The position numbers were made by a program, and so were the translations under genes. From an uncultured Bacteroidales bacterium (GTDB lineage: Bacteria; Bacteroidota; Bacteroidia; Bacteroidales; UBA11471), in contig CALUZW010000004.1 of assembly GCA_944325415.1 (NCBI GenBank), positions 1 through 64,000 on the forward strand: a stretch of 64,000 nt of DNA, written 5' to 3'. The notes beneath the pieces were generated by a model. It saw only the letters and a program-made list of their open reading frames with translations. It had not been told where the DNA came from and did not search any database. This document shows positions 1 through 64,000 of the stretch, in pieces. Every line of letters begins with the position of its first letter. Position 1 is the stretch's first letter.

Positions 1-487
1 GCTGTATTCGGTAGAACAAAGATACAATTTTGAAAGCAATTTACAACAAGCGACTTTGAAATATGACACAGAATAAGCTGTATTCGGTAGAACAAAGATA
101 CAATTTTGAAAGCAATTTACAACAAGCGACTTTGAAATATGACACAGAATAAGCTGTATTCGGTAGAACAAAGATACAATTTTGAAAGCAATTTACAACT
201 AACGTCGTAATCTATTTCCCAAAACCTTGCTGTATTCGGTAGAACAAAGATACAATTTTGAAAGCAATTTACAACGAAGCCGAAGGTGGCCTTATTACCC
301 TTAATTGCTGTATTCGGTAGAACAAAGATACAATTTTGAAAGCAATTTACAACCTTTCCGGAGCATTTCAAGTCTTTATCAAAGCTGTATTCGGTAGAAC
401 AAAGATACAATTTTGAAAGCAATTTACAACCAATGGGAGTATATTTGTACCTCTAACCAAGCTGTATTCGGTAGAACAAAGATACAA
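1..487 (-). CRISPR. CRISPR array, type II-C-like, 47-bp repeats (partial, runs off left edge)
   Basis: Six full identical 47-bp repeats start at 1, 77, 153, 229, 307 and 384; a seventh, at 461-487, keeps only 27 bp. Spacers are 29-31 bp (48-76, 124-152, 200-228, 276-306, 354-383, 431-460), and the first two are identical. Read on the minus strand the repeat begins GTTGTAAATTGC and ends GAATACAGC. That length and form are typical of Bacteroidota type II-C (Cas9) arrays, so crRNAs are inferred to be made leftward. Each full repeat also carries TTG at repeat positions 2-4 and TATCTTTG at 24-31, exactly 19 bases apart, which is a complete Bacteroidota promoter on the minus strand. The truncated repeat keeps TATCTTTG but has lost the upstream element. 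No cas gene or leader is inside the window; cas9-cas1-cas2 would be expected to the left. Confidence 0.96.
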
Positions 488-517
488 AAGAGACAAGCCT
501 CTCGACCCGCCTCTTTT
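486..517 (-). terminator. Strand-specific hairpin at the array boundary, terminator-like
   Basis: On the minus strand this 32-base segment folds into a continuous 14-bp stem (10 Watson-Crick and 4 G-U pairs) closed by a GAGA (GNRA-type) tetraloop. The foot is AAAA pairing with UUUU, followed by GUAUCUUUG. On the plus strand the wobble pairs become A-C mismatches, so the fold favours leftward RNA. Its 3' arm touches the truncated CRISPR repeat. It most likely ends transcripts coming from the promoter at 623-652; termination itself is inferred. Confidence 0.6.
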
Positions 518-617
518 ATAATATGGAGTTACAGGCTTATCCATATACCCGATTGGACATGATAACGTCACGCTAAGCAACCATCTGATTGCCTTTCTCC
601 GGATGGACTTATCGGTA
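486..617 (-). ncRNA. Candidate CRISPR-flanking small RNA
   Basis: A consensus promoter at 623-652 should start leftward RNA near 617, and a GNRA-capped terminator-like hairpin ends the segment at 486, giving about 130 nt. No convincing reading frame fills it. Other possible stems are CCATC/GATGG (5 bp) near 5' and ATATGG/CCATAT (6 bp) in the middle. Position and shape recall a tracrRNA, but complementarity to the repeat is limited to GAAAGGCAAT against ATTGCTTTC (9 pairs, one bulged G), far less than a usual anti-repeat. It may instead be an array leader RNA or an unrelated sRNA. Confidence 0.4.
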
Positions 618-622
618 TGTTG

Positions 623-652
623 CAAATATATGGCTTTTTGTCTGTTGAACAA
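623..652 (-). promoter_or_regulatory. Promoter directed toward the CRISPR array
   Basis: On the minus strand TTG (652-650) is followed after exactly 19 bases by TATATTTG (630-623), matching the Bacteroidota -33/-7 consensus. Transcription would start near 617 and run left. There is no gene between it and the array. Confidence 0.7.
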
Positions 653-933
653 AAAATAGCGACAAAAAACGACATTTATTGTCGGACTCACTGGCCTACC
701 CACTCTCCTGGCTCCCTACGCGGACATCTCTCCCGGCAACAAAGATGCCCTGACGACAGATTCCCCCCAAAGGGGACGTAGCCCGTTCCAGCCCCACACC
801 TACACGTCGGGGGCAAAGGCAGCAAAAGACAGTCATACGGGCAACTGAATATAGCGGCTTGTATCTTCGGACTTATGGGGTGAGGGTTTTGCAAAGCAAA
901 GATCTTATTCTATAATGAGGCGGTGCGAAACAG
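653..933. other. Gene-free stretch between CRISPR flank and tRNA-Arg
   Basis: No plausible gene is seen on either strand. The only structure noted is a small hairpin, CGACA/TGTCG, around 670-684. The short open frames here have no start context and no recognisable protein features. Confidence 0.5.
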
Positions 934-975
934 AAAAGGGTACCGCGCAAAGCCGATACTTCGCGCCGGTACCCC
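934..975 (-). terminator. Terminator of tRNA-Arg
   Basis: On the minus strand GGGTACCGGCGC pairs with GCGCGGTACCC (one bulged G) and is followed by CTTTT. It lies 15 bases past the 3' end of the tRNA. Confidence 0.8.
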
Positions 976-989
976 GGTATAGATGGTAG

Positions 990-1061
990 TACTCTCGCCG
1001 GGAATCGAACCCGGATTTAAAGTTTAGGAAACTTCCGTTCTATCCATTGAACTACAAGAGC
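990..1061 (-). tRNA. tRNA-Arg (anticodon CCT)
   Basis: The minus strand folds as a full cloverleaf: acceptor GCTCTTG/CGAGAGT, D stem GTTC/GAAC, anticodon stem GAAGT/ACTTT with loop TTCCTAA, and T stem CCGGG/CCCGG with loop TTCGATT. Loop positions 34-36 are CCT, reading the AGG arginine codon. The discriminator base is A and CCA is not encoded, so it must be added after transcription. Confidence 0.95.
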
Positions 1062-1078
1062 AGGAGTGTTTCGTGCCA

Positions 1079-1110
1079 CAAAGGTAGGACTTTTGATATA
1101 TTTTTCCAAA
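1079..1110 (-). promoter_or_regulatory. Promoter of tRNA-Arg
   Basis: On the minus strand TTTG (1110-1107), 20 bases, then TACCTTTG (1086-1079), a full Bacteroidota promoter match. It ends 18 bases upstream of the tRNA 5' end. Confidence 0.8.
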
Positions 1111-1226
1111 TTTCGGCCGGCCGACTTGCCGGCGCCCAAACGGGTGCAACGGCCGGCGAGTCGCGACATCTTCCGCCACACAAAGGGGCAGAGAGCAAGC
1201 TCACGGCCGGTGGCCAAGGGGGACGG

Positions 1227-1952
1227 TCAGTCGAAGAGCTGCTGCATGACTTCGAGCGAACGTATCTCGGGCAGGTCGGGCTGGTGCAGGCGGTAATAGT
1301 CGATGATGTGTTGAAGCACCGCCCGCCGCTCGTCGCGCGAGAATCGGAAATGGCTCATGTTGTGGGTATTCATGCGCATGAGGCGGGCAAAGACCGAGGC
1401 CTCGCCGGGCAGGAGAAAATGGGGGTGGGCCGGGGCCTGCGGCACGAAGTTGCCGTCGAGCATGTCGAAGAATGTGCCTTCGGCATAGCGCTCGGTATTG
1501 GGCAGGAAACCAAGAAAGCCCGAGAGGCGCAGCAGGAACCAGAGATGAAAATTGGCCTTGCCCTCGTCCATCATGTCAAAGAGACGTATCGACTGGGTGA
1601 GAAAATCGAAAAAGGGGGGATTGGCCTCGGGCTCACGGAAGAGGCGGGAGAGTACCTCGGAGAGAAAAAGTGCCACGGCCGTCTTCACCGGGTCGCCATA
1701 GATGCGGTTCCACATCTCGACGGGACGCACCTCGCGCAGCCTGAAAATATCCTGGCCGGGACGCGCCTCGGAGTCGATTTCGAGATAAGAGAATGGGGCA
1801 AACAGGGGCCGCAGGGCCCGCGACCGCCGGCCGTGCGACTGCGGCAAGAGATAGGCGGCGCGCCCAAACTGCGCGGTATAGACCTGCACTATCGACATTT
1901 TGTCGTTATAGGCGATGGTGTGCAATACAATTCCCTGGGTTTTTGCTTGCAT
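1227..1952 (-). CDS. recO: DNA repair protein RecO
   Basis: RecO loads RecA onto SSB-coated single-stranded DNA with RecR (RecFOR pathway) and anneals complementary strands. The 241-residue product has the usual length. It opens with MQAKTQGIVLHTIAYNDK, the conserved start of the N-terminal OB fold, followed by a helical region that includes the family-like stretch LSEVLSRLFREPEANP. The frame stays open 30 codons further upstream, but those residues are unlike RecO, so the ATG at 1952 is chosen. The gene stands alone, divergent from the tRNA-Glu/rpsT unit. A -7-like TATCTTCT lies just upstream, but no clear -33 element was found. Confidence 0.9.
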   Translation of the reverse strand: MQAKTQGIVLHTIAYNDKMSIVQVYTAQFGRAAYLLPQSHGRRSRALRPLFAPFSYLEIDSEARPGQDIFRLREVRPVEMWNRIYGDPVKTAVALFLSEVLSRLFREPEANPPFFDFLTQSIRLFDMMDEGKANFHLWFLLRLSGFLGFLPNTERYAEGTFFDMLDGNFVPQAPAHPHFLLPGEASVFARLMRMNTHNMSHFRFSRDERRAVLQHIIDYYRLHQPDLPEIRSLEVMQQLFD

Positions 1953-2030
1953 ACGGACGTAAAAAAGGGCCGTTAGAAGATACAAATTTGAGACAAATAA
2001 CGGAGAATGACAATTTTTTCGCCAAATATT

Positions 2031-2060
2031 TTGCCAATTCAAAAAACAGCTCTATATTTG
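2031..2060 (+). promoter_or_regulatory. Promoter of the tRNA-Glu / rpsT / tRNA-Glu unit
   Basis: TTG (2031-2033), 19 bases, TATATTTG (2053-2060): a perfect match in sequence and spacing. The start would fall about 45 bases before the first tRNA-Glu. Confidence 0.85.
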
Positions 2061-2113
2061 CACTCGCATTTTCGGAGACCCTCTACATTCATTGATAAGG
2101 TTTTAGAGAATAT

Positions 2114-2188
2114 GGCCCATTCGTCTATCGGTTAGGACGCAAGATTTTCATTCTTGAAAGAGGGGTTCGATTCCCCTATGGGCTACCA
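2114..2188 (+). tRNA. tRNA-Glu (anticodon TTC), copy 1
   Basis: Cloverleaf with acceptor GGCCCAT/ATGGGCT, anticodon stem CAAGA/TCTTG, loop TTTTCAT (TTC at 34-36) and T loop TTCGATT. The 3' CCA is encoded. Identical to the copy at 2540-2614. Confidence 0.95.
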
Positions 2189-2224
2189 ATCAGAAACAAA
2201 AAAAATTAAAAGGAGATTTATTGA

Positions 2225-2476
2225 ATGGCAAATCATCAATCATCCATCAAGAGAATCAGACAGACGCAAACCAGAAACTTGCGCAACAGATACTATGCCA
2301 AGACCGCCCGTAATGCCGTGCGCAAACTGCGCGCCATGACTCAAAAAGACGAGGCTGCCGCATTGTATGTAAAAGTTTCTTCGATGCTCGACAAGCTGGC
2401 CAAGAAAAATGTTATCCACAAAAATAAAGCCAGCAACTTGAAATCGAAGTTGGCTTTGCACGTCAACAAGCTCTGA
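2225..2476 (+). CDS. rpsT: 30S ribosomal protein S20
   Basis: Primary-binding protein of the small ribosomal subunit that contacts 16S rRNA. The 83-residue product is short and highly basic, with the S20 N-terminus [18 protein letters not shown] and the motif [16 protein letters not shown] near the C-terminus. A good ribosome-binding site, AAAAGGAGA, lies 8-10 bases before the ATG, unusual for this phylum. The gene sits between two identical tRNA-Glu genes and is probably cut out of a shared precursor with them. Confidence 0.97.
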
Positions 2477-2479
2477 TAG

Positions 2480-4828
<2,349 letters not shown>

Positions 4829-4994
4829 GCCGGGTGCGCCCGCAGCAGAAATGACGAGGCACGCAGCAACGTAACCGCTGTACCCGGGAGAGCCGCAGAG
4901 GCGGCATCTTCGACGGCAGGCCGAGACCGGCCCCACCGAAGTCGCCAACAGCCGCACCCGAAGCCTCGCATCTCATACATTCCTACATTACCGC

Positions 4995-5036
4995 AAGGGG
5001 TTGTGCCGAAATTCTCATTTTGACACAACCCCTTTT
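4995..5036 (+). terminator. Terminator of gyrB
   Basis: AAGGGGTTGTG pairs with CACAACCCCTT, loop of about 18 bases, followed by TTTT. It ends about 30 bases before rnr. Confidence 0.85.
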
Positions 5037-5067
5037 GCTAAAACAAACAACAAACAACCGCACAGCT

Positions 5068-7326
5068 ATGGTCAAACGCCGCAAACTCCGCCCCGAAGTC
5101 AAAGCCACCAAACCCTTTGCCGAGCACATCAGGGCCATCTTCAACGAAAGCTTCCGCACCCTCTATAACCCCCGGCAGATTGCCCGCCGCGTAGGCGCCA
5201 AGAACGAAATGCAGCGACGCGAAGTGGCCGCCCTGCTCGAAAACATGGAGCAAGAAGGATTCCTCCTGCAAGAATCGCCGGGCCGTTACCGCCGCAACCC
5301 GGCCGACCTCTTCCTGAGCGGTACATTCACACGCAACCACCACCGCCTCTCCATCACCCCCGACAACGGCGGCGAAGCCATCGAAGTGAGCGAAAGCAAC
5401 GCCCGCCATGCCCTTTCGGGCGACCGGGTGGAGTATATGCCCATCAACCACGGCAAATACAAAGGCGAGGCCGAAGTTACCGACATTATCGAACGGCGCG
5501 CCGCCCAGCAGATAGTGGGCACGGTCGAGAAGACAGGACCGCGGGAGCTCCTCCTCAGGGTCGACAGCCGCGCCTTCGACTCGCACGTCTACATTCCCGC
5601 CACAAAGACCCTCGGTGCCCAGGAGGGCGAGAAGGTCATTGCCCGGCTCACCGACTGGCCCCTCTACAACGACAGCCCGCAGGGCGAAATTGTAGAGATA
5701 CTGGGACAAAGCGGCGAAAACGATACCGAAATGCACGCCATACTCGCCGAGTTCGGCCTGCCCACACGATATCCCGAGGAGCTCGAAAAAATCGCCGACA
5801 CCATCGACGAGAAAATCTCCGCCGAAGAGATAGCCCGGCGCGAAGACTTCCGCCAGGTTACCACCTTCACCATCGACCCGGCCGACGCCAAAGACTTCGA
5901 CGATGCCCTCTCCCTGCGCCGCACCCCCGACGGAGAGTGGGAGGTGGGCGTACACATTGCCGACGTAACCCACTACGTCAAGGAGGGAAGCCCCATCGAC
6001 CGCGAAGCCTACCAGCGGGGCACGTCGGTATACCTGGTCGACCGCACCGTACCCATGCTGCCCGAGCGGCTGTGCAACCACATCTGCTCCCTGCGTCCGC
6101 AGGAAGAGAAGCTCTGCTTCTCGGTCATCTTCACCCTCGACGAAGAGGCCCATGTAAAAAAATCGCACATCGCCCGCACGGTCATTCGCTCCGACCGCCG
6201 CTTCGCCTACGAAGAGGCACAACAGGTCATCGAGACAGGCCACGGCGACTGCGCCGAAGAGATACTTACCCTCAACCGTCTGGCCATGGCCCTGCGCAAG
6301 CAACGCTTCGCCCACGGAGCCATCGACTTCGACCGGGAAGAGATGAAATTCATCATCGACGAGAAAGGCCGCCCCATCGGCGTCTACAACAAGGTGTCGA
6401 AAGAGGCCAACAAACTCATCGAGGAGTTCATGCTGCTGGCCAACCGCACCGTTGCCGAAGCCATAGGCCGCACCCCCAAGGGGAAGACACCGAAAAGCTT
6501 TGTCTACCGTGTCCACGACAACCCCGACCCCGAAAAGATGGCCTCCCTCTCGGAGTTTGTCAACCGGCTGGGGCTGAAACTGAAAGCCACCGGCACCCGG
6601 AACGAAATCACCGACTCCATCAACCAGATGCTCTCACAGGTACACAACACCCCCGAGGAGAATCTCATCTCGACGCTCACCATACGCACCATGGCCAAAG
6701 CCGTGTATACGACCGACAACATCGGCCACTACGGACTGGCCTTTGACTACTACACCCACTTCACCTCACCCATACGCCGCTACCCCGACATGATGGTGCA
6801 CCGCCTGCTCGAACGCTACCTGAACAACGGCCGTTCGGTCGACAAGGAGAAACTCGAAGAGAAGTGCCAACATGCCTCGGACATGGAACAGCTCGCCGCC
6901 AACGCCGAACGGGCCTCTATCAAGTACAAGCAGGCCGAATACCTCGGCGAACGGCTGGGCGAGACCTACGACGGAACCATATCGGGCATCTCCGACCGCG
7001 GTCTCTATGTCGAAATCGACGAAAACAAGTGCGAAGGCTTCGTGCCCATGCGCGACCTCGACGACGACTATTACGAGTTCGACGAGAAAAACTACCGCCT
7101 CGTGGGGCGCCGCACCCATCGCCACTACTGTCTCGGCGACCCGCTGCGCATCGTCATAGCCCGTGTCGACCTCGAACGCCGCCAAATCGACTTTGCCCTC
7201 GAAGGGCATCTCTCCGACCGGCCGGCCGCCACACCCGTTGCCAAGAAACCCGGCAAAAGCGCCAAAGGCCTCTCGCCGAAAGATTTCGGCCTGAAAAAGG
7301 CCCGTCGCCACAAACGCCGCAAATAA
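5068..7326 (+). CDS. rnr: Ribonuclease R
   Basis: Processive 3'-5' exoribonuclease of the RNB (RNase II) family that degrades structured RNA. The 752-residue product has an N-terminal helix-turn-helix-like region, cold-shock/OB folds, the RNB domain with the metal-binding aspartates in DPADAKDFDDALSL (about 270-284), an S1 domain from about 635 (DGTISGISDRGLYVEI), and a basic lysine/arginine tail as in RNase R. The ATG at 5068 is chosen because a start at 5020 would lie inside the gyrB terminator. It is followed after 33 bases by parE and probably leads that operon. Confidence 0.95.
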   Translation: MVKRRKLRPEVKATKPFAEHIRAIFNESFRTLYNPRQIARRVGAKNEMQRREVAALLENMEQEGFLLQESPGRYRRNPADLFLSGTFTRNHHRLSITPDNGGEAIEVSESNARHALSGDRVEYMPINHGKYKGEAEVTDIIERRAAQQIVGTVEKTGPRELLLRVDSRAFDSHVYIPATKTLGAQEGEKVIARLTDWPLYNDSPQGEIVEILGQSGENDTEMHAILAEFGLPTRYPEELEKIADTIDEKISAEEIARREDFRQVTTFTIDPADAKDFDDALSLRRTPDGEWEVGVHIADVTHYVKEGSPIDREAYQRGTSVYLVDRTVPMLPERLCNHICSLRPQEEKLCFSVIFTLDEEAHVKKSHIARTVIRSDRRFAYEEAQQVIETGHGDCAEEILTLNRLAMALRKQRFAHGAIDFDREEMKFIIDEKGRPIGVYNKVSKEANKLIEEFMLLANRTVAEAIGRTPKGKTPKSFVYRVHDNPDPEKMASLSEFVNRLGLKLKATGTRNEITDSINQMLSQVHNTPEENLISTLTIRTMAKAVYTTDNIGHYGLAFDYYTHFTSPIRRYPDMMVHRLLERYLNNGRSVDKEKLEEKCQHASDMEQLAANAERASIKYKQAEYLGERLGETYDGTISGISDRGLYVEIDENKCEGFVPMRDLDDDYYEFDEKNYRLVGRRTHRHYCLGDPLRIVIARVDLERRQIDFALEGHLSDRPAATPVAKKPGKSAKGLSPKDFGLKKARRHKRRK

Positions 7327-7359
7327 TACCCTACAACCACTCACTCATACCCGCATACC

Positions 7360-9213
7360 ATGGCAGAAGACAACACCCAAGACATCGAATACGGCTCGGA
7401 CAGCATACGCACGCTCGACTGGAAAGAACACATTCGCCGACGCCCCGGCATGTACATCGGCAAACTCGGCGACGGCTCCCATGCCGACGACGGTATCTAT
7501 GTACTGCTCAAAGAGGTTATCGACAACGCCATCGACGAGTACATGATGGGCTACGGCAAACAGGTCATCATCGACATCGAAGACGACCGCGTGTCGGTGC
7601 GCGACTACGGACGGGGAATCCCCCTCGACAAGGTGGTCGACGTCTCTTCCAAGATGAACACCGGTGCCAAGTACGACTCCAAGGCCTTCAAAAAATCGGT
7701 CGGTCTCAACGGTGTAGGCATCAAGGCCGTCAACGCCCTCTCGTCGGAATTCCGCATCGAGGCCTACCGCGACGGCAAATGCAAAAGCGTAACCTACACC
7801 TGCGGCAACAAAATCGAAGAGAGCGCCATTGCCCCCACCGACCAGAACAACGGCACTTGGGTGAGCTTCAAGCCCGACAGTTCGATATTCATCGACTACA
7901 AATACCGCGAAGAGTTTGTCGTGGCCCTCATCAAGAACTACACCTACCTCAACGCCGGCCTCACCTTTATCTACAACGGTGTGCGCTATGCCTCGAAAAA
8001 CGGCCTCGTCGACCTGCTCAACGAGAAGATGACCGCCACCCCGCTCTACCCCATGATACACCTCAAAGGCGACGACATCGAGGTGGTCATCACCCACAAC
8101 GACCAGTACGGCGAGGAGTTCTACTCGTTTGTCAACGGCCAGCACACCATACTGGGCGGCACCCACCTGTCGGCCTTCAAGGAGGCCGTGTCGCGCACCA
8201 TCAAGGAGTTCTACTCCAAGAACTTTGAATACGCCGACATCCGCAACGGCATGGTGGCCGCCATCAGCATCAAGGTCGAGGAGCCCGTGTTTGAGTCGCA
8301 GACCAAGACCAAACTCAGTTCGCGCGACATGGGTCCCGACGGCCCCACGGTGAACAAGTTCATCGGCGACTTCCTGAAAAAGGAGCTCGACAACTACCTC
8401 CACCGCAACAACGAGACCAAAGAGATACTGCTCAAAAAGATACAAGACTCCGAGAAAGAACGCAAAGCCATTGCCGGTGTCTCGAAGATTGCCCGTGAGC
8501 GGGCCAAGAAGGCCAACCTACACAACCGCAAACTGCAAGACTGCCGCATACACTACAACGACCCCAAAGGCGACCTGCGCGACGAGACCTGCATCTTCAT
8601 CACCGAGGGCGACTCGGCTTCGGGTTCGATAGGCAAGAGCCGCAACGCCGACACGCAAGCCATTTTCAGTCTGCGGGGCAAACCGCTCAACAGCTACGGC
8701 CAGACGCGTGAAGTGGTCTACGAAAACGAAGAGTTCAACCTGCTGCAAGCCGCCCTCAATGTCGAAGACGGCATCGAGGGGCTGCGCTACAACAAGGTGA
8801 TCATCGCCACCGATGCCGACGACGACGGCATGCACATCAGACTGCTCACGCTCACCTTCCTGCTGCAATTCTTCCCCGACCTCATCAAGAAAGGGCACGT
8901 CTACATCTTGCAGACCCCCCTCTTCCGCGTGCGCGACAAGAAAGAGACGCGCTACTGCTATACCGACCAGGAGCGCATCGAAGCCATCAGATACTTCGGC
9001 GAAAACGCCGAAATCACCCGATTCAAAGGCTTGGGCGAAATCTCGCCCGATGAGTTCAAGGCATTCATCGGCGAAGATATCCGTCTCGACCCGGTAACCC
9101 TGCGCAAGGAGGACTCCGTGAAAGAGCTGCTCGAATTCTACATGGGAAAAAACACCATGGAACGCCAGAATTTTATTATCGAAAACCTGATTGTAGACGA
9201 TGAAGACCTCTGA
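7360..9213 (+). CDS. parE: DNA topoisomerase IV subunit B (ParE-type)
   Basis: ATPase subunit of topoisomerase IV, which unlinks daughter chromosomes with ParC. The 617-residue product has the GHKL ATPase motifs ([13 protein letters not shown] near 52, GRGIPLD near 85, [12 protein letters not shown]) and Toprim motifs [10 protein letters not shown] near 414 and DADDDG near 484. It is shorter than the gyrB product and differs from it throughout, so it is a paralogue and not a duplication. Its last 14 bases overlap the start of coaD, suggesting translational coupling. parC is not in the window. Confidence 0.92.
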
Positions 9214-9688
9214 AAAAATTGCCTTCTACCCGGGCACCTTCGACCCCTTCACGCTGGGGCACGAGTCGGTAACGCGACGGGCGCTGCACATCTTCGACAA
9301 GGTCATCGTCGCCATCGGCATCAACGACGCCAAACGTTGCCTCTTCTCGCCGGAACAGCGGGTCGAGATGCTGCAAAAGCTGTTTGCCGGAGAGTCGCGC
9401 GTCGAGGTCATCACCTACGACAACCTCACCGTCGACGAAGCCCGGAAGCAGGGGGCCACGGCCATCTTGCGCGGAATACGCTCCATCGCCGACTTTGAAT
9501 ACGAAAAGACCATTGCCGACCTCAACCGCGACATAGCGGGCATCGAGACCCTCCTGCTCTTTACCGAGCCCCGCTATGCCCACATCAGCTCCTCGGTCGT
9601 GAGAGAACTGCTGCGTTTCGGGCAACCCGTCGGCCAGTTCATTCCCGCCGGGCTGATACTGCCCGACACCCATACACTTATTCCATGA
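9200..9688 (+). CDS. coaD: Phosphopantetheine adenylyltransferase
   Basis: Penultimate step of coenzyme A synthesis: ATP plus 4'-phosphopantetheine gives dephospho-CoA. The 162-residue product starts with the nucleotidyltransferase motif [16 protein letters not shown] (TxGH) and has [12 protein letters not shown] and the C-terminal SSSVVREL motif. Length matches the family. The ATG overlaps the parE end by 14 bases, and its own stop overlaps the next start by 4 (ATGA), so all three genes are likely co-translated. Confidence 0.96.
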
Positions 9689-11337
9689 AGAAGATTTTCT
9701 ACATCATGCTCTCGGCCCTGCTGCTCGGCTCTTATGCCCAGGCACAGGACATGCCGAAAGGAAACAGGCAGGCATCGGACAAAGAGGCCGCCAAAGAACA
9801 GACACGCTCGTTCAATCCGCTGAACAAAATCAATATCGTGGCCGCGGCACTCTCCCGCCTCTACGTCGACGTACTCGACATGGACACCATCGCCGAGGAA
9901 ACCATCGCAGCCATGCTCCGACAACTCGACCCGCACTCGACCTATCTGCCCCCCGACGAAGCGCGGCAGACGCTGGAAACACTATCGGGCAAATTCGACG
10001 GCATAGGCGTACAGATAAACATGCTCAACGACACGCTGTACGTCGTACAGACCGTCGTCGGAGGGCCGTCGGAAAAGGCCGGTCTCCTGCCCGGCGACCG
10101 CATCATTGCCGTCGACGACACGGTAGTAGCCGGCGTGAAACGGCCCGTCAACGACATCATCGCCATGCTGCGCGGCAAACGCGGCAGCCGGGTGAGGGTC
10201 GATGTCTTGCGCCGGGGTATTCCCGAAATCGTGCGTTTCGACATCACACGCGACAAAATACCGGTTAACAGCATCGACGCCTGCTACATGGTCGACGACT
10301 CTACCGGCTACATCAGGCTGAGCCGCTTTGCCGAAAACAGTGCCAAGGAGATGGAGAAGGCCGTGAAGTCGCTCCGCAAGGAGGGCATGCGCCAACTCGT
10401 ACTTGACCTGCAAGGCAACGGAGGCGGCTACCTCAACGTGGCCGTCGCCATCGCCGATATGTTTCTCGAAAAAGACCAGCTCATCGTCTATACCGAAGGC
10501 CGCAACGTGCGGCGTGCCCAGGAAAAGGCTACGGGCAAACCGCTGCTCCCCGACGAACGGGTCGTGGTGATGGTCGATGAACTGTCGGCCTCGGCCAGCG
10601 AAATCCTAGCCGGCGCCCTGCAAGACTGGGACCGCGCCGTCGTGGTAGGTCGCCGCACTTTCGGCAAAGGTCTGGTACAACGCCCCATCACCCTGCCCGA
10701 CCAGTCGCTGCTGCGTCTCACCGTAGCCCGCTACCACACACCTACCGGGCGCTGCATACAACGCCCCTATGTCAAGGGCGAGAATGAGGCCTACGACCAG
10801 GATCTGCATGAACGGCTTGCCCACGGCGAACTGCTGCATGCCGACAGTATTCACTTTGCCGACTCACTCTCTTACAAGACCCTGCGCAGGGGACGTACCG
10901 TCTACGGCGGCGGAGGCATCATGCCCGATGTCTTCGTGGCTCTCGACACCACCCGATACACGGCCTACCACCGCAATCTGGTACGCAGCGGCGCCCTGAA
11001 CCGCAGCATATATACCTACCTCGACAGTCAACGCAAGGAACTCACTTCACGCTACCGCAAAGCCTCCCGGTTTGCCGAGCAATACGAGGTCGACAGCCTC
11101 CTGTGGTCGATACTCGACGCACGGGCTGCCGAGGCCGGGGTTGCCCCCAAAAACGAAAAGGAGAGAGAAGAATCTCTCCCCCTTATCGCCACCCAGCTCA
11201 AAGCCCTGCTGGCCCGGGACCTCTACAACGACAACTCGCTGTTTTACCGCATCTACAATCCGACCGACCCCATTTACAATAAAGCCATAGAAATCGTCGG
11301 CTCTGATACATACCTCCAAATTTTGGGAATACAATAA
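9685..11337 (+). CDS. S41-family carboxy-terminal processing peptidase
   Basis: Periplasmic or envelope serine protease of the CtpA/Tsp type. The 550-residue product has a signal peptide (about 1-20, ending AQAQ), a short helical segment with LDPHSTYLPP, a PDZ domain (about 108-190, with GIGVQI and GLLPGDRI), and the S41 catalytic core. The nucleophile lies in ELSASASEILAG (Ser near 302) and the general-base lysine in RRTFGKGLVQ (near 327). A C-terminal extension of about 170 residues follows. It ends the rnr-parE-coaD run, before the shared terminator. The substrate cannot be told. Confidence 0.92.
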   Translation: MKKIFYIMLSALLLGSYAQAQDMPKGNRQASDKEAAKEQTRSFNPLNKINIVAAALSRLYVDVLDMDTIAEETIAAMLRQLDPHSTYLPPDEARQTLETLSGKFDGIGVQINMLNDTLYVVQTVVGGPSEKAGLLPGDRIIAVDDTVVAGVKRPVNDIIAMLRGKRGSRVRVDVLRRGIPEIVRFDITRDKIPVNSIDACYMVDDSTGYIRLSRFAENSAKEMEKAVKSLRKEGMRQLVLDLQGNGGGYLNVAVAIADMFLEKDQLIVYTEGRNVRRAQEKATGKPLLPDERVVVMVDELSASASEILAGALQDWDRAVVVGRRTFGKGLVQRPITLPDQSLLRLTVARYHTPTGRCIQRPYVKGENEAYDQDLHERLAHGELLHADSIHFADSLSYKTLRRGRTVYGGGGIMPDVFVALDTTRYTAYHRNLVRSGALNRSIYTYLDSQRKELTSRYRKASRFAEQYEVDSLLWSILDARAAEAGVAPKNEKEREESLPLIATQLKALLARDLYNDNSLFYRIYNPTDPIYNKAIEIVGSDTYLQILGIQ

Positions 11338-11360
11338 TCAGAGGGGAGGGACACCATACA

Positions 11361-11403
11361 AAAAGAGGGTTGCACTATCACAAATGCAACCCTCTTCTTT
11401 TTA
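11361..11403. terminator. Bidirectional terminator between the S41 protease and HU genes
   Basis: AAAGAGGGTTGCA pairs with TGCAACCCTCTT around a 9-10-base loop. T-rich runs follow on the plus strand (TCTTTTTAAT) and on the minus strand (TTTTTGTATGG), so it can serve both convergent genes. Confidence 0.88.
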
Positions 11404-11415
11404 ATCTGTAAAATG

Positions 11416-11688
11416 TTATTTTACCTTATCGGCCAATTCGGCACCGGCTTTGAATTTTACCACTTTCTTTGCCGGAATAGTAATGGTCTGTTTCGTTGCG
11501 GGATTGATACCGGTTCTTGCGCTTTTCTCGCTCACGGCGAAAGTTCCGAAACCTATCAAGGCGATTTTCTCTCCTTTTGCCAACTCTTCCGATACAGTCT
11601 CAACGAAAGCTTCGAGCGCTTTCTTGGCATCGGTCTTGGCCAAGCCGGCTTTTTCTGCAACAGCAGAAATCAGTTCTGTTTTGTTCAT
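11416..11688 (-). CDS. HU-family DNA-binding protein
   Basis: Small histone-like protein that bends and compacts DNA. The 90-residue product has the full HU/IHF fold: MNKTELISAVAEKAGLAKTD at the N-terminus, IGFGTFAVSEKSARTGINP leading into the DNA-clasping arm, and a C-terminal helix ending LADKVK. It forms dimers in characterised relatives. The gene is monocistronic with its own promoter at 11771-11801 and a shared terminator. It could be called hup; IHF-type subunits usually differ in the arm. Confidence 0.96.
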   Translation of the reverse strand: MNKTELISAVAEKAGLAKTDAKKALEAFVETVSEELAKGEKIALIGFGTFAVSEKSARTGINPATKQTITIPAKKVVKFKAGAELADKVK

Positions 11689-11770
11689 GACGTTTTATAA
11701 TTAATATTAAAATATGGTTTCCACCACTTTTTTGCCTCTCCCAAAAGGAGATAAGGCATCAAGATGTGGA

Positions 11771-11801
11771 CAAATGTATAATTAAAAAACAAAAAAACAA
11801 A
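11771..11801 (-). promoter_or_regulatory. Promoter of the HU gene
   Basis: On the minus strand TTTG (11801-11798), exactly 19 bases, TACATTTG (11778-11771), a perfect match. It predicts a leader of about 75 bases. Confidence 0.88.
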
Positions 11802-11862
11802 GGTTTAGGACAAAAAAAGATAAAAAAAATTATCGACAAGTCATTCTGTTACATGATAGTCT

Positions 11863-11891
11863 TTTGCGGAAAGAAATATTCTTTATTTTTG
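11863..11891 (+). promoter_or_regulatory. Probable promoter of the rhomboid operon
   Basis: TTTG (11863-11866) and TATTTTTG (11884-11891) match the two elements, but the gap is 17 bases instead of 19-21. It lies about 57 bases upstream of the first rhomboid gene. Confidence 0.5.
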
Positions 11892-11947
11892 TATCGCCGA
11901 ACAAAAATATTTCAAAGTATTACATCCGATAAATATAAGCAATCCAT

Positions 11948-12658
11948 ATGATTCAGAATCGACAGAATTTTCTCAGCAGCATTCCTCCCGTTACCAAAAA
12001 TCTGATAATCATAAATTTACTCCTTTGGTTAGCAACCATTGTTTTTAAAAAGACGCTCGGCATAGACCTTGTCGAATATCTGGGACTGCACTACATACAG
12101 GCCGACCGTTTCAACGCAGCCCAGCTGATAACCTACATGTTCATGCACGACCCCTACTCCTTCGGGCACGTATTCTTCAATATGTTCTCGGTCTTCATGT
12201 TCGGGCGCACCCTTGAAGCGGTATGGGGGAGCAAGCGGTTTCTCGTCTTCTACATGACCACCGGTATAGGCGCAGGTCTGGTGCAGGAACTCACCTGGTA
12301 CATCTCCCTGCACGAAGCGATTGTCAATACCGAGATGGCAATCGGTTGGGAACAGACACGCTTCATGCTCAACAACATCATTACCATCGGTGCCTCGGGT
12401 GCGGTATTCGGCATACTGCTGGCCTTCGGCATGCTGTTTCCCAATGCCGAACTCTTCCTCATGTTCATACCCGTACCCATCAAGGCCAAATATTTTGTCA
12501 TCGGCTACGGACTCATCGAGCTCTTCCTCGGCATACGCAGCAGCAGCGGAGGTGGCGACAACATCGCCCACTTCGCCCACCTGGGAGGCATGCTCTTCGG
12601 TCTGATACTCATTCTCTACTGGCGCAAGAAAGGAGGCAACTCGCATGGGTATTTTTGA
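11948..12658 (+). CDS. Rhomboid-family intramembrane serine protease (first of pair)
   Basis: Six-helix membrane protease that cuts transmembrane segments. The 236-residue product has hydrophobic helices throughout, the serine motif TIGASGAVFGILLAFG (Ser near 152) and the histidine in NIAHFAHLGGMLFG (near 212), so the catalytic dyad is intact. Histidine and asparagine in HVFFNMF (near 77-84) match the conserved oxyanion region. Its last 14 bases overlap the next rhomboid gene. Substrate unknown. Confidence 0.92.
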   Translation: MIQNRQNFLSSIPPVTKNLIIINLLLWLATIVFKKTLGIDLVEYLGLHYIQADRFNAAQLITYMFMHDPYSFGHVFFNMFSVFMFGRTLEAVWGSKRFLVFYMTTGIGAGLVQELTWYISLHEAIVNTEMAIGWEQTRFMLNNIITIGASGAVFGILLAFGMLFPNAELFLMFIPVPIKAKYFVIGYGLIELFLGIRSSSGGGDNIAHFAHLGGMLFGLILILYWRKKGGNSHGYF

Positions 12659-13535
12659 TGATCTGCGCCTCAAATACAACACAGGGCAGTTGCCGGTAAA
12701 GTTTATCTTCATCAATGTCGCCCTGTTTCTGGTCGTGCGGCTCGCCGACGTGTGCTGCATACTCTTGGGCAGCACGTTCTCGGCAGCGCCCTACCTCGAA
12801 CTGCCGTCGGACCTCACCGTCCTGCTCCACCGCCCCTACACGCTGCTCACCTACATGTTTTTCCACTACGACGTGCTGCACCTGCTCTTCAACATGCTGT
12901 GGCTCTACTGGTTCGGGCAGCTGTTTCTGCTCTTCTTCAACGCCAAGCAATTCGGCGGCCTCTACATTCTGGGTGGGATAAGCGGAGCCCTGCTCTACCT
13001 GCTGGCCTATAACCTGCTGCCTTACTTTGCCGACAGCCGGGGCATGCTCTTGGGAGCCTCGGCCGCTGTACTGGCCGTGGTACTGGCCGTGTCGGCCTAT
13101 GCCCCCGACTACAAGATAAGACTGCTCCTGCTGGGCAATGTCTCGCTCAAATACATCGCCCTGGCCACTGTCGTACTCGACCTGCTGAGCATGACCTCAC
13201 ACAACGCCGGCGGACACATTGCACACCTGGGCGGTGCCCTCTTCGGCTACCTCTTCGCCACCTCCTACAAAAAAGGACGCGACCTGACCAAAGGATTCAA
13301 CCGTTTGGCCGATCAGATTGTTCTTCTCTTCAAGAAACGTCCCCGGAAGGGTGGCCCCAAAATCAGAACCTCCCGACAAGGATATGCCCGCAACCCGAGC
13401 GACGACGAATACCTGCGCCGCCGCCAAGAAAACACAGCCGAGATAGACCGCATACTCGACAAAATAAAACAGTCGGGTTATACCTCCCTCTCCCGGGAGG
13501 AGAAACAGCGGCTCTTCGACGCCGGCAAAAAATAA
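12645..13535 (+). CDS. Rhomboid-family intramembrane serine protease (second of pair)
   Basis: A second rhomboid, 296 residues. Helix 2 carries YMFFHYDVLHLLFNMLWLYWFG with the conserved His and Asn. The serine motif is LLGASAAVLAVVLA (Ser near 132), where the usual GxSG is GASA, and the histidine is in GGHIAHLGGALFGY (near 195). A charged cytosolic tail of about 85 residues follows, with a short conserved-looking C-terminal segment ending SREEKQRLFDAGKK that is absent from the first copy. The pair overlaps by 14 bases, so the two are probably made together. Activity is likely but less certain than for the first. Confidence 0.9.
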   Translation: MGIFDDLRLKYNTGQLPVKFIFINVALFLVVRLADVCCILLGSTFSAAPYLELPSDLTVLLHRPYTLLTYMFFHYDVLHLLFNMLWLYWFGQLFLLFFNAKQFGGLYILGGISGALLYLLAYNLLPYFADSRGMLLGASAAVLAVVLAVSAYAPDYKIRLLLLGNVSLKYIALATVVLDLLSMTSHNAGGHIAHLGGALFGYLFATSYKKGRDLTKGFNRLADQIVLLFKKRPRKGGPKIRTSRQGYARNPSDDEYLRRRQENTAEIDRILDKIKQSGYTSLSREEKQRLFDAGKK

Positions 13536-13541
13536 TATGGT

Positions 13542-14633
13542 ATGACTTTCTTCTCCAAAACCTATCGGATACTGGCTCTGGCCATAAACCTCGTGGCAGG
13601 CGGGCTGCTGCTCATATCGGCATACAGTTACCTCTTTCCACCCGACCGGTTCCTGTTTCCGCTCTTCTTCACGCTGGCCTTTCCGGCCTTTTTCTTCGTA
13701 GAGTGCCTGCTGCTCCTGCAAGTATTTATACGGCCACGAAAATACGTCCTGTTTCCCCTCGCATTCCTGCTGCTGTCGTTTCATGCGGTACAGAACTACT
13801 TTCCGATGCACTTCGGCGGGAAAGACAACGGCGAGAAGAAAATCGTTCTGCTCACCTACAACATACAGAGTTTCGGACAGGCCCGTGCCACCAACGGAGG
13901 GAAAAGCAACACTCTTCTCGACCTGCTGCGCGACAGCGGCGCCGACATCATCTGCCTGCAAGAGTACAGCACGGGAAGGCTGTCGCAAAAGGCCATAAAC
14001 AGGATACTCTCGGACTACCCCTACCGGCATGTGTTCAAACCCTCGGCATGGGACTCGGGCATCGCCTGCTACTCCAAATACCCAATCAGGAAAACCGAGA
14101 CCATACCCTTTGACAACTCGCAGAACAATGCCTGCCTCTACCAGTTCGACATCGACGGCAAGCGGCTGACACTCATCAACTGCCACCTCGAATCGAACCA
14201 CCTCGAACCCGACGACAAGGAGTTGTACGAACAAATTGCCAAGCACCCCACACAAACGACCGAGCTGCTGCCCGCCGCCAAAGACAAGCTGCTGAAAAAA
14301 CTCGCCCGCGCCGGACGGATTCGCGCCCAGCAGGCCCGCACCATACGCAACATCGCCGACAAGATTCCGGGAGCCGTCGTCATCTGCGGCGACTTCAACG
14401 ACACGCCCCAGTCCTATACCTACGAGACCATACGGGGCGACTTCGACGATGCCTACGTCGCCACCGGATTCGGCCCGGGCATCACCTACAACGAGTCGGG
14501 GCTCTGGTTCCGCATCGACCACATCCTGCACAACGATGCCCTGCACGCCGTCGACAGCCGCGTCGTTCGCCAAAAATGTTCCGACCACTATCCCATGCAG
14601 GCCACCCTGCAATGGGAGGCCGAAAATGATTAG
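13542..14633 (+). CDS. Membrane-anchored endonuclease/exonuclease/phosphatase-family protein
   Basis: The 363-residue product has three hydrophobic segments in the first about 90 residues, then a DNase I-like (EEP) domain: LLTYNIQSF, IICLQEYS (catalytic Glu), INCHLESNHL, VICGDFNDTP (Asp/Asn) and CSDHYPMQATL with the catalytic His. All key acidic residues and the terminal SDHxP motif are present. Family members cut DNA, phosphodiesters or inositol phosphates; the substrate cannot be inferred. It follows the second rhomboid gene by 6 bases, hence the same operon. Confidence 0.88.
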   Translation: MTFFSKTYRILALAINLVAGGLLLISAYSYLFPPDRFLFPLFFTLAFPAFFFVECLLLLQVFIRPRKYVLFPLAFLLLSFHAVQNYFPMHFGGKDNGEKKIVLLTYNIQSFGQARATNGGKSNTLLDLLRDSGADIICLQEYSTGRLSQKAINRILSDYPYRHVFKPSAWDSGIACYSKYPIRKTETIPFDNSQNNACLYQFDIDGKRLTLINCHLESNHLEPDDKELYEQIAKHPTQTTELLPAAKDKLLKKLARAGRIRAQQARTIRNIADKIPGAVVICGDFNDTPQSYTYETIRGDFDDAYVATGFGPGITYNESGLWFRIDHILHNDALHAVDSRVVRQKCSDHYPMQATLQWEAEND

Positions 14634-14651
14634 CGAAATTTTTCCTTAATA

Positions 14652-14683
14652 TTTGCATACAAATGTACATTCGATTAATTTTG
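14652..14683 (+). promoter_or_regulatory. Promoter of frdCAB
   Basis: TTTG (14652-14655), 20 bases, TAATTTTG (14676-14683), a full match. A leader of about 65 bases is predicted before frdC. Confidence 0.82.
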
Positions 14684-14754
14684 TGGCTTCAAAAAGATGG
14701 TTCAATAGGCAACATATTATAAGACAAATACTAACTCCAAAAAACTCAAATCTT

Positions 14755-15417
14755 ATGTGGTTATTAAACTCATCAATCGGGAAAAAGGTGGTGATGAGCC
14801 TCACCGGTCTTTTTCTTATTCTGTTCCTGACATTCCACATGTCGATGAACCTCGTGGCCATCTTCTCGGCCGAAGGGTACAATGCCGTGTGTGAATTCCT
14901 GGGAGCAAACTGGTATGCGCTGGCAGGAACCGCCGTCATCGCAGCAGGTGCCGTACTGCACATACTCTTTGCCTTGTGGCTGACCTACATCAACCGTCGC
15001 GCCCGCGGAAAAGACCGTTACAAAGTATCGGAACGCCCCAAAGAGGTAGAATGGGCCTCGCAGAACATGCTCGTGCTGGGTATCATCGTTGTCATCGGCA
15101 TCGCCCTGCACCTCTACCAGTTCTGGTTCAAGATGCAGTTCAACGAAATTACCGGTATCCTTCCCGAAGTAAATCCCCACGACGGATACGCTCTCATTGC
15201 CGAGACTCTGGGCAACCCCATCATGGCTGTTATCTACCTCGTGTGGTTTGCCGCCATCTGGTTCCACCTCACCCACGGATTCTGGAGCGCCATTCAAACC
15301 CTGGGCTGGAACAACAAAATATGGCTGTCGCGCTGGAAATGCATCTCCAACATCTACACGACCATTCTCTGCCTCGGATTTGCTGTGGTAGCCATTTACT
15401 TCGGTTTCATAGCATAA
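14755..15417 (+). CDS. frdC: Fumarate reductase / succinate dehydrogenase cytochrome b subunit
   Basis: Single-subunit diheme membrane anchor of the menaquinone-linked complex (type B, as in Bacillus and Wolinella). The 220-residue product has five hydrophobic helices, with histidines suited to heme ligation at LTFHMSMNL (helix 1), VLHILFALW (helix 2), IALHLYQFW (helix 3) and WFHLTHGFW (helix 4). The ATG at 14755 gives the family start MWLLNSSIGKKVVMSLTG; the frame continues upstream through the promoter and is not used. It is the first gene of frdCAB. Confidence 0.93.
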   Translation: MWLLNSSIGKKVVMSLTGLFLILFLTFHMSMNLVAIFSAEGYNAVCEFLGANWYALAGTAVIAAGAVLHILFALWLTYINRRARGKDRYKVSERPKEVEWASQNMLVLGIIVVIGIALHLYQFWFKMQFNEITGILPEVNPHDGYALIAETLGNPIMAVIYLVWFAAIWFHLTHGFWSAIQTLGWNNKIWLSRWKCISNIYTTILCLGFAVVAIYFGFIA

Positions 15418-15443
15418 CGTAACATCTTCTAAAAATATTGACT

Positions 15444-17468
<2,025 letters not shown>

Positions 17469-17486
17469 TCTCATAGGCATACGATT

Positions 17487-18242
17487 ATGGAAAAAAATAT
17501 CAACATAACGCTCCGAATCTGGCGTCAGAAAGGCCCCAAAGAGAAAGGCGCTTTCAAAGAGTATTCGCTCCAAAACATCTCCACCGAGAGCTCGTTCCTC
17601 GAAATGCTCGACGTTCTCAACGAACAGCTCATCAACAACGGTGAAGACCCCGTCGTTTTCGACCACGACTGCCGCGAAGGCATCTGCGGTATGTGCTCGC
17701 TCTACATCAACGGACACCCCCACGGGCCCGACGAAGATGTAACCACCTGCCAGCTGCACATGCGTAAGTTCAACGACGGCGACGTCATCACGGTAGAGCC
17801 GTGGCGTTCGGCCGGATTCCCGGTTATCCGCGACCTGATGGTCGACCGCAGCGCTTTCGACAAAATCATGCAAGCCGGCGGTTACATCTCGGTCAACACC
17901 GGCGGTGTGCCCGATGCCAACGCCATACCCATTCCCAAGGCAAATGCCGATGAAGCCATGGACGCCGCCACCTGCATCGGTTGCGGAGCCTGCGTAGCTG
18001 CCTGCAAAAACGGCTCGGCCATGCTCTTCGTATCGGCCAAGGTGAGCCAGCTCGCTCTGCTGCCCCAAGGCCGCATCGAAGCCGCCCGCCGCGCCAAAGC
18101 CATGCTCTCGAAGATGGACGAACTGGGATTTGGCAACTGCACCAACACCGGTGCCTGCGAAGCCGAATGTCCCAAAAACATCTCGATTACCAACATCGCC
18201 CGTCTCAACCGCGAGTTTATCAAGGCCAAACTGAAAGACTAA
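17487..18242 (+). CDS. frdB: Fumarate reductase / succinate dehydrogenase iron-sulfur subunit
   Basis: Electron relay between the flavin and quinone sites. The 251-residue product has a plant-ferredoxin-like N-terminal domain with the 2Fe-2S ligands in CREGICGMC and a later Cys in TTCQLH. Its C-terminal domain has [11 protein letters not shown] and [15 protein letters not shown] for the 4Fe-4S and 3Fe-4S clusters, all cysteines being present. It lies 18 bases after frdA and ends at a strong terminator. Confidence 0.96.
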
Positions 18243-18272
18243 TCACCCTTTGTCTTCACGACAAAGCATACG

Positions 18273-18307
18273 AATCCCGACACATTTCTGTGTCGGGATT
18301 TTTTTTG
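18273..18307 (+). terminator. Terminator of frdCAB
   Basis: AATCCCGACACA pairs with TGTGTCGGGATT around loop TTTC, followed by eight T. A textbook intrinsic terminator. Confidence 0.93.
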
Positions 18308-18315
18308 CCGGCAAA

Positions 18316-18335
18316 CCTGCCGGTCGACCGGCAGG
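18316..18335. repeat. Perfect 20-bp palindrome
   Basis: CCTGCCGGTC is followed directly by its reverse complement GACCGGCAGG. It lies between the frd terminator and the TonB-receptor gene, about 120 bases upstream of that gene. It could be an operator for a dimeric regulator or a small hairpin; nothing in the sequence decides. Confidence 0.6.
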
Positions 18336-18457
18336 AAACACAGGTTCATAACATACAGGTAGTGCAGCCGCGAGAAATCCCCCTTTTTCGGTATTGCCGC
18401 GGCGCGATTCTGTACAGAAATTTGCAGTGATTAAAAAAAAGTTATACCTCATTGCAA

Positions 18458-20848
18458 ATGAATGCGAAAAAACTCTGTTTTCTCCTCCTCTTTTTCTTAA
18501 CCGTCACTCCCGTATTCAGCGAAATAAAAGGCCTGCTATCGGGCCGCATCGTTACCCGTCAGGGCGAAGCCATACCGTTTGCCACCGCCCACCTCAAAGG
18601 GTCGCCCCGCGGCTGCCAGACCGACCCCAAAGGGCTTTACCACATCAAGGCTCCGGCCGGAAAATACACGCTGGTAATTACCGCACTCGGCTACAAGACG
18701 GTAGAGCGGGAGGTCGAAATCGTCGACGGCAAGAGGGTAAAACTCGACATCGTCGTCGAGCCCGAAGTCAAGGCGCTTCGCGAAGTTGCCGTGACCGGCA
18801 CCAACGGGGTGAGCCGCATCAACCGCTCGGCCTACAACGCCGTGGCCATCGACGCCAAGGGGCTGCACAACACGACCCGCGACCTGGCCGGCACGCTGGC
18901 TAAAGTACCCGGCGTGAAGGTGCGCGAATCGGGCGGCGTGGGGTCGAGTACCGCCATCACGCTCGACGGGTTCAGCGGAAAACACGTCAAGATTTTCATC
19001 GACGGCGTACCGCAAGAGGGGGTGGAAAGCTCATTCGGGCTGAACAACATTCCCATCAATTTTGCCGACCGCATTGAAGTTTATAAAGGGGTAGTGCCGG
19101 TAGGATTCGGCACCGATGCCTTGGGGGGAGTCATCAACATCGTAACCAACGGCCAACGCCGGCGCTGGCATGTCGATGCCTCCTACTCCTACGGCTCGTT
19201 CAACACCCACAAGTCGCACATCAACTTCGGGCAACGGCTCGCCAACGGCTTCGTCTATGAACTCACGGCGTTCCAGAACTACTCCGACAACAACTACCGG
19301 GTCGACGCCCCGATAAAACATTTCAAGGCCGACGGCACGACCGACTTCGATACCGAAAAGACCCAACGTGTGGAGCGGTTTCACGACACCTACCACAACG
19401 AAGCCGTCGTAGCGAAAATCGGCATCGAAAACAAATCCTGGGCCGACCGGCTGCTCGTCGGCTTCACCTACTCTAACATGTACCAGGAGATACAGACCGG
19501 CGTGCGCCAGAAAACCGTCTTCGGCGAGAAACACCGCCGCGGGCACTCGCTCATGCCCTCGCTCGAATACAGCAAGCGCGACCTCTTCACGCCGGGCCTC
19601 GATGTCGTATTCACGGCCAACTACAACCGCAACGCCACCTTCAATGTCGATACCGCCCGCTATGAATACAACTGGCTCGGTGAGAAAAAGGTGATGAACT
19701 CCCGCGGCGAGCAGTCGTACCAGCACACCCGCTCGGACAATAACAACGGCAACGCGACCCTGACTCTCAACTACCGCATCGGTCAGATGCACCTGCTCAC
19801 GTTCAACAACGTGTGGAACGCCTTCCGCCGCGACAACACCTCGCTGCTGGCTGAAGAGGAGGCCACCGACGCCATCGCCAAGGAGACCCGCAAGAACATC
19901 GCCGGCCTCTCCTACCGCCTCTCTCCCTCGAAACACTGGAACCTGTCGCTCTTCGGGAAGCATTACCGGCAGCAGGTGGCCGGCCCGATAGCCGTCGACG
20001 ACAACGCCAGCGACTATGTGCGCACTCACCGCACCAGCCACAACTGGGGATATGGCGTGGCAGGCACCTATTTTATTGTCAGCAAGTTACAAGCCAAAGC
20101 CTCCTACGAGAGGGCCTGCCGGCTGCCGACCATCGAAGAGCTCTTCGGCAACGAAGACCTGGAAAGCGGCCAGGTAGCCCTGCAACCCGAGAAGAGCCAC
20201 AACGTCAATCTCAACCTGAGCTACAACCCGACCTTCGGCGCGCACACCCTCTACCTCGAAGCGGGCTTTGTCTACCGCAACACCAGCGACTACATACAGC
20301 GCAACATACAAGACCTGAGCGGCGGCAAAGAGAACGCCACCTACATCAACTACGGCAAAGTCCTGACTCAAGGGCTCAACCTCTCGGCCCGGTACAGTTT
20401 TGACAAGTGGCTCAGCCTCGGAGGCAACTTCACGCAGATGGACGTGCGCGACAACGAGAAGTACCAAATAGGCAGCACAGGCAAACAGGTCGAAAACATC
20501 GCCTACCGCTCGCGCATGCCCAACGTGCCTTACCTCTTTGCCGACAGCGACATCAACTTCTACTGGCACGACCTTTTCGGCAAAGGCAACCTGCTCACGA
20601 TAGGCTACGAAAATCTCTACCTGCACAGTTTCTCCTACTATTCGCAGGCCGTGGGGAAAAAGAGCGACTTCGTCGTGCCCGACCAGTTCTCGCACAACCT
20701 GACGCTCACTTACAGCATACAGAACGGCCGGTACAACTTCACCCTGGAATGTCGCAACCTCACCGACGAACGGCTGTACGACAATTTCAGCCTGCAAAAG
20801 GCGGGACGGGCCTTCTACGGCAAAGTGCGCATCTGCTTCGGCAACTGA
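18458..20848 (+). CDS. TonB-dependent outer-membrane receptor, XusA-like
   Basis: Outer-membrane active transporter, probably for an iron-siderophore or similar chelate. The 796-residue product has a signal peptide (about 1-22), a carboxypeptidase-regulatory-like domain (SGRIVTRQGEAIPFATAHL on, about 28-105), a plug domain (about 110-225, with VPGVKVRESGG, GFSGKHVKIFIDGVP and TDALGGVINI), and a 22-strand barrel ending in Phe-Gly-Asn. It is shorter than SusC-type receptors and has no SusD partner, which fits metal-chelate uptake. It leads a unit with a surface lipoprotein and a PepSY membrane protein, the order known from XusABC of Bacteroides thetaiotaomicron. The substrate is inferred only. 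Confidence 0.88.
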   Translation: MNAKKLCFLLLFFLTVTPVFSEIKGLLSGRIVTRQGEAIPFATAHLKGSPRGCQTDPKGLYHIKAPAGKYTLVITALGYKTVEREVEIVDGKRVKLDIVVEPEVKALREVAVTGTNGVSRINRSAYNAVAIDAKGLHNTTRDLAGTLAKVPGVKVRESGGVGSSTAITLDGFSGKHVKIFIDGVPQEGVESSFGLNNIPINFADRIEVYKGVVPVGFGTDALGGVINIVTNGQRRRWHVDASYSYGSFNTHKSHINFGQRLANGFVYELTAFQNYSDNNYRVDAPIKHFKADGTTDFDTEKTQRVERFHDTYHNEAVVAKIGIENKSWADRLLVGFTYSNMYQEIQTGVRQKTVFGEKHRRGHSLMPSLEYSKRDLFTPGLDVVFTANYNRNATFNVDTARYEYNWLGEKKVMNSRGEQSYQHTRSDNNNGNATLTLNYRIGQMHLLTFNNVWNAFRRDNTSLLAEEEATDAIAKETRKNIAGLSYRLSPSKHWNLSLFGKHYRQQVAGPIAVDDNASDYVRTHRTSHNWGYGVAGTYFIVSKLQAKASYERACRLPTIEELFGNEDLESGQVALQPEKSHNVNLNLSYNPTFGAHTLYLEAGFVYRNTSDYIQRNIQDLSGGKENATYINYGKVLTQGLNLSARYSFDKWLSLGGNFTQMDVRDNEKYQIGSTGKQVENIAYRSRMPNVPYLFADSDINFYWHDLFGKGNLLTIGYENLYLHSFSYYSQAVGKKSDFVVPDQFSHNLTLTYSIQNGRYNFTLECRNLTDERLYDNFSLQKAGRAFYGKVRICFGN

Positions 20849-20894
20849 CCACTCGAATATCATCAACAAACATCATAAATTAAATTTTTGAAAA

Positions 20895-22340
20895 ATGAGA
20901 AAGCACTTTTTCATGGCCGGACTTCTCGCCCTTGCCGGGGCCGGCCTGACAGCATGCTCCGACGACGACGGAGGTAACAACAGCAACAACGGTGCCCTGG
21001 GCACACTCACCGAGGTAGCACAAGGCAACTATGTGATAGCCGCCACCGTAGAGGCGTCGGGCAACTCGACCAACGTCCTGCTCACGGCCGACCGTCTCGA
21101 CGACCCCTCCTGCAAGGTATCGGCCACGGCTCAGGGGCTGGTCAACGAAGGGGCCACCTACTGGGTATTCTACAACGACCAGATGCTCTATGCCCTCAAC
21201 TACCACCAGGGCAATGCAGGGACAACCCAATCATTCACACTCGACGCCGCCTTCGACATGAACAAGCGGGCCAAGGAGTATGAACTGAAACGCTTCACCA
21301 CCTATGGTTTCTACAATCAATATATTATGACTACATCAACAGGTGACGGCCCGACAGAATGGAACGATGAAAACGGCTACACTCCACAATCGTTCCTGAT
21401 TTCGTATCTCGATGTAAACAACGAAAACGTGGTATCGAACGACACCAGCAATCCGGACTATCTGTCGGAAAACTTTCTCGGCAACGGTGAGTATGTAACA
21501 CTGGCAGGTCTCGAACAGGTGGGCGACGCGGTCTATGCGGCCGCCGTGCCCATGGGGCTGAGCCAATATGGCTGCATGCAGAAAGACGACAACGGCAACC
21601 CCCACAAGTGGGTGCGCAAAGACGGCGACTACGCCTCGCTCATCAAGACCGAGTCGGGTGGCAGCGGCAGCGGCGCCTACGACAAGGACGAACTGCAATG
21701 GACCCAGTATCCCGACGAATGTTGGGTGGCCATCTTCGACGACAACACGCTCACCGGCAAGAAACTCATCAAGACCGACAAGATAAGCTACGCCTGCGGC
21801 CGCTACAAATCGCAATACTACCAAATGTTGTGGAAGGCCGACGACGGCTATGTCTATGTCTTCTCTCCGAGCTACGCCAAGACCATGGCCAGCGAACTGC
21901 AACAGACCTCGCTGCCGGCCGGCGTGGTGCGCATCAACACCACCACCCGCGAATTTGACGAGAGCTACTACCATGCGCTCACCGACGACAGCGGACGCGA
22001 AGCGGCCTTCCTGCGCAGCTGGTTCATTGCCGACGACTACTTCCTGCTGCTGATGTATGACAAGGAAATCACCGCCTCGGACAAGACGGCCAACCGCCTG
22101 GCCATCTTCAAAGGGTCGACCGGCTCGCTGACCTTCGTCTCGGGACTCCCCTCGACCGACCGCATTTCGGGATTCGGCAACACCCCCTTTATCGAGAACG
22201 GCAACGCCTACATCGCCGTAACCACCACCGACGACTATCCGGCCATCTACAAAATCGACCCGGCATCGGCATCGGCCACAAAAGGGCTCACCATCGTAGC
22301 CACCCAGGTAAGCGGCGTAGGAAAACTGGCGGTGCAGTAA
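20895..22340 (+). CDS. Surface lipoprotein, DUF4374/XusB-like
   Basis: The 481-residue product has a lipoprotein signal with cysteine at 21, followed at once by Ser-Asp-Asp-Asp, the acidic tag that directs Bacteroidales lipoproteins to the cell surface. The body is rich in beta-strand segments repeating every 50-60 residues, as expected of a beta-propeller. Architecture and position between a TonB receptor and a PepSY protein match XusB, a surface protein that captures ferric siderophores for XusA. The family assignment is from memory of that system, not from a search; direct ligand evidence is absent. Confidence 0.75.
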
Positions 22341-22431
22341 ATCGGAGCGTAACCACGTTCTTACACACACAAACAGGAAGAGCCTGCCGGACCTTCAACG
22401 GTCGGGCAGGACTTTTTCAAACATAAAAGAG

Positions 22432-23589
22432 ATGAAAAAATTTTTCCGTCATATACATCTGTGGCTCTCGGTCCCCTTCGGATTGATCATCACGTTGATA
22501 TGTTTCTCGGGAGCCATGCTGGTATTCGAGACCGAAATCATGCAACTCTGCCGCCACGACCTCTACTATGTCAAGGAAGTGAAGGCCGCGCCACTGCCGG
22601 CCCACCGGCTCATGGAGATGGCGGCGGCCACACTGCCCGAAGGCACCGAAGCCACGGGACTCACCGTCCAGGGAGACCCGCAGCGCAGCTGGCAGGTATC
22701 GCTCTCGCAGCCGCGGCGGGCCTCGCTGTTTATCGACCCCTACACGGGCGAAGTGTTGGGGCGGAATGAACGGGCGCCGTTTTTCTCGGTCATGTTCAGG
22801 CTGCACCGCTGGCTGTTCGACAGCGCCCGCCCCGACGGAGGGCTCTTCGTGGGTAAACTCATCGTCGGCGTGAGTACGCTGCTCTTTGTCGTCATACTCG
22901 TCTCGGGCATCGTCGTCTGGTGGCCCAAGAACCGCAAAGCGCTGACAAACAGTCTGAAAATATCCATCGGTAAGGGAGCCCATCGTTTCCGGTACGACCT
23001 GCACGTGGCCGGCGGCATGTACGCGCTGGTATTCCTGCTGATCATGGCCCTGACAGGGCTTACCTGGTCGTTCTCATGGTACCGCAACGGGGTCTACGCC
23101 CTTTTCGGGGCCACATCGACACAGAACAGCGGCACAGCATCGACATCTGGCGGGAAAGGCGGAAAAGAGGAGAAGAAAGAGACAGCAGGCGGGCAGCACC
23201 AGGGCAGGAAGAGCCGCACCACGGCCTATACCCACTGGCAGCGGGTCTATGAAGAGCTGTCGGTCAGCAACGAAGGTTTCGAGCAAATCACCCTGGGCCA
23301 TGGCAGCGCCTCGGTATCGTTCGGCCGTTGGGGCAATCAGCGGGCCGCCGACCGCTATACCTTCGACCCGGGGAATGGCGAAATCACCTCGGTCGACCGC
23401 TACTCGACCCGTGAGACATCGGGCAAACTGCGCGGCTGGCTCTACTCCCTGCATGTAGGCAGCTGGGGCGGCATACCCACCCGCATTCTCTATTTCATCG
23501 CCGCCCTCATCGGTGCCACCCTACCCTTGACAGGCTATTATCTGTGGATAAAACGGCTCCTGCGCCGCCGACATCACGACAAGGTGTAA
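22432..23589 (+). CDS. PepSY-associated membrane protein, XusC-like
   Basis: Inner-membrane protein of the PepSY_TM family; relatives sit beside siderophore receptors and are thought to help reduce or release iron. The 385-residue product has four transmembrane helices (about 13-34, 144-165, 194-215 and 346-370), a PepSY-like periplasmic domain with SLFIDPYTGEVLG, and histidines next to helices (HIHLWLSVPFG, RLHRWLF, DLHVAGGMY, SLHVGSWGG) that could bind heme. A hydrophilic Gly/Lys/Glu/Thr-rich insert occupies about 230-260. Last gene of the unit, with a terminator at 23759. Confidence 0.82.
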   Translation: MKKFFRHIHLWLSVPFGLIITLICFSGAMLVFETEIMQLCRHDLYYVKEVKAAPLPAHRLMEMAAATLPEGTEATGLTVQGDPQRSWQVSLSQPRRASLFIDPYTGEVLGRNERAPFFSVMFRLHRWLFDSARPDGGLFVGKLIVGVSTLLFVVILVSGIVVWWPKNRKALTNSLKISIGKGAHRFRYDLHVAGGMYALVFLLIMALTGLTWSFSWYRNGVYALFGATSTQNSGTASTSGGKGGKEEKKETAGGQHQGRKSRTTAYTHWQRVYEELSVSNEGFEQITLGHGSASVSFGRWGNQRAADRYTFDPGNGEITSVDRYSTRETSGKLRGWLYSLHVGSWGGIPTRILYFIAALIGATLPLTGYYLWIKRLLRRRHHDKV

Positions 23590-23758
23590 ACAGCGCTCAC
23601 CTTTTTTTGCCTTTCCGTCAAATAGCGACAAGAGGCAATACACCGCACCTATTTATCTAACTATAAACAGAATACATCTATTTCAACAACTCTTTCTCCA
23701 TAAAATGGCCTCATAAGCGAAAGGAAGGCCTCCATAATACACTTGCCCGAAACGATGT

Positions 23759-23795
23759 CGCGCCGGAACAGGATTCCGGCGCGGCATTGTTTTTT
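23759..23795 (+). terminator. Terminator of the XusABC-like unit
   Basis: CGCGCCGGAA pairs with TTCCGGCGCG around CAGGA, followed within 6 bases by a run of T. The gene-free stretch 23590-23891 otherwise holds only this and the cysE -7 element. Confidence 0.82.
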
Positions 23796-23853
23796 AGAGC
23801 CACCTCCTCGCTACTTTCCCGGTGCAAAGCCGGTGATTGTCGGTAAATTGTCT

Positions 23854-23861
23854 TATCTTTG
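23854..23861 (+). promoter_or_regulatory. -7 element of the cysE operon promoter
   Basis: TATCTTTG matches the -7 consensus 30 bases upstream of cysE. A -33 element at the right distance is not evident. Confidence 0.55.
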
Positions 23862-23891
23862 TCTTCTTAAACAGCAACGCACCTTACCGAC

Positions 23892-24785
23892 ATGACCTCT
23901 CACACCCATATCATTGCCGATGTCGTGGAGCAACTCTCCTGCCACGACCCCCAAAGCCCGCTGAGCTACCACAGCACCGACGACCGGCGCATGCCATCGA
24001 TTGAGAAACTCGACGAAATCGTGGGTCTGTGTCGCAAGCTCCTCTTTCCGGGATACTTCGGCCTGTCGGGCATGAACGGCCTTACCATCGGTTACCACCT
24101 CGGCACTGCCGCCGAACGGCTGTACCTCCTGCTCGCTGACCAGATATTCTCGGTACTCAACTTCCACACCGGACAGCCCGACGCAACACCGGCAGCCACC
24201 CTGCGTGCCGAAGCCGAGGAACACGCCGCCCGATTTATCGAGGCCCTGCCCGAGCTGCGCCGCCTGCTGACGACCGATGTCATCGCCACCTACAACGGCG
24301 ACCCGGCCGCCGAGAGCTACGGCGAGGTGATTTACTGCTACCCGGCCATACGGGCCATGATCAACTACCGCGTTGCCCACCGGCTGCACACACAGGGCAT
24401 ACCCCTCATACCCCGTATCCTCACCGAGATGGCCCACTCCGAGACCGGCATCGACATACACCCGGCAGCCACCATCGGCGAATACTTCTCCATCGACCAC
24501 GGCACGGGTGTCGTCATCGGCGCTACGGCCATCATCGGCAAGAACGTAAAACTGTATCAGGGCGTTACTCTCGGCGCCAAGAGCTTCCCGCTCGACGAGG
24601 AGGGCAACCCCATCAAGGGCATACCCCGCCACCCCATACTCGAAGACGACGTCATCATCTACTCCAACGCAACCATTCTCGGTCGCATCACCATAGGTCG
24701 CGGCGCCACCATAGGCGGCAACATCTGGGTTACCGAAGATGTAGCACCCAACACCCGCATTGTACAAAGTAAAGCCCGAAAATAA
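23892..24785 (+). CDS. cysE: Serine O-acetyltransferase
   Basis: Transfers acetyl from acetyl-CoA to L-serine, giving O-acetylserine for cysteine synthesis. The 297-residue product has a helical N-terminal domain and a left-handed beta-helix of hexapeptide repeats from about 190. Conserved motifs are GIDIHPAATIGEYFSIDHGTGVVIG (split here as GIDIHPAATIG and FSIDHGTGVV) with the catalytic His-Asp, and LYQGVTLGA. It ends TAATG, its stop sharing one base with the next start, so it is coupled to the downstream methyltransferase. Confidence 0.93.
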   Translation: MTSHTHIIADVVEQLSCHDPQSPLSYHSTDDRRMPSIEKLDEIVGLCRKLLFPGYFGLSGMNGLTIGYHLGTAAERLYLLLADQIFSVLNFHTGQPDATPAATLRAEAEEHAARFIEALPELRRLLTTDVIATYNGDPAAESYGEVIYCYPAIRAMINYRVAHRLHTQGIPLIPRILTEMAHSETGIDIHPAATIGEYFSIDHGTGVVIGATAIIGKNVKLYQGVTLGAKSFPLDEEGNPIKGIPRHPILEDDVIIYSNATILGRITIGRGATIGGNIWVTEDVAPNTRIVQSKARK

Positions 24786-26401
24786 TGGAATCTTCCACCA
24801 CATTCATCGCAAAAACCTTTCAAGGCCTCGAAAAAGTCCTTGCAGCCGAAATCACCGCCCTTGGCGGAGAAAATGTCGAAACAGGACGCCGCATGGTATC
24901 GTTTACCGGCGACAAGGAGCTGCTCTACAAGACCAACCTGCACTGCCGCACCGCCCTGCGTATTCTCAAACCGATACATACCTTCACCGCCAGCGACCCC
25001 GACGAGCTGTATGCCCGGGTTAAGGAGGTAGACTGGACACGCTATCTCACGCCCGAGATGACCTTCTCGATCGACCCGGTCGTCTACTCCGACGAGTTCC
25101 GCCACTCCAAATTTGTTACCTACCGCGCCAAAGACGCCATCGCCGACTTCTTCAACGAGAAATACGGCAAACGCCCCTCGGTGCGGCTGAGCAACGCCGA
25201 CATACTCATCAACCTGCACATCAACCAGACCACCTGCACCCTCTCGCTCGACAGCTCGGGCGAGTCGCTGCACCGCCGCGGCTACCGCGTGGCACAGACC
25301 GAAGCCCCGCTCAACGAGGTACTGGCCGCCGGCCTGTTGCTGCTGGCCGGCTGGGACGGCAGCCGCGACTTCATCGACCCCATGTGCGGCTCGGGTACCC
25401 TCCTCATCGAGGCGGCCCTCATCGCCACCGGGACCCCCGCCGGCATCTACCGCAAGGACTTTGCCTTCAAGCACTGGCACGACTACGACGAGGAGCTCTT
25501 CGACCGCCTCTACAACGACGAGAGCAGCGAACGCCCCTTCACCCATAAAATCTACGGCAGCGACATCCTGCCGGCCGCCGTGGAGATTGCCACCGCCAAC
25601 ATCAAGAACGCCGGCATGAGCCGCTACATCGACATCACCACCAAGCCCATGCAACAATATGCCGAGGGCGACATCGCCCCCGGCGGACTGCTGGTAACCA
25701 ACCCTCCCTACGGCGAACGCATTACCAGCGACGACCTCATGGGTCTCTACTCGATGATAGGCACCCAGCTGAAACATGTGTTCAAAGGCTTCGACGCCTG
25801 GGTACTCAGCTACCGCAACGAATGTTTCGACCACATCGGCCTCAAAGCGGCCGCCCGCCTGCCCATTATGAACGGCCCGCTGGAATGTGAATTCCGCAAA
25901 TACGAAATTTTCGACGGAAAATACAACGACTTCAAACGCGAAACCGGCGGCTTCAAACGGGAAAAGAAGAGCGGAGACGAACCGGCCAGACCGGCCTTTG
26001 CCAAATCCGAACGCCGCACCTTCGGCGAAGGAAAACCGGCAGCCAAACGCCGCACCTATGCCTTCGACGAACGGAAACAACGCAACGACGAGACAAGCGA
26101 CCGTCCCACCTTTGCAGGCAAAGGCAAGGGTGCATTTGCCGAGAAACCCTTCCGCCATTCGGCTCCGGGCCGAAGAGACGAGAAACGGGAAGAGCGTTAC
26201 GAGGCTCCCGAGCGACGTTTTGCCGCCGAATATGACTACGACGACGAAATAAAAATATCGCGCTACCGCCGCAACCGCCCCCACGGCGACGAGGCCGTGC
26301 GCAGCTACGTCATCGGCCGGAAACCCTCCATCGGCACCAACGACGAAACTGCCGCAGAGAAAAAAAACAAACCCTCGCGCCCCTTCCGCAAAAAAAAGTA
26401 A
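24785..26401 (+). CDS. THUMP-domain 23S rRNA methyltransferase, RlmL-type, with basic tail
   Basis: Class I SAM-dependent RNA methyltransferase. An N-terminal ferredoxin-like/THUMP region (about 1-160) is followed by the methyltransferase domain with DPMCGSGTLLIEAAL (about 198-212) and the catalytic NPPYGER motif (about 303-309), which modifies a base exocyclic nitrogen; RlmL relatives make m2G2445 in 23S rRNA. Residues after about 375 form a low-complexity tail rich in Arg, Lys, Glu and Phe, ending RPFRKKK, roughly 160 residues and probably disordered RNA-binding sequence. The RlmK half of the fused E. coli enzyme is absent. Confidence 0.85.
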   Translation: MESSTTFIAKTFQGLEKVLAAEITALGGENVETGRRMVSFTGDKELLYKTNLHCRTALRILKPIHTFTASDPDELYARVKEVDWTRYLTPEMTFSIDPVVYSDEFRHSKFVTYRAKDAIADFFNEKYGKRPSVRLSNADILINLHINQTTCTLSLDSSGESLHRRGYRVAQTEAPLNEVLAAGLLLLAGWDGSRDFIDPMCGSGTLLIEAALIATGTPAGIYRKDFAFKHWHDYDEELFDRLYNDESSERPFTHKIYGSDILPAAVEIATANIKNAGMSRYIDITTKPMQQYAEGDIAPGGLLVTNPPYGERITSDDLMGLYSMIGTQLKHVFKGFDAWVLSYRNECFDHIGLKAAARLPIMNGPLECEFRKYEIFDGKYNDFKRETGGFKREKKSGDEPARPAFAKSERRTFGEGKPAAKRRTYAFDERKQRNDETSDRPTFAGKGKGAFAEKPFRHSAPGRRDEKREERYEAPERRFAAEYDYDDEIKISRYRRNRPHGDEAVRSYVIGRKPSIGTNDETAAEKKNKPSRPFRKKK

Positions 26402-26414
26402 CCCTACACCCGTC

Positions 26415-28568
26415 ATGAAACGCCATCTTATCGTTCTGTTCTCGCTACTGCTCGCCATGAACGCCGCCGCACAAGAAAAGCAACTTACCGCACAAGACCT
26501 GATTCCGGGAGGCAAAAACACCTACCGCTTCGTGCCGCAAAGTCCGAAACAACTCTCCTTTGCCGGCGACAGCTACATCTACCGTCAGGGCGACACCCTG
26601 CTCACCGCCCGGCCCGGGCAGAAAAAGAGAGCCGTTTGGCTCACACTCGACCGGCTGAACCAGGGCCTCGAAGAGGCCGGCCTGAAAGCCGTGAAGTCGA
26701 TACCCGCCTTTTCGGTCGAAGAGCGCGACGGCACCCCGCGGCTCGGCCTGTGGCTGCAATCGTCGTTCCTGCTTTTCAATCCCGAGACCGCCCGGGTCGA
26801 CTACCGCATACCCTACCGCAAGGGCGACACCAACTTCGCCTATGAACCTCACCACAAGAGACTGGCCGTAACCCAGGGTCGCGACCTCGTGGTCATCGAC
26901 AGCGACAGCAACCGCACGGTTGTCGCCCACGACGACAACGAAGCCGTATCGTTCGGAGCATCGAACGTACACCGCAACGAGTTCGGCATAAGCAAAGGCA
27001 TCTTCTGGTCGCCACAGGGCAACGCCGTAGCCTTCTACCGCATGGACGAGAGCCGCGTAACCGACTACCCGCTCGTCGACATCTCGGCCCGCACGGCCGT
27101 CCTCAAAGCCACCAAATACCCCATGGCGGGCATGGCCAGCCACGAAGTGAAGGTGGGTGTCTGCCACCTCGCCTCGGGCGACACCGTGTACCTGCGCACC
27201 CCCGGCGAGAAAGACCAGTACCTGACCAACATCGCCTGGTCGCCCGACGAGTCGTGCATCTACCTGCAACGTCTCAACCGCGCCCAGGACACCAGCCGTC
27301 TCGAAGCCTACGACGCCACGACGGGTCGCCTGCTGCGCACCCTCTTTACCGAGACTTCGGAGAAATATGTCGAGCCGCAGCACCCCATCATTTTCCTGCC
27401 CGGACACGATGACCGCTTCGTGCTGCTCTCGCGTCGCGACGGCTACCACCACCTCTACCTCTACAACACCGAAGGGCGCCTGCTCCGCCAGCTGACCTCG
27501 GGACCGTGGGAAGTGCTCTCGGCCACCCCGTCGCCCGACGGAAAGTCGCTGCTCATCACCTCGACCGAGGCTTCTCCGCTCGAAACAAACCTTTACAAGG
27601 TATCTGTTGCCTCGGGCCGACGCACACGGCTCACCCCCCAAAGCGGCGTACACAACATCAGACTGAGCCGCTCGGGCCGCTATGCCATAGACCTCTTCTC
27701 CAACCACGAGACACCGCGCATCACCCAGCTCATCAACACCGCCAACGGAAAGGTCGAGACACTCCTCACGGCCGAGAATCCCTATAAGGGATACGCCCTG
27801 CCCAGCGTAGTGAGCGGCACCCTGACCGCGGCCGACGACACGACCACGCTCTACTACCGCGTAACACGCCCGCCCCACTTCGACCCCGAAAAGAAATACC
27901 CCGTCATCGTCTACGTCTACGGTGGCCCGCACGCCCAGATGGTAACCGACCGCTTCCTTTGGGGTGCCTCGGGCAACGACCTGCTCATGGCCACACGCGG
28001 CTATGTCGTCTTCACCCTCGACAACCGGGGCTCGGCCAACCGCGGCCTGCCTTTTGAAGCGGTAACCCACCACCGCCTGGGCGAAGAGGAGATGGCCGAC
28101 CAGATGCGCGGCATTGCCTGGTTGCAGGCACAGCCGTGGTGCGACACCACACGCATCGGCATACACGGGTGGAGCTACGGCGGCTTCATGACCACCAACC
28201 TCATGCTCACCCACGGCGACGTATTCAAAGTGGGCGTGGCCGGAGGCCCCGTCATCGACTGGAAATACTACGAGGTGATGTATGGCGAACGCTACATGGG
28301 CACCCCGCAGAAAAACCCCGAAGGCTACAAAGGGTCAAACCTCAACCTCAAAGCGGGCAACCTCACCGGTCACCTGCTGCTCATACACTGCGACACCGAC
28401 CCCGTGGTGGTGTGGCAACACAGCCTCTCGTTCCTGAAAAGCTGTATCCAGGCCGGCACCTACCCCGACTACTTCGTCTACCCGGGACACGCCCACAACG
28501 TCATCGGGCCCGAACGGGTACACCTCTATGAAAAAGTAATCCGCTACTTCGACGATTATCTGAAATAA
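26415..28568 (+). CDS. S9-family dipeptidyl peptidase IV
   Basis: Periplasmic serine peptidase that removes Xaa-Pro or Xaa-Ala dipeptides from N-termini. The 717-residue product has a signal peptide (about 1-19, AAAQ), a DPP4-type beta-propeller domain, and an alpha/beta-hydrolase domain. The nucleophile lies in GWSYGGFMT (Ser near 586), with the acid in HCDTDPVV (near 660) and the histidine in PGHAHNV (near 693). Length and layout match Bacteroidales DPP4 enzymes. It starts 13 bases after the methyltransferase stop and precedes purD by 19 bases. Confidence 0.93.
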   Translation: MKRHLIVLFSLLLAMNAAAQEKQLTAQDLIPGGKNTYRFVPQSPKQLSFAGDSYIYRQGDTLLTARPGQKKRAVWLTLDRLNQGLEEAGLKAVKSIPAFSVEERDGTPRLGLWLQSSFLLFNPETARVDYRIPYRKGDTNFAYEPHHKRLAVTQGRDLVVIDSDSNRTVVAHDDNEAVSFGASNVHRNEFGISKGIFWSPQGNAVAFYRMDESRVTDYPLVDISARTAVLKATKYPMAGMASHEVKVGVCHLASGDTVYLRTPGEKDQYLTNIAWSPDESCIYLQRLNRAQDTSRLEAYDATTGRLLRTLFTETSEKYVEPQHPIIFLPGHDDRFVLLSRRDGYHHLYLYNTEGRLLRQLTSGPWEVLSATPSPDGKSLLITSTEASPLETNLYKVSVASGRRTRLTPQSGVHNIRLSRSGRYAIDLFSNHETPRITQLINTANGKVETLLTAENPYKGYALPSVVSGTLTAADDTTTLYYRVTRPPHFDPEKKYPVIVYVYGGPHAQMVTDRFLWGASGNDLLMATRGYVVFTLDNRGSANRGLPFEAVTHHRLGEEEMADQMRGIAWLQAQPWCDTTRIGIHGWSYGGFMTTNLMLTHGDVFKVGVAGGPVIDWKYYEVMYGERYMGTPQKNPEGYKGSNLNLKAGNLTGHLLLIHCDTDPVVVWQHSLSFLKSCIQAGTYPDYFVYPGHAHNVIGPERVHLYEKVIRYFDDYLK

Positions 28569-28587
28569 TTTATAAACACATACTGTC

Positions 28588-29856
28588 ATGAATATTCTGT
28601 TATTAGGCTCGGGCGGCCGCGAAAACGCCCTGGCATGGAAAATAGCCCAAAGCCCCCGTGTGGAAAATCTCTATATCGCCCCGGGCAACGCCGGAACCTC
28701 ACGCGTAGGAACCAACGTAGCCCTCTCGGCCACCGACTTCCCGACCCTCAAAGAGTTTGCACTCGCCCACGCCATCGACATGGTGGTGGTAGGCCCCGAA
28801 GATCCGCTCGTGAAAGGAGTCTATGACTTCTTCAAGAACGACGCGCAACTGGCCTCGATACCCGTCATCGGCCCGTCGGCCTCGGGTGCCCGCCTCGAAG
28901 GAAGCAAAGACTTTGCCAAAGCCTTCATGATGCGCCACAACATACCCACCGCCCGCTATGAGAGCTTCACCGCCGAGAACATCGATAAGGCCTATGCCTT
29001 CCTCGAAACCCTCGAAGCCCCCTATGTACTCAAAGCCGACGGTCTGGCCGCCGGAAAAGGGGTACTCATACTCCCCACCCTCGAAGAGGCCAAGGCCGAA
29101 CTCAAAGAGATGCTCTCGGGCATGTTCGGAGAAGCCAGCCGCACGGTCGTCATCGAAGAGTTTCTCTCGGGCATAGAATGTTCGGTATTCGTACTCACCG
29201 ACGGCAAGAGCTATAAAATCCTGCCCGAAGCCAAAGACTACAAACGCATCGGCGAGGGCGACACCGGCCTCAACACCGGCGGCATGGGTGCCGTATCGCC
29301 CGTACCGTTTGCCGACGCCACCTTCATGAAGAAGGTCGAAGAGCGCATCGTCGTGCCCACCATCGACGGACTGAAAGAGGAGGGTATCGACTACAAGGGA
29401 TTCATCTTCCTCGGCCTCATCAACGTGAAAAACGAACCCATGGTCATCGAATACAACGTGCGCATGGGCGACCCCGAGACCGAAGCCGTGATGCTGCGTA
29501 TCAAGAGCGACCTGGTAGACCTGCTCGAAGGCGTGGCCCAAGGCGACCTCGATAGCCGCACGCTCGAAGTCGACCCGCGCTCGGCCGTTACCGTCATGCT
29601 GGTATCGGGCGGATACCCCGGTGCCTATGAAAAGGGGAAAGTCATCACCGGTCTCGACGAGGTGACAGACAGCATCGTGTTCCACGCCGGTACCGCCGAG
29701 AAAGAGGGACAGGTTGTTACCAACGGCGGCCGCGTCATTGCCGTCAGCTCCTACGGAAAAGACAAGGACGATGCCCTGCAACGCTCGTTTGCCAATGCCT
29801 CGAAAATCCAGTTCGAGAAGAAATATTTCCGCTCCGACATCGGATTTGACCTTTAA
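28588..29856 (+). CDS. purD: Phosphoribosylamine-glycine ligase (GARS)
   Basis: Second step of purine synthesis: phosphoribosylamine, glycine and ATP give glycinamide ribonucleotide. The 422-residue product has the start [20 protein letters not shown], an ATP-grasp domain with [14 protein letters not shown], and the purD signature [13 protein letters not shown]. Length is typical. It belongs to the cysE-to-yqaA run of closely spaced genes. Confidence 0.97.
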
Positions 29857-29880
29857 TTTCCCGAGATACCCCACAGCCGC

Positions 29881-30864
29881 ATGACCTTCTCGACCGAGAA
29901 AATACGTTCAGCCATCGACAGCCGCCGCACCGTTGCCATCGTCTGGGCAGCCTTGTGGCTGCTGTCGCTGGTGGCACTTGCGGCCCGGGTTCCCGACGGG
30001 AGACTGACCGACATTCTGTCGGCCGGCGCTCCGCTGTGGAAAACGAGAGTCCTTACCTACCTCCTCCACATCGCCGCCATTACGCTGAGCGGCCTGTTGC
30101 TGCTGCGCCTCGACAACGCCTGCAACCTCATGCAGAAACGCACATGGCTGCCGGCCACGCTGTTTTTCTTCTTCAATGCCTGTGACCCTGCCCTGGCCGA
30201 CCGGTTCAACATCGGCATCGTCATGTCGCCACTGCTGGTCGTGTGGCTCTACCTGCTGTTTGGCAGCTACCAGAAGCCGGGACAGGAAGCGGCCTTTGCC
30301 ATCGGGCTACTCATCAGCGCCGCAGCGCTGTTGTGGCCGCCGACTGCCTGGTGGCTCATAGCCTTCGCCTTGGGGCTGGTCTATATGAAGGCCTTCACCT
30401 GGCGCTCCATCACGGCCCTGATACTGGGCGTGGCCACGACCGTGTGGCTGCTGTACAGCATCGGTCAGCTGTTTGACCTGACGCTCTTCTATCCGTTTGA
30501 ATCATTTATCGACCTCGATACCCATCTGCCGTTTGCCATGCAGATGGGCACCGACAGCGACCTCATACGCTTCGGCATCATCGTACTGATAGGCATAGGC
30601 AGTTGCCTGTCGGGCTGCTACCTAATCTCCCGCAACAAGATACAGATATGGCGCAGCAACCGCTTTCTCGAAGTACTCTTTCTCTTCGTCGCGGCCGATG
30701 CCCTGCTCAACCCGTCGCGCATGGGCGACTTCCTCCCTCTGTTGCATCTTCTCGCCGCTCAGGCCGGCTCCTACTATCTGATACACGCCCGCAACCGCTA
30801 CGTCGCCTACCAGGCATGCGTCGTAGCCGTCGTCTACCTCACTCTCTACCTATGGAATTTCTGA
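29881..30864 (+). CDS. Conserved multi-pass membrane protein of unknown function
   Basis: A 327-residue protein with about nine to ten hydrophobic segments and short charged loops. There is no catalytic motif that I recognise. It is somewhat like DUF6427-type proteins of Bacteroidota, which also sit next to purine genes, but this is a resemblance of layout only. It lies 24 bases after purD and overlaps the next gene by 13 bases, so translation of the two membrane proteins is probably coupled. Confidence 0.7.
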   Translation: MTFSTEKIRSAIDSRRTVAIVWAALWLLSLVALAARVPDGRLTDILSAGAPLWKTRVLTYLLHIAAITLSGLLLLRLDNACNLMQKRTWLPATLFFFFNACDPALADRFNIGIVMSPLLVVWLYLLFGSYQKPGQEAAFAIGLLISAAALLWPPTAWWLIAFALGLVYMKAFTWRSITALILGVATTVWLLYSIGQLFDLTLFYPFESFIDLDTHLPFAMQMGTDSDLIRFGIIVLIGIGSCLSGCYLISRNKIQIWRSNRFLEVLFLFVAADALLNPSRMGDFLPLLHLLAAQAGSYYLIHARNRYVAYQACVVAVVYLTLYLWNF

Positions 30865-31301
30865 CAACTCTGAGCGAATGGGGCTACGCAGGCCTCTTTA
30901 TTGCGGCGTTCCTGGCCGGGAGCGTCCTGCCGTTCAGCTCCGAAGTCGTACTGGGACTGCTCATCGCCGCCGGATACGACGCCATCGGCTGCACCGTGGC
31001 AGCCTCCCTGGGCAACTGGCTGGGAGGCATCACCTGCTACTACATAGGCCGGCTGGGAAAAACCGTGTGGATTGAAAAATATCTCAAACTCTCGCACGAG
31101 AAACTCGAAAAGACGCAGCGTTTCCTGCAAGGGAAAGGTTCGCTCATGGGCTTTTTCTCTTTTGTTCCCGGCATCGGCGATGCCATCGTCGTGGCCTTGG
31201 GCCTCATGAGAGCCAATCTGCTTGGCGTCTCGCTCTCGATGCTGCTGGGTAAAGGCATTCGCTACTACCTTATCGCCATCGGCGTGGAATGGGCTTTCTG
31301 A
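30852..31301 (+). CDS. YqaA/DedA-type small membrane protein
   Basis: A 149-residue integral membrane protein of the SNARE-associated (VTT/DedA) superfamily. The conserved core is visible: SSEVVLGLLIAAGYD, ASLGNWLGGITCYYIGRLG and a late glycine/proline-rich helix, FFSFVPGIGDAIVVALGLMR. YqaA proteins are short members of this group; lipid scrambling or flipping is known for some DedA relatives but not shown here. The ATG at 30852 is the first that gives this fold; upstream codons in frame belong to the overlapping gene. Confidence 0.85.
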   Translation: MEFLTTLSEWGYAGLFIAAFLAGSVLPFSSEVVLGLLIAAGYDAIGCTVAASLGNWLGGITCYYIGRLGKTVWIEKYLKLSHEKLEKTQRFLQGKGSLMGFFSFVPGIGDAIVVALGLMRANLLGVSLSMLLGKGIRYYLIAIGVEWAF

Positions 31302-31380
31302 CGGCCGGTTTTCTTCGTTCTCCGCACTCCCCGCCGTCTCATAACTCAACGTTTCTACATCGGCGTTTTTCGCACATCGA

Positions 31381-31408
31381 GGTCTGTTTATCACAGGCCT
31401 TTTCTTTC
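31381..31408 (+). terminator. Terminator after the yqaA-type gene
   Basis: GGTCTGT pairs with ACAGGCC (one G-U) around TTATC, followed by TTTTCTTTC. It probably ends the cysE-to-yqaA transcript. Confidence 0.65.
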
Positions 31409-31790
31409 GGCTACAACTACTCCGACAAACACCAGGGAGGGCAACCACCCGCCACATGTCTTGCGACACCGTGCGAGGCAGGCAACGCCTACGCACGCGC
31501 TTCCGGTCGCCCAACTCTCACCGACAATCGCTCTACACATAATGCCGCTGCCATAAAAAGAAGAGGCGGAGTGTCGTAAAAACTTCGGGAGGGGAGCCAG
31601 CTCTGTCTCACAAAAGAGTTCCTGCACACGCCCTACATTACTGCAACGGAAAGGCACGCTGCAACAATTCTCGGCCACGGAGCAGGTCGCGAAACATTGT
31701 TTACGTCTCATCCCCTATCACCCCCATCTCTCTTTATCCCCACAAAAGCAGCTTCCGCTCAAACACAAACGCCGGCCGACAGCACCGCCG
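31409..31790. other. Gene-free stretch of about 380 bases
   Basis: No convincing gene, RNA fold or promoter was found on either strand. A leftward frame of about 100 codons (31391-31711) is rich in Cys, Val and Gly, has no start signal and runs through the preceding terminator, so it is not called. Confidence 0.5.
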
Positions 31791-31833
31791 GAAAAACAGA
31801 GCGAGGCCCTTCGGAGTTTCCGAAGGGCCTCGC
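31791..31833 (-). terminator. Terminator of secDF
   Basis: A perfect 14-bp stem, GCGAGGCCCTTCGG with its complement, has a 5-base loop and is followed on the minus strand by CTCTGTTTTT. It starts 26 bases past the secDF stop. Confidence 0.92.
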
Positions 31834-31858
31834 TTCATATCGGGTAGGACAGCTTTTA

Positions 31859-34783
31859 TCAAGCAGCCTCAGAAGCCATCATTTTGGTGAATTTCTTCTT
31901 CATCATTTCATAGGCAATGGGCACGGCAACAAACAAGGTCGAATAGGTACCGATAATCACACCGAGCAACATGGCGAAAGAGAAACTGCGGATAGAATCA
32001 CCACCCAAAATAAAGATGGAGAGCAGCACAAGAGCCGTACTCAACGAGGTGCTGATGGTACGCGAAAGGGTACTGTTAAGTGCTTCATTGATGACAAGCC
32101 AACGGTCACGTTTGGGATAAATACCGATAACCTCCCGCACACGGTCGAACACAACCACCTTGTCGTTCACCGAGTAACCGATGTTGGTAAGAATGGCGGC
32201 AATGAAGGTCTGGTCGATTTCCATCGAGAAGGGAAGCAATCCGTTGAAGAGCGAATAAACCAACAGAATAATCACGGTATCGAATGCCAAAGAAGCAAGT
32301 GTACCGACACTGAATGCCAAGTCACGGAACCGTACCAACACATAAAGAGCGATGGCCAAGAGGGAAAGGACAACAGCCCAAACGGCACCGACAGTGATAT
32401 CCTCGGCGATACTCGGACCTACTTTCTGTATACTCATCACATTCTCCGTCTCGAAAGCTTCTTGCGATTTGCCGCCCACCTCATCTTTGAGACCGTTATA
32501 TATCAATGTAAGAATCTCTTGGTCGACCGTGTCGCTCGACTCATTGATGCGGTAATTGGTCGAAATGCGCACCTGGTTGCTTCCACCGATAGTGATGACG
32601 GTAGGAATATTATCTACAAACTGAGGTTTGAGAAGGTCGGCAATCTCCTGGGTGTTAACCGGCTTGTCAAAACGGACGATATAATTGCGGCCGCCCGAGA
32701 ACTCAATACCTTTTTCAAGACCGCGCAAAGCAAAAGAGACACAACCGATAAGCACCAAAACCAAACTCAGTATATAGGCTTTCTTGCGGAACCCGAGGAA
32801 ATTGATTTGCGGGTTGAGCAGCATATTGCGGGTCAAAGGCGTGGTAAAGGAAAGTTTCTTGAACCAATTCTTGTCGAGACCTCTCTCATAGAACAAACGT
32901 GTCATGAACACGGCCGTGAAGAAAGAGCAGACGATACCGATAAGCGTCGTGGTGGCAAAACCTTTGATGGGGCCCGAACCGAAATAGAACAGGATGATAG
33001 CGGTGATGACCGACGTCAAGTTGGAGTCGAAAATGGCCGAGAAAGCGTTTTTATAACCATCGGCAATGGCGTTTCTCAAACTCTTTCCGGCTCGCAATTC
33101 CTCCTTGGTGCGCTCATAAATAAGCACATTGGCATCGACAGCGACACCCAGCGATAGAATCAAACCGGCAATACCCGAAAGGGTGAGCACGGCTTGGAAC
33201 GAAGCCAAAATACCTATCGTGAAGAACATGTTCAAAATAAGCGCCACGTTGGCCACCAAACCGGGTACTACTCCGTAAACACCTATCATATATATCATGA
33301 GGAGTACCAATGCGAATACGAACGAGAGCACACCGCTACGGATAGCCTCTTGTCCCAACGACGGACCGACAACGTCTTCCTGTACGATTTTCACGCTGGC
33401 AGCCATCTTACCGGTCTTCAAGACATTGGCCAAGTCTTTGGCCTCTTCGGGGGTAAATCCGCCCGATATCTGAGACGAACCGTTGGGGATTTCGGTATTG
33501 ACAACAGGGAACGAATAGACATGGTCGTCGAGAACCACAGCCACGCAACGGCCGATATTCTCACGGGTGAGCTGGGCCCAGATTTTGGTACCCTCGGCAT
33601 TCATCGTCATGCTCACAACGGGAGAGTTGGTCAGGGGGTCGAAATCTTCACGGGCATCGTTGATGACATCGCCTTCGAGGGCAGGACGACCGCCGGTGCT
33701 CGATTTCAGAGCTACCAACTGATAGTATTGTTCTTTTTCGTCGATGGCTTTTACCGTCCAGCAGAAACGGAGGTTGGTAGGCAGCATCTCACGCACCTGC
33801 GGCAGAGCGAGGTATGCACTCACGGTGGCGGTGTCGCGGTAGTGGGCATAGCCTACACCGGGGCTGGCTACGGGCTGACCGTTCTGCGAGATAGCGGGTT
33901 GCAAGCGGGAGAAAAGCGGGTTCTGACGTTTCCACAACGCCTCTTCTTCGCTTTCGCGGGTCAGTTCCGAGAGGTCGCCTTCGGCGCTTTTCTCTTCGGC
34001 AACTACCGGTTCGCCGTTGTTTTCCATACGGGCAATCAGGTCGTTGGCGGCAGCCAGGCGCGAGTAGATTTCGTTGAAGTTGTAGGTTTCCCAGAATTCG
34101 AGGTTGGCGCTACCTTGGAGCAACTTGCGCACACGCTCGGGCTCTTTCACACCGGGCAACTCGATAAGGATGCGGCCGTCTTTTTCGAGACGTTGGATGT
34201 TGGGCGAAACCACACCGAAACGGTCGATACGGGTACGGAGCACGTTGAAGGAGTTGTCGATGGCGCTGTTCAACTCTTCGCGCAATACAGCCACAACCTC
34301 ATCGTTGGTGGCGCTGGGAGCGATTTTCTCTTTCAGCTGGTAGGTGCTGAATATGGAAGCCAAACGGATATTCGGATCGAGTTTCTTATATTCGTCGACA
34401 AAGATAGCCAGGAAGTCGGCATTGTCGGCCTGGTTGGCCGTAGCGGCATCAAGGGCAGCATTGAACTTGGCGTCGGGGTTGTTGTTGGAAAGCGAACGCA
34501 GCACGTCGGCAACCGAAATTTGCAGCGTAACGTTCATACCGCCTTTCAGGTCAAGGCCGAGGCCCACCTCCATCTCATTACACTGTTTCAGGGTGTAATA
34601 GCCGAGATAGACTTTCTCGGTGGCCATGGAATCGAGATAATTCTTGTAAGCAACAGGGTCGCCATTGGAAATTTCCTCTGCTTTCTTGTTATAGTAACGC
34701 GTTACAAACGAGAAAGAGATGTAGAAAAGGCATACCAAAGTCAGCAGAACTGCTAAAACCCTTATGAATCCTTTGTTTTGCAT
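31859..34783 (-). CDS. secDF: Protein translocase SecDF (fused)
   Basis: Proton-driven membrane chaperone that pulls secreted proteins out of the SecYEG channel. The 974-residue product is a SecD-SecF fusion, the normal form in Bacteroidota. The first half starts with one transmembrane helix, then a P1 head domain beginning VGLGLDLKGGMNVTLQISV (SecD signature), and five further helices with GVAVDANVLIYER. The second half repeats the plan with FSGGRNYIVRFDKPV and NIGYSVNDKVVVFDRVRE (SecF). An insertion around 270-330 rich in Glu and Asn lies in the head. Monocistronic. Confidence 0.97.
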   Translation of the reverse strand: MQNKGFIRVLAVLLTLVCLFYISFSFVTRYYNKKAEEISNGDPVAYKNYLDSMATEKVYLGYYTLKQCNEMEVGLGLDLKGGMNVTLQISVADVLRSLSNNNPDAKFNAALDAATANQADNADFLAIFVDEYKKLDPNIRLASIFSTYQLKEKIAPSATNDEVVAVLREELNSAIDNSFNVLRTRIDRFGVVSPNIQRLEKDGRILIELPGVKEPERVRKLLQGSANLEFWETYNFNEIYSRLAAANDLIARMENNGEPVVAEEKSAEGDLSELTRESEEEALWKRQNPLFSRLQPAISQNGQPVASPGVGYAHYRDTATVSAYLALPQVREMLPTNLRFCWTVKAIDEKEQYYQLVALKSSTGGRPALEGDVINDAREDFDPLTNSPVVSMTMNAEGTKIWAQLTRENIGRCVAVVLDDHVYSFPVVNTEIPNGSSQISGGFTPEEAKDLANVLKTGKMAASVKIVQEDVVGPSLGQEAIRSGVLSFVFALVLLMIYMIGVYGVVPGLVANVALILNMFFTIGILASFQAVLTLSGIAGLILSLGVAVDANVLIYERTKEELRAGKSLRNAIADGYKNAFSAIFDSNLTSVITAIILFYFGSGPIKGFATTTLIGIVCSFFTAVFMTRLFYERGLDKNWFKKLSFTTPLTRNMLLNPQINFLGFRKKAYILSLVLVLIGCVSFALRGLEKGIEFSGGRNYIVRFDKPVNTQEIADLLKPQFVDNIPTVITIGGSNQVRISTNYRINESSDTVDQEILTLIYNGLKDEVGGKSQEAFETENVMSIQKVGPSIAEDITVGAVWAVVLSLLAIALYVLVRFRDLAFSVGTLASLAFDTVIILLVYSLFNGLLPFSMEIDQTFIAAILTNIGYSVNDKVVVFDRVREVIGIYPKRDRWLVINEALNSTLSRTISTSLSTALVLLSIFILGGDSIRSFSFAMLLGVIIGTYSTLFVAVPIAYEMMKKKFTKMMASEAA

Positions 34784-34840
34784 TGTGATTATTACTTTTT
34801 ATGTTTTTGAAAATTATTTTTGTGTATTCGATTTAAGGTG

Positions 34841-34876
34841 CAAATATATGGCTTTTTTCGGTTACGGCTGCAAAAA
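34841..34876 (-). promoter_or_regulatory. Probable promoter of secDF
   Basis: On the minus strand TATATTTG (34848-34841) is a perfect -7 element 57 bases upstream of the start. A T-rich TTTTTG (34876-34871) lies 22 bases above it, slightly farther than usual. Confidence 0.55.
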
Positions 34877-34954
34877 TACTAATTTTTGTCTACTCGGAAG
34901 CCAAAAAAGAAGTTATATTTCAAGGAGAAAAGCGCTATTTCTGCATCTTTGTCG

Positions 34955-34962
34955 TATCTTTG
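34955..34962 (+). promoter_or_regulatory. -7 element upstream of the Ig-like lipoprotein gene
   Basis: TATCTTTG lies 22 bases before the ATG at 34985. It gives a very short leader; no -33 element of good quality is seen. Confidence 0.5.
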
Positions 34963-34984
34963 CCGTCGAGAACAACCTACATAC

Positions 34985-36925
34985 ATGAACCTGCATCGCC
35001 CTCTTCACAACCGGCCCGGAAAGGGCCTTGCCGCCGCCCTTGCCATTTTCATAGGGGTGTGCTGCTTCTCCTGCGCCAACATGGGCCGCCCCGGCGGGGG
35101 GCCCAAAGACGAGACGCCCCCGGTATTGAAGAAGAGCAATCCGCCGATAGGTACACTCCACTACGACAAGAACAAGATCACGCTCGAATTTGACGAAATA
35201 GTCCAAATCGAAAGCCCCAACGAGAAAATCATCATCTCGCCCCCACAGACCCAGATGCCGCAGATAACCAGCCTAGGCCGCACCGTCTCCATCGTGCTGA
35301 ACGACTCGATGAAGCCCAACACCACCTACACCATCGACTGCGGCGACGCTATTGTCGACAACAACGAGAAGAACAAACTGCTCGATTTCAGTTTTCACTT
35401 CTCGACCGGCGACCACATAGACACCCTCGAAATGTCGGGCATACTGCTCAACGCCTCCAACCTCGAACCGGTGAGCGACATGCTGGTGGGCATCTATGCC
35501 CAACTGGCCGACACGGCCTTTACCACCCAACCTTTCCTGCGCATGAGCCGCACCGACGAATACGGCCGCTTCACCGTGCGTAACATCGCCGAGGGCACCT
35601 ACCGCATCTTCGCCCTCAAAGACGGCAACCGCAACTACTTCTTCGACAACGCCACCGAAGACATTGCCTACCTCGACTCGGTCTTCACCCCCACCGTCAC
35701 CATGGAGTGGCACAGCGACACGATATGGGCCGACACCAGTACCATCGACACCATCATCACCTCGCTGCAACCGCACTACCGCCCCGATGGCATCGTGCTG
35801 CGCGCCTTCAATGAAAACTACAAGGCCAGCTATTTCGAAAAATACGACCGCAACGACCGGCGCAAAGTAACCCTCTTCTTCTCGGCACCCCAGGACTCGC
35901 TGCCGCTCATTACCCCGCTGAACTTCCCCGCCGAAGATTGGGCCATCATCGAGAAGAGCGCGACCAACGACACCCTTACCTACTGGCTGCGCGACTCACT
36001 TGTCTACAACAACGACTCGCTGCGCATCGTGGCACGCTACCTCCGCACCGACTCCCTGCAACAGCTCTCGTTCTACAACGACACCATGCAATGGGTCTAC
36101 CGCGAAAGAAAACGCTCGTCGCGCAACAAAAAGAAATCGGACGACACCGATACCCTGCCGCCACCCATCGAGTTCATGCCCATAGAGAACCGTAGCGGCA
36201 CGACCATCGACTACTACGCCTCGCCGGTCTACATATTCGGCCAGCCGGTGAAACGTCTCGACACGCTTGCGGTGCATCTCGAACGCAAAGTCGACACCCT
36301 CTGGGTGCCGGTCGACGAATACTCGTTCCTGCCCGAACCCGAACAGCCCCGTGCCTACCGGTTGAGAAACAAATGGGTATCGGGCGGCGAATATCGCTTC
36401 ACACTCGACTCCCTAGCTGCCGAGAGCATCTACGGCAACCCCACCAATACCCTGTCCCACAACTTCAAGGTAAAGGCCATAGAAGAATATTCCAACCTGC
36501 TGGTGCGCACCATCGGCATTACGGGCCCGGCGTTTGTAGAACTGCTCAACAACTCCGACCAGCCCATCTACAAGGCCCGGGTGAAAAACGGCTCGGCCCT
36601 CTTCCGCTATGTCAATCCCGGCACCTATTATATGCGGTTGTGCATCGACAGCAACGACAATGGGGTGTGGGATACCGGCAACTATCGGGAGAAACGGCAA
36701 CCCGAAGAGGTGTTTTACTACCCCGGCAGCCTTTCGCTGCGGGCCAACTGGGACGTAGACCAGTCGTGGGACGTCTATGCCACCCCCATCGAGAGCCAGA
36801 AGCCCTACGACATCGTCAAGAACAAGCCCAAAGACGCTCAGACCGATACACAGGCCGAGGAAGAGGAACAAGGCCCCATCTACTCCAACCAGCCCACCCT
36901 CACCGGCGGCCGCACCAGCCGCTGA
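34985..36925 (+). CDS. Ig-like-domain lipoprotein (Big_5 type)
   Basis: The 646-residue product has a long basic N-terminus, a hydrophobic segment and a lipobox-like FSC with cysteine at 30. An N-terminal Ig-like region begins PPVLKKSNPPIGT and contains ITLEFDEIV, the usual start of bacterial Ig-like domain 5 (PF13205). Further beta-rich segments follow, including a prealbumin-like GRFTVRNIAEGTYRIFALKD and a similar GTYYMRLCIDSNDNGVWDTG near the C-terminus. Such proteins are conserved in Bacteroidales and are expected in the envelope; the role is unknown. The ATG at 34985 follows the -7 element; the frame extends upstream but past the promoter. Confidence 0.82.
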   Translation: MNLHRPLHNRPGKGLAAALAIFIGVCCFSCANMGRPGGGPKDETPPVLKKSNPPIGTLHYDKNKITLEFDEIVQIESPNEKIIISPPQTQMPQITSLGRTVSIVLNDSMKPNTTYTIDCGDAIVDNNEKNKLLDFSFHFSTGDHIDTLEMSGILLNASNLEPVSDMLVGIYAQLADTAFTTQPFLRMSRTDEYGRFTVRNIAEGTYRIFALKDGNRNYFFDNATEDIAYLDSVFTPTVTMEWHSDTIWADTSTIDTIITSLQPHYRPDGIVLRAFNENYKASYFEKYDRNDRRKVTLFFSAPQDSLPLITPLNFPAEDWAIIEKSATNDTLTYWLRDSLVYNNDSLRIVARYLRTDSLQQLSFYNDTMQWVYRERKRSSRNKKKSDDTDTLPPPIEFMPIENRSGTTIDYYASPVYIFGQPVKRLDTLAVHLERKVDTLWVPVDEYSFLPEPEQPRAYRLRNKWVSGGEYRFTLDSLAAESIYGNPTNTLSHNFKVKAIEEYSNLLVRTIGITGPAFVELLNNSDQPIYKARVKNGSALFRYVNPGTYYMRLCIDSNDNGVWDTGNYREKRQPEEVFYYPGSLSLRANWDVDQSWDVYATPIESQKPYDIVKNKPKDAQTDTQAEEEEQGPIYSNQPTLTGGRTSR

Positions 36926-37015
36926 CAGGCCGGCATCGCACCAGACCTTATCTTTTGAAACCGCTCCGTTTTTACAAAAATTTCCATCTATGCGGTATTT
37001 TGTTAAAAAAAGTAT

Positions 37016-37023
37016 TACATTTG
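37016..37023 (+). promoter_or_regulatory. -7 element of the sulP promoter
   Basis: TACATTTG lies 28 bases upstream of the SulP start. TTTG at 36999-37002 is only 13 bases away, too close for the normal -33 spacing. Confidence 0.5.
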
Positions 37024-37051
37024 CGGCTTCAAAAAATTTTAAGGTAAACCT

Positions 37052-38737
37052 ATGAAGATTGATTTTCAGCCCAAACTGTTGGAAGGATTGCGCCACTACT
37101 CGCGCGAAAAATTCATGGCCGACCTCATGGCCGGTATCATTGTGGGCATCGTAGCATTGCCGCTTGCCATCGCATTCGGTATCGCATCGGGCGTAACACC
37201 CGAAAAAGGTCTCATCACCGCCATCGTCGGCGGCTTCATCGTCTCGGCCCTGGGCGGCAGCTCGGTGCAGATAGGAGGCCCCACCGGCGCATTCATCGTC
37301 ATCGTATTCGGTATCATACAGGGCTACGGCCTCGAAGGGCTTGCCATCGCAACGGCCATGGCAGGCGTCATGCTGGTCATGATGGGTCTCTTCCGTCTGG
37401 GCGGCATCATCAAGTTCATACCCTACCCCATTGTCGTGGGTTTCACCAGCGGTATCGCCCTCACCATCTTCACCACACAGGTCAAAGACCTGCTGGGCCT
37501 TACCGTCGACAAGCTCCCGGCCGACTGTCTCTCGCAGTGGGCCGTCTACTTCCGGCACCTCGACACCATCAACCCGCTGTCGCTCTTCATTGGCGTGGCC
37601 AGTATTCTCATCATCGCCGTCATGCCCAAGATATCGCGCAAGATACCGGGTTCGCTGGTAGCCATCATCATCATGACGGTCGTTGCCTACCTTATGAAAG
37701 AGGTATGGGGCATCACCGGTATCGAAACCATCGGCGACCGGTTCGACATCAGCAACGAGATACCCGACCCACAGCCACTCCACCTCGACATGGCCACCAT
37801 CAACCAGCTGCTCTCGCCGGCCTTCACCATCGCCATCTTGTGTGCCATCGAGTCGCTGCTCTCGGCTACTGTGGCCGACGGTGCCGTGAGCGAACACCAC
37901 AACTCCAATACCGAACTCATAGGTCAGGGCGTCGCCAACATCGTCGTGCCCTTCTTCGGCGGTATTCCCGTGACAGGAGCCATCGCCCGCACCATGACCA
38001 ATATCAACAACGGCGGCCGCACCCCCGTAGCCGGCATCATACACGCCGTGGTGCTACTGGCCATCTTCCTGCTGCTCATGCCACTTATCAAACTCGTACC
38101 CATGGCCTGCCTGGCCGGCGTACTCGTAATCGTGGCCTACAACATGAGCGGTTGGCGCACCGTGCGTTCGCTGCTGAAAAATCCCAAGTCCGATGTAGCC
38201 ATTCTCGCCACGACATTCATTCTCACCGTCGTCTTCAACCTCACCATCGCCATCGAGATAGGTCTGCTGCTGGCCGTGCTGCTCTTCCTGCGCCGTGTGT
38301 CGGAGAATGTGCAGATTTCGGTATTGAAAGATGAGCTCGACGTGGCCCAGGGCACCGAGATGACCCAGCACGAGACGCTGAATATCGCCAAAGGCGTGGA
38401 GGTATACGAAATCAACGGTCCGTTCTTCTTCGGAGTGGCCACGAAGTTCGATGAAGTGATGCGCGAGATGGGCGACAAACCGGTGGTGCGCATCATTCGC
38501 ATGCGCAAAGTGCCTTTCATCGACTCGACCGGCCTGCACAACCTGCAAATACTCGTCGAGTCGTCGCACCGCGAGGGCATACGGGTCATACTCTCGGGTG
38601 TCAACCCCTCGGTACAGGAAACACTCTACAAGTCGGGGCTCAACAAAATCATCGGCAACGAAAACATCTGCGACCACATATCCAAGGCCGTAGAAAAGGC
38701 CAACGCCCTCGTCGAGCTCAACGAGAAACTGAAATAA
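37052..38737 (+). CDS. SulP-family inorganic anion transporter
   Basis: Inner-membrane secondary transporter of the SLC26/SulP family (sulfate, bicarbonate or other anions). The 561-residue product has about 12-14 helices, with the family signature near ALPLAIAFGIASGVTPEKGL and GSSVQIGGPTGAFIVIV, and a cytosolic STAS domain from about 435. The STAS loop RKVPFIDSTGLHNL (Ser near 491) carries the residue phosphorylated in anti-sigma antagonists, here of unknown role. The substrate cannot be told; no carbonic anhydrase or sulfate gene adjoins. Confidence 0.92.
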   Translation: MKIDFQPKLLEGLRHYSREKFMADLMAGIIVGIVALPLAIAFGIASGVTPEKGLITAIVGGFIVSALGGSSVQIGGPTGAFIVIVFGIIQGYGLEGLAIATAMAGVMLVMMGLFRLGGIIKFIPYPIVVGFTSGIALTIFTTQVKDLLGLTVDKLPADCLSQWAVYFRHLDTINPLSLFIGVASILIIAVMPKISRKIPGSLVAIIIMTVVAYLMKEVWGITGIETIGDRFDISNEIPDPQPLHLDMATINQLLSPAFTIAILCAIESLLSATVADGAVSEHHNSNTELIGQGVANIVVPFFGGIPVTGAIARTMTNINNGGRTPVAGIIHAVVLLAIFLLLMPLIKLVPMACLAGVLVIVAYNMSGWRTVRSLLKNPKSDVAILATTFILTVVFNLTIAIEIGLLLAVLLFLRRVSENVQISVLKDELDVAQGTEMTQHETLNIAKGVEVYEINGPFFFGVATKFDEVMREMGDKPVVRIIRMRKVPFIDSTGLHNLQILVESSHREGIRVILSGVNPSVQETLYKSGLNKIIGNENICDHISKAVEKANALVELNEKLK

Positions 38738-38751
38738 TAATCTTCCCCCCA

Positions 38752-38791
38752 ATAAAAAGAGAAACGGCTGTCTCCGCAGGGAGACAGCCGT
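38752..38791 (-). terminator. Terminator of the 38830-39375 gene
   Basis: ACGGCTGTCTCC pairs with GGAGACAGCCGT around a 4-base loop. On the minus strand it runs into TTCTCTTTTTATT. It may also stop sulP transcripts, although the plus-side tail CATTATTAT is weaker. Confidence 0.82.
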
Positions 38792-38829
38792 CATTATTAT
38801 CGGTGAATCAGCTATCGGGGAAAACAATT

Positions 38830-39375
38830 CTAATCCTGCCGCTCTTCTCCTCGTGGAAGATGCTCCAACAGAATAGTATGTTTCGTTTTTACGCGAACCT
38901 TAAAAAGGGCATCGTCGCTGCTGACCCGCAAATAATTGAAATCGGGTATGATTATAAACCCTCCATTTCCATAGTGAGAATTCTCCCAAGAATATATCCA
39001 CTTGTCCCAATAAACGGTCCGGCCTTTTTTGTCCTTAAAGATGATCACATCTTGCATAATACCGAACGAGTCCATCACATCTTGCATACTGGCATCGGCA
39101 ATAACGCCGAACGATGCCATCACCTCTTCCGAACAACCGTTCTCATAATAATACATCGTGTCCCACTGAAACGGGGTGAGGTGCGACAGGTCGACTATGG
39201 TATCGCTTGTATTCCAGCCGGCCAACATCATTCGGTCGAAATGGCTGTACTCGTCCTTGTTACACCGCATGAGAAAAAGCAATATAATCACTCCCACACA
39301 GCAGGAGAAAATCAGCAGGACATTCTTTATGCCTCGCAAAATCCGTTTAATCAGAGTACAAATTGAAATACGCAT
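38830..39375 (-). CDS. Small membrane-anchored protein of unknown function
   Basis: The 181-residue product has a basic N-terminus, one hydrophobic segment (about 18-36, NVLLIFSCCVGVIILLFLM) and a soluble domain of about 140 residues with many Trp and Tyr (NGGFIIIPDFNYLRVSSDDALF). I do not recognise the family. The gene is AT-rich compared with its neighbours on both sides and has a good terminator. Its start overlaps the end of a broken frame (39347-39715), as if it were the second gene of a coupled pair. It may be recently acquired. Confidence 0.65.
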   Translation of the reverse strand: MRISICTLIKRILRGIKNVLLIFSCCVGVIILLFLMRCNKDEYSHFDRMMLAGWNTSDTIVDLSHLTPFQWDTMYYYENGCSEEVMASFGVIADASMQDVMDSFGIMQDVIIFKDKKGRTVYWDKWIYSWENSHYGNGGFIIIPDFNYLRVSSDDALFKVRVKTKHTILLEHLPRGEERQD

Positions 39376-39715
39376 TATTCTTTTGGTTTATCATTCCGTT
39401 CTCGCCTATCGTTTCATATTCACTCTTGGCTTTTTCATATCTTTCTGCCGAAGTGAGAACATAGGTAAAGTTGTCGGATAACGAAGAGTCTTAATTTTTA
39501 TAGGCCTCCTTTTGCAAAGATAGCATTTTTCCCGAATCATCATCTGCCCCGGGGTTATATACAAGAAATTCATCTCTCTTTTTTTCATTTTCATCGTACC
39601 ATAACAATGAAAATGCATTTTTGTCGGAATATAAATCGGCCATAAATTTTATTTTTGAATTATTTCTGGCAAAAATATCTCCGTAAGCCATCTTTCCCGT
39701 GTGATATTTATACAA
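39347..39715 (-). pseudogene. Interrupted reading frame upstream of the small membrane protein
   Basis: One minus-strand frame runs from 39715 through a TAA at 39493-39491 and then stays open for 46 more codons to a TAA at 39349-39347. Both halves look protein-like: KFMADLYSDKNAFSLLWYDE before the stop, and DSSLSDNFTYVLTSAERYEK after it. The part before the stop may be a real 66-residue gene from ATG at 39691. Farther upstream a related-looking fragment, GNYTGPDDDSF, is in another frame, joined by one extra T in a TTTT run. I read this as a decayed gene in an AT-rich islet; the family is unknown. Confidence 0.35.
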
Positions 39716-39821
39716 AACGAATCATCATCCGGCCCAGTATAGTTTCCAACACCCAAGCGGCTGTTCACGCCCTATATCGGTTTCGTTTTCGGAGAGAATT
39801 ATTTTTCTTTCGATTATCTTC
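39716..39821. other. AT-rich stretch between the broken frame and the metK promoter
   Basis: No intact gene is seen. The minus strand holds short protein-like fragments (for example LSENETDIGREQPLG near 39750-39800) that may belong to the same decayed gene. From 39822 on the metK promoter and leader take over. Confidence 0.35.
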
Positions 39822-39852
39822 TTGCACAACTCGCAAAAAAGATGTTACTTTG
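39822..39852 (+). promoter_or_regulatory. Probable promoter of metK-metY
   Basis: TTG (39822-39824), 20 bases, TTACTTTG (39845-39852), one mismatch to TAnnTTTG. It predicts a leader of about 160 bases. Confidence 0.55.
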
Positions 39853-39977
39853 CAGCCACGATATGTGGATGGATTTGGCTGCTTGCAACCACACTAAAAA
39901 ACTGCTAAAACGGTAATTACCCCCGCCCCGACCCCTACGGCCGGAAAACCGCCCCGCATTTTTCTCCCCCTCCATCT

Positions 39978-40017
39978 CTTATCGGAAGTTATTTTTTTAA
40001 CCGACAAAAACGATAAG
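39978..40017 (+). promoter_or_regulatory. Inverted repeat at the metK start
   Basis: CTTATCG (39978-39984) can pair with CGATAAG (40011-40017), which ends two bases before the metK ATG. An overlapping alternative stem, TCGG/CCGA, uses some of the same bases. The two folds exclude each other, so the region could gate translation. It does not match a SAM riboswitch class that I know. Confidence 0.35.
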
Positions 40018-40019
40018 AA

Positions 40020-41309
40020 ATGAACTATCTCTTCACCTCCGAATCGGTATCGGAAGGACACCCCGACAAGGTGGCCGACCAAATTTCCGACGCCATTCTC
40101 GACGAATTCCTCGCCTACGACCCCCAATCGAAGGTCGCCTGCGAAACGCTGGTAACCACCGGACAGGTGGTTCTCGCCGGCGAAGTGAAATCACAAGCCT
40201 ACATCGACCTGCACGAGGTGGCCCGCCGGGTCATCAACCGCATCGGCTACACCCGCAGCGAATACAAGTTCGACGGCGACTCCTGCGGCGTGTTCTCGGC
40301 CATACACGAACAGTCGGCCGACATCAACCGCGGCGTGGAACGCGCCGATGCCATGAACCAGGGCGCCGGCGACCAGGGCATGATGTTCGGCTATGCCTGC
40401 AACGAGACCGACAACTACATGCCGCTCGCCCTCGACCTCTCGCACCTGCTGCTGCGCGAACTGGCCGTCTTGCGCCGCGAGAAAAACGAGATGCCCTACC
40501 TGCGCCCCGACGCCAAGTCGCAGGTGACGGTAGAGTATGACGAGCAACACCGTCCGGTGCGCATACACACCATCGTCATCTCGACCCAGCACGACGAGTT
40601 TATCGCCCCCACCGACAACACCCCCGAAGCCCAGGCCCAGGCCGACCGCAAGATGCTCGACCGCATCGCCGACGACGTGCGCCGCACGCTGTTGCCCCGC
40701 GTCATCGCCCAACTGCCCGAGCGTGTGCAGCGGCTCTTCGACGACCGACTTATCCTGCACGTCAATCCCACCGGCAAGTTTGTCATCGGCGGTCCCCACG
40801 GCGACACCGGTCTCACCGGCCGTAAAATCATCGTCGACACCTACGGGGGCAAGGGTGCCCACGGCGGCGGAGCCTTCTCGGGCAAAGACCCCTCGAAGGT
40901 CGACCGTTCGGCTGCCTATGCCGCCCGCCACATGGCCAAGAACATGGTCGCCGCCGGCATTGCCGACGAGGTGCTGATACAGGTATCCTACGCCATCGGC
41001 GTGGCCCAGCCCGTGAGCCTCTTTGTCAACACCTACGGCACGTCGCACGTTGCCCTGAGCGATGCCGAGATTGCCTGCGAAATAGGCAAAATCTTCGACC
41101 TGCGCCCCAAAGCCATCGAAGAGCGACTCAAACTGCGCCAGCCCATCTACGAAGAGACAGCCGCCTACGGCCACATGGGTCGCCAGCCCCGCACGGTACA
41201 CAAGACCTTCACCTCGCGCTACGAGAAACCCGTAGAACTCGACGTGGAACTCTTCACCTGGGAAAAACTCGACTATGTCGACTCCCTGAAAAAAGCCTTT
41301 TCTTTATAA
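40020..41309 (+). CDS. metK: S-adenosylmethionine synthetase
   Basis: Makes SAM from methionine and ATP. The 429-residue product has the start [25 protein letters not shown] and methionine sites in [15 protein letters not shown], and the family motif [20 protein letters not shown]. The length is somewhat above the E. coli enzyme, as usual in Bacteroidota. It precedes metY by 21 bases, linking SAM use with methionine synthesis. Confidence 0.97.
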
Positions 41310-41330
41310 ATCATTCAACACGATAATCCT

Positions 41331-42617
41331 ATGAGCGAGAAATCCCAATTCAGCCCCGAAACCCTCTGCGTGCAGGGCGGGTGGAACCCCAAGAACGGAG
41401 AGCCCCGCGTACTGCCCATCTACCAGAGCACAACATTCCGCTACTCAACCAGCGAACAGATGGCCCGCCTTTTCGACCTCGAAGAGAGTGGCTACTTCTA
41501 TACCCGACTGCAAAACCCCACCAATGATGCCGTGGCGTCTAAAATCGCCGCCCTCGAAGGGGGTGTAGGCGCCATGCTCACCTCATCGGGACAGGCCGCC
41601 AACTTCTACGCCATCTTCAACATCTGCGAGGCAGGCGACCACTTTGTATGCTCGTCGACCATCTACGGCGGCACCTTCAACCTCTACGGCGTTACCTTGA
41701 AGAAACTCGGCATCGACGTTACCTTCATCGAACCCGACGACGACGAAGCCACCATCGAAGCGGCTTTCCGACCCAACACCAAGGCCCTCTTCGGCGAGAC
41801 CCTCTCCAACCCCGGCATGCAGGTGCTCGACATCGAGAAATTTGCCCGCATCGCCCATCGGCACGGTGTACCCCTCATCGTCGACAACACCTTTGCCACC
41901 CCCATCAACTGCCGCCCCTTTGAATGGGGAGCCGACATCGTTACCCACTCCACCACCAAATACATGGACGGCCACGCCACCTGCGTGGGCGGTGCCATTG
42001 TCGACAGCGGCAATTTCGACTGGGAAGCGCACGCCGACAAGTTCCCCGGCCTCACCCGTCCCGACGAGTCGTACCACGGACTAACCTACACCAAAGCCTT
42101 CGGCAAGTTGGCCTACATCACCAAAGCTACCGCCCAGCTCATGCGCGATCTGGGTTCTACACAATCGCCCCAAAACGCCTTCCTGCTCAACCTCGGACTC
42201 GAAACCCTGCACCTGCGCATGGCCCGTCACTGCGAGAATGCCCAGAAAGTGGCCGAGTTCCTGCAAAACTCTCCGCAAGTGGCCTGGGTACACTACCCGG
42301 GACTGCCCGGCGACAAATACCACGCACTGGCCCGGAAATATATGCCTAACGGCACCTGCGGCGTCATCGCCTTCGGATTGAAAGGTTCGCGCCAGGAGGC
42401 CATCGAATTTATGGACCGCCTGAAACTCGCCGCCATCGTCACCCATGTGGCCGATGCCCGCACTTGTGTGCTGCACCCCGCCAGCCACACCCATCGCCAA
42501 CTGAGCGACGAACAGCTTATCGAGGCCGGCGTAGCTCCCGACCTGATACGCCTCTCGGTAGGTATCGAGAATGCCGACGACATCATCGCCGACCTGTGCC
42601 AGGCCATGAACGGATAA
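41331..42617 (+). CDS. metY: O-acetylhomoserine sulfhydrylase (aminocarboxypropyltransferase)
   Basis: PLP enzyme that replaces the acetyl group of O-acetylhomoserine with sulfide, giving homocysteine. The 428-residue product has the Cys/Met-metabolism PLP fold: QSTTFRYSTSEQMARLF, YTRLQNPTN, the PLP lysine in HSTTKYMDGHAT (near 209), and ADARTCVLHPASHTHRQL near the C-terminus. The length and the insertion pattern fit the MetY class better than cystathionine gamma-synthase; substrate choice is inferred. Confidence 0.9.
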   Translation: MSEKSQFSPETLCVQGGWNPKNGEPRVLPIYQSTTFRYSTSEQMARLFDLEESGYFYTRLQNPTNDAVASKIAALEGGVGAMLTSSGQAANFYAIFNICEAGDHFVCSSTIYGGTFNLYGVTLKKLGIDVTFIEPDDDEATIEAAFRPNTKALFGETLSNPGMQVLDIEKFARIAHRHGVPLIVDNTFATPINCRPFEWGADIVTHSTTKYMDGHATCVGGAIVDSGNFDWEAHADKFPGLTRPDESYHGLTYTKAFGKLAYITKATAQLMRDLGSTQSPQNAFLLNLGLETLHLRMARHCENAQKVAEFLQNSPQVAWVHYPGLPGDKYHALARKYMPNGTCGVIAFGLKGSRQEAIEFMDRLKLAAIVTHVADARTCVLHPASHTHRQLSDEQLIEAGVAPDLIRLSVGIENADDIIADLCQAMNG

Positions 42618-42633
42618 GAAAAATTCTTTCATA

Positions 42634-42685
42634 AAGACAGAGCGCCCCGCCGACAAGTTTTGTCAGCGGGGCGCTCTGTCTTTGT
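42634..42685. terminator. Bidirectional terminator between metY and the lipoprotein pair
   Basis: AAAGACAGAGCGCCCCGC pairs with GCGGGGCGCTCTGTCTTT, with an inner GACAA/TTGTC stem. A-rich and T-rich flanks lie on both sides of this convergent junction. Confidence 0.9.
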
Positions 42686-42692
42686 CAGGAGA

Positions 42693-43193
42693 TTACTGCA
42701 AAAGGGCTTTTCGCCGTTCTACCTCAGCTCTCAAATTGTTAAACCATGTGTTATAGACCTCGGCCTCTTGCACCATGCTGTTTTTTGTCGATTTATTCTG
42801 TATACCCCACTGTCCGTTGGTTGTAGAAATACTTCCTTCATAAATAGTCAATTTTACCTCTGAAAGGCCCTCGTTAACTGGCTGTATAAATACGGCAACT
42901 TGTGCGGTTGTGGCATCTGTCGACGATCCAAGGAAGAAGCGCTGTACTGCCGCATTCTTGTTATCGACTTGCTTATTTGCGTTGATAATACCACTTTCAC
43001 GATCGGTATTGGTCACCAGAAAACCTTCGGACTGCAACAACGATATCACAGATGAAAAAGCCAACGAATAACCGGCTTCTATTTGTCGTGTTGTCATCAT
43101 TTTCAACTCAGTAGGGGTAAGAGTCTTTTGGGTACCACACGAAAACAGAAACAAGGGCAAAACCATAAATAATAAGATTCGTTTCATAGTCAT
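42693..43193 (-). CDS. Small lipoprotein of unknown function
   Basis: The 166-residue product has a lipoprotein signal (LFLFSC, Cys at 19) and a single mixed alpha/beta domain: TTRQIEAGYSLAFSSVISLL, then VAVFIQPVNEGLSEVKLTIYEG, and a C-terminal helix. I do not recognise the family; the fold description resembles periplasmic domains that follow one another in envelope-maintenance proteins. It lies 3 bases after the BamE-like gene and shares its promoter, so they are probably partners. ATG codons occur at residues 1 and 3. Confidence 0.72.
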   Translation of the reverse strand: MTMKRILLFMVLPLFLFSCGTQKTLTPTELKMMTTRQIEAGYSLAFSSVISLLQSEGFLVTNTDRESGIINANKQVDNKNAAVQRFFLGSSTDATTAQVAVFIQPVNEGLSEVKLTIYEGSISTTNGQWGIQNKSTKNSMVQEAEVYNTWFNNLRAEVERRKALLQ

Positions 43194-43196
43194 GAA

Positions 43197-43577
43197 TTAA
43201 AAATTTGTCGATATTACGGAATAATCTTTTACTACATCTGTACTATCAAATACGATAATAAGGTCAAACGATTTATTAGAAGAACTTACCGAGGCTCGTT
43301 CCCCGAAAAGAAAATTGGTCTGACCGCCTTTCTGCACCACACTCATGCGGTTGTAACTCCACACTTCGTTGTTGGAGCGATTTTTGGTTACCATGTTGGG
43401 CGAACCGAATATCTGCAAAATCTCAGCCTGCGATGTCTTCCCTTTCTCTATCTTACTCTTTACCATACCGAAAGTAAGATTTGAGGAAGGAGCATATTCA
43501 TCGCCAGCTCCGTATTTGTAACTTTGGCAACTCGACAACAGAAAAAACAACGACAAGAGAAAACTTAATTTTTTCAT
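43197..43577 (-). CDS. BamE/OmlA-like lipoprotein
   Basis: The 126-residue product has a lipoprotein signal (LLSSC, Cys at 17) and a domain with LTFGMVKSKIEKGKTSQAEILQIFGSPNMV followed by NNEVWSYNRM, quoted here in parts; this spacing of Gly-x-Thr, Phe-Gly-x-Pro and Trp-x-Tyr is the BamE/SmpA pattern. BamE is part of the outer-membrane beta-barrel assembly machine in Proteobacteria; similar small domains also occur in unrelated envelope proteins, so a Bam role is not claimed. The start at 43577 is chosen because it opens the signal peptide; the frame upstream runs through the promoter. Confidence 0.72.
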   Translation of the reverse strand: MKKLSFLLSLFFLLSSCQSYKYGAGDEYAPSSNLTFGMVKSKIEKGKTSQAEILQIFGSPNMVTKNRSNNEVWSYNRMSVVQKGGQTNFLFGERASVSSSNKSFDLIIVFDSTDVVKDYSVISTNF

Positions 43578-43593
43578 ATTTGCTTCTTTTCTG

Positions 43594-43624
43594 CAAAGAT
43601 AAATATTAATATTATTTCGTAAAA
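43594..43624 (-). promoter_or_regulatory. Promoter of the lipoprotein pair
   Basis: On the minus strand a TTTT element (43624-43621), 19 bases, TATCTTTG (43601-43594). The -7 element is perfect and lies 17 bases before the start codon of the BamE-like gene. Confidence 0.65.
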
Positions 43625-43682
43625 CTTTTCTGTCATTTTTCTCAAAAAATTTTAGAATGATTATCAGGAAAAAATACTCTCC

Positions 43683-43715
43683 TTTCGATTGTTTGCGATA
43701 TTTTCCATACATTTG
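43683..43715 (+). promoter_or_regulatory. Probable promoter of the thioredoxin-fold lipoprotein gene
   Basis: TTTC (43683-43686), 21 bases, TACATTTG (43708-43715). It is divergent from the promoter of the lipoprotein pair. Confidence 0.6.
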
Positions 43716-43768
43716 TCGAAATGAGGGGCTTCGGCCTGCATGAATATTTTTGAAACAAGATACACGCA

Positions 43769-44926
43769 ATGAGACATTCGGCATACAGCATCTTTCTATT
43801 CTTCGCCCTTCTTCTCACCGCCTGCGGGGGAGAGGAGAAAGAGGGTTTCACCATCACCGCCGAGCTTGATGTGCCCGAGCAGAGCTACCTCTACTTCTGG
43901 CAAGAAGAGCTGAAAAAGGGCATCACCGTCGACACGGTCCTCGTCGAGGAGGGAAAGGCCGAATACAAAGGCATTTGCCAGGAGATGGCCCGCATCGAAA
44001 TCACCACCGAGGCAGGCGAGCGCGTAGTCTCGCTCTACGCCAAGAACGGCAACAAGATAAAACTGAAAGGCTCCATAAAAGCCCCCTACGAAATAACCTT
44101 CTCGGGAACAAACGAGATGGAACAGGTGGGAAAATTCCGCAACGACAACCACACGTTGCTGCAACGCATTGCCGACGATGACCGGGCATTCTTCGCCCTC
44201 ATCGACGATACCCTGCGACAGAAAGAGCGGGCACTCTGCACCGACACCCTGCATCGCCGCGTGGAGGAGTTTGCCGGTGCCAATCCCCAATCCTACGCCT
44301 CGACCATACTCATCTACGACTACCTGCTCGCGCCCGCCACCGTCGACAGGGCCGACTCGCTCCTGCGCAGCCTCGCCCCCGAGGCCAAGCCGGTATCGTT
44401 GCTGGCCAAGGCCGAACTCTTCATCGCCGATACACGGAAAAATCCCGAAGGCAAGATGCTGCCCTACATGACCTTCCGCACCCCGGCCGACAGTGTCATC
44501 AACACCGGCGGATTCCGCCGCCGCACCACACTCTTCACGGTGTGGGCCTCGTACGACTCACTCTCGCGCCGGGAGATGCAGGTGATACGCACCCTACGGC
44601 AAAAATACGCCCCCGCTTACCTCAACATAGTGAGTGTCTCGCTCGACGCCGACAAAGAGGCCTGGCGTGAGACCCTGCGCACCGACTCGCTGCAAGCGTG
44701 GCCCCACTGCCTGCTGGAAGAGGGGTGGAACGCCAACCAGGTCGAGAACCTCGGCTTGCAGAGAATCCCCACCTCATTTATCATCAACGGTAACGGACGC
44801 ATCGTAGCCAAGAACCTCCACGGCGACGAACTCATCGAGGCCGTTGACCGGACCGTAGCCGAAGTGGGCGAAGACAAGACCTACGGCGAGAAACCTTCTT
44901 CTCCACGCCGCCCCACAAGACGGTAA
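43769..44926 (+). CDS. DUF4369/TlpA-like lipoprotein without the CxxC motif
   Basis: The 385-residue product has a lipoprotein signal (LLLTAC, Cys at 19) followed by GGEEKE, an N-terminal beta-domain like DUF4369 (about 25-115), a helical linker and a C-terminal thioredoxin-like domain (about 245-370). In TlpA/ResA proteins the active site reads W-x-x-W-C-x-x-C; here the matching place is VWASYDSLSRREM (near 257), with no cysteine at all. The cis-proline loop is kept (QRIPTSFIINGNGRIVAKNL). It therefore cannot act as a disulfide oxidoreductase in the usual way and may bind or scaffold. Peroxiredoxin-type activity is also excluded by the lack of Cys in this domain apart from HCLLEEG. Confidence 0.82.
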   Translation: MRHSAYSIFLFFALLLTACGGEEKEGFTITAELDVPEQSYLYFWQEELKKGITVDTVLVEEGKAEYKGICQEMARIEITTEAGERVVSLYAKNGNKIKLKGSIKAPYEITFSGTNEMEQVGKFRNDNHTLLQRIADDDRAFFALIDDTLRQKERALCTDTLHRRVEEFAGANPQSYASTILIYDYLLAPATVDRADSLLRSLAPEAKPVSLLAKAELFIADTRKNPEGKMLPYMTFRTPADSVINTGGFRRRTTLFTVWASYDSLSRREMQVIRTLRQKYAPAYLNIVSVSLDADKEAWRETLRTDSLQAWPHCLLEEGWNANQVENLGLQRIPTSFIINGNGRIVAKNLHGDELIEAVDRTVAEVGEDKTYGEKPSSPRRPTRR

Positions 44927-45045
44927 CCGGCGGACGGAAACCGCTCACCCCCCGTAACTGTCGGAAACCGATTGAAGGTGGAGAGAAAAAGTGGGGGAAG
45001 GCACACACAGCGGCAAAAACAGAAACAACCGATGGCAGAAACCTG

Positions 45046-45183
45046 AGAGTCAAGGTTCCCCAAAAGGGGCGTGAGGCAGAGGAGCAGCAGAGCATAAGCG
45101 GCAAGAGAGGTGGATTCCAGAGAGGGCAAGGGGGAGACAAGAAAGAGCAAAAAGAGAAAAAAACAGATAAAGCAGAAGGCAAG
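45046..45183 (+). other. Purine-rich leader before comM
   Basis: The plus strand is strongly biased to A and G over about 130 bases up to the comM start. No gene or promoter consensus is seen in 44927-45183. It could form an unstructured RNA leader or favour R-loops; comM may also be read through from the gene upstream. Confidence 0.4.
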
Positions 45184-46722
45184 ATGTTGGTCAAAGTTTT
45201 CGGAGCAGCCATGCAGGGCATCGACGCCCTGACCGTAACCATCGAAGTAAACTGTTCGCAAGGCATTCACTTCTACATGGTAGGGCTGGCCGACACCGCC
45301 GTAAAAGAGAGCCACGAACGCATACGCTCGGCCCTGCAACACAACGGCTACAAATTTCCGCACCGCCAACTCATTATCAATCTCGCACCGGCCGACCTGC
45401 GTAAAGAGGGTTCGGCCTACGACCTGCCGCTGGCCATCGGTATCCTGGCCGCCGCCGAAGAGATTTCGGCCGAGAAACTCGGCCGCTACATGATTATGGG
45501 TGAACTCTCGCTCGACGGCTCGATACTCCCCATACGCGGCGCGCTGCCCATTGCCATACTGGCTCGGGCCCAAGGGTTCGACGGACTCATCGTGCCCCGT
45601 GCCAACGTGAGAGAGGCCGCCGTCGTCGACCGGCTGCACGTCTACGGGGTCGACAACATCAAAGAGGTGGTCGACTTCTTCAACGGCGACCGGGAGCTGA
45701 CCCCCACCGTCATCGACACCCGGGCTGAATTTTTTGCCGCCCAGAACAACTTCGACCTCGACTTTGCCGACGTAAAGGGACAAGAGAATGTGAAACGCGC
45801 CTTTGAAGTGGCTGCCGCCGGCGGCCATAACCTCATCATGATAGGTCCGCCGGGAGCCGGAAAATCGATGATGGCCAAACGCATCGCTTCGATACTGCCG
45901 CCCCTCACCCTGCACGAGGCTCTCGAAACCACCAAGATACACTCCGTTGCCGGCAAGATGGAGCGCAACGGCACCCTCCTCACCCAACGGCCGTTCCGCG
46001 CCCCGCACCACACCATATCGAGCGTAGCCCTGGTGGGTGGCGGCACATTCCCGCAGCCGGGCGAGATATCGCTGGCCCACAACGGCGTGCTTTTCCTCGA
46101 CGAGCTGCCCGAGTTCTCACGCCAGGTACTCGAAGTGATGCGCCAGCCGCTCGAAGACCGCAAAATCACCGTTGCCCGCGCCAAGTACACCATCGAATAT
46201 CCGGCCAGCGTGATGCTCGTGGCCTCGATGAACCCCTGCCCCTGCGGCTACTACAACCACCCCGAAAAGAAATGCATCTGCCAGCCGGGTGCGGTGCAAC
46301 GCTACCTCAACCGCATCTCGGGACCGCTGCTCGACCGCATCGACATACAGGTCGAGATTGTACCCGTCCCGTTTGAGAAACTCTCCGACAGCCGGCAGGG
46401 CGAGCCCAGTGCCGCTATTCGCGAACGGGTGGTCCGCGCCCGGGAGATTCAGAGCGAACGCTTCAAGGATATTCCCGGCATCTACTGCAACGCCCAGATG
46501 AACAGCCGCCTGCTCAACACGTTTGCCCGCCCCGACGAGGCAGGCCTCGCCCTGCTGCGGACGGCCATGACCCGCCTCAACCTCTCGGCCCGCGCCTATG
46601 ACCGCATACTCAAAGTGGCCCGTACCATCGCCGACCTGGCCGGTAGCGACAACCTCCTGGCCGAACACATTGCCGAAGCCATCAACTACCGCAACCTCGA
46701 CCGCGAAAACTGGGCGGGATAA
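45184..46722 (+). CDS. comM: ComM/YifB-family AAA+ ATPase
   Basis: Mg-chelatase-like AAA+ protein. In Vibrio, ComM is a helicase that promotes branch migration of transforming DNA; in non-competent bacteria the role is less clear. The 512-residue product has the N-terminal ChlI-type domain (about 1-165), Walker A GPPGAGKS (about 221-228), Walker B VLFLDELPE (near 302), a cysteine cluster CPCGYYNHPEKKCIC (about 351-365) and the C-terminal Mg_chelatase domain ending ADLAGSDNLLAEHIAEAINY. All are as expected for the family. Confidence 0.93.
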   Translation: MLVKVFGAAMQGIDALTVTIEVNCSQGIHFYMVGLADTAVKESHERIRSALQHNGYKFPHRQLIINLAPADLRKEGSAYDLPLAIGILAAAEEISAEKLGRYMIMGELSLDGSILPIRGALPIAILARAQGFDGLIVPRANVREAAVVDRLHVYGVDNIKEVVDFFNGDRELTPTVIDTRAEFFAAQNNFDLDFADVKGQENVKRAFEVAAAGGHNLIMIGPPGAGKSMMAKRIASILPPLTLHEALETTKIHSVAGKMERNGTLLTQRPFRAPHHTISSVALVGGGTFPQPGEISLAHNGVLFLDELPEFSRQVLEVMRQPLEDRKITVARAKYTIEYPASVMLVASMNPCPCGYYNHPEKKCICQPGAVQRYLNRISGPLLDRIDIQVEIVPVPFEKLSDSRQGEPSAAIRERVVRAREIQSERFKDIPGIYCNAQMNSRLLNTFARPDEAGLALLRTAMTRLNLSARAYDRILKVARTIADLAGSDNLLAEHIAEAINYRNLDRENWAG

Positions 46723-46787
46723 TCTCTCTGTACTCCATCGACACATTCGGATGAGATAACATTCCGAAACATTTTCAGGGCTTAAAA

Positions 46788-46819
46788 TTTGTTATTTCAC
46801 AGGAAATTTTATATTTTCG
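46788..46819 (+). promoter_or_regulatory. Promoter of the DUF805 gene
   Basis: TTTG (46788-46791), 20 bases, TATTTTCG (46812-46819), one mismatch. The leader that follows contains a 7-bp hairpin, GAGTGTA/TACACTC. Confidence 0.65.
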
Positions 46820-46905
46820 AGGAGAGTGTACTACCCGAATACACTCCAACGGAGTAGCCGAAAATCCAATAAAAGAGTAGGAAAAACCTTTTTAACCACA
46901 GAATT

Positions 46906-47298
46906 ATGTACTGGTATTTAAGATGCTGGAAATTGGCTTTCTTCTTGAATGGGCGGGCACGTCGCAAAGAGTATTGGACATTTGTTCTTGTTAATTTTAT
47001 AGTCTACCTATTCTTGCGTATTCTTCTAGTAGCCATGACATATGACACCTCAGAATTTGGTCCGTTCATTATATTTATAATAGCCTGCATATATGCCCTT
47101 GCCATAACTCCCTCGGGTATTTCCGTAGCTGTTCGTCGGCTACACGACACAGGGAGAAGCGGATGGTGGTCTCTATTAGCATTCATTCCTCTTATCGGTT
47201 CAATATGGCTCACCGTGCTGCTTTGCCTCGACAGCGAACCCGGAGAAAACCAATGGGGTGAAAATCCGAAAGGTATAGAGGCAGAAGAGGCTGCGTAA
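46906..47298 (+). CDS. DUF805 membrane protein
   Basis: A 130-residue inner-membrane protein with three to four helices and the DUF805 marks: NGRARRKEYWTFVLVN at about 16-31, VRRLHDTGRSGWWSLL near 77, and a C-terminal GENQWGENPKG. The family is widespread and has no settled function. Single gene with its own promoter and terminator; somewhat AT-richer than its neighbours. Confidence 0.9.
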   Translation: MYWYLRCWKLAFFLNGRARRKEYWTFVLVNFIVYLFLRILLVAMTYDTSEFGPFIIFIIACIYALAITPSGISVAVRRLHDTGRSGWWSLLAFIPLIGSIWLTVLLCLDSEPGENQWGENPKGIEAEEAA

Positions 47299-47332
47299 TC
47301 CCAAAAGGGTTTTATCATTTATAAAATGAAAG

Positions 47333-47374
47333 CGGCGGTGCGACCCTGCAAGGAGAGGGAGCATCGCCGTTTTT
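47333..47374. terminator. Terminator between the DUF805 gene and recG
   Basis: CGGCGGTGC pairs with GCATCGCCG (one G-U), with an inner CCCT/AGGG stem, then TTTTTG on the plus strand. The minus side is also T-rich (CTTTCATTTT), so it can end recG transcripts too. Confidence 0.82.
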
Positions 47375-47390
47375 GTATCAACGGTTCGCA

Positions 47391-49487
47391 TCAACTAATG
47401 AGACTGAAATCGATTTTGCGACGGAAGAGTTTTTCGAGCTGGCGGGAGAGTACACCATTCTCGGGCTTGGCAAGGTCGGGGTCGGCATCGAGCACTTCGG
47501 TAGCTATCTCGCGGGCAAGTTGCAGAATCTGACCGTCCTTGGCAAGGTTGGCGATGCGCAGGTCAAAGGCGATGCCGCTCTGCTGCGTCCCCTCCATGTC
47601 GCCGGGGCCACGCAACTGCAAGTCGGCCTCGGCAATCTCAAAGCCATCGTTGGTACGGGTCATGATTTCGATGCGCTTGCGGGTGTCGTCGGAGAGCTTG
47701 TGCGACGTTACCAGCACACAATAAGACTGGTCGGCGCCGCGTCCCACACGCCCGCGCAACTGGTGCAGCTGGGAGAGGCCGAAGCGCTCGGCATTCTCGA
47801 TGACCATAACCGTAGCGTTGGGCACATTCACCCCCACCTCTATCACCGTGGTGGCCACCATAATCTGAGCTTCGGCCGATACAAACCGCTGCATCTCGGC
47901 CTCTTTCTCGGCCGGTTTCATCTTGCCGTGTACCATGCACACGGTATATTGCGGAAAGACCTCCTTGACCTGACGGAAACCCTCTTCCAGATTTTTCAGG
48001 TCGATTTTCTCGCTCTCCTGTATGAGCGGGTAGACGATATAGACCTGGCGTCCCTGTTCGACCTGGCGGCGTATCGACTCATAGAGTTCGGCCCGCCGGT
48101 TATCGTAGCGGTGTATTGTCGTTACGGGTTTGCGGCCGGGCGGCAGCTCGTCGATGACCGACACATCGAGGTCGCCATAGACGGTCATGGCCAGGGTGCG
48201 GGGAATGGGCGTAGCCGTCATCACAAGAATATGGGGCGGACAAGAGTTCTTGCGCCAGAGGCGGGAGCGCTGCTCGACACCGAAGCGGTGCTGCTCGTCG
48301 ATGACGACAAAACCCAGATTGTTGAAAACCACCGTATCTTCGAGCAGAGCATGGGTACCGACAAGGATTTTCACCTCGCCCGAGAGCAGCCCGCGGTGTA
48401 TCTCGTCGCGCTGTTTCTTGCGGGTCGAACCGGTAAGCAACTCGATGCGCACGCCGATAGGGGCAAGCAGGCCGCTCAGGGTCTCATAATGCTGGGTGGC
48501 CAGAATCTCGGTAGGCGCCATCATGCAGGCCTGGTAACCGTTATCGACGGCCATGAGCATCGACATGAGAGCGACAAGGGTCTTGCCGCTGCCCACATCG
48601 CCCTGCAAGAGACGGTTCATCTGCCGGCCACTGCCCACGTCGGCGCGAATCTCTTTGAGCACCCGCTTCTGGGCGCCGGTCAGTTCAAACGGCAGGCACT
48701 CGCGGTAGAAACGGTTGAAACACTCACCGATAACGGTAAAGGGAAACCCGCCCAACCGCCGCATGCGCTGCCGGGTATAGCGCAGGATATTGAGTTGCAG
48801 ATAGAAAAGCTCCTCGAATTTGAGCCGGAACTGAGCTTTGCGCAACTGCTCGGGCGAGGCCGGGAAGTGTATGTGGTAAAGCGCATCGCTGAGATACTCG
48901 ACATGAGAACGGGCAATGACCGAGGCCGGGAGTGTCTCGGGCAGGGAGCGGGGTATGACCTTCCATAAGGTGGAGATGATTTTCTGCACGGCCTTGGAAT
49001 TGAGGAAGTGCGACTTCATCTTCTCGGTCGTAGTATAGTAGGGCTGCAAACCCGCTGCCCCGTCGATATCGACATCGACGGGATCGATTTCGGGGTGGGC
49101 TATATTGAGACGGCTGCCAAAGAGCGTGGGGCGCCCGAAGAGGGTGTACTCCACCCCCGGCTTGTAACGCTCCTGTATGTACTTGATGCCCTTGAACCAC
49201 ACCAGCTCTATGGTGCCGGTAGCGTCGGCAAAAAGGGCGGTAAGACGCCGCTTGTGCCCCTCACCCTGTGCCTCGTAGCGCACAATTTTTCCCCGCAGCT
49301 GTATGTAGGGCATCGTGCCGTTGATTTCGCGTATGGTGTAGGTATGCGAGCGGTCGATGTATTTGTAGGGATAATAGTGCAGGAGGTCTTCGTAGGAGTA
49401 GATGCCCAACTCCTTGTTGAAGAGTTCCGCCCGCTTGGGTCCCACCCCGGGAAGGAACTTGATATCGTTTTTTGAAAGTTCACTCAT
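47391..49487 (-). CDS. recG: ATP-dependent DNA helicase RecG
   Basis: Superfamily 2 helicase that remodels stalled forks and Holliday junctions. The 698-residue product has a wedge/OB domain (KFLPGVGPKRAELF at the start, then YIQLRGKIVRYE), motif I GDVGSGKT (about 296-303), the DEQH box (near 395), motif III VMTATPIPRTL, and the C-terminal RecG signature around QLRGRVGRG. Length matches the family. Its first 8 bases overlap the end of ispD, so the two are co-translated. Confidence 0.97.
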   Translation of the reverse strand: MSELSKNDIKFLPGVGPKRAELFNKELGIYSYEDLLHYYPYKYIDRSHTYTIREINGTMPYIQLRGKIVRYEAQGEGHKRRLTALFADATGTIELVWFKGIKYIQERYKPGVEYTLFGRPTLFGSRLNIAHPEIDPVDVDIDGAAGLQPYYTTTEKMKSHFLNSKAVQKIISTLWKVIPRSLPETLPASVIARSHVEYLSDALYHIHFPASPEQLRKAQFRLKFEELFYLQLNILRYTRQRMRRLGGFPFTVIGECFNRFYRECLPFELTGAQKRVLKEIRADVGSGRQMNRLLQGDVGSGKTLVALMSMLMAVDNGYQACMMAPTEILATQHYETLSGLLAPIGVRIELLTGSTRKKQRDEIHRGLLSGEVKILVGTHALLEDTVVFNNLGFVVIDEQHRFGVEQRSRLWRKNSCPPHILVMTATPIPRTLAMTVYGDLDVSVIDELPPGRKPVTTIHRYDNRRAELYESIRRQVEQGRQVYIVYPLIQESEKIDLKNLEEGFRQVKEVFPQYTVCMVHGKMKPAEKEAEMQRFVSAEAQIMVATTVIEVGVNVPNATVMVIENAERFGLSQLHQLRGRVGRGADQSYCVLVTSHKLSDDTRKRIEIMTRTNDGFEIAEADLQLRGPGDMEGTQQSGIAFDLRIANLAKDGQILQLAREIATEVLDADPDLAKPENGVLSRQLEKLFRRKIDFSLIS

Positions 49488-50157
49488 CGGCCTGCAACAG
49501 AATTTCGGCCACTGCCAGGTCGCGCGGCGTCGTAATCTTTATGTTGTCGACATCGCCATCGACCAGAGCGACGGCCTGGCCGGCCGCCTCGACGACCGAG
49601 GCATCGTCGGTAAAATCGTCTTGATAAGGGCTGGCATAGGCCCGGAGCAGAAGGTCGGAGCGGAAAACCTGTGGGGTCTGCACACTGCGGTAGGCACTGC
49701 GCGGCACGGCCACACTGCCGCCTTCGGCATCGACCCGACGCAGCGAATCGACCACCGGAACGGCCGGAACGGCAGCACCATACCGGGCCGCGGCTGCAAA
49801 AAGGTCGGTAATGAGACGAGGCGAAACAAAGGGTCGCACCCCGTCGTGTACGGCAATAAGGGAGACTCCTGCCGGCACCGCCTGCAACCCGTTGTAGACA
49901 GAGTGAAAGCGGGTAGCCCCACCCGTCACCACCCGATGCGGAAGGGCAAACGAATACTGCCGACACAACTCCTGCCAAAGCGAGAGATGAGCCTCGGGCA
50001 AGACCAGCACGAGACCTATCGCCGCATCGCAGCGATGAAACGCTTCGAGCGTACGCATCAGCACCGGACGCCCGCCGATGGGCAGAAACTGCTTGGGAAG
50101 CTCCTTTCCCATGCGCAGCCCCTTGCCGCCGGCCACTATCACGACACACTTCTCCAT
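49480..50157 (-). CDS. ispD: 2-C-methyl-D-erythritol 4-phosphate cytidylyltransferase
   Basis: Third step of the MEP isoprenoid pathway: CTP plus methylerythritol phosphate. The 225-residue product from the ATG at 50157 starts MEKCVVIVAGGKGLRMG with the nucleotide-binding loop AGGKGLRMGKELPKQF, and has VHDGVRPFVSP, SVQTPQVF and DDASVVEAAG, all ispD marks. Nine more codons upstream are open but sit on the promoter and are left out. It leads ispD-recG. Confidence 0.95.
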   Translation of the reverse strand: MEKCVVIVAGGKGLRMGKELPKQFLPIGGRPVLMRTLEAFHRCDAAIGLVLVLPEAHLSLWQELCRQYSFALPHRVVTGGATRFHSVYNGLQAVPAGVSLIAVHDGVRPFVSPRLITDLFAAAARYGAAVPAVPVVDSLRRVDAEGGSVAVPRSAYRSVQTPQVFRSDLLLRAYASPYQDDFTDDASVVEAAGQAVALVDGDVDNIKITTPRDLAVAEILLQADE

Positions 50158-50181
50158 AACTTGCGCTGTTTTTACTTCTAA

Positions 50182-50189
50182 CAAAAGTA
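50182..50189 (-). promoter_or_regulatory. -7 element of the ispD-recG promoter
   Basis: TACTTTTG on the minus strand, 25 bases before the ispD ATG. The -33 region is T-rich (TTTTT near 50209) without a clear TTTG at the standard distance. Confidence 0.5.
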
Positions 50190-50338
50190 ATACAAAAATG
50201 CAAATGATAAAAATCTGTCTCCGCCGAATTGTTTCATATCTTTATCAATCAACCGGATACAAAGGGTACATTTTGCGATATTGTTGCAAATTCGCTATTT
50301 TTTCGCCGAGACAGAGAGAGGATTTCAAGATAAATCTT

Positions 50339-50346
50339 TATCTTTG
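50339..50346 (+). promoter_or_regulatory. -7 element upstream of the M23 peptidase gene
   Basis: TATCTTTG, about 100 bases before the start codon; the -33 element is not clear. Confidence 0.45.
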
Positions 50347-50447
50347 AAAAATTTGGGTTTCGACGTCTGCCCTATCTACCTCGGTGGAAACCGGAAATTA
50401 GGGCCGACCCGCACCCCCCGCCACACTGTCAAAAACGAAATAAGAAA

Positions 50448-51365
50448 ATGATACAAAAATACAGACTGACGCTACTCCTTCCGCTGCTCCTCCTGGGAAT
50501 ATCGCACCCCTCGGCAAACGCCCAAGAAATCGACGGCTCCGTACAGAAACACATCGCCATACAGAAACGCAACAATCTCATCAACAAAGACCTGCCCTCC
50601 ATACTGAGCATCGACGACTCGATAACATACAGCCGCCGGCTCGAACAGGAATACGGCATCGCACCGGCCAGCGAACTCTACGGCGACGTGTGGGTGAACC
50701 GCTGGATAAACCCCTACCGCAGCGCAGGCGTGCAGCTGCCCGACACCTTCGCCATCAACGTGGCCAACTACTGCATACCCGTCGTCGGCCGCAAAACTTC
50801 GGACTACGGGTTCCGCCGTTACCGCATGCACCGCGGCGTAGACATCAAACTGGCCATAGGCGACACCGTGCGCGCCGCATTTGCCGGGCAGGTGCGATTT
50901 ACCAACTACGAACGCCGCGGTTACGGCTACTATGTGGTGATGCGCCATACCAACGGACTGGAAACCATCTACGGACACCTCTCCCGGTTTCTCGTGAAAG
51001 AGGGCGACATCGTGAAGGTGGGCGACCCCATAGCCCTCGGCGGCAACACCGGGCGCTCGACGGGTGCGCACCTGCACTTCGAGGTACGGTTTCTCGGCCT
51101 TGACCTCAACCCGAACGAGATATTCGACTTCAACGACAACAAGATACACAACGACATCTTCGTATTCCGTTCGGCACCCTACCGGGCCGGCACCGAAACC
51201 TACTACGCCAACGGTGTAACCTACTCGGTCTACCGCGTGCGCCGGGGCGACACCCTCACCTCGATTGCCCGCAAATACAGGACATCGATCAACGCCCTCT
51301 GCCGGCTGAACAAGATAAGCCCCAAGCGCACCCTGCGCATAGGACAGCCCATTCGCATCAACTGA
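50448..51365 (+). CDS. M23-family peptidoglycan peptidase with LysM domain
   Basis: Zinc metallopeptidase that cuts peptide cross-links of murein or regulates amidases. The 305-residue product has a signal peptide (about 1-25, ANAQ), an M23/LytM domain with SDYGFRRYRMHRGVDIKLA (His near 127, Asp near 131) and GAHLHFEVRF (His-x-His), and a C-terminal LysM (about 258-304, YRVRRGDTLTSIARKYRTS). All zinc ligands are present, so it is likely active. The order M23 then LysM is common in Bacteroidota. Confidence 0.93.
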   Translation: MIQKYRLTLLLPLLLLGISHPSANAQEIDGSVQKHIAIQKRNNLINKDLPSILSIDDSITYSRRLEQEYGIAPASELYGDVWVNRWINPYRSAGVQLPDTFAINVANYCIPVVGRKTSDYGFRRYRMHRGVDIKLAIGDTVRAAFAGQVRFTNYERRGYGYYVVMRHTNGLETIYGHLSRFLVKEGDIVKVGDPIALGGNTGRSTGAHLHFEVRFLGLDLNPNEIFDFNDNKIHNDIFVFRSAPYRAGTETYYANGVTYSVYRVRRGDTLTSIARKYRTSINALCRLNKISPKRTLRIGQPIRIN

Positions 51366-51417
51366 CCTCTGCAAACATATCTCCCCAGACAAACATTCAC
51401 ACCAAATACTCAACCGT

Positions 51418-54400
51418 ATGCAACAGACCATTAAAAAAGTGCTTGTGCTCGGCTCGGGAGCCTTGAAGATAGGCCAAGCCGGAGAGTTCGACTATTCAGG
51501 CTCGCAAGCCCTGAAAGCGATGAAAGAGGAGGGCATAAAAACCGTTCTCATCAACCCCAACATCGCCACGATACAAACCTCGGAAGGCATCGCCGACCAA
51601 GTCTACTTCCTGCCCATCACCCCCTACTTCGTAGAGGAGATTTTCAAGAAAGAGCAACCCGACGGCATACTGCTCGCCTTCGGCGGACAGACGGCACTCA
51701 ACTGCGGTACCGAACTTTACAACAAGGGAATACTCAAAAAATACAACGTACAGGTACTGGGCACGTCGGTCGAGGCCATCATGAACACCGAAGACCGCGA
51801 CCTCTTCGTCAAGAAACTGAACGAAATCGACGTCAAGACCCCGAAAAGCATCGCCGTAGAAAATATGGACGACGCCTTCAAGGCCGCCCGCACCATCGGA
51901 TTCCCGCTGATTATCCGCTCGGCCTACGCCCTCGGCGGTATGGGCAGCGGCTTCTGCAACAACGAAGAAGAGCTGAAAGCCCTGGCCGAGAACGCCTTCT
52001 CCTACTCACCGCAGATTCTCGTCGAAGAGTCGCTCAAAGGGTGGAAAGAGATAGAGTTTGAAGTAATCCGCGACAAAAACAACCACTGCTTCACGGTAGC
52101 CAGCATGGAAAACGTCGACCCGCTGGGCATACACACCGGCGAAAGTATCGTAGTGGCCCCCACCTGCTCGCTCGACAACGATGAGCTCACCATGCTGCAA
52201 GAACTCTCGCGCAACATCATACGCCACCTCGACATCGTGGGTGAGTGCAACATACAGTATGCCTTCAACTCCGAGACCGACGACTACCGCGTCATCGAAG
52301 TCAACGCCCGCCTGAGCCGCTCGTCGGCCCTCGCCTCGAAAGCCACCGGCTATCCTCTCGCCTTCGTCGCCGCCAAACTCGCACTCGGCTACACCCTCGA
52401 CCAGATAGGCGAAATGGGCACCAGCAACTCGGCCTATGTGGCACCGAGCCTCGACTATCTCATCTGCAAGATTCCCCGCTGGGACCTCACCAAGTTTGTA
52501 GGCGTATCGCGCCGCATCGGTTCGAGCATGAAATCGGTGGGCGAAATCATGGCCATCGGCAAGAGCTTCGAAGAAATCATACAGAAAGGCCTGCGCATGA
52601 TAGGCCAGGGCATGCACGGATTTGTAGGCAACACCGACCTGCAATTCGACAACCTCGACGACGAGCTGGCCAACCCCACCGACATGCGCATCTTTGCCAT
52701 TGCCGAGGCCTTTGAGCGCGGATACACCATCGACCGCCTCTACGAACTCACCAAGATAGCTCCGTGGTTCCTCGAAAAGCTGCAAAACATCTACAACTTC
52801 AAGGTGCGCCTCGAAAGCTACAACCGCATCGAAGACCTGCCCGCCGACGTACTGGCAGAGGCCAAGCGCCTGGGATTCTCCGACTTCCAGATAGCCCGCT
52901 TCGTTGAGAACCCCTCGGGCAACCTCGAAACCGAAAGCATACGCGTGCGCAACCTGCGTAAGAAAAACGGCATACTCCCCTCGGTAAAACGCATCAACAC
53001 CGTCGCCTCGGAACACCCCGACCTTACCAACTACCTCTACCTCACCTACGACGGCAGCGACCATGACATACCCTACTACAAGAACGACCGTTCGGTAGTG
53101 GTACTCGGCTCGGGAGCCTACCGCATAGGCAGCTCGGTAGAGTTTGACTGGTGCTCGGTCAACGCCATACAGACGGCTCGCAAGCTGGGGTACAAGTCGA
53201 TTATGATCAACTACAACCCCGAAACCGTATCGACCGACTACGACATGTGCGACCGCCTCTACTTCGATGAGCTCTCGTTCGAGCGTGTACTCGACGTCAT
53301 CGACCTCGAATCGCCCAACGGCGTCATCGTCTCGGTAGGCGGCCAGATACCCAACAACCTGGCCATGAAACTGCACCGCCAGCAAGTACCCATTCTCGGC
53401 ACCTCGCCCGTGTCGATAGACCGCGCCGAAAACCGCAACAAGTTCTCGCTCATGCTCGACCAACTCGGCATCGACCAGCCGGCCTGGAAGGAGCTTACCT
53501 CGATGGACGACATCAAGGCCTTCGTCGAGAAAGTAGGATTCCCCGTGTTGGTGCGTCCCTCCTATGTACTGTCGGGAGCTGCCATGAACGTGTGTCACGA
53601 CATGGAAGGGCTGAAAGAGTTCCTCGCCCTGGCGGCCCATGTATCGAAAGAATATCCGGTGGTGGTGTCGAAATTCATGCAGGACACCAAAGAGATAGAG
53701 TTCGACGCCGTGGCACAGAACGGCGAAGTGGTCGAATATGCCATCTCGGAACACATCGAATTTGCCGGTGTACACTCGGGCGACGCCACTCTCGTGTTCC
53801 CCGCACAGAAAATCTATTTCGAGACCGCCCGCCGCATCAAGAAAATCAGCCGGCAGATTGCCAAGGAGCTGAACATCTGCGGACCCTTCAACATACAATA
53901 CCTGGCCAAGAACAACGATGTGAAGGTTATCGAGTGTAACCTGCGCGCCTCACGCAGCTTCCCCTTCGTGTCGAAGGTGCTGAAACGCAACTTCATCGAG
54001 ACGGCCACCCGCATCATGCTCAACGCCCCCTACACGCAGCCCGACAAGTCGGCCTTCGACGTCGACTGCATCGGTGTGAAGGCCTCACAATTCTCCTTTG
54101 CCCGTCTGCAAAACGCCGACCCCATACTGGGTGTCGACATGGCATCGACCGGCGAGGTAGGCTGCATCGGCGACGACTTCAACGAAGCACTGCTCACCGC
54201 CATGCTGGCCGTAGGCTATGAGATACCGAAGAAAAACGTCATGGTATCGTCGGGCTCGGCCCGCTCCAAAGTCGACCTGCTCGACGGCTGCCGCATGCTC
54301 CACGAAAAAGGATTCCAGATTTACGCCACGGCCGGCACCCGCAAGTTCCTGGTCGAAAACGGCATCGACAACGCCATCGAGGTATCCTGGCCCGACGAGC

Positions 54401-54636
54401 ACCGCGACAACAACGTGATGGACATGATTGCCCGCCACGACTTCGACCTCATCATCAACGTGCCCAAGAACTATACCAAGCACGAGATGACCAACGGTTA
54501 CAAGATACGCCGCGCGGCTGTCGACCACAACATTCCGCTCATCACCAACGCCCGTCTGGCCGGAGCCTTCATCGAAGCCTTCTGCACCATCGGGAAAGAA
54601 GATATACCCATCAAGAGCTGGAAAGAGTATAAATAG
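51418..54636 (+). CDS. carB: Carbamoyl-phosphate synthase large subunit
   Basis: Makes carbamoyl phosphate for pyrimidine and arginine synthesis from bicarbonate, ATP and ammonia delivered by CarA. The 1072-residue product has the duplicated ATP-grasp plan: first half from VLVLGSGALKIGQAGEFDYS, with RSAYALGGMGSGFCNNEEEL; second half from VVVLGSGAYRIGSSVEFDW, with RPSYVLSGAAMNV. A C-terminal MGS-like allosteric domain follows (GFQIYATAGTRKFL). carA is not in the window, so the subunits are encoded apart or carA is elsewhere. Confidence 0.97.
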   Translation: MQQTIKKVLVLGSGALKIGQAGEFDYSGSQALKAMKEEGIKTVLINPNIATIQTSEGIADQVYFLPITPYFVEEIFKKEQPDGILLAFGGQTALNCGTELYNKGILKKYNVQVLGTSVEAIMNTEDRDLFVKKLNEIDVKTPKSIAVENMDDAFKAARTIGFPLIIRSAYALGGMGSGFCNNEEELKALAENAFSYSPQILVEESLKGWKEIEFEVIRDKNNHCFTVASMENVDPLGIHTGESIVVAPTCSLDNDELTMLQELSRNIIRHLDIVGECNIQYAFNSETDDYRVIEVNARLSRSSALASKATGYPLAFVAAKLALGYTLDQIGEMGTSNSAYVAPSLDYLICKIPRWDLTKFVGVSRRIGSSMKSVGEIMAIGKSFEEIIQKGLRMIGQGMHGFVGNTDLQFDNLDDELANPTDMRIFAIAEAFERGYTIDRLYELTKIAPWFLEKLQNIYNFKVRLESYNRIEDLPADVLAEAKRLGFSDFQIARFVENPSGNLETESIRVRNLRKKNGILPSVKRINTVASEHPDLTNYLYLTYDGSDHDIPYYKNDRSVVVLGSGAYRIGSSVEFDWCSVNAIQTARKLGYKSIMINYNPETVSTDYDMCDRLYFDELSFERVLDVIDLESPNGVIVSVGGQIPNNLAMKLHRQQVPILGTSPVSIDRAENRNKFSLMLDQLGIDQPAWKELTSMDDIKAFVEKVGFPVLVRPSYVLSGAAMNVCHDMEGLKEFLALAAHVSKEYPVVVSKFMQDTKEIEFDAVAQNGEVVEYAISEHIEFAGVHSGDATLVFPAQKIYFETARRIKKISRQIAKELNICGPFNIQYLAKNNDVKVIECNLRASRSFPFVSKVLKRNFIETATRIMLNAPYTQPDKSAFDVDCIGVKASQFSFARLQNADPILGVDMASTGEVGCIGDDFNEALLTAMLAVGYEIPKKNVMVSSGSARSKVDLLDGCRMLHEKGFQIYATAGTRKFLVENGIDNAIEVSWPDEHRDNNVMDMIARHDFDLIINVPKNYTKHEMTNGYKIRRAAVDHNIPLITNARLAGAFIEAFCTIGKEDIPIKSWKEYK

Positions 54637-54682
54637 ACAGAAAAAGTAGAAATAAAACACCCGGCATGGCCGGAAGACAACA

Positions 54683-54725
54683 GAGGGAGGAGCCGACAAC
54701 CGTCGGTGTCCTCCCTCCTCTTTTT
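54683..54725 (+). terminator. Terminator of carB
   Basis: GAGGGAGGA pairs with TCCTCCCTC, with an inner CCGAC/GTCGG stem, followed by CTCTTTTT. The remaining gene-free stretch to 54911 shows no other feature. Confidence 0.85.
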
Positions 54726-54911
54726 ACTGTCTGCCTTTTGCAGGAAAAGAAGATAACTCCCACGTGAACGGACATACGACACACATACAGCCGCAACGCA
54801 AGGGTTGGCCCCGGGACAACGGCCACCCGACACGCCTCTGACAGCTCTTTCACTTTATTTAATCATCAGGCAACAGAGCGGCATTTATATCCTTATATAT
54901 TACTAAAAATA

Positions 54912-54941
54912 TTGATTCATTCAGAATTTTGACTATCTTTA
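54912..54941 (+). promoter_or_regulatory. Promoter of hppA
   Basis: TTG (54912-54914), 19 bases, TATCTTTA (54934-54941), one mismatch at the last base. Confidence 0.65.
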
Positions 54942-54965
54942 TTGCAAACTTTAATCTAATACGAT

Positions 54966-57167
54966 ATGGAAACCCTCTTGTTCTGGATAGTACCGGCGGC
55001 ATCGATACTGGCCCTGCTGCTGGCATGGTATTTTTTCAGGCAAATGATGCGTGAAAGCGAAGGCACCGAGACCATGCGGGAAATCGCCTCGTTTGTGCGC
55101 ACCGGCGCAATGTCGTACCTGAAACAGCAATACAAGGTCGTAGGCCTCGTATTCCTTGCACTGGTTGTCTTCTTCTCCATCATGGCCTATGGCTTCAACC
55201 TGCAAAACCACTGGGTGCCGGTAGCCTTCCTCACCGGCGGATTCTTCTCGGGGCTGGCCGGCTTTCTCGGTATGAAAACCGCCACCTACGCTTCGGCCCG
55301 AACGGCCAACGCCACACGCCACTCCCTCAACCGGGGGCTGCGCATCGCCTTCCGCAGCGGAGCCGTCATGGGGCTGGTTGTCGTAGGCCTGGGGCTGCTC
55401 GACATATCGTTCTGGTACCTGCTGCTCGACTACTTCATACCCGACGACCCTGCCAACGCCACCTCTAAACTATGTATCATCACCACCACGATGCTCACCT
55501 TCGGCATGGGAGCCTCGACCCAGGCACTCTTTGCCCGCGTGGGCGGCGGCATCTACACCAAAGCCGCCGACGTAGGCGCCGACCTCGTGGGTAAGGTCGA
55601 AGCCGGCATACCCGAAGACGACCCGAGAAACCCCGCCACCATTGCCGACAATGTAGGCGACAACGTGGGCGACGTAGCCGGTATGGGCGCCGACCTCTAC
55701 GAGTCGTACTGCGGCTCGATACTCGCCACCTCGGCCCTCGGAGCCGCCGCCTACATAGGCAGCGGCGACAGCACCATGCAGTACAAGGCCGTCATCGCGC
55801 CGATGCTCATCGCCGCCGTGGGCATCGTACTCTCAATTATCGGCATATTTGCCGTGCGCACCCGCGACGACGCCCGCCTCAAAGACCTACTCCACTCCCT
55901 CGCCGGGGGCACCAACCTGAGCTCGATACTCATTATCGCCGCCACCTTCTTTATCATGTGGATACTCCAACTGGAAAACTGGTTCTACATAGGCTGTGCC
56001 GTCGTGATAGGACTGCTGGTGGGGGTGGTCATCGGACGCGCGACCGAGTATTACACCTCACAATCCTACCGGCCCACCCAGCGGCTGGCCGAAAGCGGAA
56101 AAACCGGGCCGGCCACCGTCATCATATCGGGACTGGGACTGGGCATGATATCGACCACCATACCCGTGCTGGCTGTCGTGTGCGGTATCATACTCTCCTA
56201 TTGGTTTGCCGCGGGGTTTGACATGGCCAACGTGTCGATGGGCCTCTACGGTATAGGCATCGCCGCCGTAGGCATGCTCTCGACACTGGGCATCACCTTG
56301 GCCACCGACGCCTACGGCCCTATTGCCGACAACGCTGGCGGAAACGCCGAGATGAGCAACCTCGGAAGCGAAGTGCGTGCCCGCACCGACGCCCTCGACT
56401 CACTGGGCAACACAACAGCCGCCACGGGCAAAGGCTTTGCCATAGGCTCGGCAGCCCTCACGGGCCTGGCCCTGCTGGCCTCCTACATCGAAGAGATACG
56501 CATCGGTCTCACCCGTCTGGGGCAGGACACGCTCCATGTCGGCGGGCAGGCCGTCGATGTACACACCGCCTCATTCACCGACTTCATGTATCACTACGAC
56601 ATCACGCTGATGAACCCCAAGGTACTCTCGGGCATCTTCATCGGCTCGATGATGGTCTTCCTCTTCTGTGGCCTCACCATGAATGCCGTGGGACGCGCCG
56701 CCGCCCACATGGTCGAGGAGGTACGGTGCCAGTTCCGCGAAATCAAGGGCATACTCACCGGCGAAGCCCGGCCCGACTATGCCCGCTGCGTCGAAATATC
56801 GACCAAGGGTGCCCAACGCGAAATGGTATTCCCCTCACTGCTCGCCATCGTTGCCCCCATCGTTACGGGGCTCATCTTCGGCGTTCCGGGTGTCGTAGGA
56901 CTGCTGGTAGGTGGCCTCGGTGCCGGTTTCGTGCTGGCCATCTTCATGGCCAACGCCGGAGGAGCCTGGGACAATGCCAAGAAATACACCGAAGAGGGAC
57001 ATTTCGGCGGCAAAGGCAGCGAGACACACCGGGCCACCGTCGTGGGCGACACCGTGGGCGACCCCTTCAAAGACACCTCGGGGCCGAGCCTCAATATCCT
57101 CATCAAACTTATGAGTATGGTAGCCATCGTCATGGCCGGCCTCACAGTAGCATGGAGCCTCTTCTGA
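54966..57167 (+). CDS. hppA: Membrane-bound pyrophosphatase (ion-pumping)
   Basis: Hydrolyses pyrophosphate and pumps sodium or protons across the inner membrane. The 733-residue product has about 16 helices and the catalytic signature [20 protein letters not shown] followed by [18 protein letters not shown]. At the site that separates potassium-dependent from independent enzymes the sequence is [11 protein letters not shown] (Ala near 484), the potassium-dependent form. Relatives in Bacteroides are sodium- or dual sodium/proton pumps, which is the likely class here. Single gene. Confidence 0.95.
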
Positions 57168-57189
57168 AAGATTATCGAAAACCCTTTAC

Positions 57190-57222
57190 GCAGGGCGACC
57201 CCAACCTTTGGGGTCGCCCTGC
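57190..57222 (+). terminator. Strong hairpin after hppA
   Basis: GCAGGGCGACCCCAA pairs over 15 bp with TTGGGGTCGCCCTGC around a 3-base loop. The following bases, CACATTTG, are not a T-run, so termination is likely but not textbook. The rest of 57223-57476 is AT-rich and gene-free. Confidence 0.65.
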
Positions 57223-57476
57223 CACATTTGCTTACCCGCCGCGCAAAAGAAAACAGAGGCTAAAACAAGGCACATCAAAAGAACATTCCGGGGGAGTTAC
57301 GCATTATATGGTAAAGCAATGCACAAAAGAAACAAATTAAATTTTTTAATAGGGATAAGTCGATATATAACACGCTTTTAGCACAAACAAGCAAAAACAA
57401 ATCGGCCAGACAAAAACCCTTGGGATAGGTGAAATAATCATAACTCTTTTAAAACAAATAATTTTTACCCCTTAAA

Positions 57477-57509
57477 TTTCCCAAATAACAAAATTTATTT
57501 CTACCTTTG
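57477..57509 (+). promoter_or_regulatory. Promoter of the receiver/ATP-grasp gene
   Basis: TTTC (57477-57480), 21 bases, TACCTTTG (57502-57509). Confidence 0.6.
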
Positions 57510-57589
57510 AAAGAGACTAACTCCATCAGGAAATAAAAAAGATGGGCCGGCCCACGGTCAGGCCTTCCCGGCGACGAACAACGATGGTT

Positions 57590-60553
57590 ATGGATTTACA
57601 GAACAACATCAAACAACTCTATCTCAAAGATACCTCTTTTGCCAACCTCATGCAGAAACGCATCTTCAACGTGCTGCTGGTTGCCTCCTACTACGATGCG
57701 TTCATACTCGAAGAAGACGGCCGCGTCGAGGAGCAGATATTCTTTGAATACACCTCGCTCAACCTGAGTTCGCCTCCCCGCGTAACCCAAGTAAACAACC
57801 TCGAAGATGCCTTCAAGGAGCTGTCGACCAAACGGTTTGACCTCATCATCGCCATACCCGATGCCGAACACAGCCAGACCTACGAAAAGGCCAAGGAGAT
57901 AAAGCACCACTACCCCGACATACCCATCGTGCTGCTCACCCCCTTCGCCCGGGAGGTATCGCGGCGACTCGAAAAAGAGGACCTCAGCGGTATCGACTAC
58001 GTGTTCAGCTGGCTGGGAAATACCGACCTGCTGCTGGCTATCATCAAGTTGCTTGAAGACGAAATGAACATCGAAGAAGACACCAAGTCGGGCGTGCAGA
58101 TTATCATGCTGGTCGAAGACTCGGTGCGCTTCTACTCCTCGATACTGCCCCACCTCTACAAGTTCGTGCTGAAACAGTCGCAAATATTCTCGACCGAGGC
58201 CCTCAACGAGCACGAACAGATGCTGCGCATGCGCGGGCGGCCAAAAATAAAACTGGCCCGCTCCTACGAAGAGGCCATGGCCATGTATCAGAAATATGCC
58301 AACAACATGCTGGGCATCATCTCCGACGTATCGTTCATGCACGAGGGGCAGAAAGATGCCAAGGCCGGACTGAAATTCTGCGCATACGTGCGGCAGAAAG
58401 ACCCGTTCATACCCCTCATCATCGAATCGTCCGACACCGAAAACGCCGAAGGCGCCGCCGCCCTCAACGCCTGCTTCCTCGACAAGAACTCCAAGAAGCT
58501 GCCGGTCGACCTGCGCAATGCCATCATGCGCAACTTCGGATTCGGCGATTTCGAGTTTATCAACCCCGAGACCGGAGAGGTGATACTGCGCATCAAGGAG
58601 CTCAAAGACCTGCAAAAAAACATTCTCACCATACCCGCCGAATCGCTGCTGTACCACGCCTCGCGCAACCACATATCGCGATGGCTCTACTCGCGGGCGC
58701 TCTTCCCGCTGGCCGAGTTTATCAGGCGGCGATGGCCCCACAATCTCGAAGAGCTGCCCGAGATACGGCAGGAGATACTCGACGCCATCGTTACCTACCG
58801 CAAGATGAAAAACCGCGGTGTGGTAGCCATATTCGAGCGTAACCGGTTTGACAAATACTCCAACTTCGCCCGCATAGGCCAAGGGTCGCTGGGCGGAAAA
58901 GGGCGCGGCCTGGCCTTCATCGACTCACTCATCAAGCGCCACCCCGTACTCGAAGATTACGAAGGCGTGAGCGTATCGGTGCCCAAGACCGTTGTACTCT
59001 GCACCGACATCTTCGACGAATTCATGGAGAGCAACAACCTCTACCAGGTGGCCCTCTCCGACCTGCCCGACGAGGAAATCCTGCAACACTTTCTCGACGC
59101 CACCCTGCCCGAACGCCTCAAAGACGACATACTGGCCTTCTTCGAAGTGGTGGGCCGCCCCATCGCCGTGCGCTCGTCGAGCCTGCTCGAAGACTCGCAC
59201 TACCAGCCCTTCGCTGGTGTATACTCGACCTACATGATACCCTATCTCGACGACCACGAAGAGATGTACCGCATGCTCGCAGCAGCCGTAAAAGGGGTAT
59301 ATGCCTCGGTATTCTACTCCGACAGCAAAGCCTACATGACCGCCACCTCCAACGTCATCGACCAGGAGAAGATGGCCATCATTCTGCAAGAGGTGGTGGG
59401 CACCCAGTACGGCGACCGCTACTACCCCTCATTCGCCGGTGTGGGACGCTCGCTCAACTACTACCCCATCAACGACGAAAAGGCCGAAGACGGCGTCGTC
59501 GACATCGCCGTGGGGTTGGGAAAATACATCGTCGACGGCGGACGCAGCCTGCGCTTCTCGCCCCGACACCCCAACAAGGTATTGCAGACCAGCACCCTCG
59601 ACCTCGCCCTGCGCGACACGCAGACCCGCTTCTACGCCCTCGACCTGAAAAACATACAGGCCCATTGCGAGGTCGACGACAGCTTCAACCTCCTGCGGCT
59701 CTCGATACGCGATGCCGAGGCCGACAACTCCCTGCGCGGCATGGTGTCGACATTCGACCCCTACGATCAGGTAATCCGCGACGGCTACTACGAGGGGGGA
59801 CGGAAAGTCGTAACCTTTGCCAACATACTGCAACACAACGCCTTCCCGCTATCGCCGCTACTCGAAATGATGTTACAGTTCGGCTCGCACGACATGGGCC
59901 GGCACGTCGAGATAGAATTTGCCGGCATACTGCCCAACAGCCAGCATCCCCACGGAGCCCTCTACTGGTTGCAGATACGCCCCATTGTCGACACCAAAGA
60001 GATGCGTGACGACGAAATCGACGAAGTCGACAACAAGGAGCTGTTGCTGAAAACCTCGTCGGCACTGGGACACGGAGTCATGACCGACCTGCACCATGTC
60101 ATCTACGTCAAGAGCGAAGGCTTCATGTCGTCGAACAATTCGCTCATCGCCCGCGAAATAGAGAAAATCAACAAGACATTTCTCGACCGGGGAGAAAACT
60201 ACATACTCATAGGCCCCGGCCGCTGGGGGTCGAGCGACACCGCCCTGGGCATACCGGTCAAGTGGCCTCACATCTCGGCCGCCAGACTCATCGTCGAAAC
60301 GGCCCTGTCGAGCTACTTTATCGAGCCAAGCCAGGGTACCCATTTCTTCCAGAACCTCACCTCTTTCGGTGTAGGCTACTTCACCCTCAATCCCCAGGTC
60401 AAAGACTGCATCTACGACGAGGAGTTCCTCAACCGGCAAGAGGCCGTGCAGGAGACCCAATTCCTGAGAGTGGTGCGGTTTGACCAGCCGCTGACCGTGA
60501 AAATCAACGGGAAGAAGAGTGTGGGAATCGTCATCAAACCCTCAGAAACATAA
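57590..60553 (+). CDS. Receiver-receiver-PPDK-type ATP-grasp hybrid protein
   Basis: A 987-residue soluble protein. Two response-regulator-like domains come first: about 24-160 (FNVLLVASYYDAF, FDLIIAIPDAEH) and about 168-330 (IIMLVEDSVRFY, and GIISDVSFMHEG with an Asp near 244 at the phospho-acceptor place). Then comes an ATP-grasp domain of the pyruvate phosphate dikinase/PEP synthase N-terminal type: GQGSLGGKGRGLAF (near 432), VRSSSLLEDS and FAGVYSTYM (about 526-545), and GPGRWGSSD (near 876). The phospho-histidine and PEP-binding domains of true PEP synthase are missing, so it is not that enzyme. Start ATGGAT at 57590 or ATGGTT at 57584; an ATG at 57542 is also in frame. A coiled-coil gene follows by 14 bases. 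Confidence 0.82.
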   Translation: MDLQNNIKQLYLKDTSFANLMQKRIFNVLLVASYYDAFILEEDGRVEEQIFFEYTSLNLSSPPRVTQVNNLEDAFKELSTKRFDLIIAIPDAEHSQTYEKAKEIKHHYPDIPIVLLTPFAREVSRRLEKEDLSGIDYVFSWLGNTDLLLAIIKLLEDEMNIEEDTKSGVQIIMLVEDSVRFYSSILPHLYKFVLKQSQIFSTEALNEHEQMLRMRGRPKIKLARSYEEAMAMYQKYANNMLGIISDVSFMHEGQKDAKAGLKFCAYVRQKDPFIPLIIESSDTENAEGAAALNACFLDKNSKKLPVDLRNAIMRNFGFGDFEFINPETGEVILRIKELKDLQKNILTIPAESLLYHASRNHISRWLYSRALFPLAEFIRRRWPHNLEELPEIRQEILDAIVTYRKMKNRGVVAIFERNRFDKYSNFARIGQGSLGGKGRGLAFIDSLIKRHPVLEDYEGVSVSVPKTVVLCTDIFDEFMESNNLYQVALSDLPDEEILQHFLDATLPERLKDDILAFFEVVGRPIAVRSSSLLEDSHYQPFAGVYSTYMIPYLDDHEEMYRMLAAAVKGVYASVFYSDSKAYMTATSNVIDQEKMAIILQEVVGTQYGDRYYPSFAGVGRSLNYYPINDEKAEDGVVDIAVGLGKYIVDGGRSLRFSPRHPNKVLQTSTLDLALRDTQTRFYALDLKNIQAHCEVDDSFNLLRLSIRDAEADNSLRGMVSTFDPYDQVIRDGYYEGGRKVVTFANILQHNAFPLSPLLEMMLQFGSHDMGRHVEIEFAGILPNSQHPHGALYWLQIRPIVDTKEMRDDEIDEVDNKELLLKTSSALGHGVMTDLHHVIYVKSEGFMSSNNSLIAREIEKINKTFLDRGENYILIGPGRWGSSDTALGIPVKWPHISAARLIVETALSSYFIEPSQGTHFFQNLTSFGVGYFTLNPQVKDCIYDEEFLNRQEAVQETQFLRVVRFDQPLTVKINGKKSVGIVIKPSET

Positions 60554-60567
60554 CCCCCATTACGGCC

Positions 60568-61578
60568 ATGAGTTTTGTAAAATCGATACTGCAACAGTGG
60601 CGGGAACGGAGCCTGAAAAGAAACGCTCCGGTGGCAGAAGAGCCCTTCTCCCCCGCAGACATTCCGGCCTGCGACACGGCCGAAGTGCACCTGCTCGAAG
60701 CACTCGCCCGGCAAATCAACGAGGCGGTGAACAACGGTATGACCATCTCGTCGCTCAACATCGAGACCACCTATGAACAACTGGCCGAAAGCCTCGACCG
60801 CTTCAAACAGGAATCGCTCAACACGGCCCGCAACGAAGTGTCGGAACAGTGGAGCGAAGAGGAGTCGCGACGCCTCGGCGAAATAAAAAACCTGCAAGGA
60901 CAGAACGCCGAACTCCAACAGCTTCTCAACGAATCGCAAAAACGGTATGCCGGCGCCGAACGCCTGCGCAAGACACTGAGCGAACGCATTCACGACCTCG
61001 AAAACCAGATAGTCGACCTGCGCAACGAGTACGAACGCGACATTGAAGAGAAACTGAGGCAAATCAACAAGATAAAAGCCCGTTCGCTGGGCCTCTCACC
61101 CGACGGGGAGTATGCCGCCGACAGCGAAAACAGCGCACCCACAACGAGTGCGACCGCCGGAGAGACGGAAGATATACCGCCTCTGGTGAGCGATGAAAAT
61201 GCGGAAGAGGAAAACGGAAACGCAGAAAAGATATTCGACTGCCGCAGCGTCGACGAAGGCGGCGAGAGCGACGATACGGTCGTGATAAAACACCGCTATG
61301 CCTCGCTCTATGCCAAACTCAACAAGGCACAGAACGCCTTGCACGAGCAGCGGAAAGAGAACCGCATCATCTTGAAACGGGACACCCGACACCGCCAACG
61401 TATAGAAGAGCTGCAAACACTCAACCAGTCGCTGCGGAAAGAGGTGCGACGACTGACCGACGAACTGGAACAGACCCTCGGCAAGAAGGGAAAGAAACCT
61501 TCGGCATCATCGCCCCGCACCACGGCACCGGGCCTTACTTCGCTGCTTTTCGAAGAGGACCCCGACAACAAGGAGTAA
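60568..61578 (+). CDS. Coiled-coil protein of unknown function
   Basis: A 336-residue hydrophilic protein without signal peptide. Two long heptad-rich stretches are visible (about 60-175 and 245-305, for example LRKTLSERIHDLENQIVDLR), separated by an acidic low-complexity linker (about 185-235) and ending in a basic then acidic tail. I do not recognise a family. It follows the receiver/ATP-grasp gene by 14 bases and should be co-expressed, so it may scaffold or be a target of that protein. Confidence 0.75.
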   Translation: MSFVKSILQQWRERSLKRNAPVAEEPFSPADIPACDTAEVHLLEALARQINEAVNNGMTISSLNIETTYEQLAESLDRFKQESLNTARNEVSEQWSEEESRRLGEIKNLQGQNAELQQLLNESQKRYAGAERLRKTLSERIHDLENQIVDLRNEYERDIEEKLRQINKIKARSLGLSPDGEYAADSENSAPTTSATAGETEDIPPLVSDENAEEENGNAEKIFDCRSVDEGGESDDTVVIKHRYASLYAKLNKAQNALHEQRKENRIILKRDTRHRQRIEELQTLNQSLRKEVRRLTDELEQTLGKKGKKPSASSPRTTAPGLTSLLFEEDPDNKE

Positions 61579-61731
61579 CCCTCCCGATTAGGAAAGGGAA
61601 ACTTGCCGTGCCACGCAAGCACAGGAAAGAAGAAAAAAACCGGGCAGGCCGATACTCCTCATCAGCGAGCAACAGCAGAAACGGGCATACACCAGCCCCT
61701 AAAAAAGGAAAGAAATCAGTGATACCGGAAA

Positions 61732-62019
61732 CTAATTCAGCAGTGTCGGCGGCACATCGGTATCGACATCAGGAGCCGAACGCTCCTCAATGACCATATC
61801 CATGACCTGACGCAGAAAACGCACCTGCGTCAACGGTAAACGCCGGGAGAGCGTTTCGATAAGAATGGCAAACTCTTCGGGCGTAAATGTCGCTCCTCCC
61901 GTGAGGCTGTGCGGCAGCTCCGCAAAAAATACGGCATAATTCACTCCTTCCTGTTCACAAATGTCGCCAAACGCATCAGCGGCCTTTTTTATTTCCTCAA
62001 TACTACTCTTACTTTTCAT
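61732..62019 (-). CDS. Small protein of unknown function
   Basis: A 95-residue acidic, mostly helical protein without signal peptide; TFTPEEFAILIETLSRRLP resembles no motif I can name. It faces away from the HTH gene across a 140-base AT-rich gap, and lacks a good promoter match. It is kept as a gene because the start, length and amino-acid use look natural, but it could be a chance frame. Confidence 0.55.
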   Translation of the reverse strand: MKSKSSIEEIKKAADAFGDICEQEGVNYAVFFAELPHSLTGGATFTPEEFAILIETLSRRLPLTQVRFLRQVMDMVIEERSAPDVDTDVPPTLLN

Positions 62020-62095
62020 ACCTCAGGCTGGTTACTGTTGATTATAATTTATATTATTCGTATCTTAGTAAAGGAAAAACCAAATAAATAGTCTT

Positions 62096-62125
62096 TTTGT
62101 TCACCAATAACAAAGATTATTTTTC
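62096..62125 (+). promoter_or_regulatory. Possible promoter of the HTH gene
   Basis: TTTG (62096-62099), 18 bases, TATTTTTC (62118-62125), one mismatch and slightly short spacing. Confidence 0.4.
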
Positions 62126-62159
62126 TATTCTCAGCACTCAAAAAAAACAATAACGCGTT

Positions 62160-62621
62160 ATGTCAAAGATTATCTATTCGGGAAACAAGTTCCGTGAATT
62201 TTTGTCGAGAAGAGGTATCACCTACCAAGAAGCATCGGCTTTTCTGGGCATTGACAAGAATACCATCGGGAAAGCTGTTCGCGGAGGAAATCTCAACATG
62301 AGTGTATTGCTTACCATCTGCAATAAGTATCATCTCGGTATTTCGGACTTCTTCGTTACCGAACCCGATAACGAAGAATCTACAACCCACGAAAATAGTT
62401 TCGAACCGACTTATCCCGAAACTTCACCAGCCCTTTCGACCGTAACAGAAGAGTTCGGAAGTTATAAAATTTCTAAAAAGCCATCTTTTTTATACGAGGA
62501 TTTCTTAGCCGCCAAAGACCAAGAAATTGCGTTGCTTCGAGAGATAAACGAGCTATACAAGAAACAAATCGAGATGTTGCAAGAGAAGATTCTCGAAAAC
62601 GGCAACAAGAACGATTTGTAA
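62160..62621 (+). CDS. HTH (XRE-like) protein with C-terminal coiled coil
   Basis: The 153-residue product has an N-terminal Cro/C1-like helix-turn-helix (about 8-62; FREFLSRRGITYQEASAFLG, then IDKNTIGKAVRGGNLNMS), a flexible Ser/Thr/Pro/Glu-rich linker, and a C-terminal coiled coil (about 115-147, LLREINELYKKQIEMLQEKI) that probably dimerises it. A DNA-binding regulator is likely; its target is unknown, and the divergent gene at 61732-62019 is the nearest candidate. The gene is AT-rich relative to most of the window. Confidence 0.8.
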   Translation: MSKIIYSGNKFREFLSRRGITYQEASAFLGIDKNTIGKAVRGGNLNMSVLLTICNKYHLGISDFFVTEPDNEESTTHENSFEPTYPETSPALSTVTEEFGSYKISKKPSFLYEDFLAAKDQEIALLREINELYKKQIEMLQEKILENGNKNDL

Positions 62622-62631
62622 AAGAGTGGCC

Positions 62632-63381
62632 CTACTTCTGTCCCCAGTAAATGGAGCAAACGCCCATTGTAAGCCGGCGACAGCGGGTCTTTTCAAACCC
62701 CACACTCCGAAATATCGAAAGCATCTCTTCTCCCTGCGGAACAGCATCGACCGAACGGGGCAGGTAGACATAGGCCTGCCTGTCGCGCGAAAAGAGCCGG
62801 CCCCAAAGGGGAATCACCCCGTGGGCATAAAGCCGGTAGAGCTGATGTACAGGGAATCTCGTGGGCTCCGATAGTTCGATTACCATGAGTACACCACCGG
62901 GCTTCAACACCCGGTACATCTCGGCAAATCCCTGTTGCAGACGCTGGAAGTTACGCACGCCGAAAGCCACGGTCACGGCATCGAAACGATTGTCGGCAAA
63001 GGTCAGCGACAAGCAGTCCTGCCGTTCAAAAGTCACGGTATCTTCCAGCCCCAACTCCCGACATTTGCGGCGGGCAACAGCCAACATACCGTCGGAGAGG
63101 TCGATGCCGGTAACCGACGGGCTGTCGAGCAGACGTTGCATCATAAAGGGCAGGTCGCCCGTGCCGGTAGCCACGTCGAGTATCGTATGAGGCCGGTAGG
63201 TGCGCAACATCTTCAAGGCCGTCTTTCGCCACCCACGGTCGAGCCCGAAAGTCATGAGACGGTTCATGCGGTCGTACACGGGTGCTATGGCATCGAACAT
63301 ACGGCGCACCTGGACATTCTTGCTCTCGCCACTCTCGTAGGGGAATATGGTCTCGGGGTTGTGCTGAGGCTTCTTGGACAT
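62632..63381 (-). CDS. menG: Demethylmenaquinone methyltransferase
   Basis: Last step of menaquinone synthesis (also called ubiE), C-methylating demethylmenaquinone with SAM. The 249-residue product has the UbiE start FDAIAPVYDRMNRLMTFGLD, SAM motif I ILDVATGTGDLP (about 68-79), AFGVRNFQR and a conserved end, GFEKTRCRRLTMGVCSIYWG. It agrees with the quinone used by the frdCAB complex. It ends 10 bases from the HTH gene, convergent with it, without a clear terminator between. Confidence 0.94.
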   Translation of the reverse strand: MSKKPQHNPETIFPYESGESKNVQVRRMFDAIAPVYDRMNRLMTFGLDRGWRKTALKMLRTYRPHTILDVATGTGDLPFMMQRLLDSPSVTGIDLSDGMLAVARRKCRELGLEDTVTFERQDCLSLTFADNRFDAVTVAFGVRNFQRLQQGFAEMYRVLKPGGVLMVIELSEPTRFPVHQLYRLYAHGVIPLWGRLFSRDRQAYVYLPRSVDAVPQGEEMLSIFRSVGFEKTRCRRLTMGVCSIYWGQK

Positions 63382-63396
63382 CGTCTGCTGAAAGAT

Positions 63397-63446
63397 TTCC
63401 GGCGACCGGCGGGAGGGGTATCCTCCCGCCGCGGTCGGCCGGAAGT
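63397..63446. terminator. Long hairpin between purC and menG
   Basis: TTTCCGGC-GACCG-GCGGGAGG pairs with CCTCCCGC-CGGTC-GCCGGAA with small bulges. The T-run (GTTTTTTATTT) is on the plus side, whereas both flanking genes run left, so its use as a terminator for purC is uncertain. Confidence 0.5.
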
Positions 63447-63449
63447 TTT

Positions 63450-64000
63450 TTATTTACGGCTGTTCAGGAAATCGGTAACGTTCTTCTCGATGCGGGCAGC
63501 CACGTTGTCGGTGTCGGCCTTGTCAAATTTCTCACCGACGATGTGCTCATAGAGTTCGATGTAGCGGTCGCTGATAGAGGCAACGATAGCATCGGTCATC
63601 TCGGGTACCTGCTGACCGGCTTTTCCCTGGAAACCGTTATCCATCAGCCATTCGCGTACAAACTCCTTGGAGAGTTGCTTCTGGGGTTCACCTTTGGCAA
63701 AACGTTCTTCGTAACCCTCGGAGTAGAAATAGCGGCTCGAATCGGGGGTGTGGATTTCGTCCATGAGGTAGATTTTACCGTCGTGCTTGCCAAACTCATA
63801 TTTGGTGTCGACCAGTATCAACCCGCGCTCGGCAGCAATCTCTGTTCCGCGTTTGAAGAGCTCCATGGTGTATTTTTCGAGCAAGGCATACTCTTCGGGG
63901 GTAGCCAGTCCGCGGGCCAGAATCTCCTCTTTGGAGATATCGGCATCGTGCTCACCTATCTCGGCCTTGGTCGTGGGGGTAATGATGGGCTCGGGGAATT
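63450..64000 (-). CDS. purC: Phosphoribosylaminoimidazole-succinocarboxamide synthase (3' part)
   Basis: SAICAR synthetase of purine synthesis, which joins aspartate to CAIR using ATP. The last 182 codons are present; the 5' end lies beyond the right edge (full enzyme about 310-320 residues in this group). The visible part has [15 protein letters not shown] near the edge, then [19 protein letters not shown] and [13 protein letters not shown], all conserved in PurC. The frame is open across the window edge, so no internal start is proposed. Confidence 0.95.

Follow-up and report, generated by a model that had tools for sequence, protein, structure and literature searches.

Intergenic small RNAs (sRNAs) of the Bacteroidales have been described in Bacteroides thetaiotaomicron, where those of the GibS class are about 100–150 nt long, start at a sigma-ABfr promoter and end at an intrinsic terminator. 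The sigma-ABfr promoter is used by 76% of the intergenic sRNA candidates of this species, and 27 of its 49 high-confidence intergenic sRNAs are strain-specific (PMC7366714). The tracrRNA of Bacteroidota type II-C CRISPR systems is likewise a short promoter-terminator RNA gene close to CRISPR components; in Riemerella an anti-repeat was reported upstream of cas9, and the same report detected no promoter within the repeat (PMC5006608). In Flavobacterium columnare and F. psychrophilum, transcription starts from promoters embedded in the repeats and runs towards the variable (leader) end of the array (PMC8092290, PMC10309648); of the repeat promoter, only the TTG part is mentioned in these two reports.

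Here we analyse, in an uncultured Bacteroidales bacterium of the gut, a promoter-terminator unit that lies between a tRNA-Arg gene and a type II-C array (Table 1). The first-pass annotation had proposed that it is a divergent tracrRNA, a leader RNA or a new CRISPR-linked sRNA. We regard it, with a probability of roughly 0.6, as an intergenic sRNA gene that is specific to its lineage and otherwise of the usual Bacteroidales type, and on this best reading its place beside the array is happenstance.

Table 1. Features of the analysed locus (window coordinates)
Feature	Position	Strand	Remarks
Type II-C array	1..430	-	crRNA sense: minus strand
Array repeats	1-47, 77-123, 153-199, 229-275, 307-353, 384-430	-	each with TTG-N19-TATCTTTG
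Oldest spacer of the array	431..460
Truncated terminal repeat of the array	461..487	-	27 nt; -7 box TATCTTTG kept; -33 TTG and anti-repeat-pairing half lost
Intrinsic terminator hairpin	483..520	-	17 pairs, GAGA loop; T tract enters truncated repeat
Predicted RNA, about 130 nt	486..618	-	MFE -42.9 kcal/mol, z -3.1
Predicted hairpin, 12-nt loop	521..546	-	loop segment 540-533 (AUAAGCCU)
Predicted four-way-junction domain	549..615	-	closing helix CCGAU/AUCGG and three hairpins; pair probabilities 0.67-1.0
Sigma-ABfr-type promoter	623..653	-	-33 TTTG (653-650), 19-nt spacer, -7 TATATTTG (630-623)
Weak upstream terminator-like hairpin	664..684	-	CGACA-ATAAA-TGTCG-TTTTTT
tRNA-Arg (CCT)	989..1061	-	own promoter 1110-1079; own terminator about 976-935

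Genomic setting and direction of the array

The genome is a draft of 2.17 Mb in 28 contigs (83% complete) and represents one strain of the species. The window, i.e. the whole stretch analysed, comprises the first 64 kb of contig C4 and starts within the array, whose repeats are 47 nt long. The assembly divides inside the array, and contig C22 carries its other end together with cas9-cas1-cas2, a layout that is of type II-C. At both contig ends that break inside the array the outermost spacer is doubled in tandem (window 1-152; C22 1-153), possibly an artefact of assembly across the repeat and not a true duplication. The spacer at 275-306 matches the chromosome of the same organism exactly over 32 nt (C3:129988-130019), within a gene for a 793-aa lipoprotein-like protein, which we take to be of the fasciclin type, beside SusC/SusD-type genes; by this match it is a predicted self-targeting spacer, close to the old end of the array. 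A sister species (G003) has the entire locus on a single contig, in the order cas9-cas1-cas2, array, truncated repeat, tRNA-Arg and a gene that we read as recO-like. The neighbouring genes are those of the window locus, and the Cas9 proteins of the two genomes are 94% identical.

Read in the crRNA sense, each intact repeat holds a complete Bacteroidota promoter. In a survey of 47-nt type II-C repeats of Bacteroidota (window 1-430 and loci L089-L166), the bipartite sigma-ABfr motif TTG-N18-21-TAnnTTTG was found in 32 of 52 distinct repeats, compared with 0.38 in shuffled sequences. The Riemerella repeat (L151) also carries the bipartite motif, unlike what was stated for it (PMC5006608). The repeat-embedded promoters point towards the leader end, and the unit therefore precedes the array when read in the crRNA sense and borders the array's old end, distal to the leader. 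The flank on the cas2 side is nearly identical in our genome and G003, whereas the trailer flank differs, and by this comparison of sequences the cas2 side is the conserved, leader-like end. Thus, although the unit resembles a CRISPR leader in being a non-coding stretch that adjoins the array, it sits at the opposite end, against a truncated repeat and in a flank that differs from that of G003, which rules it out as the leader and disposes of the proposed leader RNA in this sense. Truncated last repeats in general mostly keep the -7 box and lack the -33 half. In a Pedobacter array (L148, near 16922) an inverted copy of the GTTGTGATTTGCTTTCAT half of the repeat lies beside the last repeat, and the two form a long hairpin.

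Comparison with the tracrRNA

The canonical tracrRNA of this genome was found on the plus strand of C22 at about 5589-5680, upstream of cas9 and divergent from it, as TATATTTG-AAAA-CAATTTTGAAGCAATTCACAA-TAAGGATTATTCCGTTGTGAAAACATT... with a GC hairpin and a T run after it. Its co-folding with the repeat yields a gain of -13.9 kcal/mol, matched by 2 of 200 shuffles, so that the search for an anti-repeat near cas9 outside the window suggested by the first-pass annotation was successful. The core of the Bacteroidota tracrRNA (CACAATAAGGATTATTCCGTTGTGAAAACAT, with small variations) was recognized upstream of cas9 at nine of the ten loci checked and was not found by a simple pattern in the tenth (L090); it is absent from window 486-652. 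An anti-repeat-like stretch near 880-905 was dropped, as it scores no higher than unrelated GC-rich stretches of the same scan.

Unlike the tracrRNA, the unit has no anti-repeat and does not pair with the repeat: co-folding of its RNA with the repeat, which had likewise been suggested as a check, gives a gain of 0.0 kcal/mol, and all 200 shuffles are at least as good. The true tracrRNA beside cas9 and this null result rule out the unit as a tracrRNA, divergent or otherwise. A regulator akin to scaRNA, which would pair with the repeats of crRNAs, the tracrRNA or the cas9 mRNA, can be considered in the same context. Apart from the position beside the array, nothing speaks for either kind of RNA, and the co-folding gains with the tracrRNA (-0.2 kcal/mol; 193 of 200 shuffles as good) and with the cas9 5' region (77 of 200) are no better than those of shuffles; we find both extremely improbable.

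Promoter and terminator

The sequence at 653-623 of the minus strand (TTTGTTCAACAGACAAAAAGCCATATATTTG) matches the Bacteroidota sigma-ABfr promoter perfectly, as had been claimed for 623-652, except that the element extends by one position. TTTG-N18-21-TAnnTTTG occurs five times in the 64 kb, against 0.39 expected, and none of 100 shuffles reaches five. The other four sites lie upstream of tRNA-Arg, of tRNA-Glu/rpsT, and of two genes that from their translations we read as HU-type and sdhC-like. With the looser pattern TTG-N18-21-TAnnTTTG there are 11 sites, namely the six intact repeats, the unit and four positions upstream of genes. The promoter of the unit is probably a real one, as judged from sequence, because outside the repeats the motif is otherwise found in this window only before genes. 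A stretch of 19 bp around the -7 box (621-639) is identical to the region upstream of a secD-like gene in the same genome, and counterparts of this stretch are present in all members of the genus.

About 105 nt past the promoter, on the same strand, the terminator abuts the truncated last repeat, into which its 3' arm extends. The strand-specific hairpin of 14 pairs with a GAGA (GNRA) loop that was described earlier at 486-517 is confirmed as the core, and it can be extended to 17 pairs (520-483). With -22 kcal/mol it ranks 16th among the 735 terminator-like hairpins of the window; its T tract is short and interrupted (TTTTGTATCTTTG). The segment 486-618 folds far better than expected on the minus strand only (z = +0.1 on the plus strand).

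The hairpin could serve mainly as an insulator that blocks transcription coming from the side of tRNA-Arg, so that crRNAs would be made from the repeat promoters only. A Prevotella array (L098) does have a strong terminator hairpin directly against its truncated repeat (near 14631-14700), behind other sequence, and another array (L149) has one nearby. However, tRNA-Arg has a strong terminator of its own, most array ends have no such hairpin, and the promoter would be left unexplained, which makes this function very unlikely.

The predicted RNA

That the unit is transcribed, precisely where its RNA starts and stops, how this RNA folds and what it targets are what we infer from the sequence. From the distance to the -7 box, the RNA would start at about 616-618. 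The claim that the segment is free of genes was corroborated: none of five reading frames matched Pfam, and the ATG frames that close inside the transcript have only 3 and 7 codons. A comparison of region 450-990 with the 4227 models of Rfam gave no match up to E 10. Support for the predicted four-way junction is suggestive only (when the 71-nt domain was shuffled, 26 of 500 sequences folded equally well), and the structure of the 101-nt body without the terminator is not significant (45 of 500). Hence it is the terminator hairpin, not the body, that gives the unit more structure than expected by chance.

This result, together with the fact that the unit is conserved in no relative searched, would agree with there being no functional RNA at all, but a promoter that has decayed or arose by chance and a leftover terminator in fast-evolving DNA, or a spurious transcript without a role. 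We consider this unlikely, given that a full bipartite promoter is followed at such a short distance by a strong terminator on the same strand, and that all other non-repeat matches of the motif in the window precede a gene.

The order of promoter, structured RNA, terminator and downstream array on the same strand is also that of attenuators which switch between a terminator and an antiterminator. The 540-533 loop can pair with the 3' arm of the terminator (500-493, AGGCUUGU), and the unit could be a 5' leader RNA in which transcription from the promoter at 623 halts at the terminator unless this pairing occurs; with antitermination, polymerase would enter the array and express the oldest spacer. 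That spacer lacks a full promoter of its own, because the -33 box is missing from the truncated last repeat (there is no motif match there), and in the crRNA sense the unit directly precedes the array. The antiterminator helix of 8–10 bp has -15.9 kcal/mol, with 45 of 1000 shuffles as good in a pairing test that was chosen post hoc, after the sequence had been seen. On the other hand, the antiterminator structure is less stable by 5.6 kcal/mol, the intact repeats have their own promoters and thus the array has no need of the unit, and the arrangement is missing at 34 other array ends and in the sister species. In contrast to described attenuators, the unit carries neither a known ligand domain nor a leader peptide, its competing helix is weakly supported and it has no relatives. 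As the arrangement is missing elsewhere and the test was post hoc, we have low confidence in this mechanism and regard it as quite unlikely; that it acts as a switch by which the oldest spacer is expressed only under some condition is more doubtful still.

Phylogenetic distribution

Among 35 type II-C array ends, a promoter about 130 nt upstream combined with a terminator against the last repeat was found only in the one described here. Two of the remaining 34 (L103 and L133) have isolated matches to the promoter motif, and a general rule of sRNAs at array ends was rejected after this test. In G003, about 150 nt of unrelated sequence separate the truncated repeat from tRNA-Arg, with no unit. 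Its absence from this syntenic CRISPR locus and from the 34 array ends does not bear out the idea of a new CRISPR-linked sRNA.

Homologs were not found in any other source searched. A blastn search of 393 genomes of the order Bacteroidales with the segment returned only short chance matches, and the genomes of sister species, searched with the segment and the RNA, contained no homolog. The same holds for 58 sources that include about 57 type II-C loci, for phages and plasmids, and for an exact pattern search of IMG/VR. A covariance search of related genomes, as proposed in the first-pass annotation, was run on 149 genomes with a single-sequence model and revealed no relative; the sole weak hit (G122) is an unrelated terminator, a perfect palindrome behind a protein-coding gene. 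The combination of a strong anti-repeat elsewhere and no conservation, which had been named as evidence against the unit, indeed tells against a link to CRISPR, but not against the existence of an sRNA.

In the sister species G006 (locus L205, contig C14) two isolated near-complete CRISPR repeats, at about 1514-1543 and 2338-2362, lie about 820 bp apart and flank two small genes. In G004-G006 (L169, L170, L171) an ORF6N-domain gene directly follows tRNA-Arg, and its promoter is nearly identical to the initial ~33 nt of the CRISPR repeat. Such solo repeats may be remnants of arrays that were reused as promoters.

Conclusion

We favour an sRNA gene because the unit consists of a promoter, about 130 nt and a terminator, without coding content and without relatives. 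It thus has the features by which Bacteroidales intergenic sRNAs are recognized, i.e. its own sigma-ABfr promoter, an intrinsic terminator at the 3' end and no protein-coding content, and the small-RNA gene layout suggested earlier is supported by a promoter and a terminator that both look real. Like the often strain-specific sRNAs of B. thetaiotaomicron it would be lineage-specific; it differs from the GibS class in that no homology was found in our searches, that it abuts a CRISPR array and that its transcript is a predicted one. In the proposed scheme, sigma-ABfr RNA polymerase would start on the minus strand at about 617 and transcribe about 130 nt, which would fold into a compact RNA, and would stop at the GAGA-loop terminator just ahead of the array. 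By analogy with ordinary Bacteroidales intergenic sRNAs, the product may base-pair with targets in trans by means of its accessible loops. The crRNAs would come from the promoter inside each repeat, with the tracrRNA encoded upstream of cas9, and the unit would take no part in this.

If the unit were an attenuator, the CRISPR array would be controlled from its old end, which to our knowledge has not been reported. The analysis removes a false tracrRNA candidate and places the true tracrRNA beside cas9. On the favoured reading, the unit would also be an example of a promoter-terminator unit that adjoins an array and yet is an sRNA gene unrelated to it.

Follow-up and report, generated by a model that had tools for sequence, protein, structure and literature searches.

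The window, a stretch of 64,000 nucleotides of genomic DNA, encodes a 1003-aa protein that we read, with a probability of about 50%, as a receiver-gated dikinase of the PPDK type that regulates glutamate dehydrogenase (GDH) by phosphotransfer. We consider a functional tie between the family and GDH very probable. The gene and the neighboring coding sequence, both on the forward strand, have the following features.

57502..57509, + strand: TACCTTTG, a candidate promoter-like box that resembles the Bacteroidota -7 box TAnnTTTG (consensus match only)
57542..60553, + strand: gene for the receiver-receiver-ATP-grasp-His protein, 1003 aa, start possibly 57584 or 57590
57668..58045, + strand: receiver 1 (residues 43-168), a pseudo-receiver in which the phospho-acceptor Asp is missing
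58091..58537, + strand: receiver 2 (residues 184-332), with Glu192/Asp193, acceptor Asp262 (codon 58325-58327), Ser296 and Lys315
58550..58813, + strand: helical linker (residues 337-424), resembling DUF5752 in homologues (E 5e-4 to 0.01)
58886..60031, + strand: PPDK_N-type ATP-grasp domain (residues 449-830), PF01326, E 7.7e-41
60038..60550, + strand: C-terminal domain (residues 833-1003), predicted divergent phospho-histidine swivelling domain, with invariant His934 at 60341-60343
60568..61578, + strand: gene for a coiled-coil protein, 336 aa, its operonic adjacency limited to the window's genus and some members of related families

The original prediction, made from the sequence of the window, had described two open reading frames 14 bases apart, the second encoding a soluble coiled-coil protein, and this layout was confirmed. 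Conservation of the 1003-aa reading frame extends across the order and into other classes of the phylum, far beyond chance. Since its homologues start around residue 20, Met15 (57584) or Met17 (57590) may be the true start instead of the codon at 57542. Of 60 relatives, mostly a single genome for each family in the order, 54 carry the gene; so do 49 of the 296 genomes in the phylum sample, and 9 of these 49 have only a 1060-aa relative.

The tie to GDH was computed from gene linkage, co-occurrence and co-divergence. Among the 16 homologues in 20-kb loci of other classes, 15 have a GDH open reading frame no more than 500 bp away and all 16 have one no more than 6 kb away. The chance expectation for a GDH within 500 bp is about 0.2%, on the assumption of three GDH genes within 3.5 Mb. 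Family and GDH genes in these loci share a strand and are typically 7 to 320 bp apart, often forming two GDH-family gene pairs with an NAD-type GDH after them. The original prediction had proposed a survey of nearby histidine kinases: some of the loci have genes for a PAS/HisKA_3 kinase and for a response regulator of the LuxR type between the pairs, and an ammonium transporter gene lies beside the family gene in one. Among Bacteroides, Phocaeicola, Parabacteroides and Tannerellaceae, GDH is found within 6 kb of 29 of 38 homologues; these linked loci are mostly divergent, with 70 to 450 bp between the genes, and several have a second GDH downstream. Several loci from Bacteroides and Parabacteroides place the family gene itself 1.3 to 5.6 kb downstream of one GDH.

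Co-occurrence points the same way. In the 296-genome phylum sample, an NADP-type GDH was detected in 39/39 genomes with the full-length protein versus 56/256 others (Fisher p 1e-22, with relatedness ignored). The two proteins have also diverged together, as the mirror correlation of 29 adjacent protein/GDH pairs was 0.79 (r; 0 of 5000 permutations) and the true pairing of paralogues with GDHs ranked 1 of 128 within-genome swaps. Every swap lowered the correlation, indicating that the GDH-family gene pairs were duplicated and diverged as units. The dependency is not absolute, since co-occurrence within the order fails both ways: some members have the protein and no detected NADP-type GDH (G015, G048 and G051), and others have a GDH and not the protein (G009, G053 and G054). 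Nor is the protein needed for GDH in general, because only 3 of 46 GDH-containing genomes of the window's class outside the order in the phylum sample possess it.

Neither the window's genus nor Muribaculaceae has the family gene next to GDH, and the two GDHs of this genome sit on other contigs. The nearest relative with a different layout is Coprobacter sp. HAN010 (L034), whose locus is syntenic with the window and has GDH adjacent, in the order GDH, family gene, coiled-coil gene and, further on, an 82-aa gene, an XRE gene and a second GDH. This small pair of 82-aa and XRE genes corresponds to window positions 61732-62621, and the window locus is therefore plausibly derived from a GDH-flanked ancestor. 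The evidence for GDH as the partner conserved across the phylum falls outside the window and so was out of view in the original prediction.

PF01326 matches the ATP-grasp domain with 140.9 bits against a Pfam cut-off of 27, and the catalytic motifs common to PPDK and PEP synthase (GGKG, VRSS, E-x-F and LQ-x-R) are present. Lys453, Arg544, Glu550, Asp551, Glu792 and Gln811 are invariant in 194/194 homologues, in an alignment that reaches down to about 30% identity. We take Lys453, Arg544, Glu792 and Gln811 to be the nucleotide-site residues of PPDK, that is, the GGKG Lys, VRSS Arg, EF Glu and LQxR Gln. When the whole predicted model was compared with known folds, the best structural match was rifampin phosphotransferase (RPH), with a Z score of 23.

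The C-terminal domain is probably a divergent phospho-histidine carrier, as judged from its predicted fold. The AlphaFold model of these approximately 170 residues has a pLDDT of 89.4 and a pTM of 0.89. When PDB chains were aligned to it with VIA-align, phospho-histidine domains ranked first and filled most of the top 15 rows. The top matches were PPDK 381-511, RPH 756-867 and EI-Ntr, with modest Z scores of 5.8 to 7.1 over 101 to 121 residues, and included the isolated NMR carrier domain of PPDK (2fm4). Lower rows held chaperonin apical domains and aconitase, which presumably belong to the same general swivelling fold class. Alignments of the full-length model to PPDK, PEP synthase and RPH pass through the His domain of each. 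Foldseek run on the C-terminal model alone gave no significant match (best E 0.014). His934 is invariant in 194/194 homologues, within the motif S-x-G-[ST]-H-F-F, and is placed by the model at the start of a helix, just after a strand. The catalytic His of PPDK likewise begins a helix that follows a strand; the PPDKs of the sampled genomes carry GGMTSHA. Neither PF00391 nor any other Pfam profile matched the C-terminal domain in any of 76 family members, and hhalign, run twice against the His domains of Bacteroidales PPDKs, gave no support for a His domain. It is thus on the phospho-His-like fold and the invariant His934, with sequence profiles giving no support, that we infer a divergent carrier. 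The original prediction had asserted that a phospho-histidine domain was absent and had let its reading hang on that absence; this is probably wrong, since the fold lies nearest to phospho-histidine domains and His934 is invariant, so that such a domain appears to be present in the C-terminal part although sequence profiles are silent.

Receiver similarity was weak in a Pfam profile search of the 1003-aa protein; in the predicted fold, model residues 172-322 align clearly to REC domains (Z 13 to 15.7). In receiver 2 the acidic pair, acceptor Asp, Ser/Thr and Lys that define REC domains are all present, and a conserved long insert follows the first helix. Glu192, Asp193, Asp262, Ser296 and Lys315 are kept almost without exception in all receiver-bearing homologues, which comprised 117 orthologues from Bacteroidales, 19 long paralogues and 44 proteins from other classes. 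The position of the acceptor in receiver 1 is occupied by Ile, Met or Thr in the aligned homologues, which makes it a pseudo-receiver. Of the two receiver-like domains originally described, the second, with its Glu-Asp pair and phospho-acceptor Asp, therefore holds as a complete site, and the first is degenerate.

Two further forms lack receivers. A 580-aa form consists of the ATP-grasp and predicted His domains only, and a 1060-aa form carries a C-terminal nucleotidyltransferase domain; in most of the loci read, each of the two comes after an NAD-type GDH. Because linkage to GDH persists in these receiver-less forms, the minimal GDH-linked unit is the ATP-grasp domain with the predicted His domain, and the receivers are an added input.

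These features are consistent with a phosphotransfer-type enzyme under receiver control, and on this point the domain make-up supports what had been proposed from the window. Four elements enter the following scheme conditionally: what the His domain does, which molecule accepts the phosphoryl group, which way the effect runs and what part the receiver plays in GDH control. The ATP-grasp domain would bind ATP, and a phosphoryl group would pass to His934 on the swivelling C-terminal domain. This domain would then swing and hand the phosphoryl group to an acceptor, most likely GDH, reversibly altering GDH activity. Phosphorylation of Asp262, by a histidine kinase or from His934, may open or close the swing, coupling ammonia assimilation to the nitrogen state.

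Such an enzyme would share parts with several known systems. RPH combines a PPDK-type ATP-grasp domain with a phospho-His domain and has no PEP barrel, but it carries a rifampin-binding domain between the two, lacks receivers and has no known link to GDH. No such middle domain was found in the 1003-aa protein, where the C-terminal domain comes directly after the ATP-grasp domain. PPDK and PEP synthase show the order of ATP-grasp and His domains that is predicted for the 1003-aa protein, and they share its catalytic motifs; the 1003-aa protein lacks the PEP/pyruvate barrel, has a putative His domain too divergent for PF00391 and has gained receivers. Enzyme I and EI-Ntr, the latter a structural neighbor of the C-terminal domain, phosphorylate a protein from a swivelling His domain, but Enzyme I uses PEP rather than ATP and has no ATP-grasp domain. 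AceK, the isocitrate dehydrogenase kinase/phosphatase, is a dedicated regulator of one central dehydrogenase; it would be a functional analogue of a GDH regulator, although its fold and chemistry are unrelated.

The match to RPH can also be read metabolically. The protein might pass phosphate from ATP through His934 to a small molecule of glutamate/2-oxoglutarate metabolism, standing beside GDH in a pathway whose flux the receivers tune. To our knowledge, all characterized proteins with ATP-grasp and His domains and no PEP barrel (rifampin phosphotransferase and glucan water dikinase) act on small molecules or polymers, which favors this explanation. However, the ATP-grasp domain leads into the His domain with no separate domain for binding a substrate in between, the 580-aa form has nothing but these two, and co-divergence with individual GDH paralogues fits protein-protein action better. 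We therefore regard a metabolic dikinase as rather unlikely.

The complete receiver site in the same chain, together with the histidine kinase and response regulator genes that adjoin some copies, would also suit a protein that supplies phosphoryl groups to its own receiver or to other two-component proteins (ATP to His934 to Asp262). It would then substitute for a histidine kinase in a nitrogen regulon, and the GDH linkage would reflect shared regulation only. The receiver-less forms, still linked to GDH, indicate that the receiver is not the general acceptor, and we judge this explanation improbable.

The adjacent coiled-coil protein had originally been proposed as the partner, as scaffold or substrate. 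A tight operon with a 14-bp gap, seen in the window's genus and related families, is in keeping with a kinase that phosphorylates or is scaffolded by its neighbor. The pair is conserved in part: adjacency of the two genes is confined to the window's genus, Caccoplasma and some of the Muribaculaceae, and in the loci read from Bacteroides, Parabacteroides and other classes the coiled-coil gene is not beside the family gene. The length of the coiled-coil protein varies from 283 to 786 aa. Every uncut copy outside the window's genus ends in Q[ML]xL[FW] (QMSLF, QLSLF or QMKLW), copies cut by the end of a locus being left out of the count; the window's genus has lost this motif. Q[ML]xL[FW] is the consensus sequence of peptides that bind the sliding clamp, and QLSLF, QMSLF or QMDLF occurs close to the C terminus of Y-family polymerases from this order. 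Such a clamp-binding-like ending points to a different partner. The limited distribution and the clamp-binding-like ending together make the coiled coil an unlikely general substrate of the kinase, and its distribution rules it out as a general partner. Accordingly, the clade-limited adjacency does not support the original pairing, and the chance that the 1003-aa protein is a kinase for, or is scaffolded by, this neighbor is very small.

An ordinary or decayed PEP synthase or PPDK, suggested by low-scoring NCBIfam matches, can be dismissed, since no Pfam match to a PEP/pyruvate-binding barrel was found and the chain ends about 170 residues past the ATP-grasp domain, scores of 30 to 60 bits fall far below the NCBIfam equivalog cut-offs for PPDK and PEP synthase (598 to 1350), and the same organism has a separate PPDK-type protein with a PF00391 phospho-His domain on another contig (C2). 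A sequence search of solved structures gave a marginal PEP synthase match only. This identity is already contradicted by the domain architecture. The original description of a PPDK-type ATP-grasp protein without a PEP domain is thus upheld, and its warning that annotation as PEP synthase would mislead is borne out. The family is usually mistaken for a metabolic enzyme.

Older work on Bacteroides GDH offers a lead. A 1987 paper reportedly described reversible inactivation of GDH in B. fragilis, and GDH activity in Escherichia coli reportedly depended on a downstream segment of 3 kb supplied in trans. A title cited in PMC4539542 (Baggio and Morrison 1996) states that trans-acting gene(s) downstream of gdhA affect GDH activity in B. 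thetaiotaomicron. The likeness is that of a nearby gene affecting GDH, and the family gene is near GDH too; we treat their identity as a lead only. BT1971 is a catalase, and the Bacteroides loci read showed no obvious catalase gene between GDH and the family gene. The fullest form of our proposal is a new class of protein-modifying enzyme, a PPDK-type dikinase that would phosphorylate GDH and switch it reversibly through a divergent phospho-His carrier under a receiver gate. This enzyme would be the chief post-translational control on ammonia assimilation across Bacteroidota and would also be the trans-acting factor that affects GDH in Bacteroides. We hold this tentative reading to be possible rather than probable.

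GDH is the enzyme of ammonia uptake in many gut and environmental bacteria, and Bacteroides and its relatives assimilate ammonia largely through it. We know of no previous assignment of PPDK-type phosphotransfer to enzyme regulation, and the 1003-aa protein is probably a new variant of the PEP-utilizer superfamily, tied to GDH. His934, Asp262 and Lys453 are named residues for assay. If this family is the trans-acting factor reported for Bacteroides GDH, a widely conserved and misannotated protein would link two-component signaling to a central enzyme, GDH, through PPDK-type phosphotransfer.

Receiver 2 of the main protein carries a long conserved insert, placed between the first helix and the second strand, and several of its residues are invariant in the Bacteroidales alignment. 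This and two further features are as follows.

58130-58309, plus strand: insert in receiver 2 (residues 197-256, around FSTEALNEHEQMLRMRGRPK).
61732-62621: small gene (minus strand) and XRE-type regulator (plus strand); in Coprobacter sp. HAN010 (L034), 14514-15358.
L149:2805-7723, also L150 and L151 (loci of homologues): 580-aa ATP-grasp-His gene and overlapping 1060-aa ATP-grasp-His gene.

A locus from a record titled Lachnospiraceae bacterium (L044) encodes a 66% identical Bacteroidales protein; the assembly is probably mislabelled or contaminated.

Order-level paralogues (L161, L163-L173, L177, and L179) bear one to four N-terminal repeats of ~110 residues each (ERLKEL..IN...PES.VARIxY...); these repeats look like a sensor domain. 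The proteins reach up to 1550 aa, in L173. The 1060-aa ATP-grasp-His protein ends in a nucleotidyltransferase domain (PF01909, seen in L149), and in L150 and L151 an NAD-type glutamate dehydrogenase precedes both genes.

The pairing of the small gene with the XRE-type regulator is kept in the Coprobacter relative; the small gene's 82-95-aa product has no family match.

Outside the window's genus, homologues of the coiled-coil protein (60568-61578, plus strand) begin with an amphipathic-looking MSFFKxLKRAFGF and end in Q[ML]xL[FW] (L009, L034-L052, L062, L064, L083, L090, and L094), which is the consensus for binding the bacterial sliding clamp. This motif is missing from the protein in the window's genus, which has lost it. 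In Muribaculaceae, this coiled-coil protein may bind the clamp.
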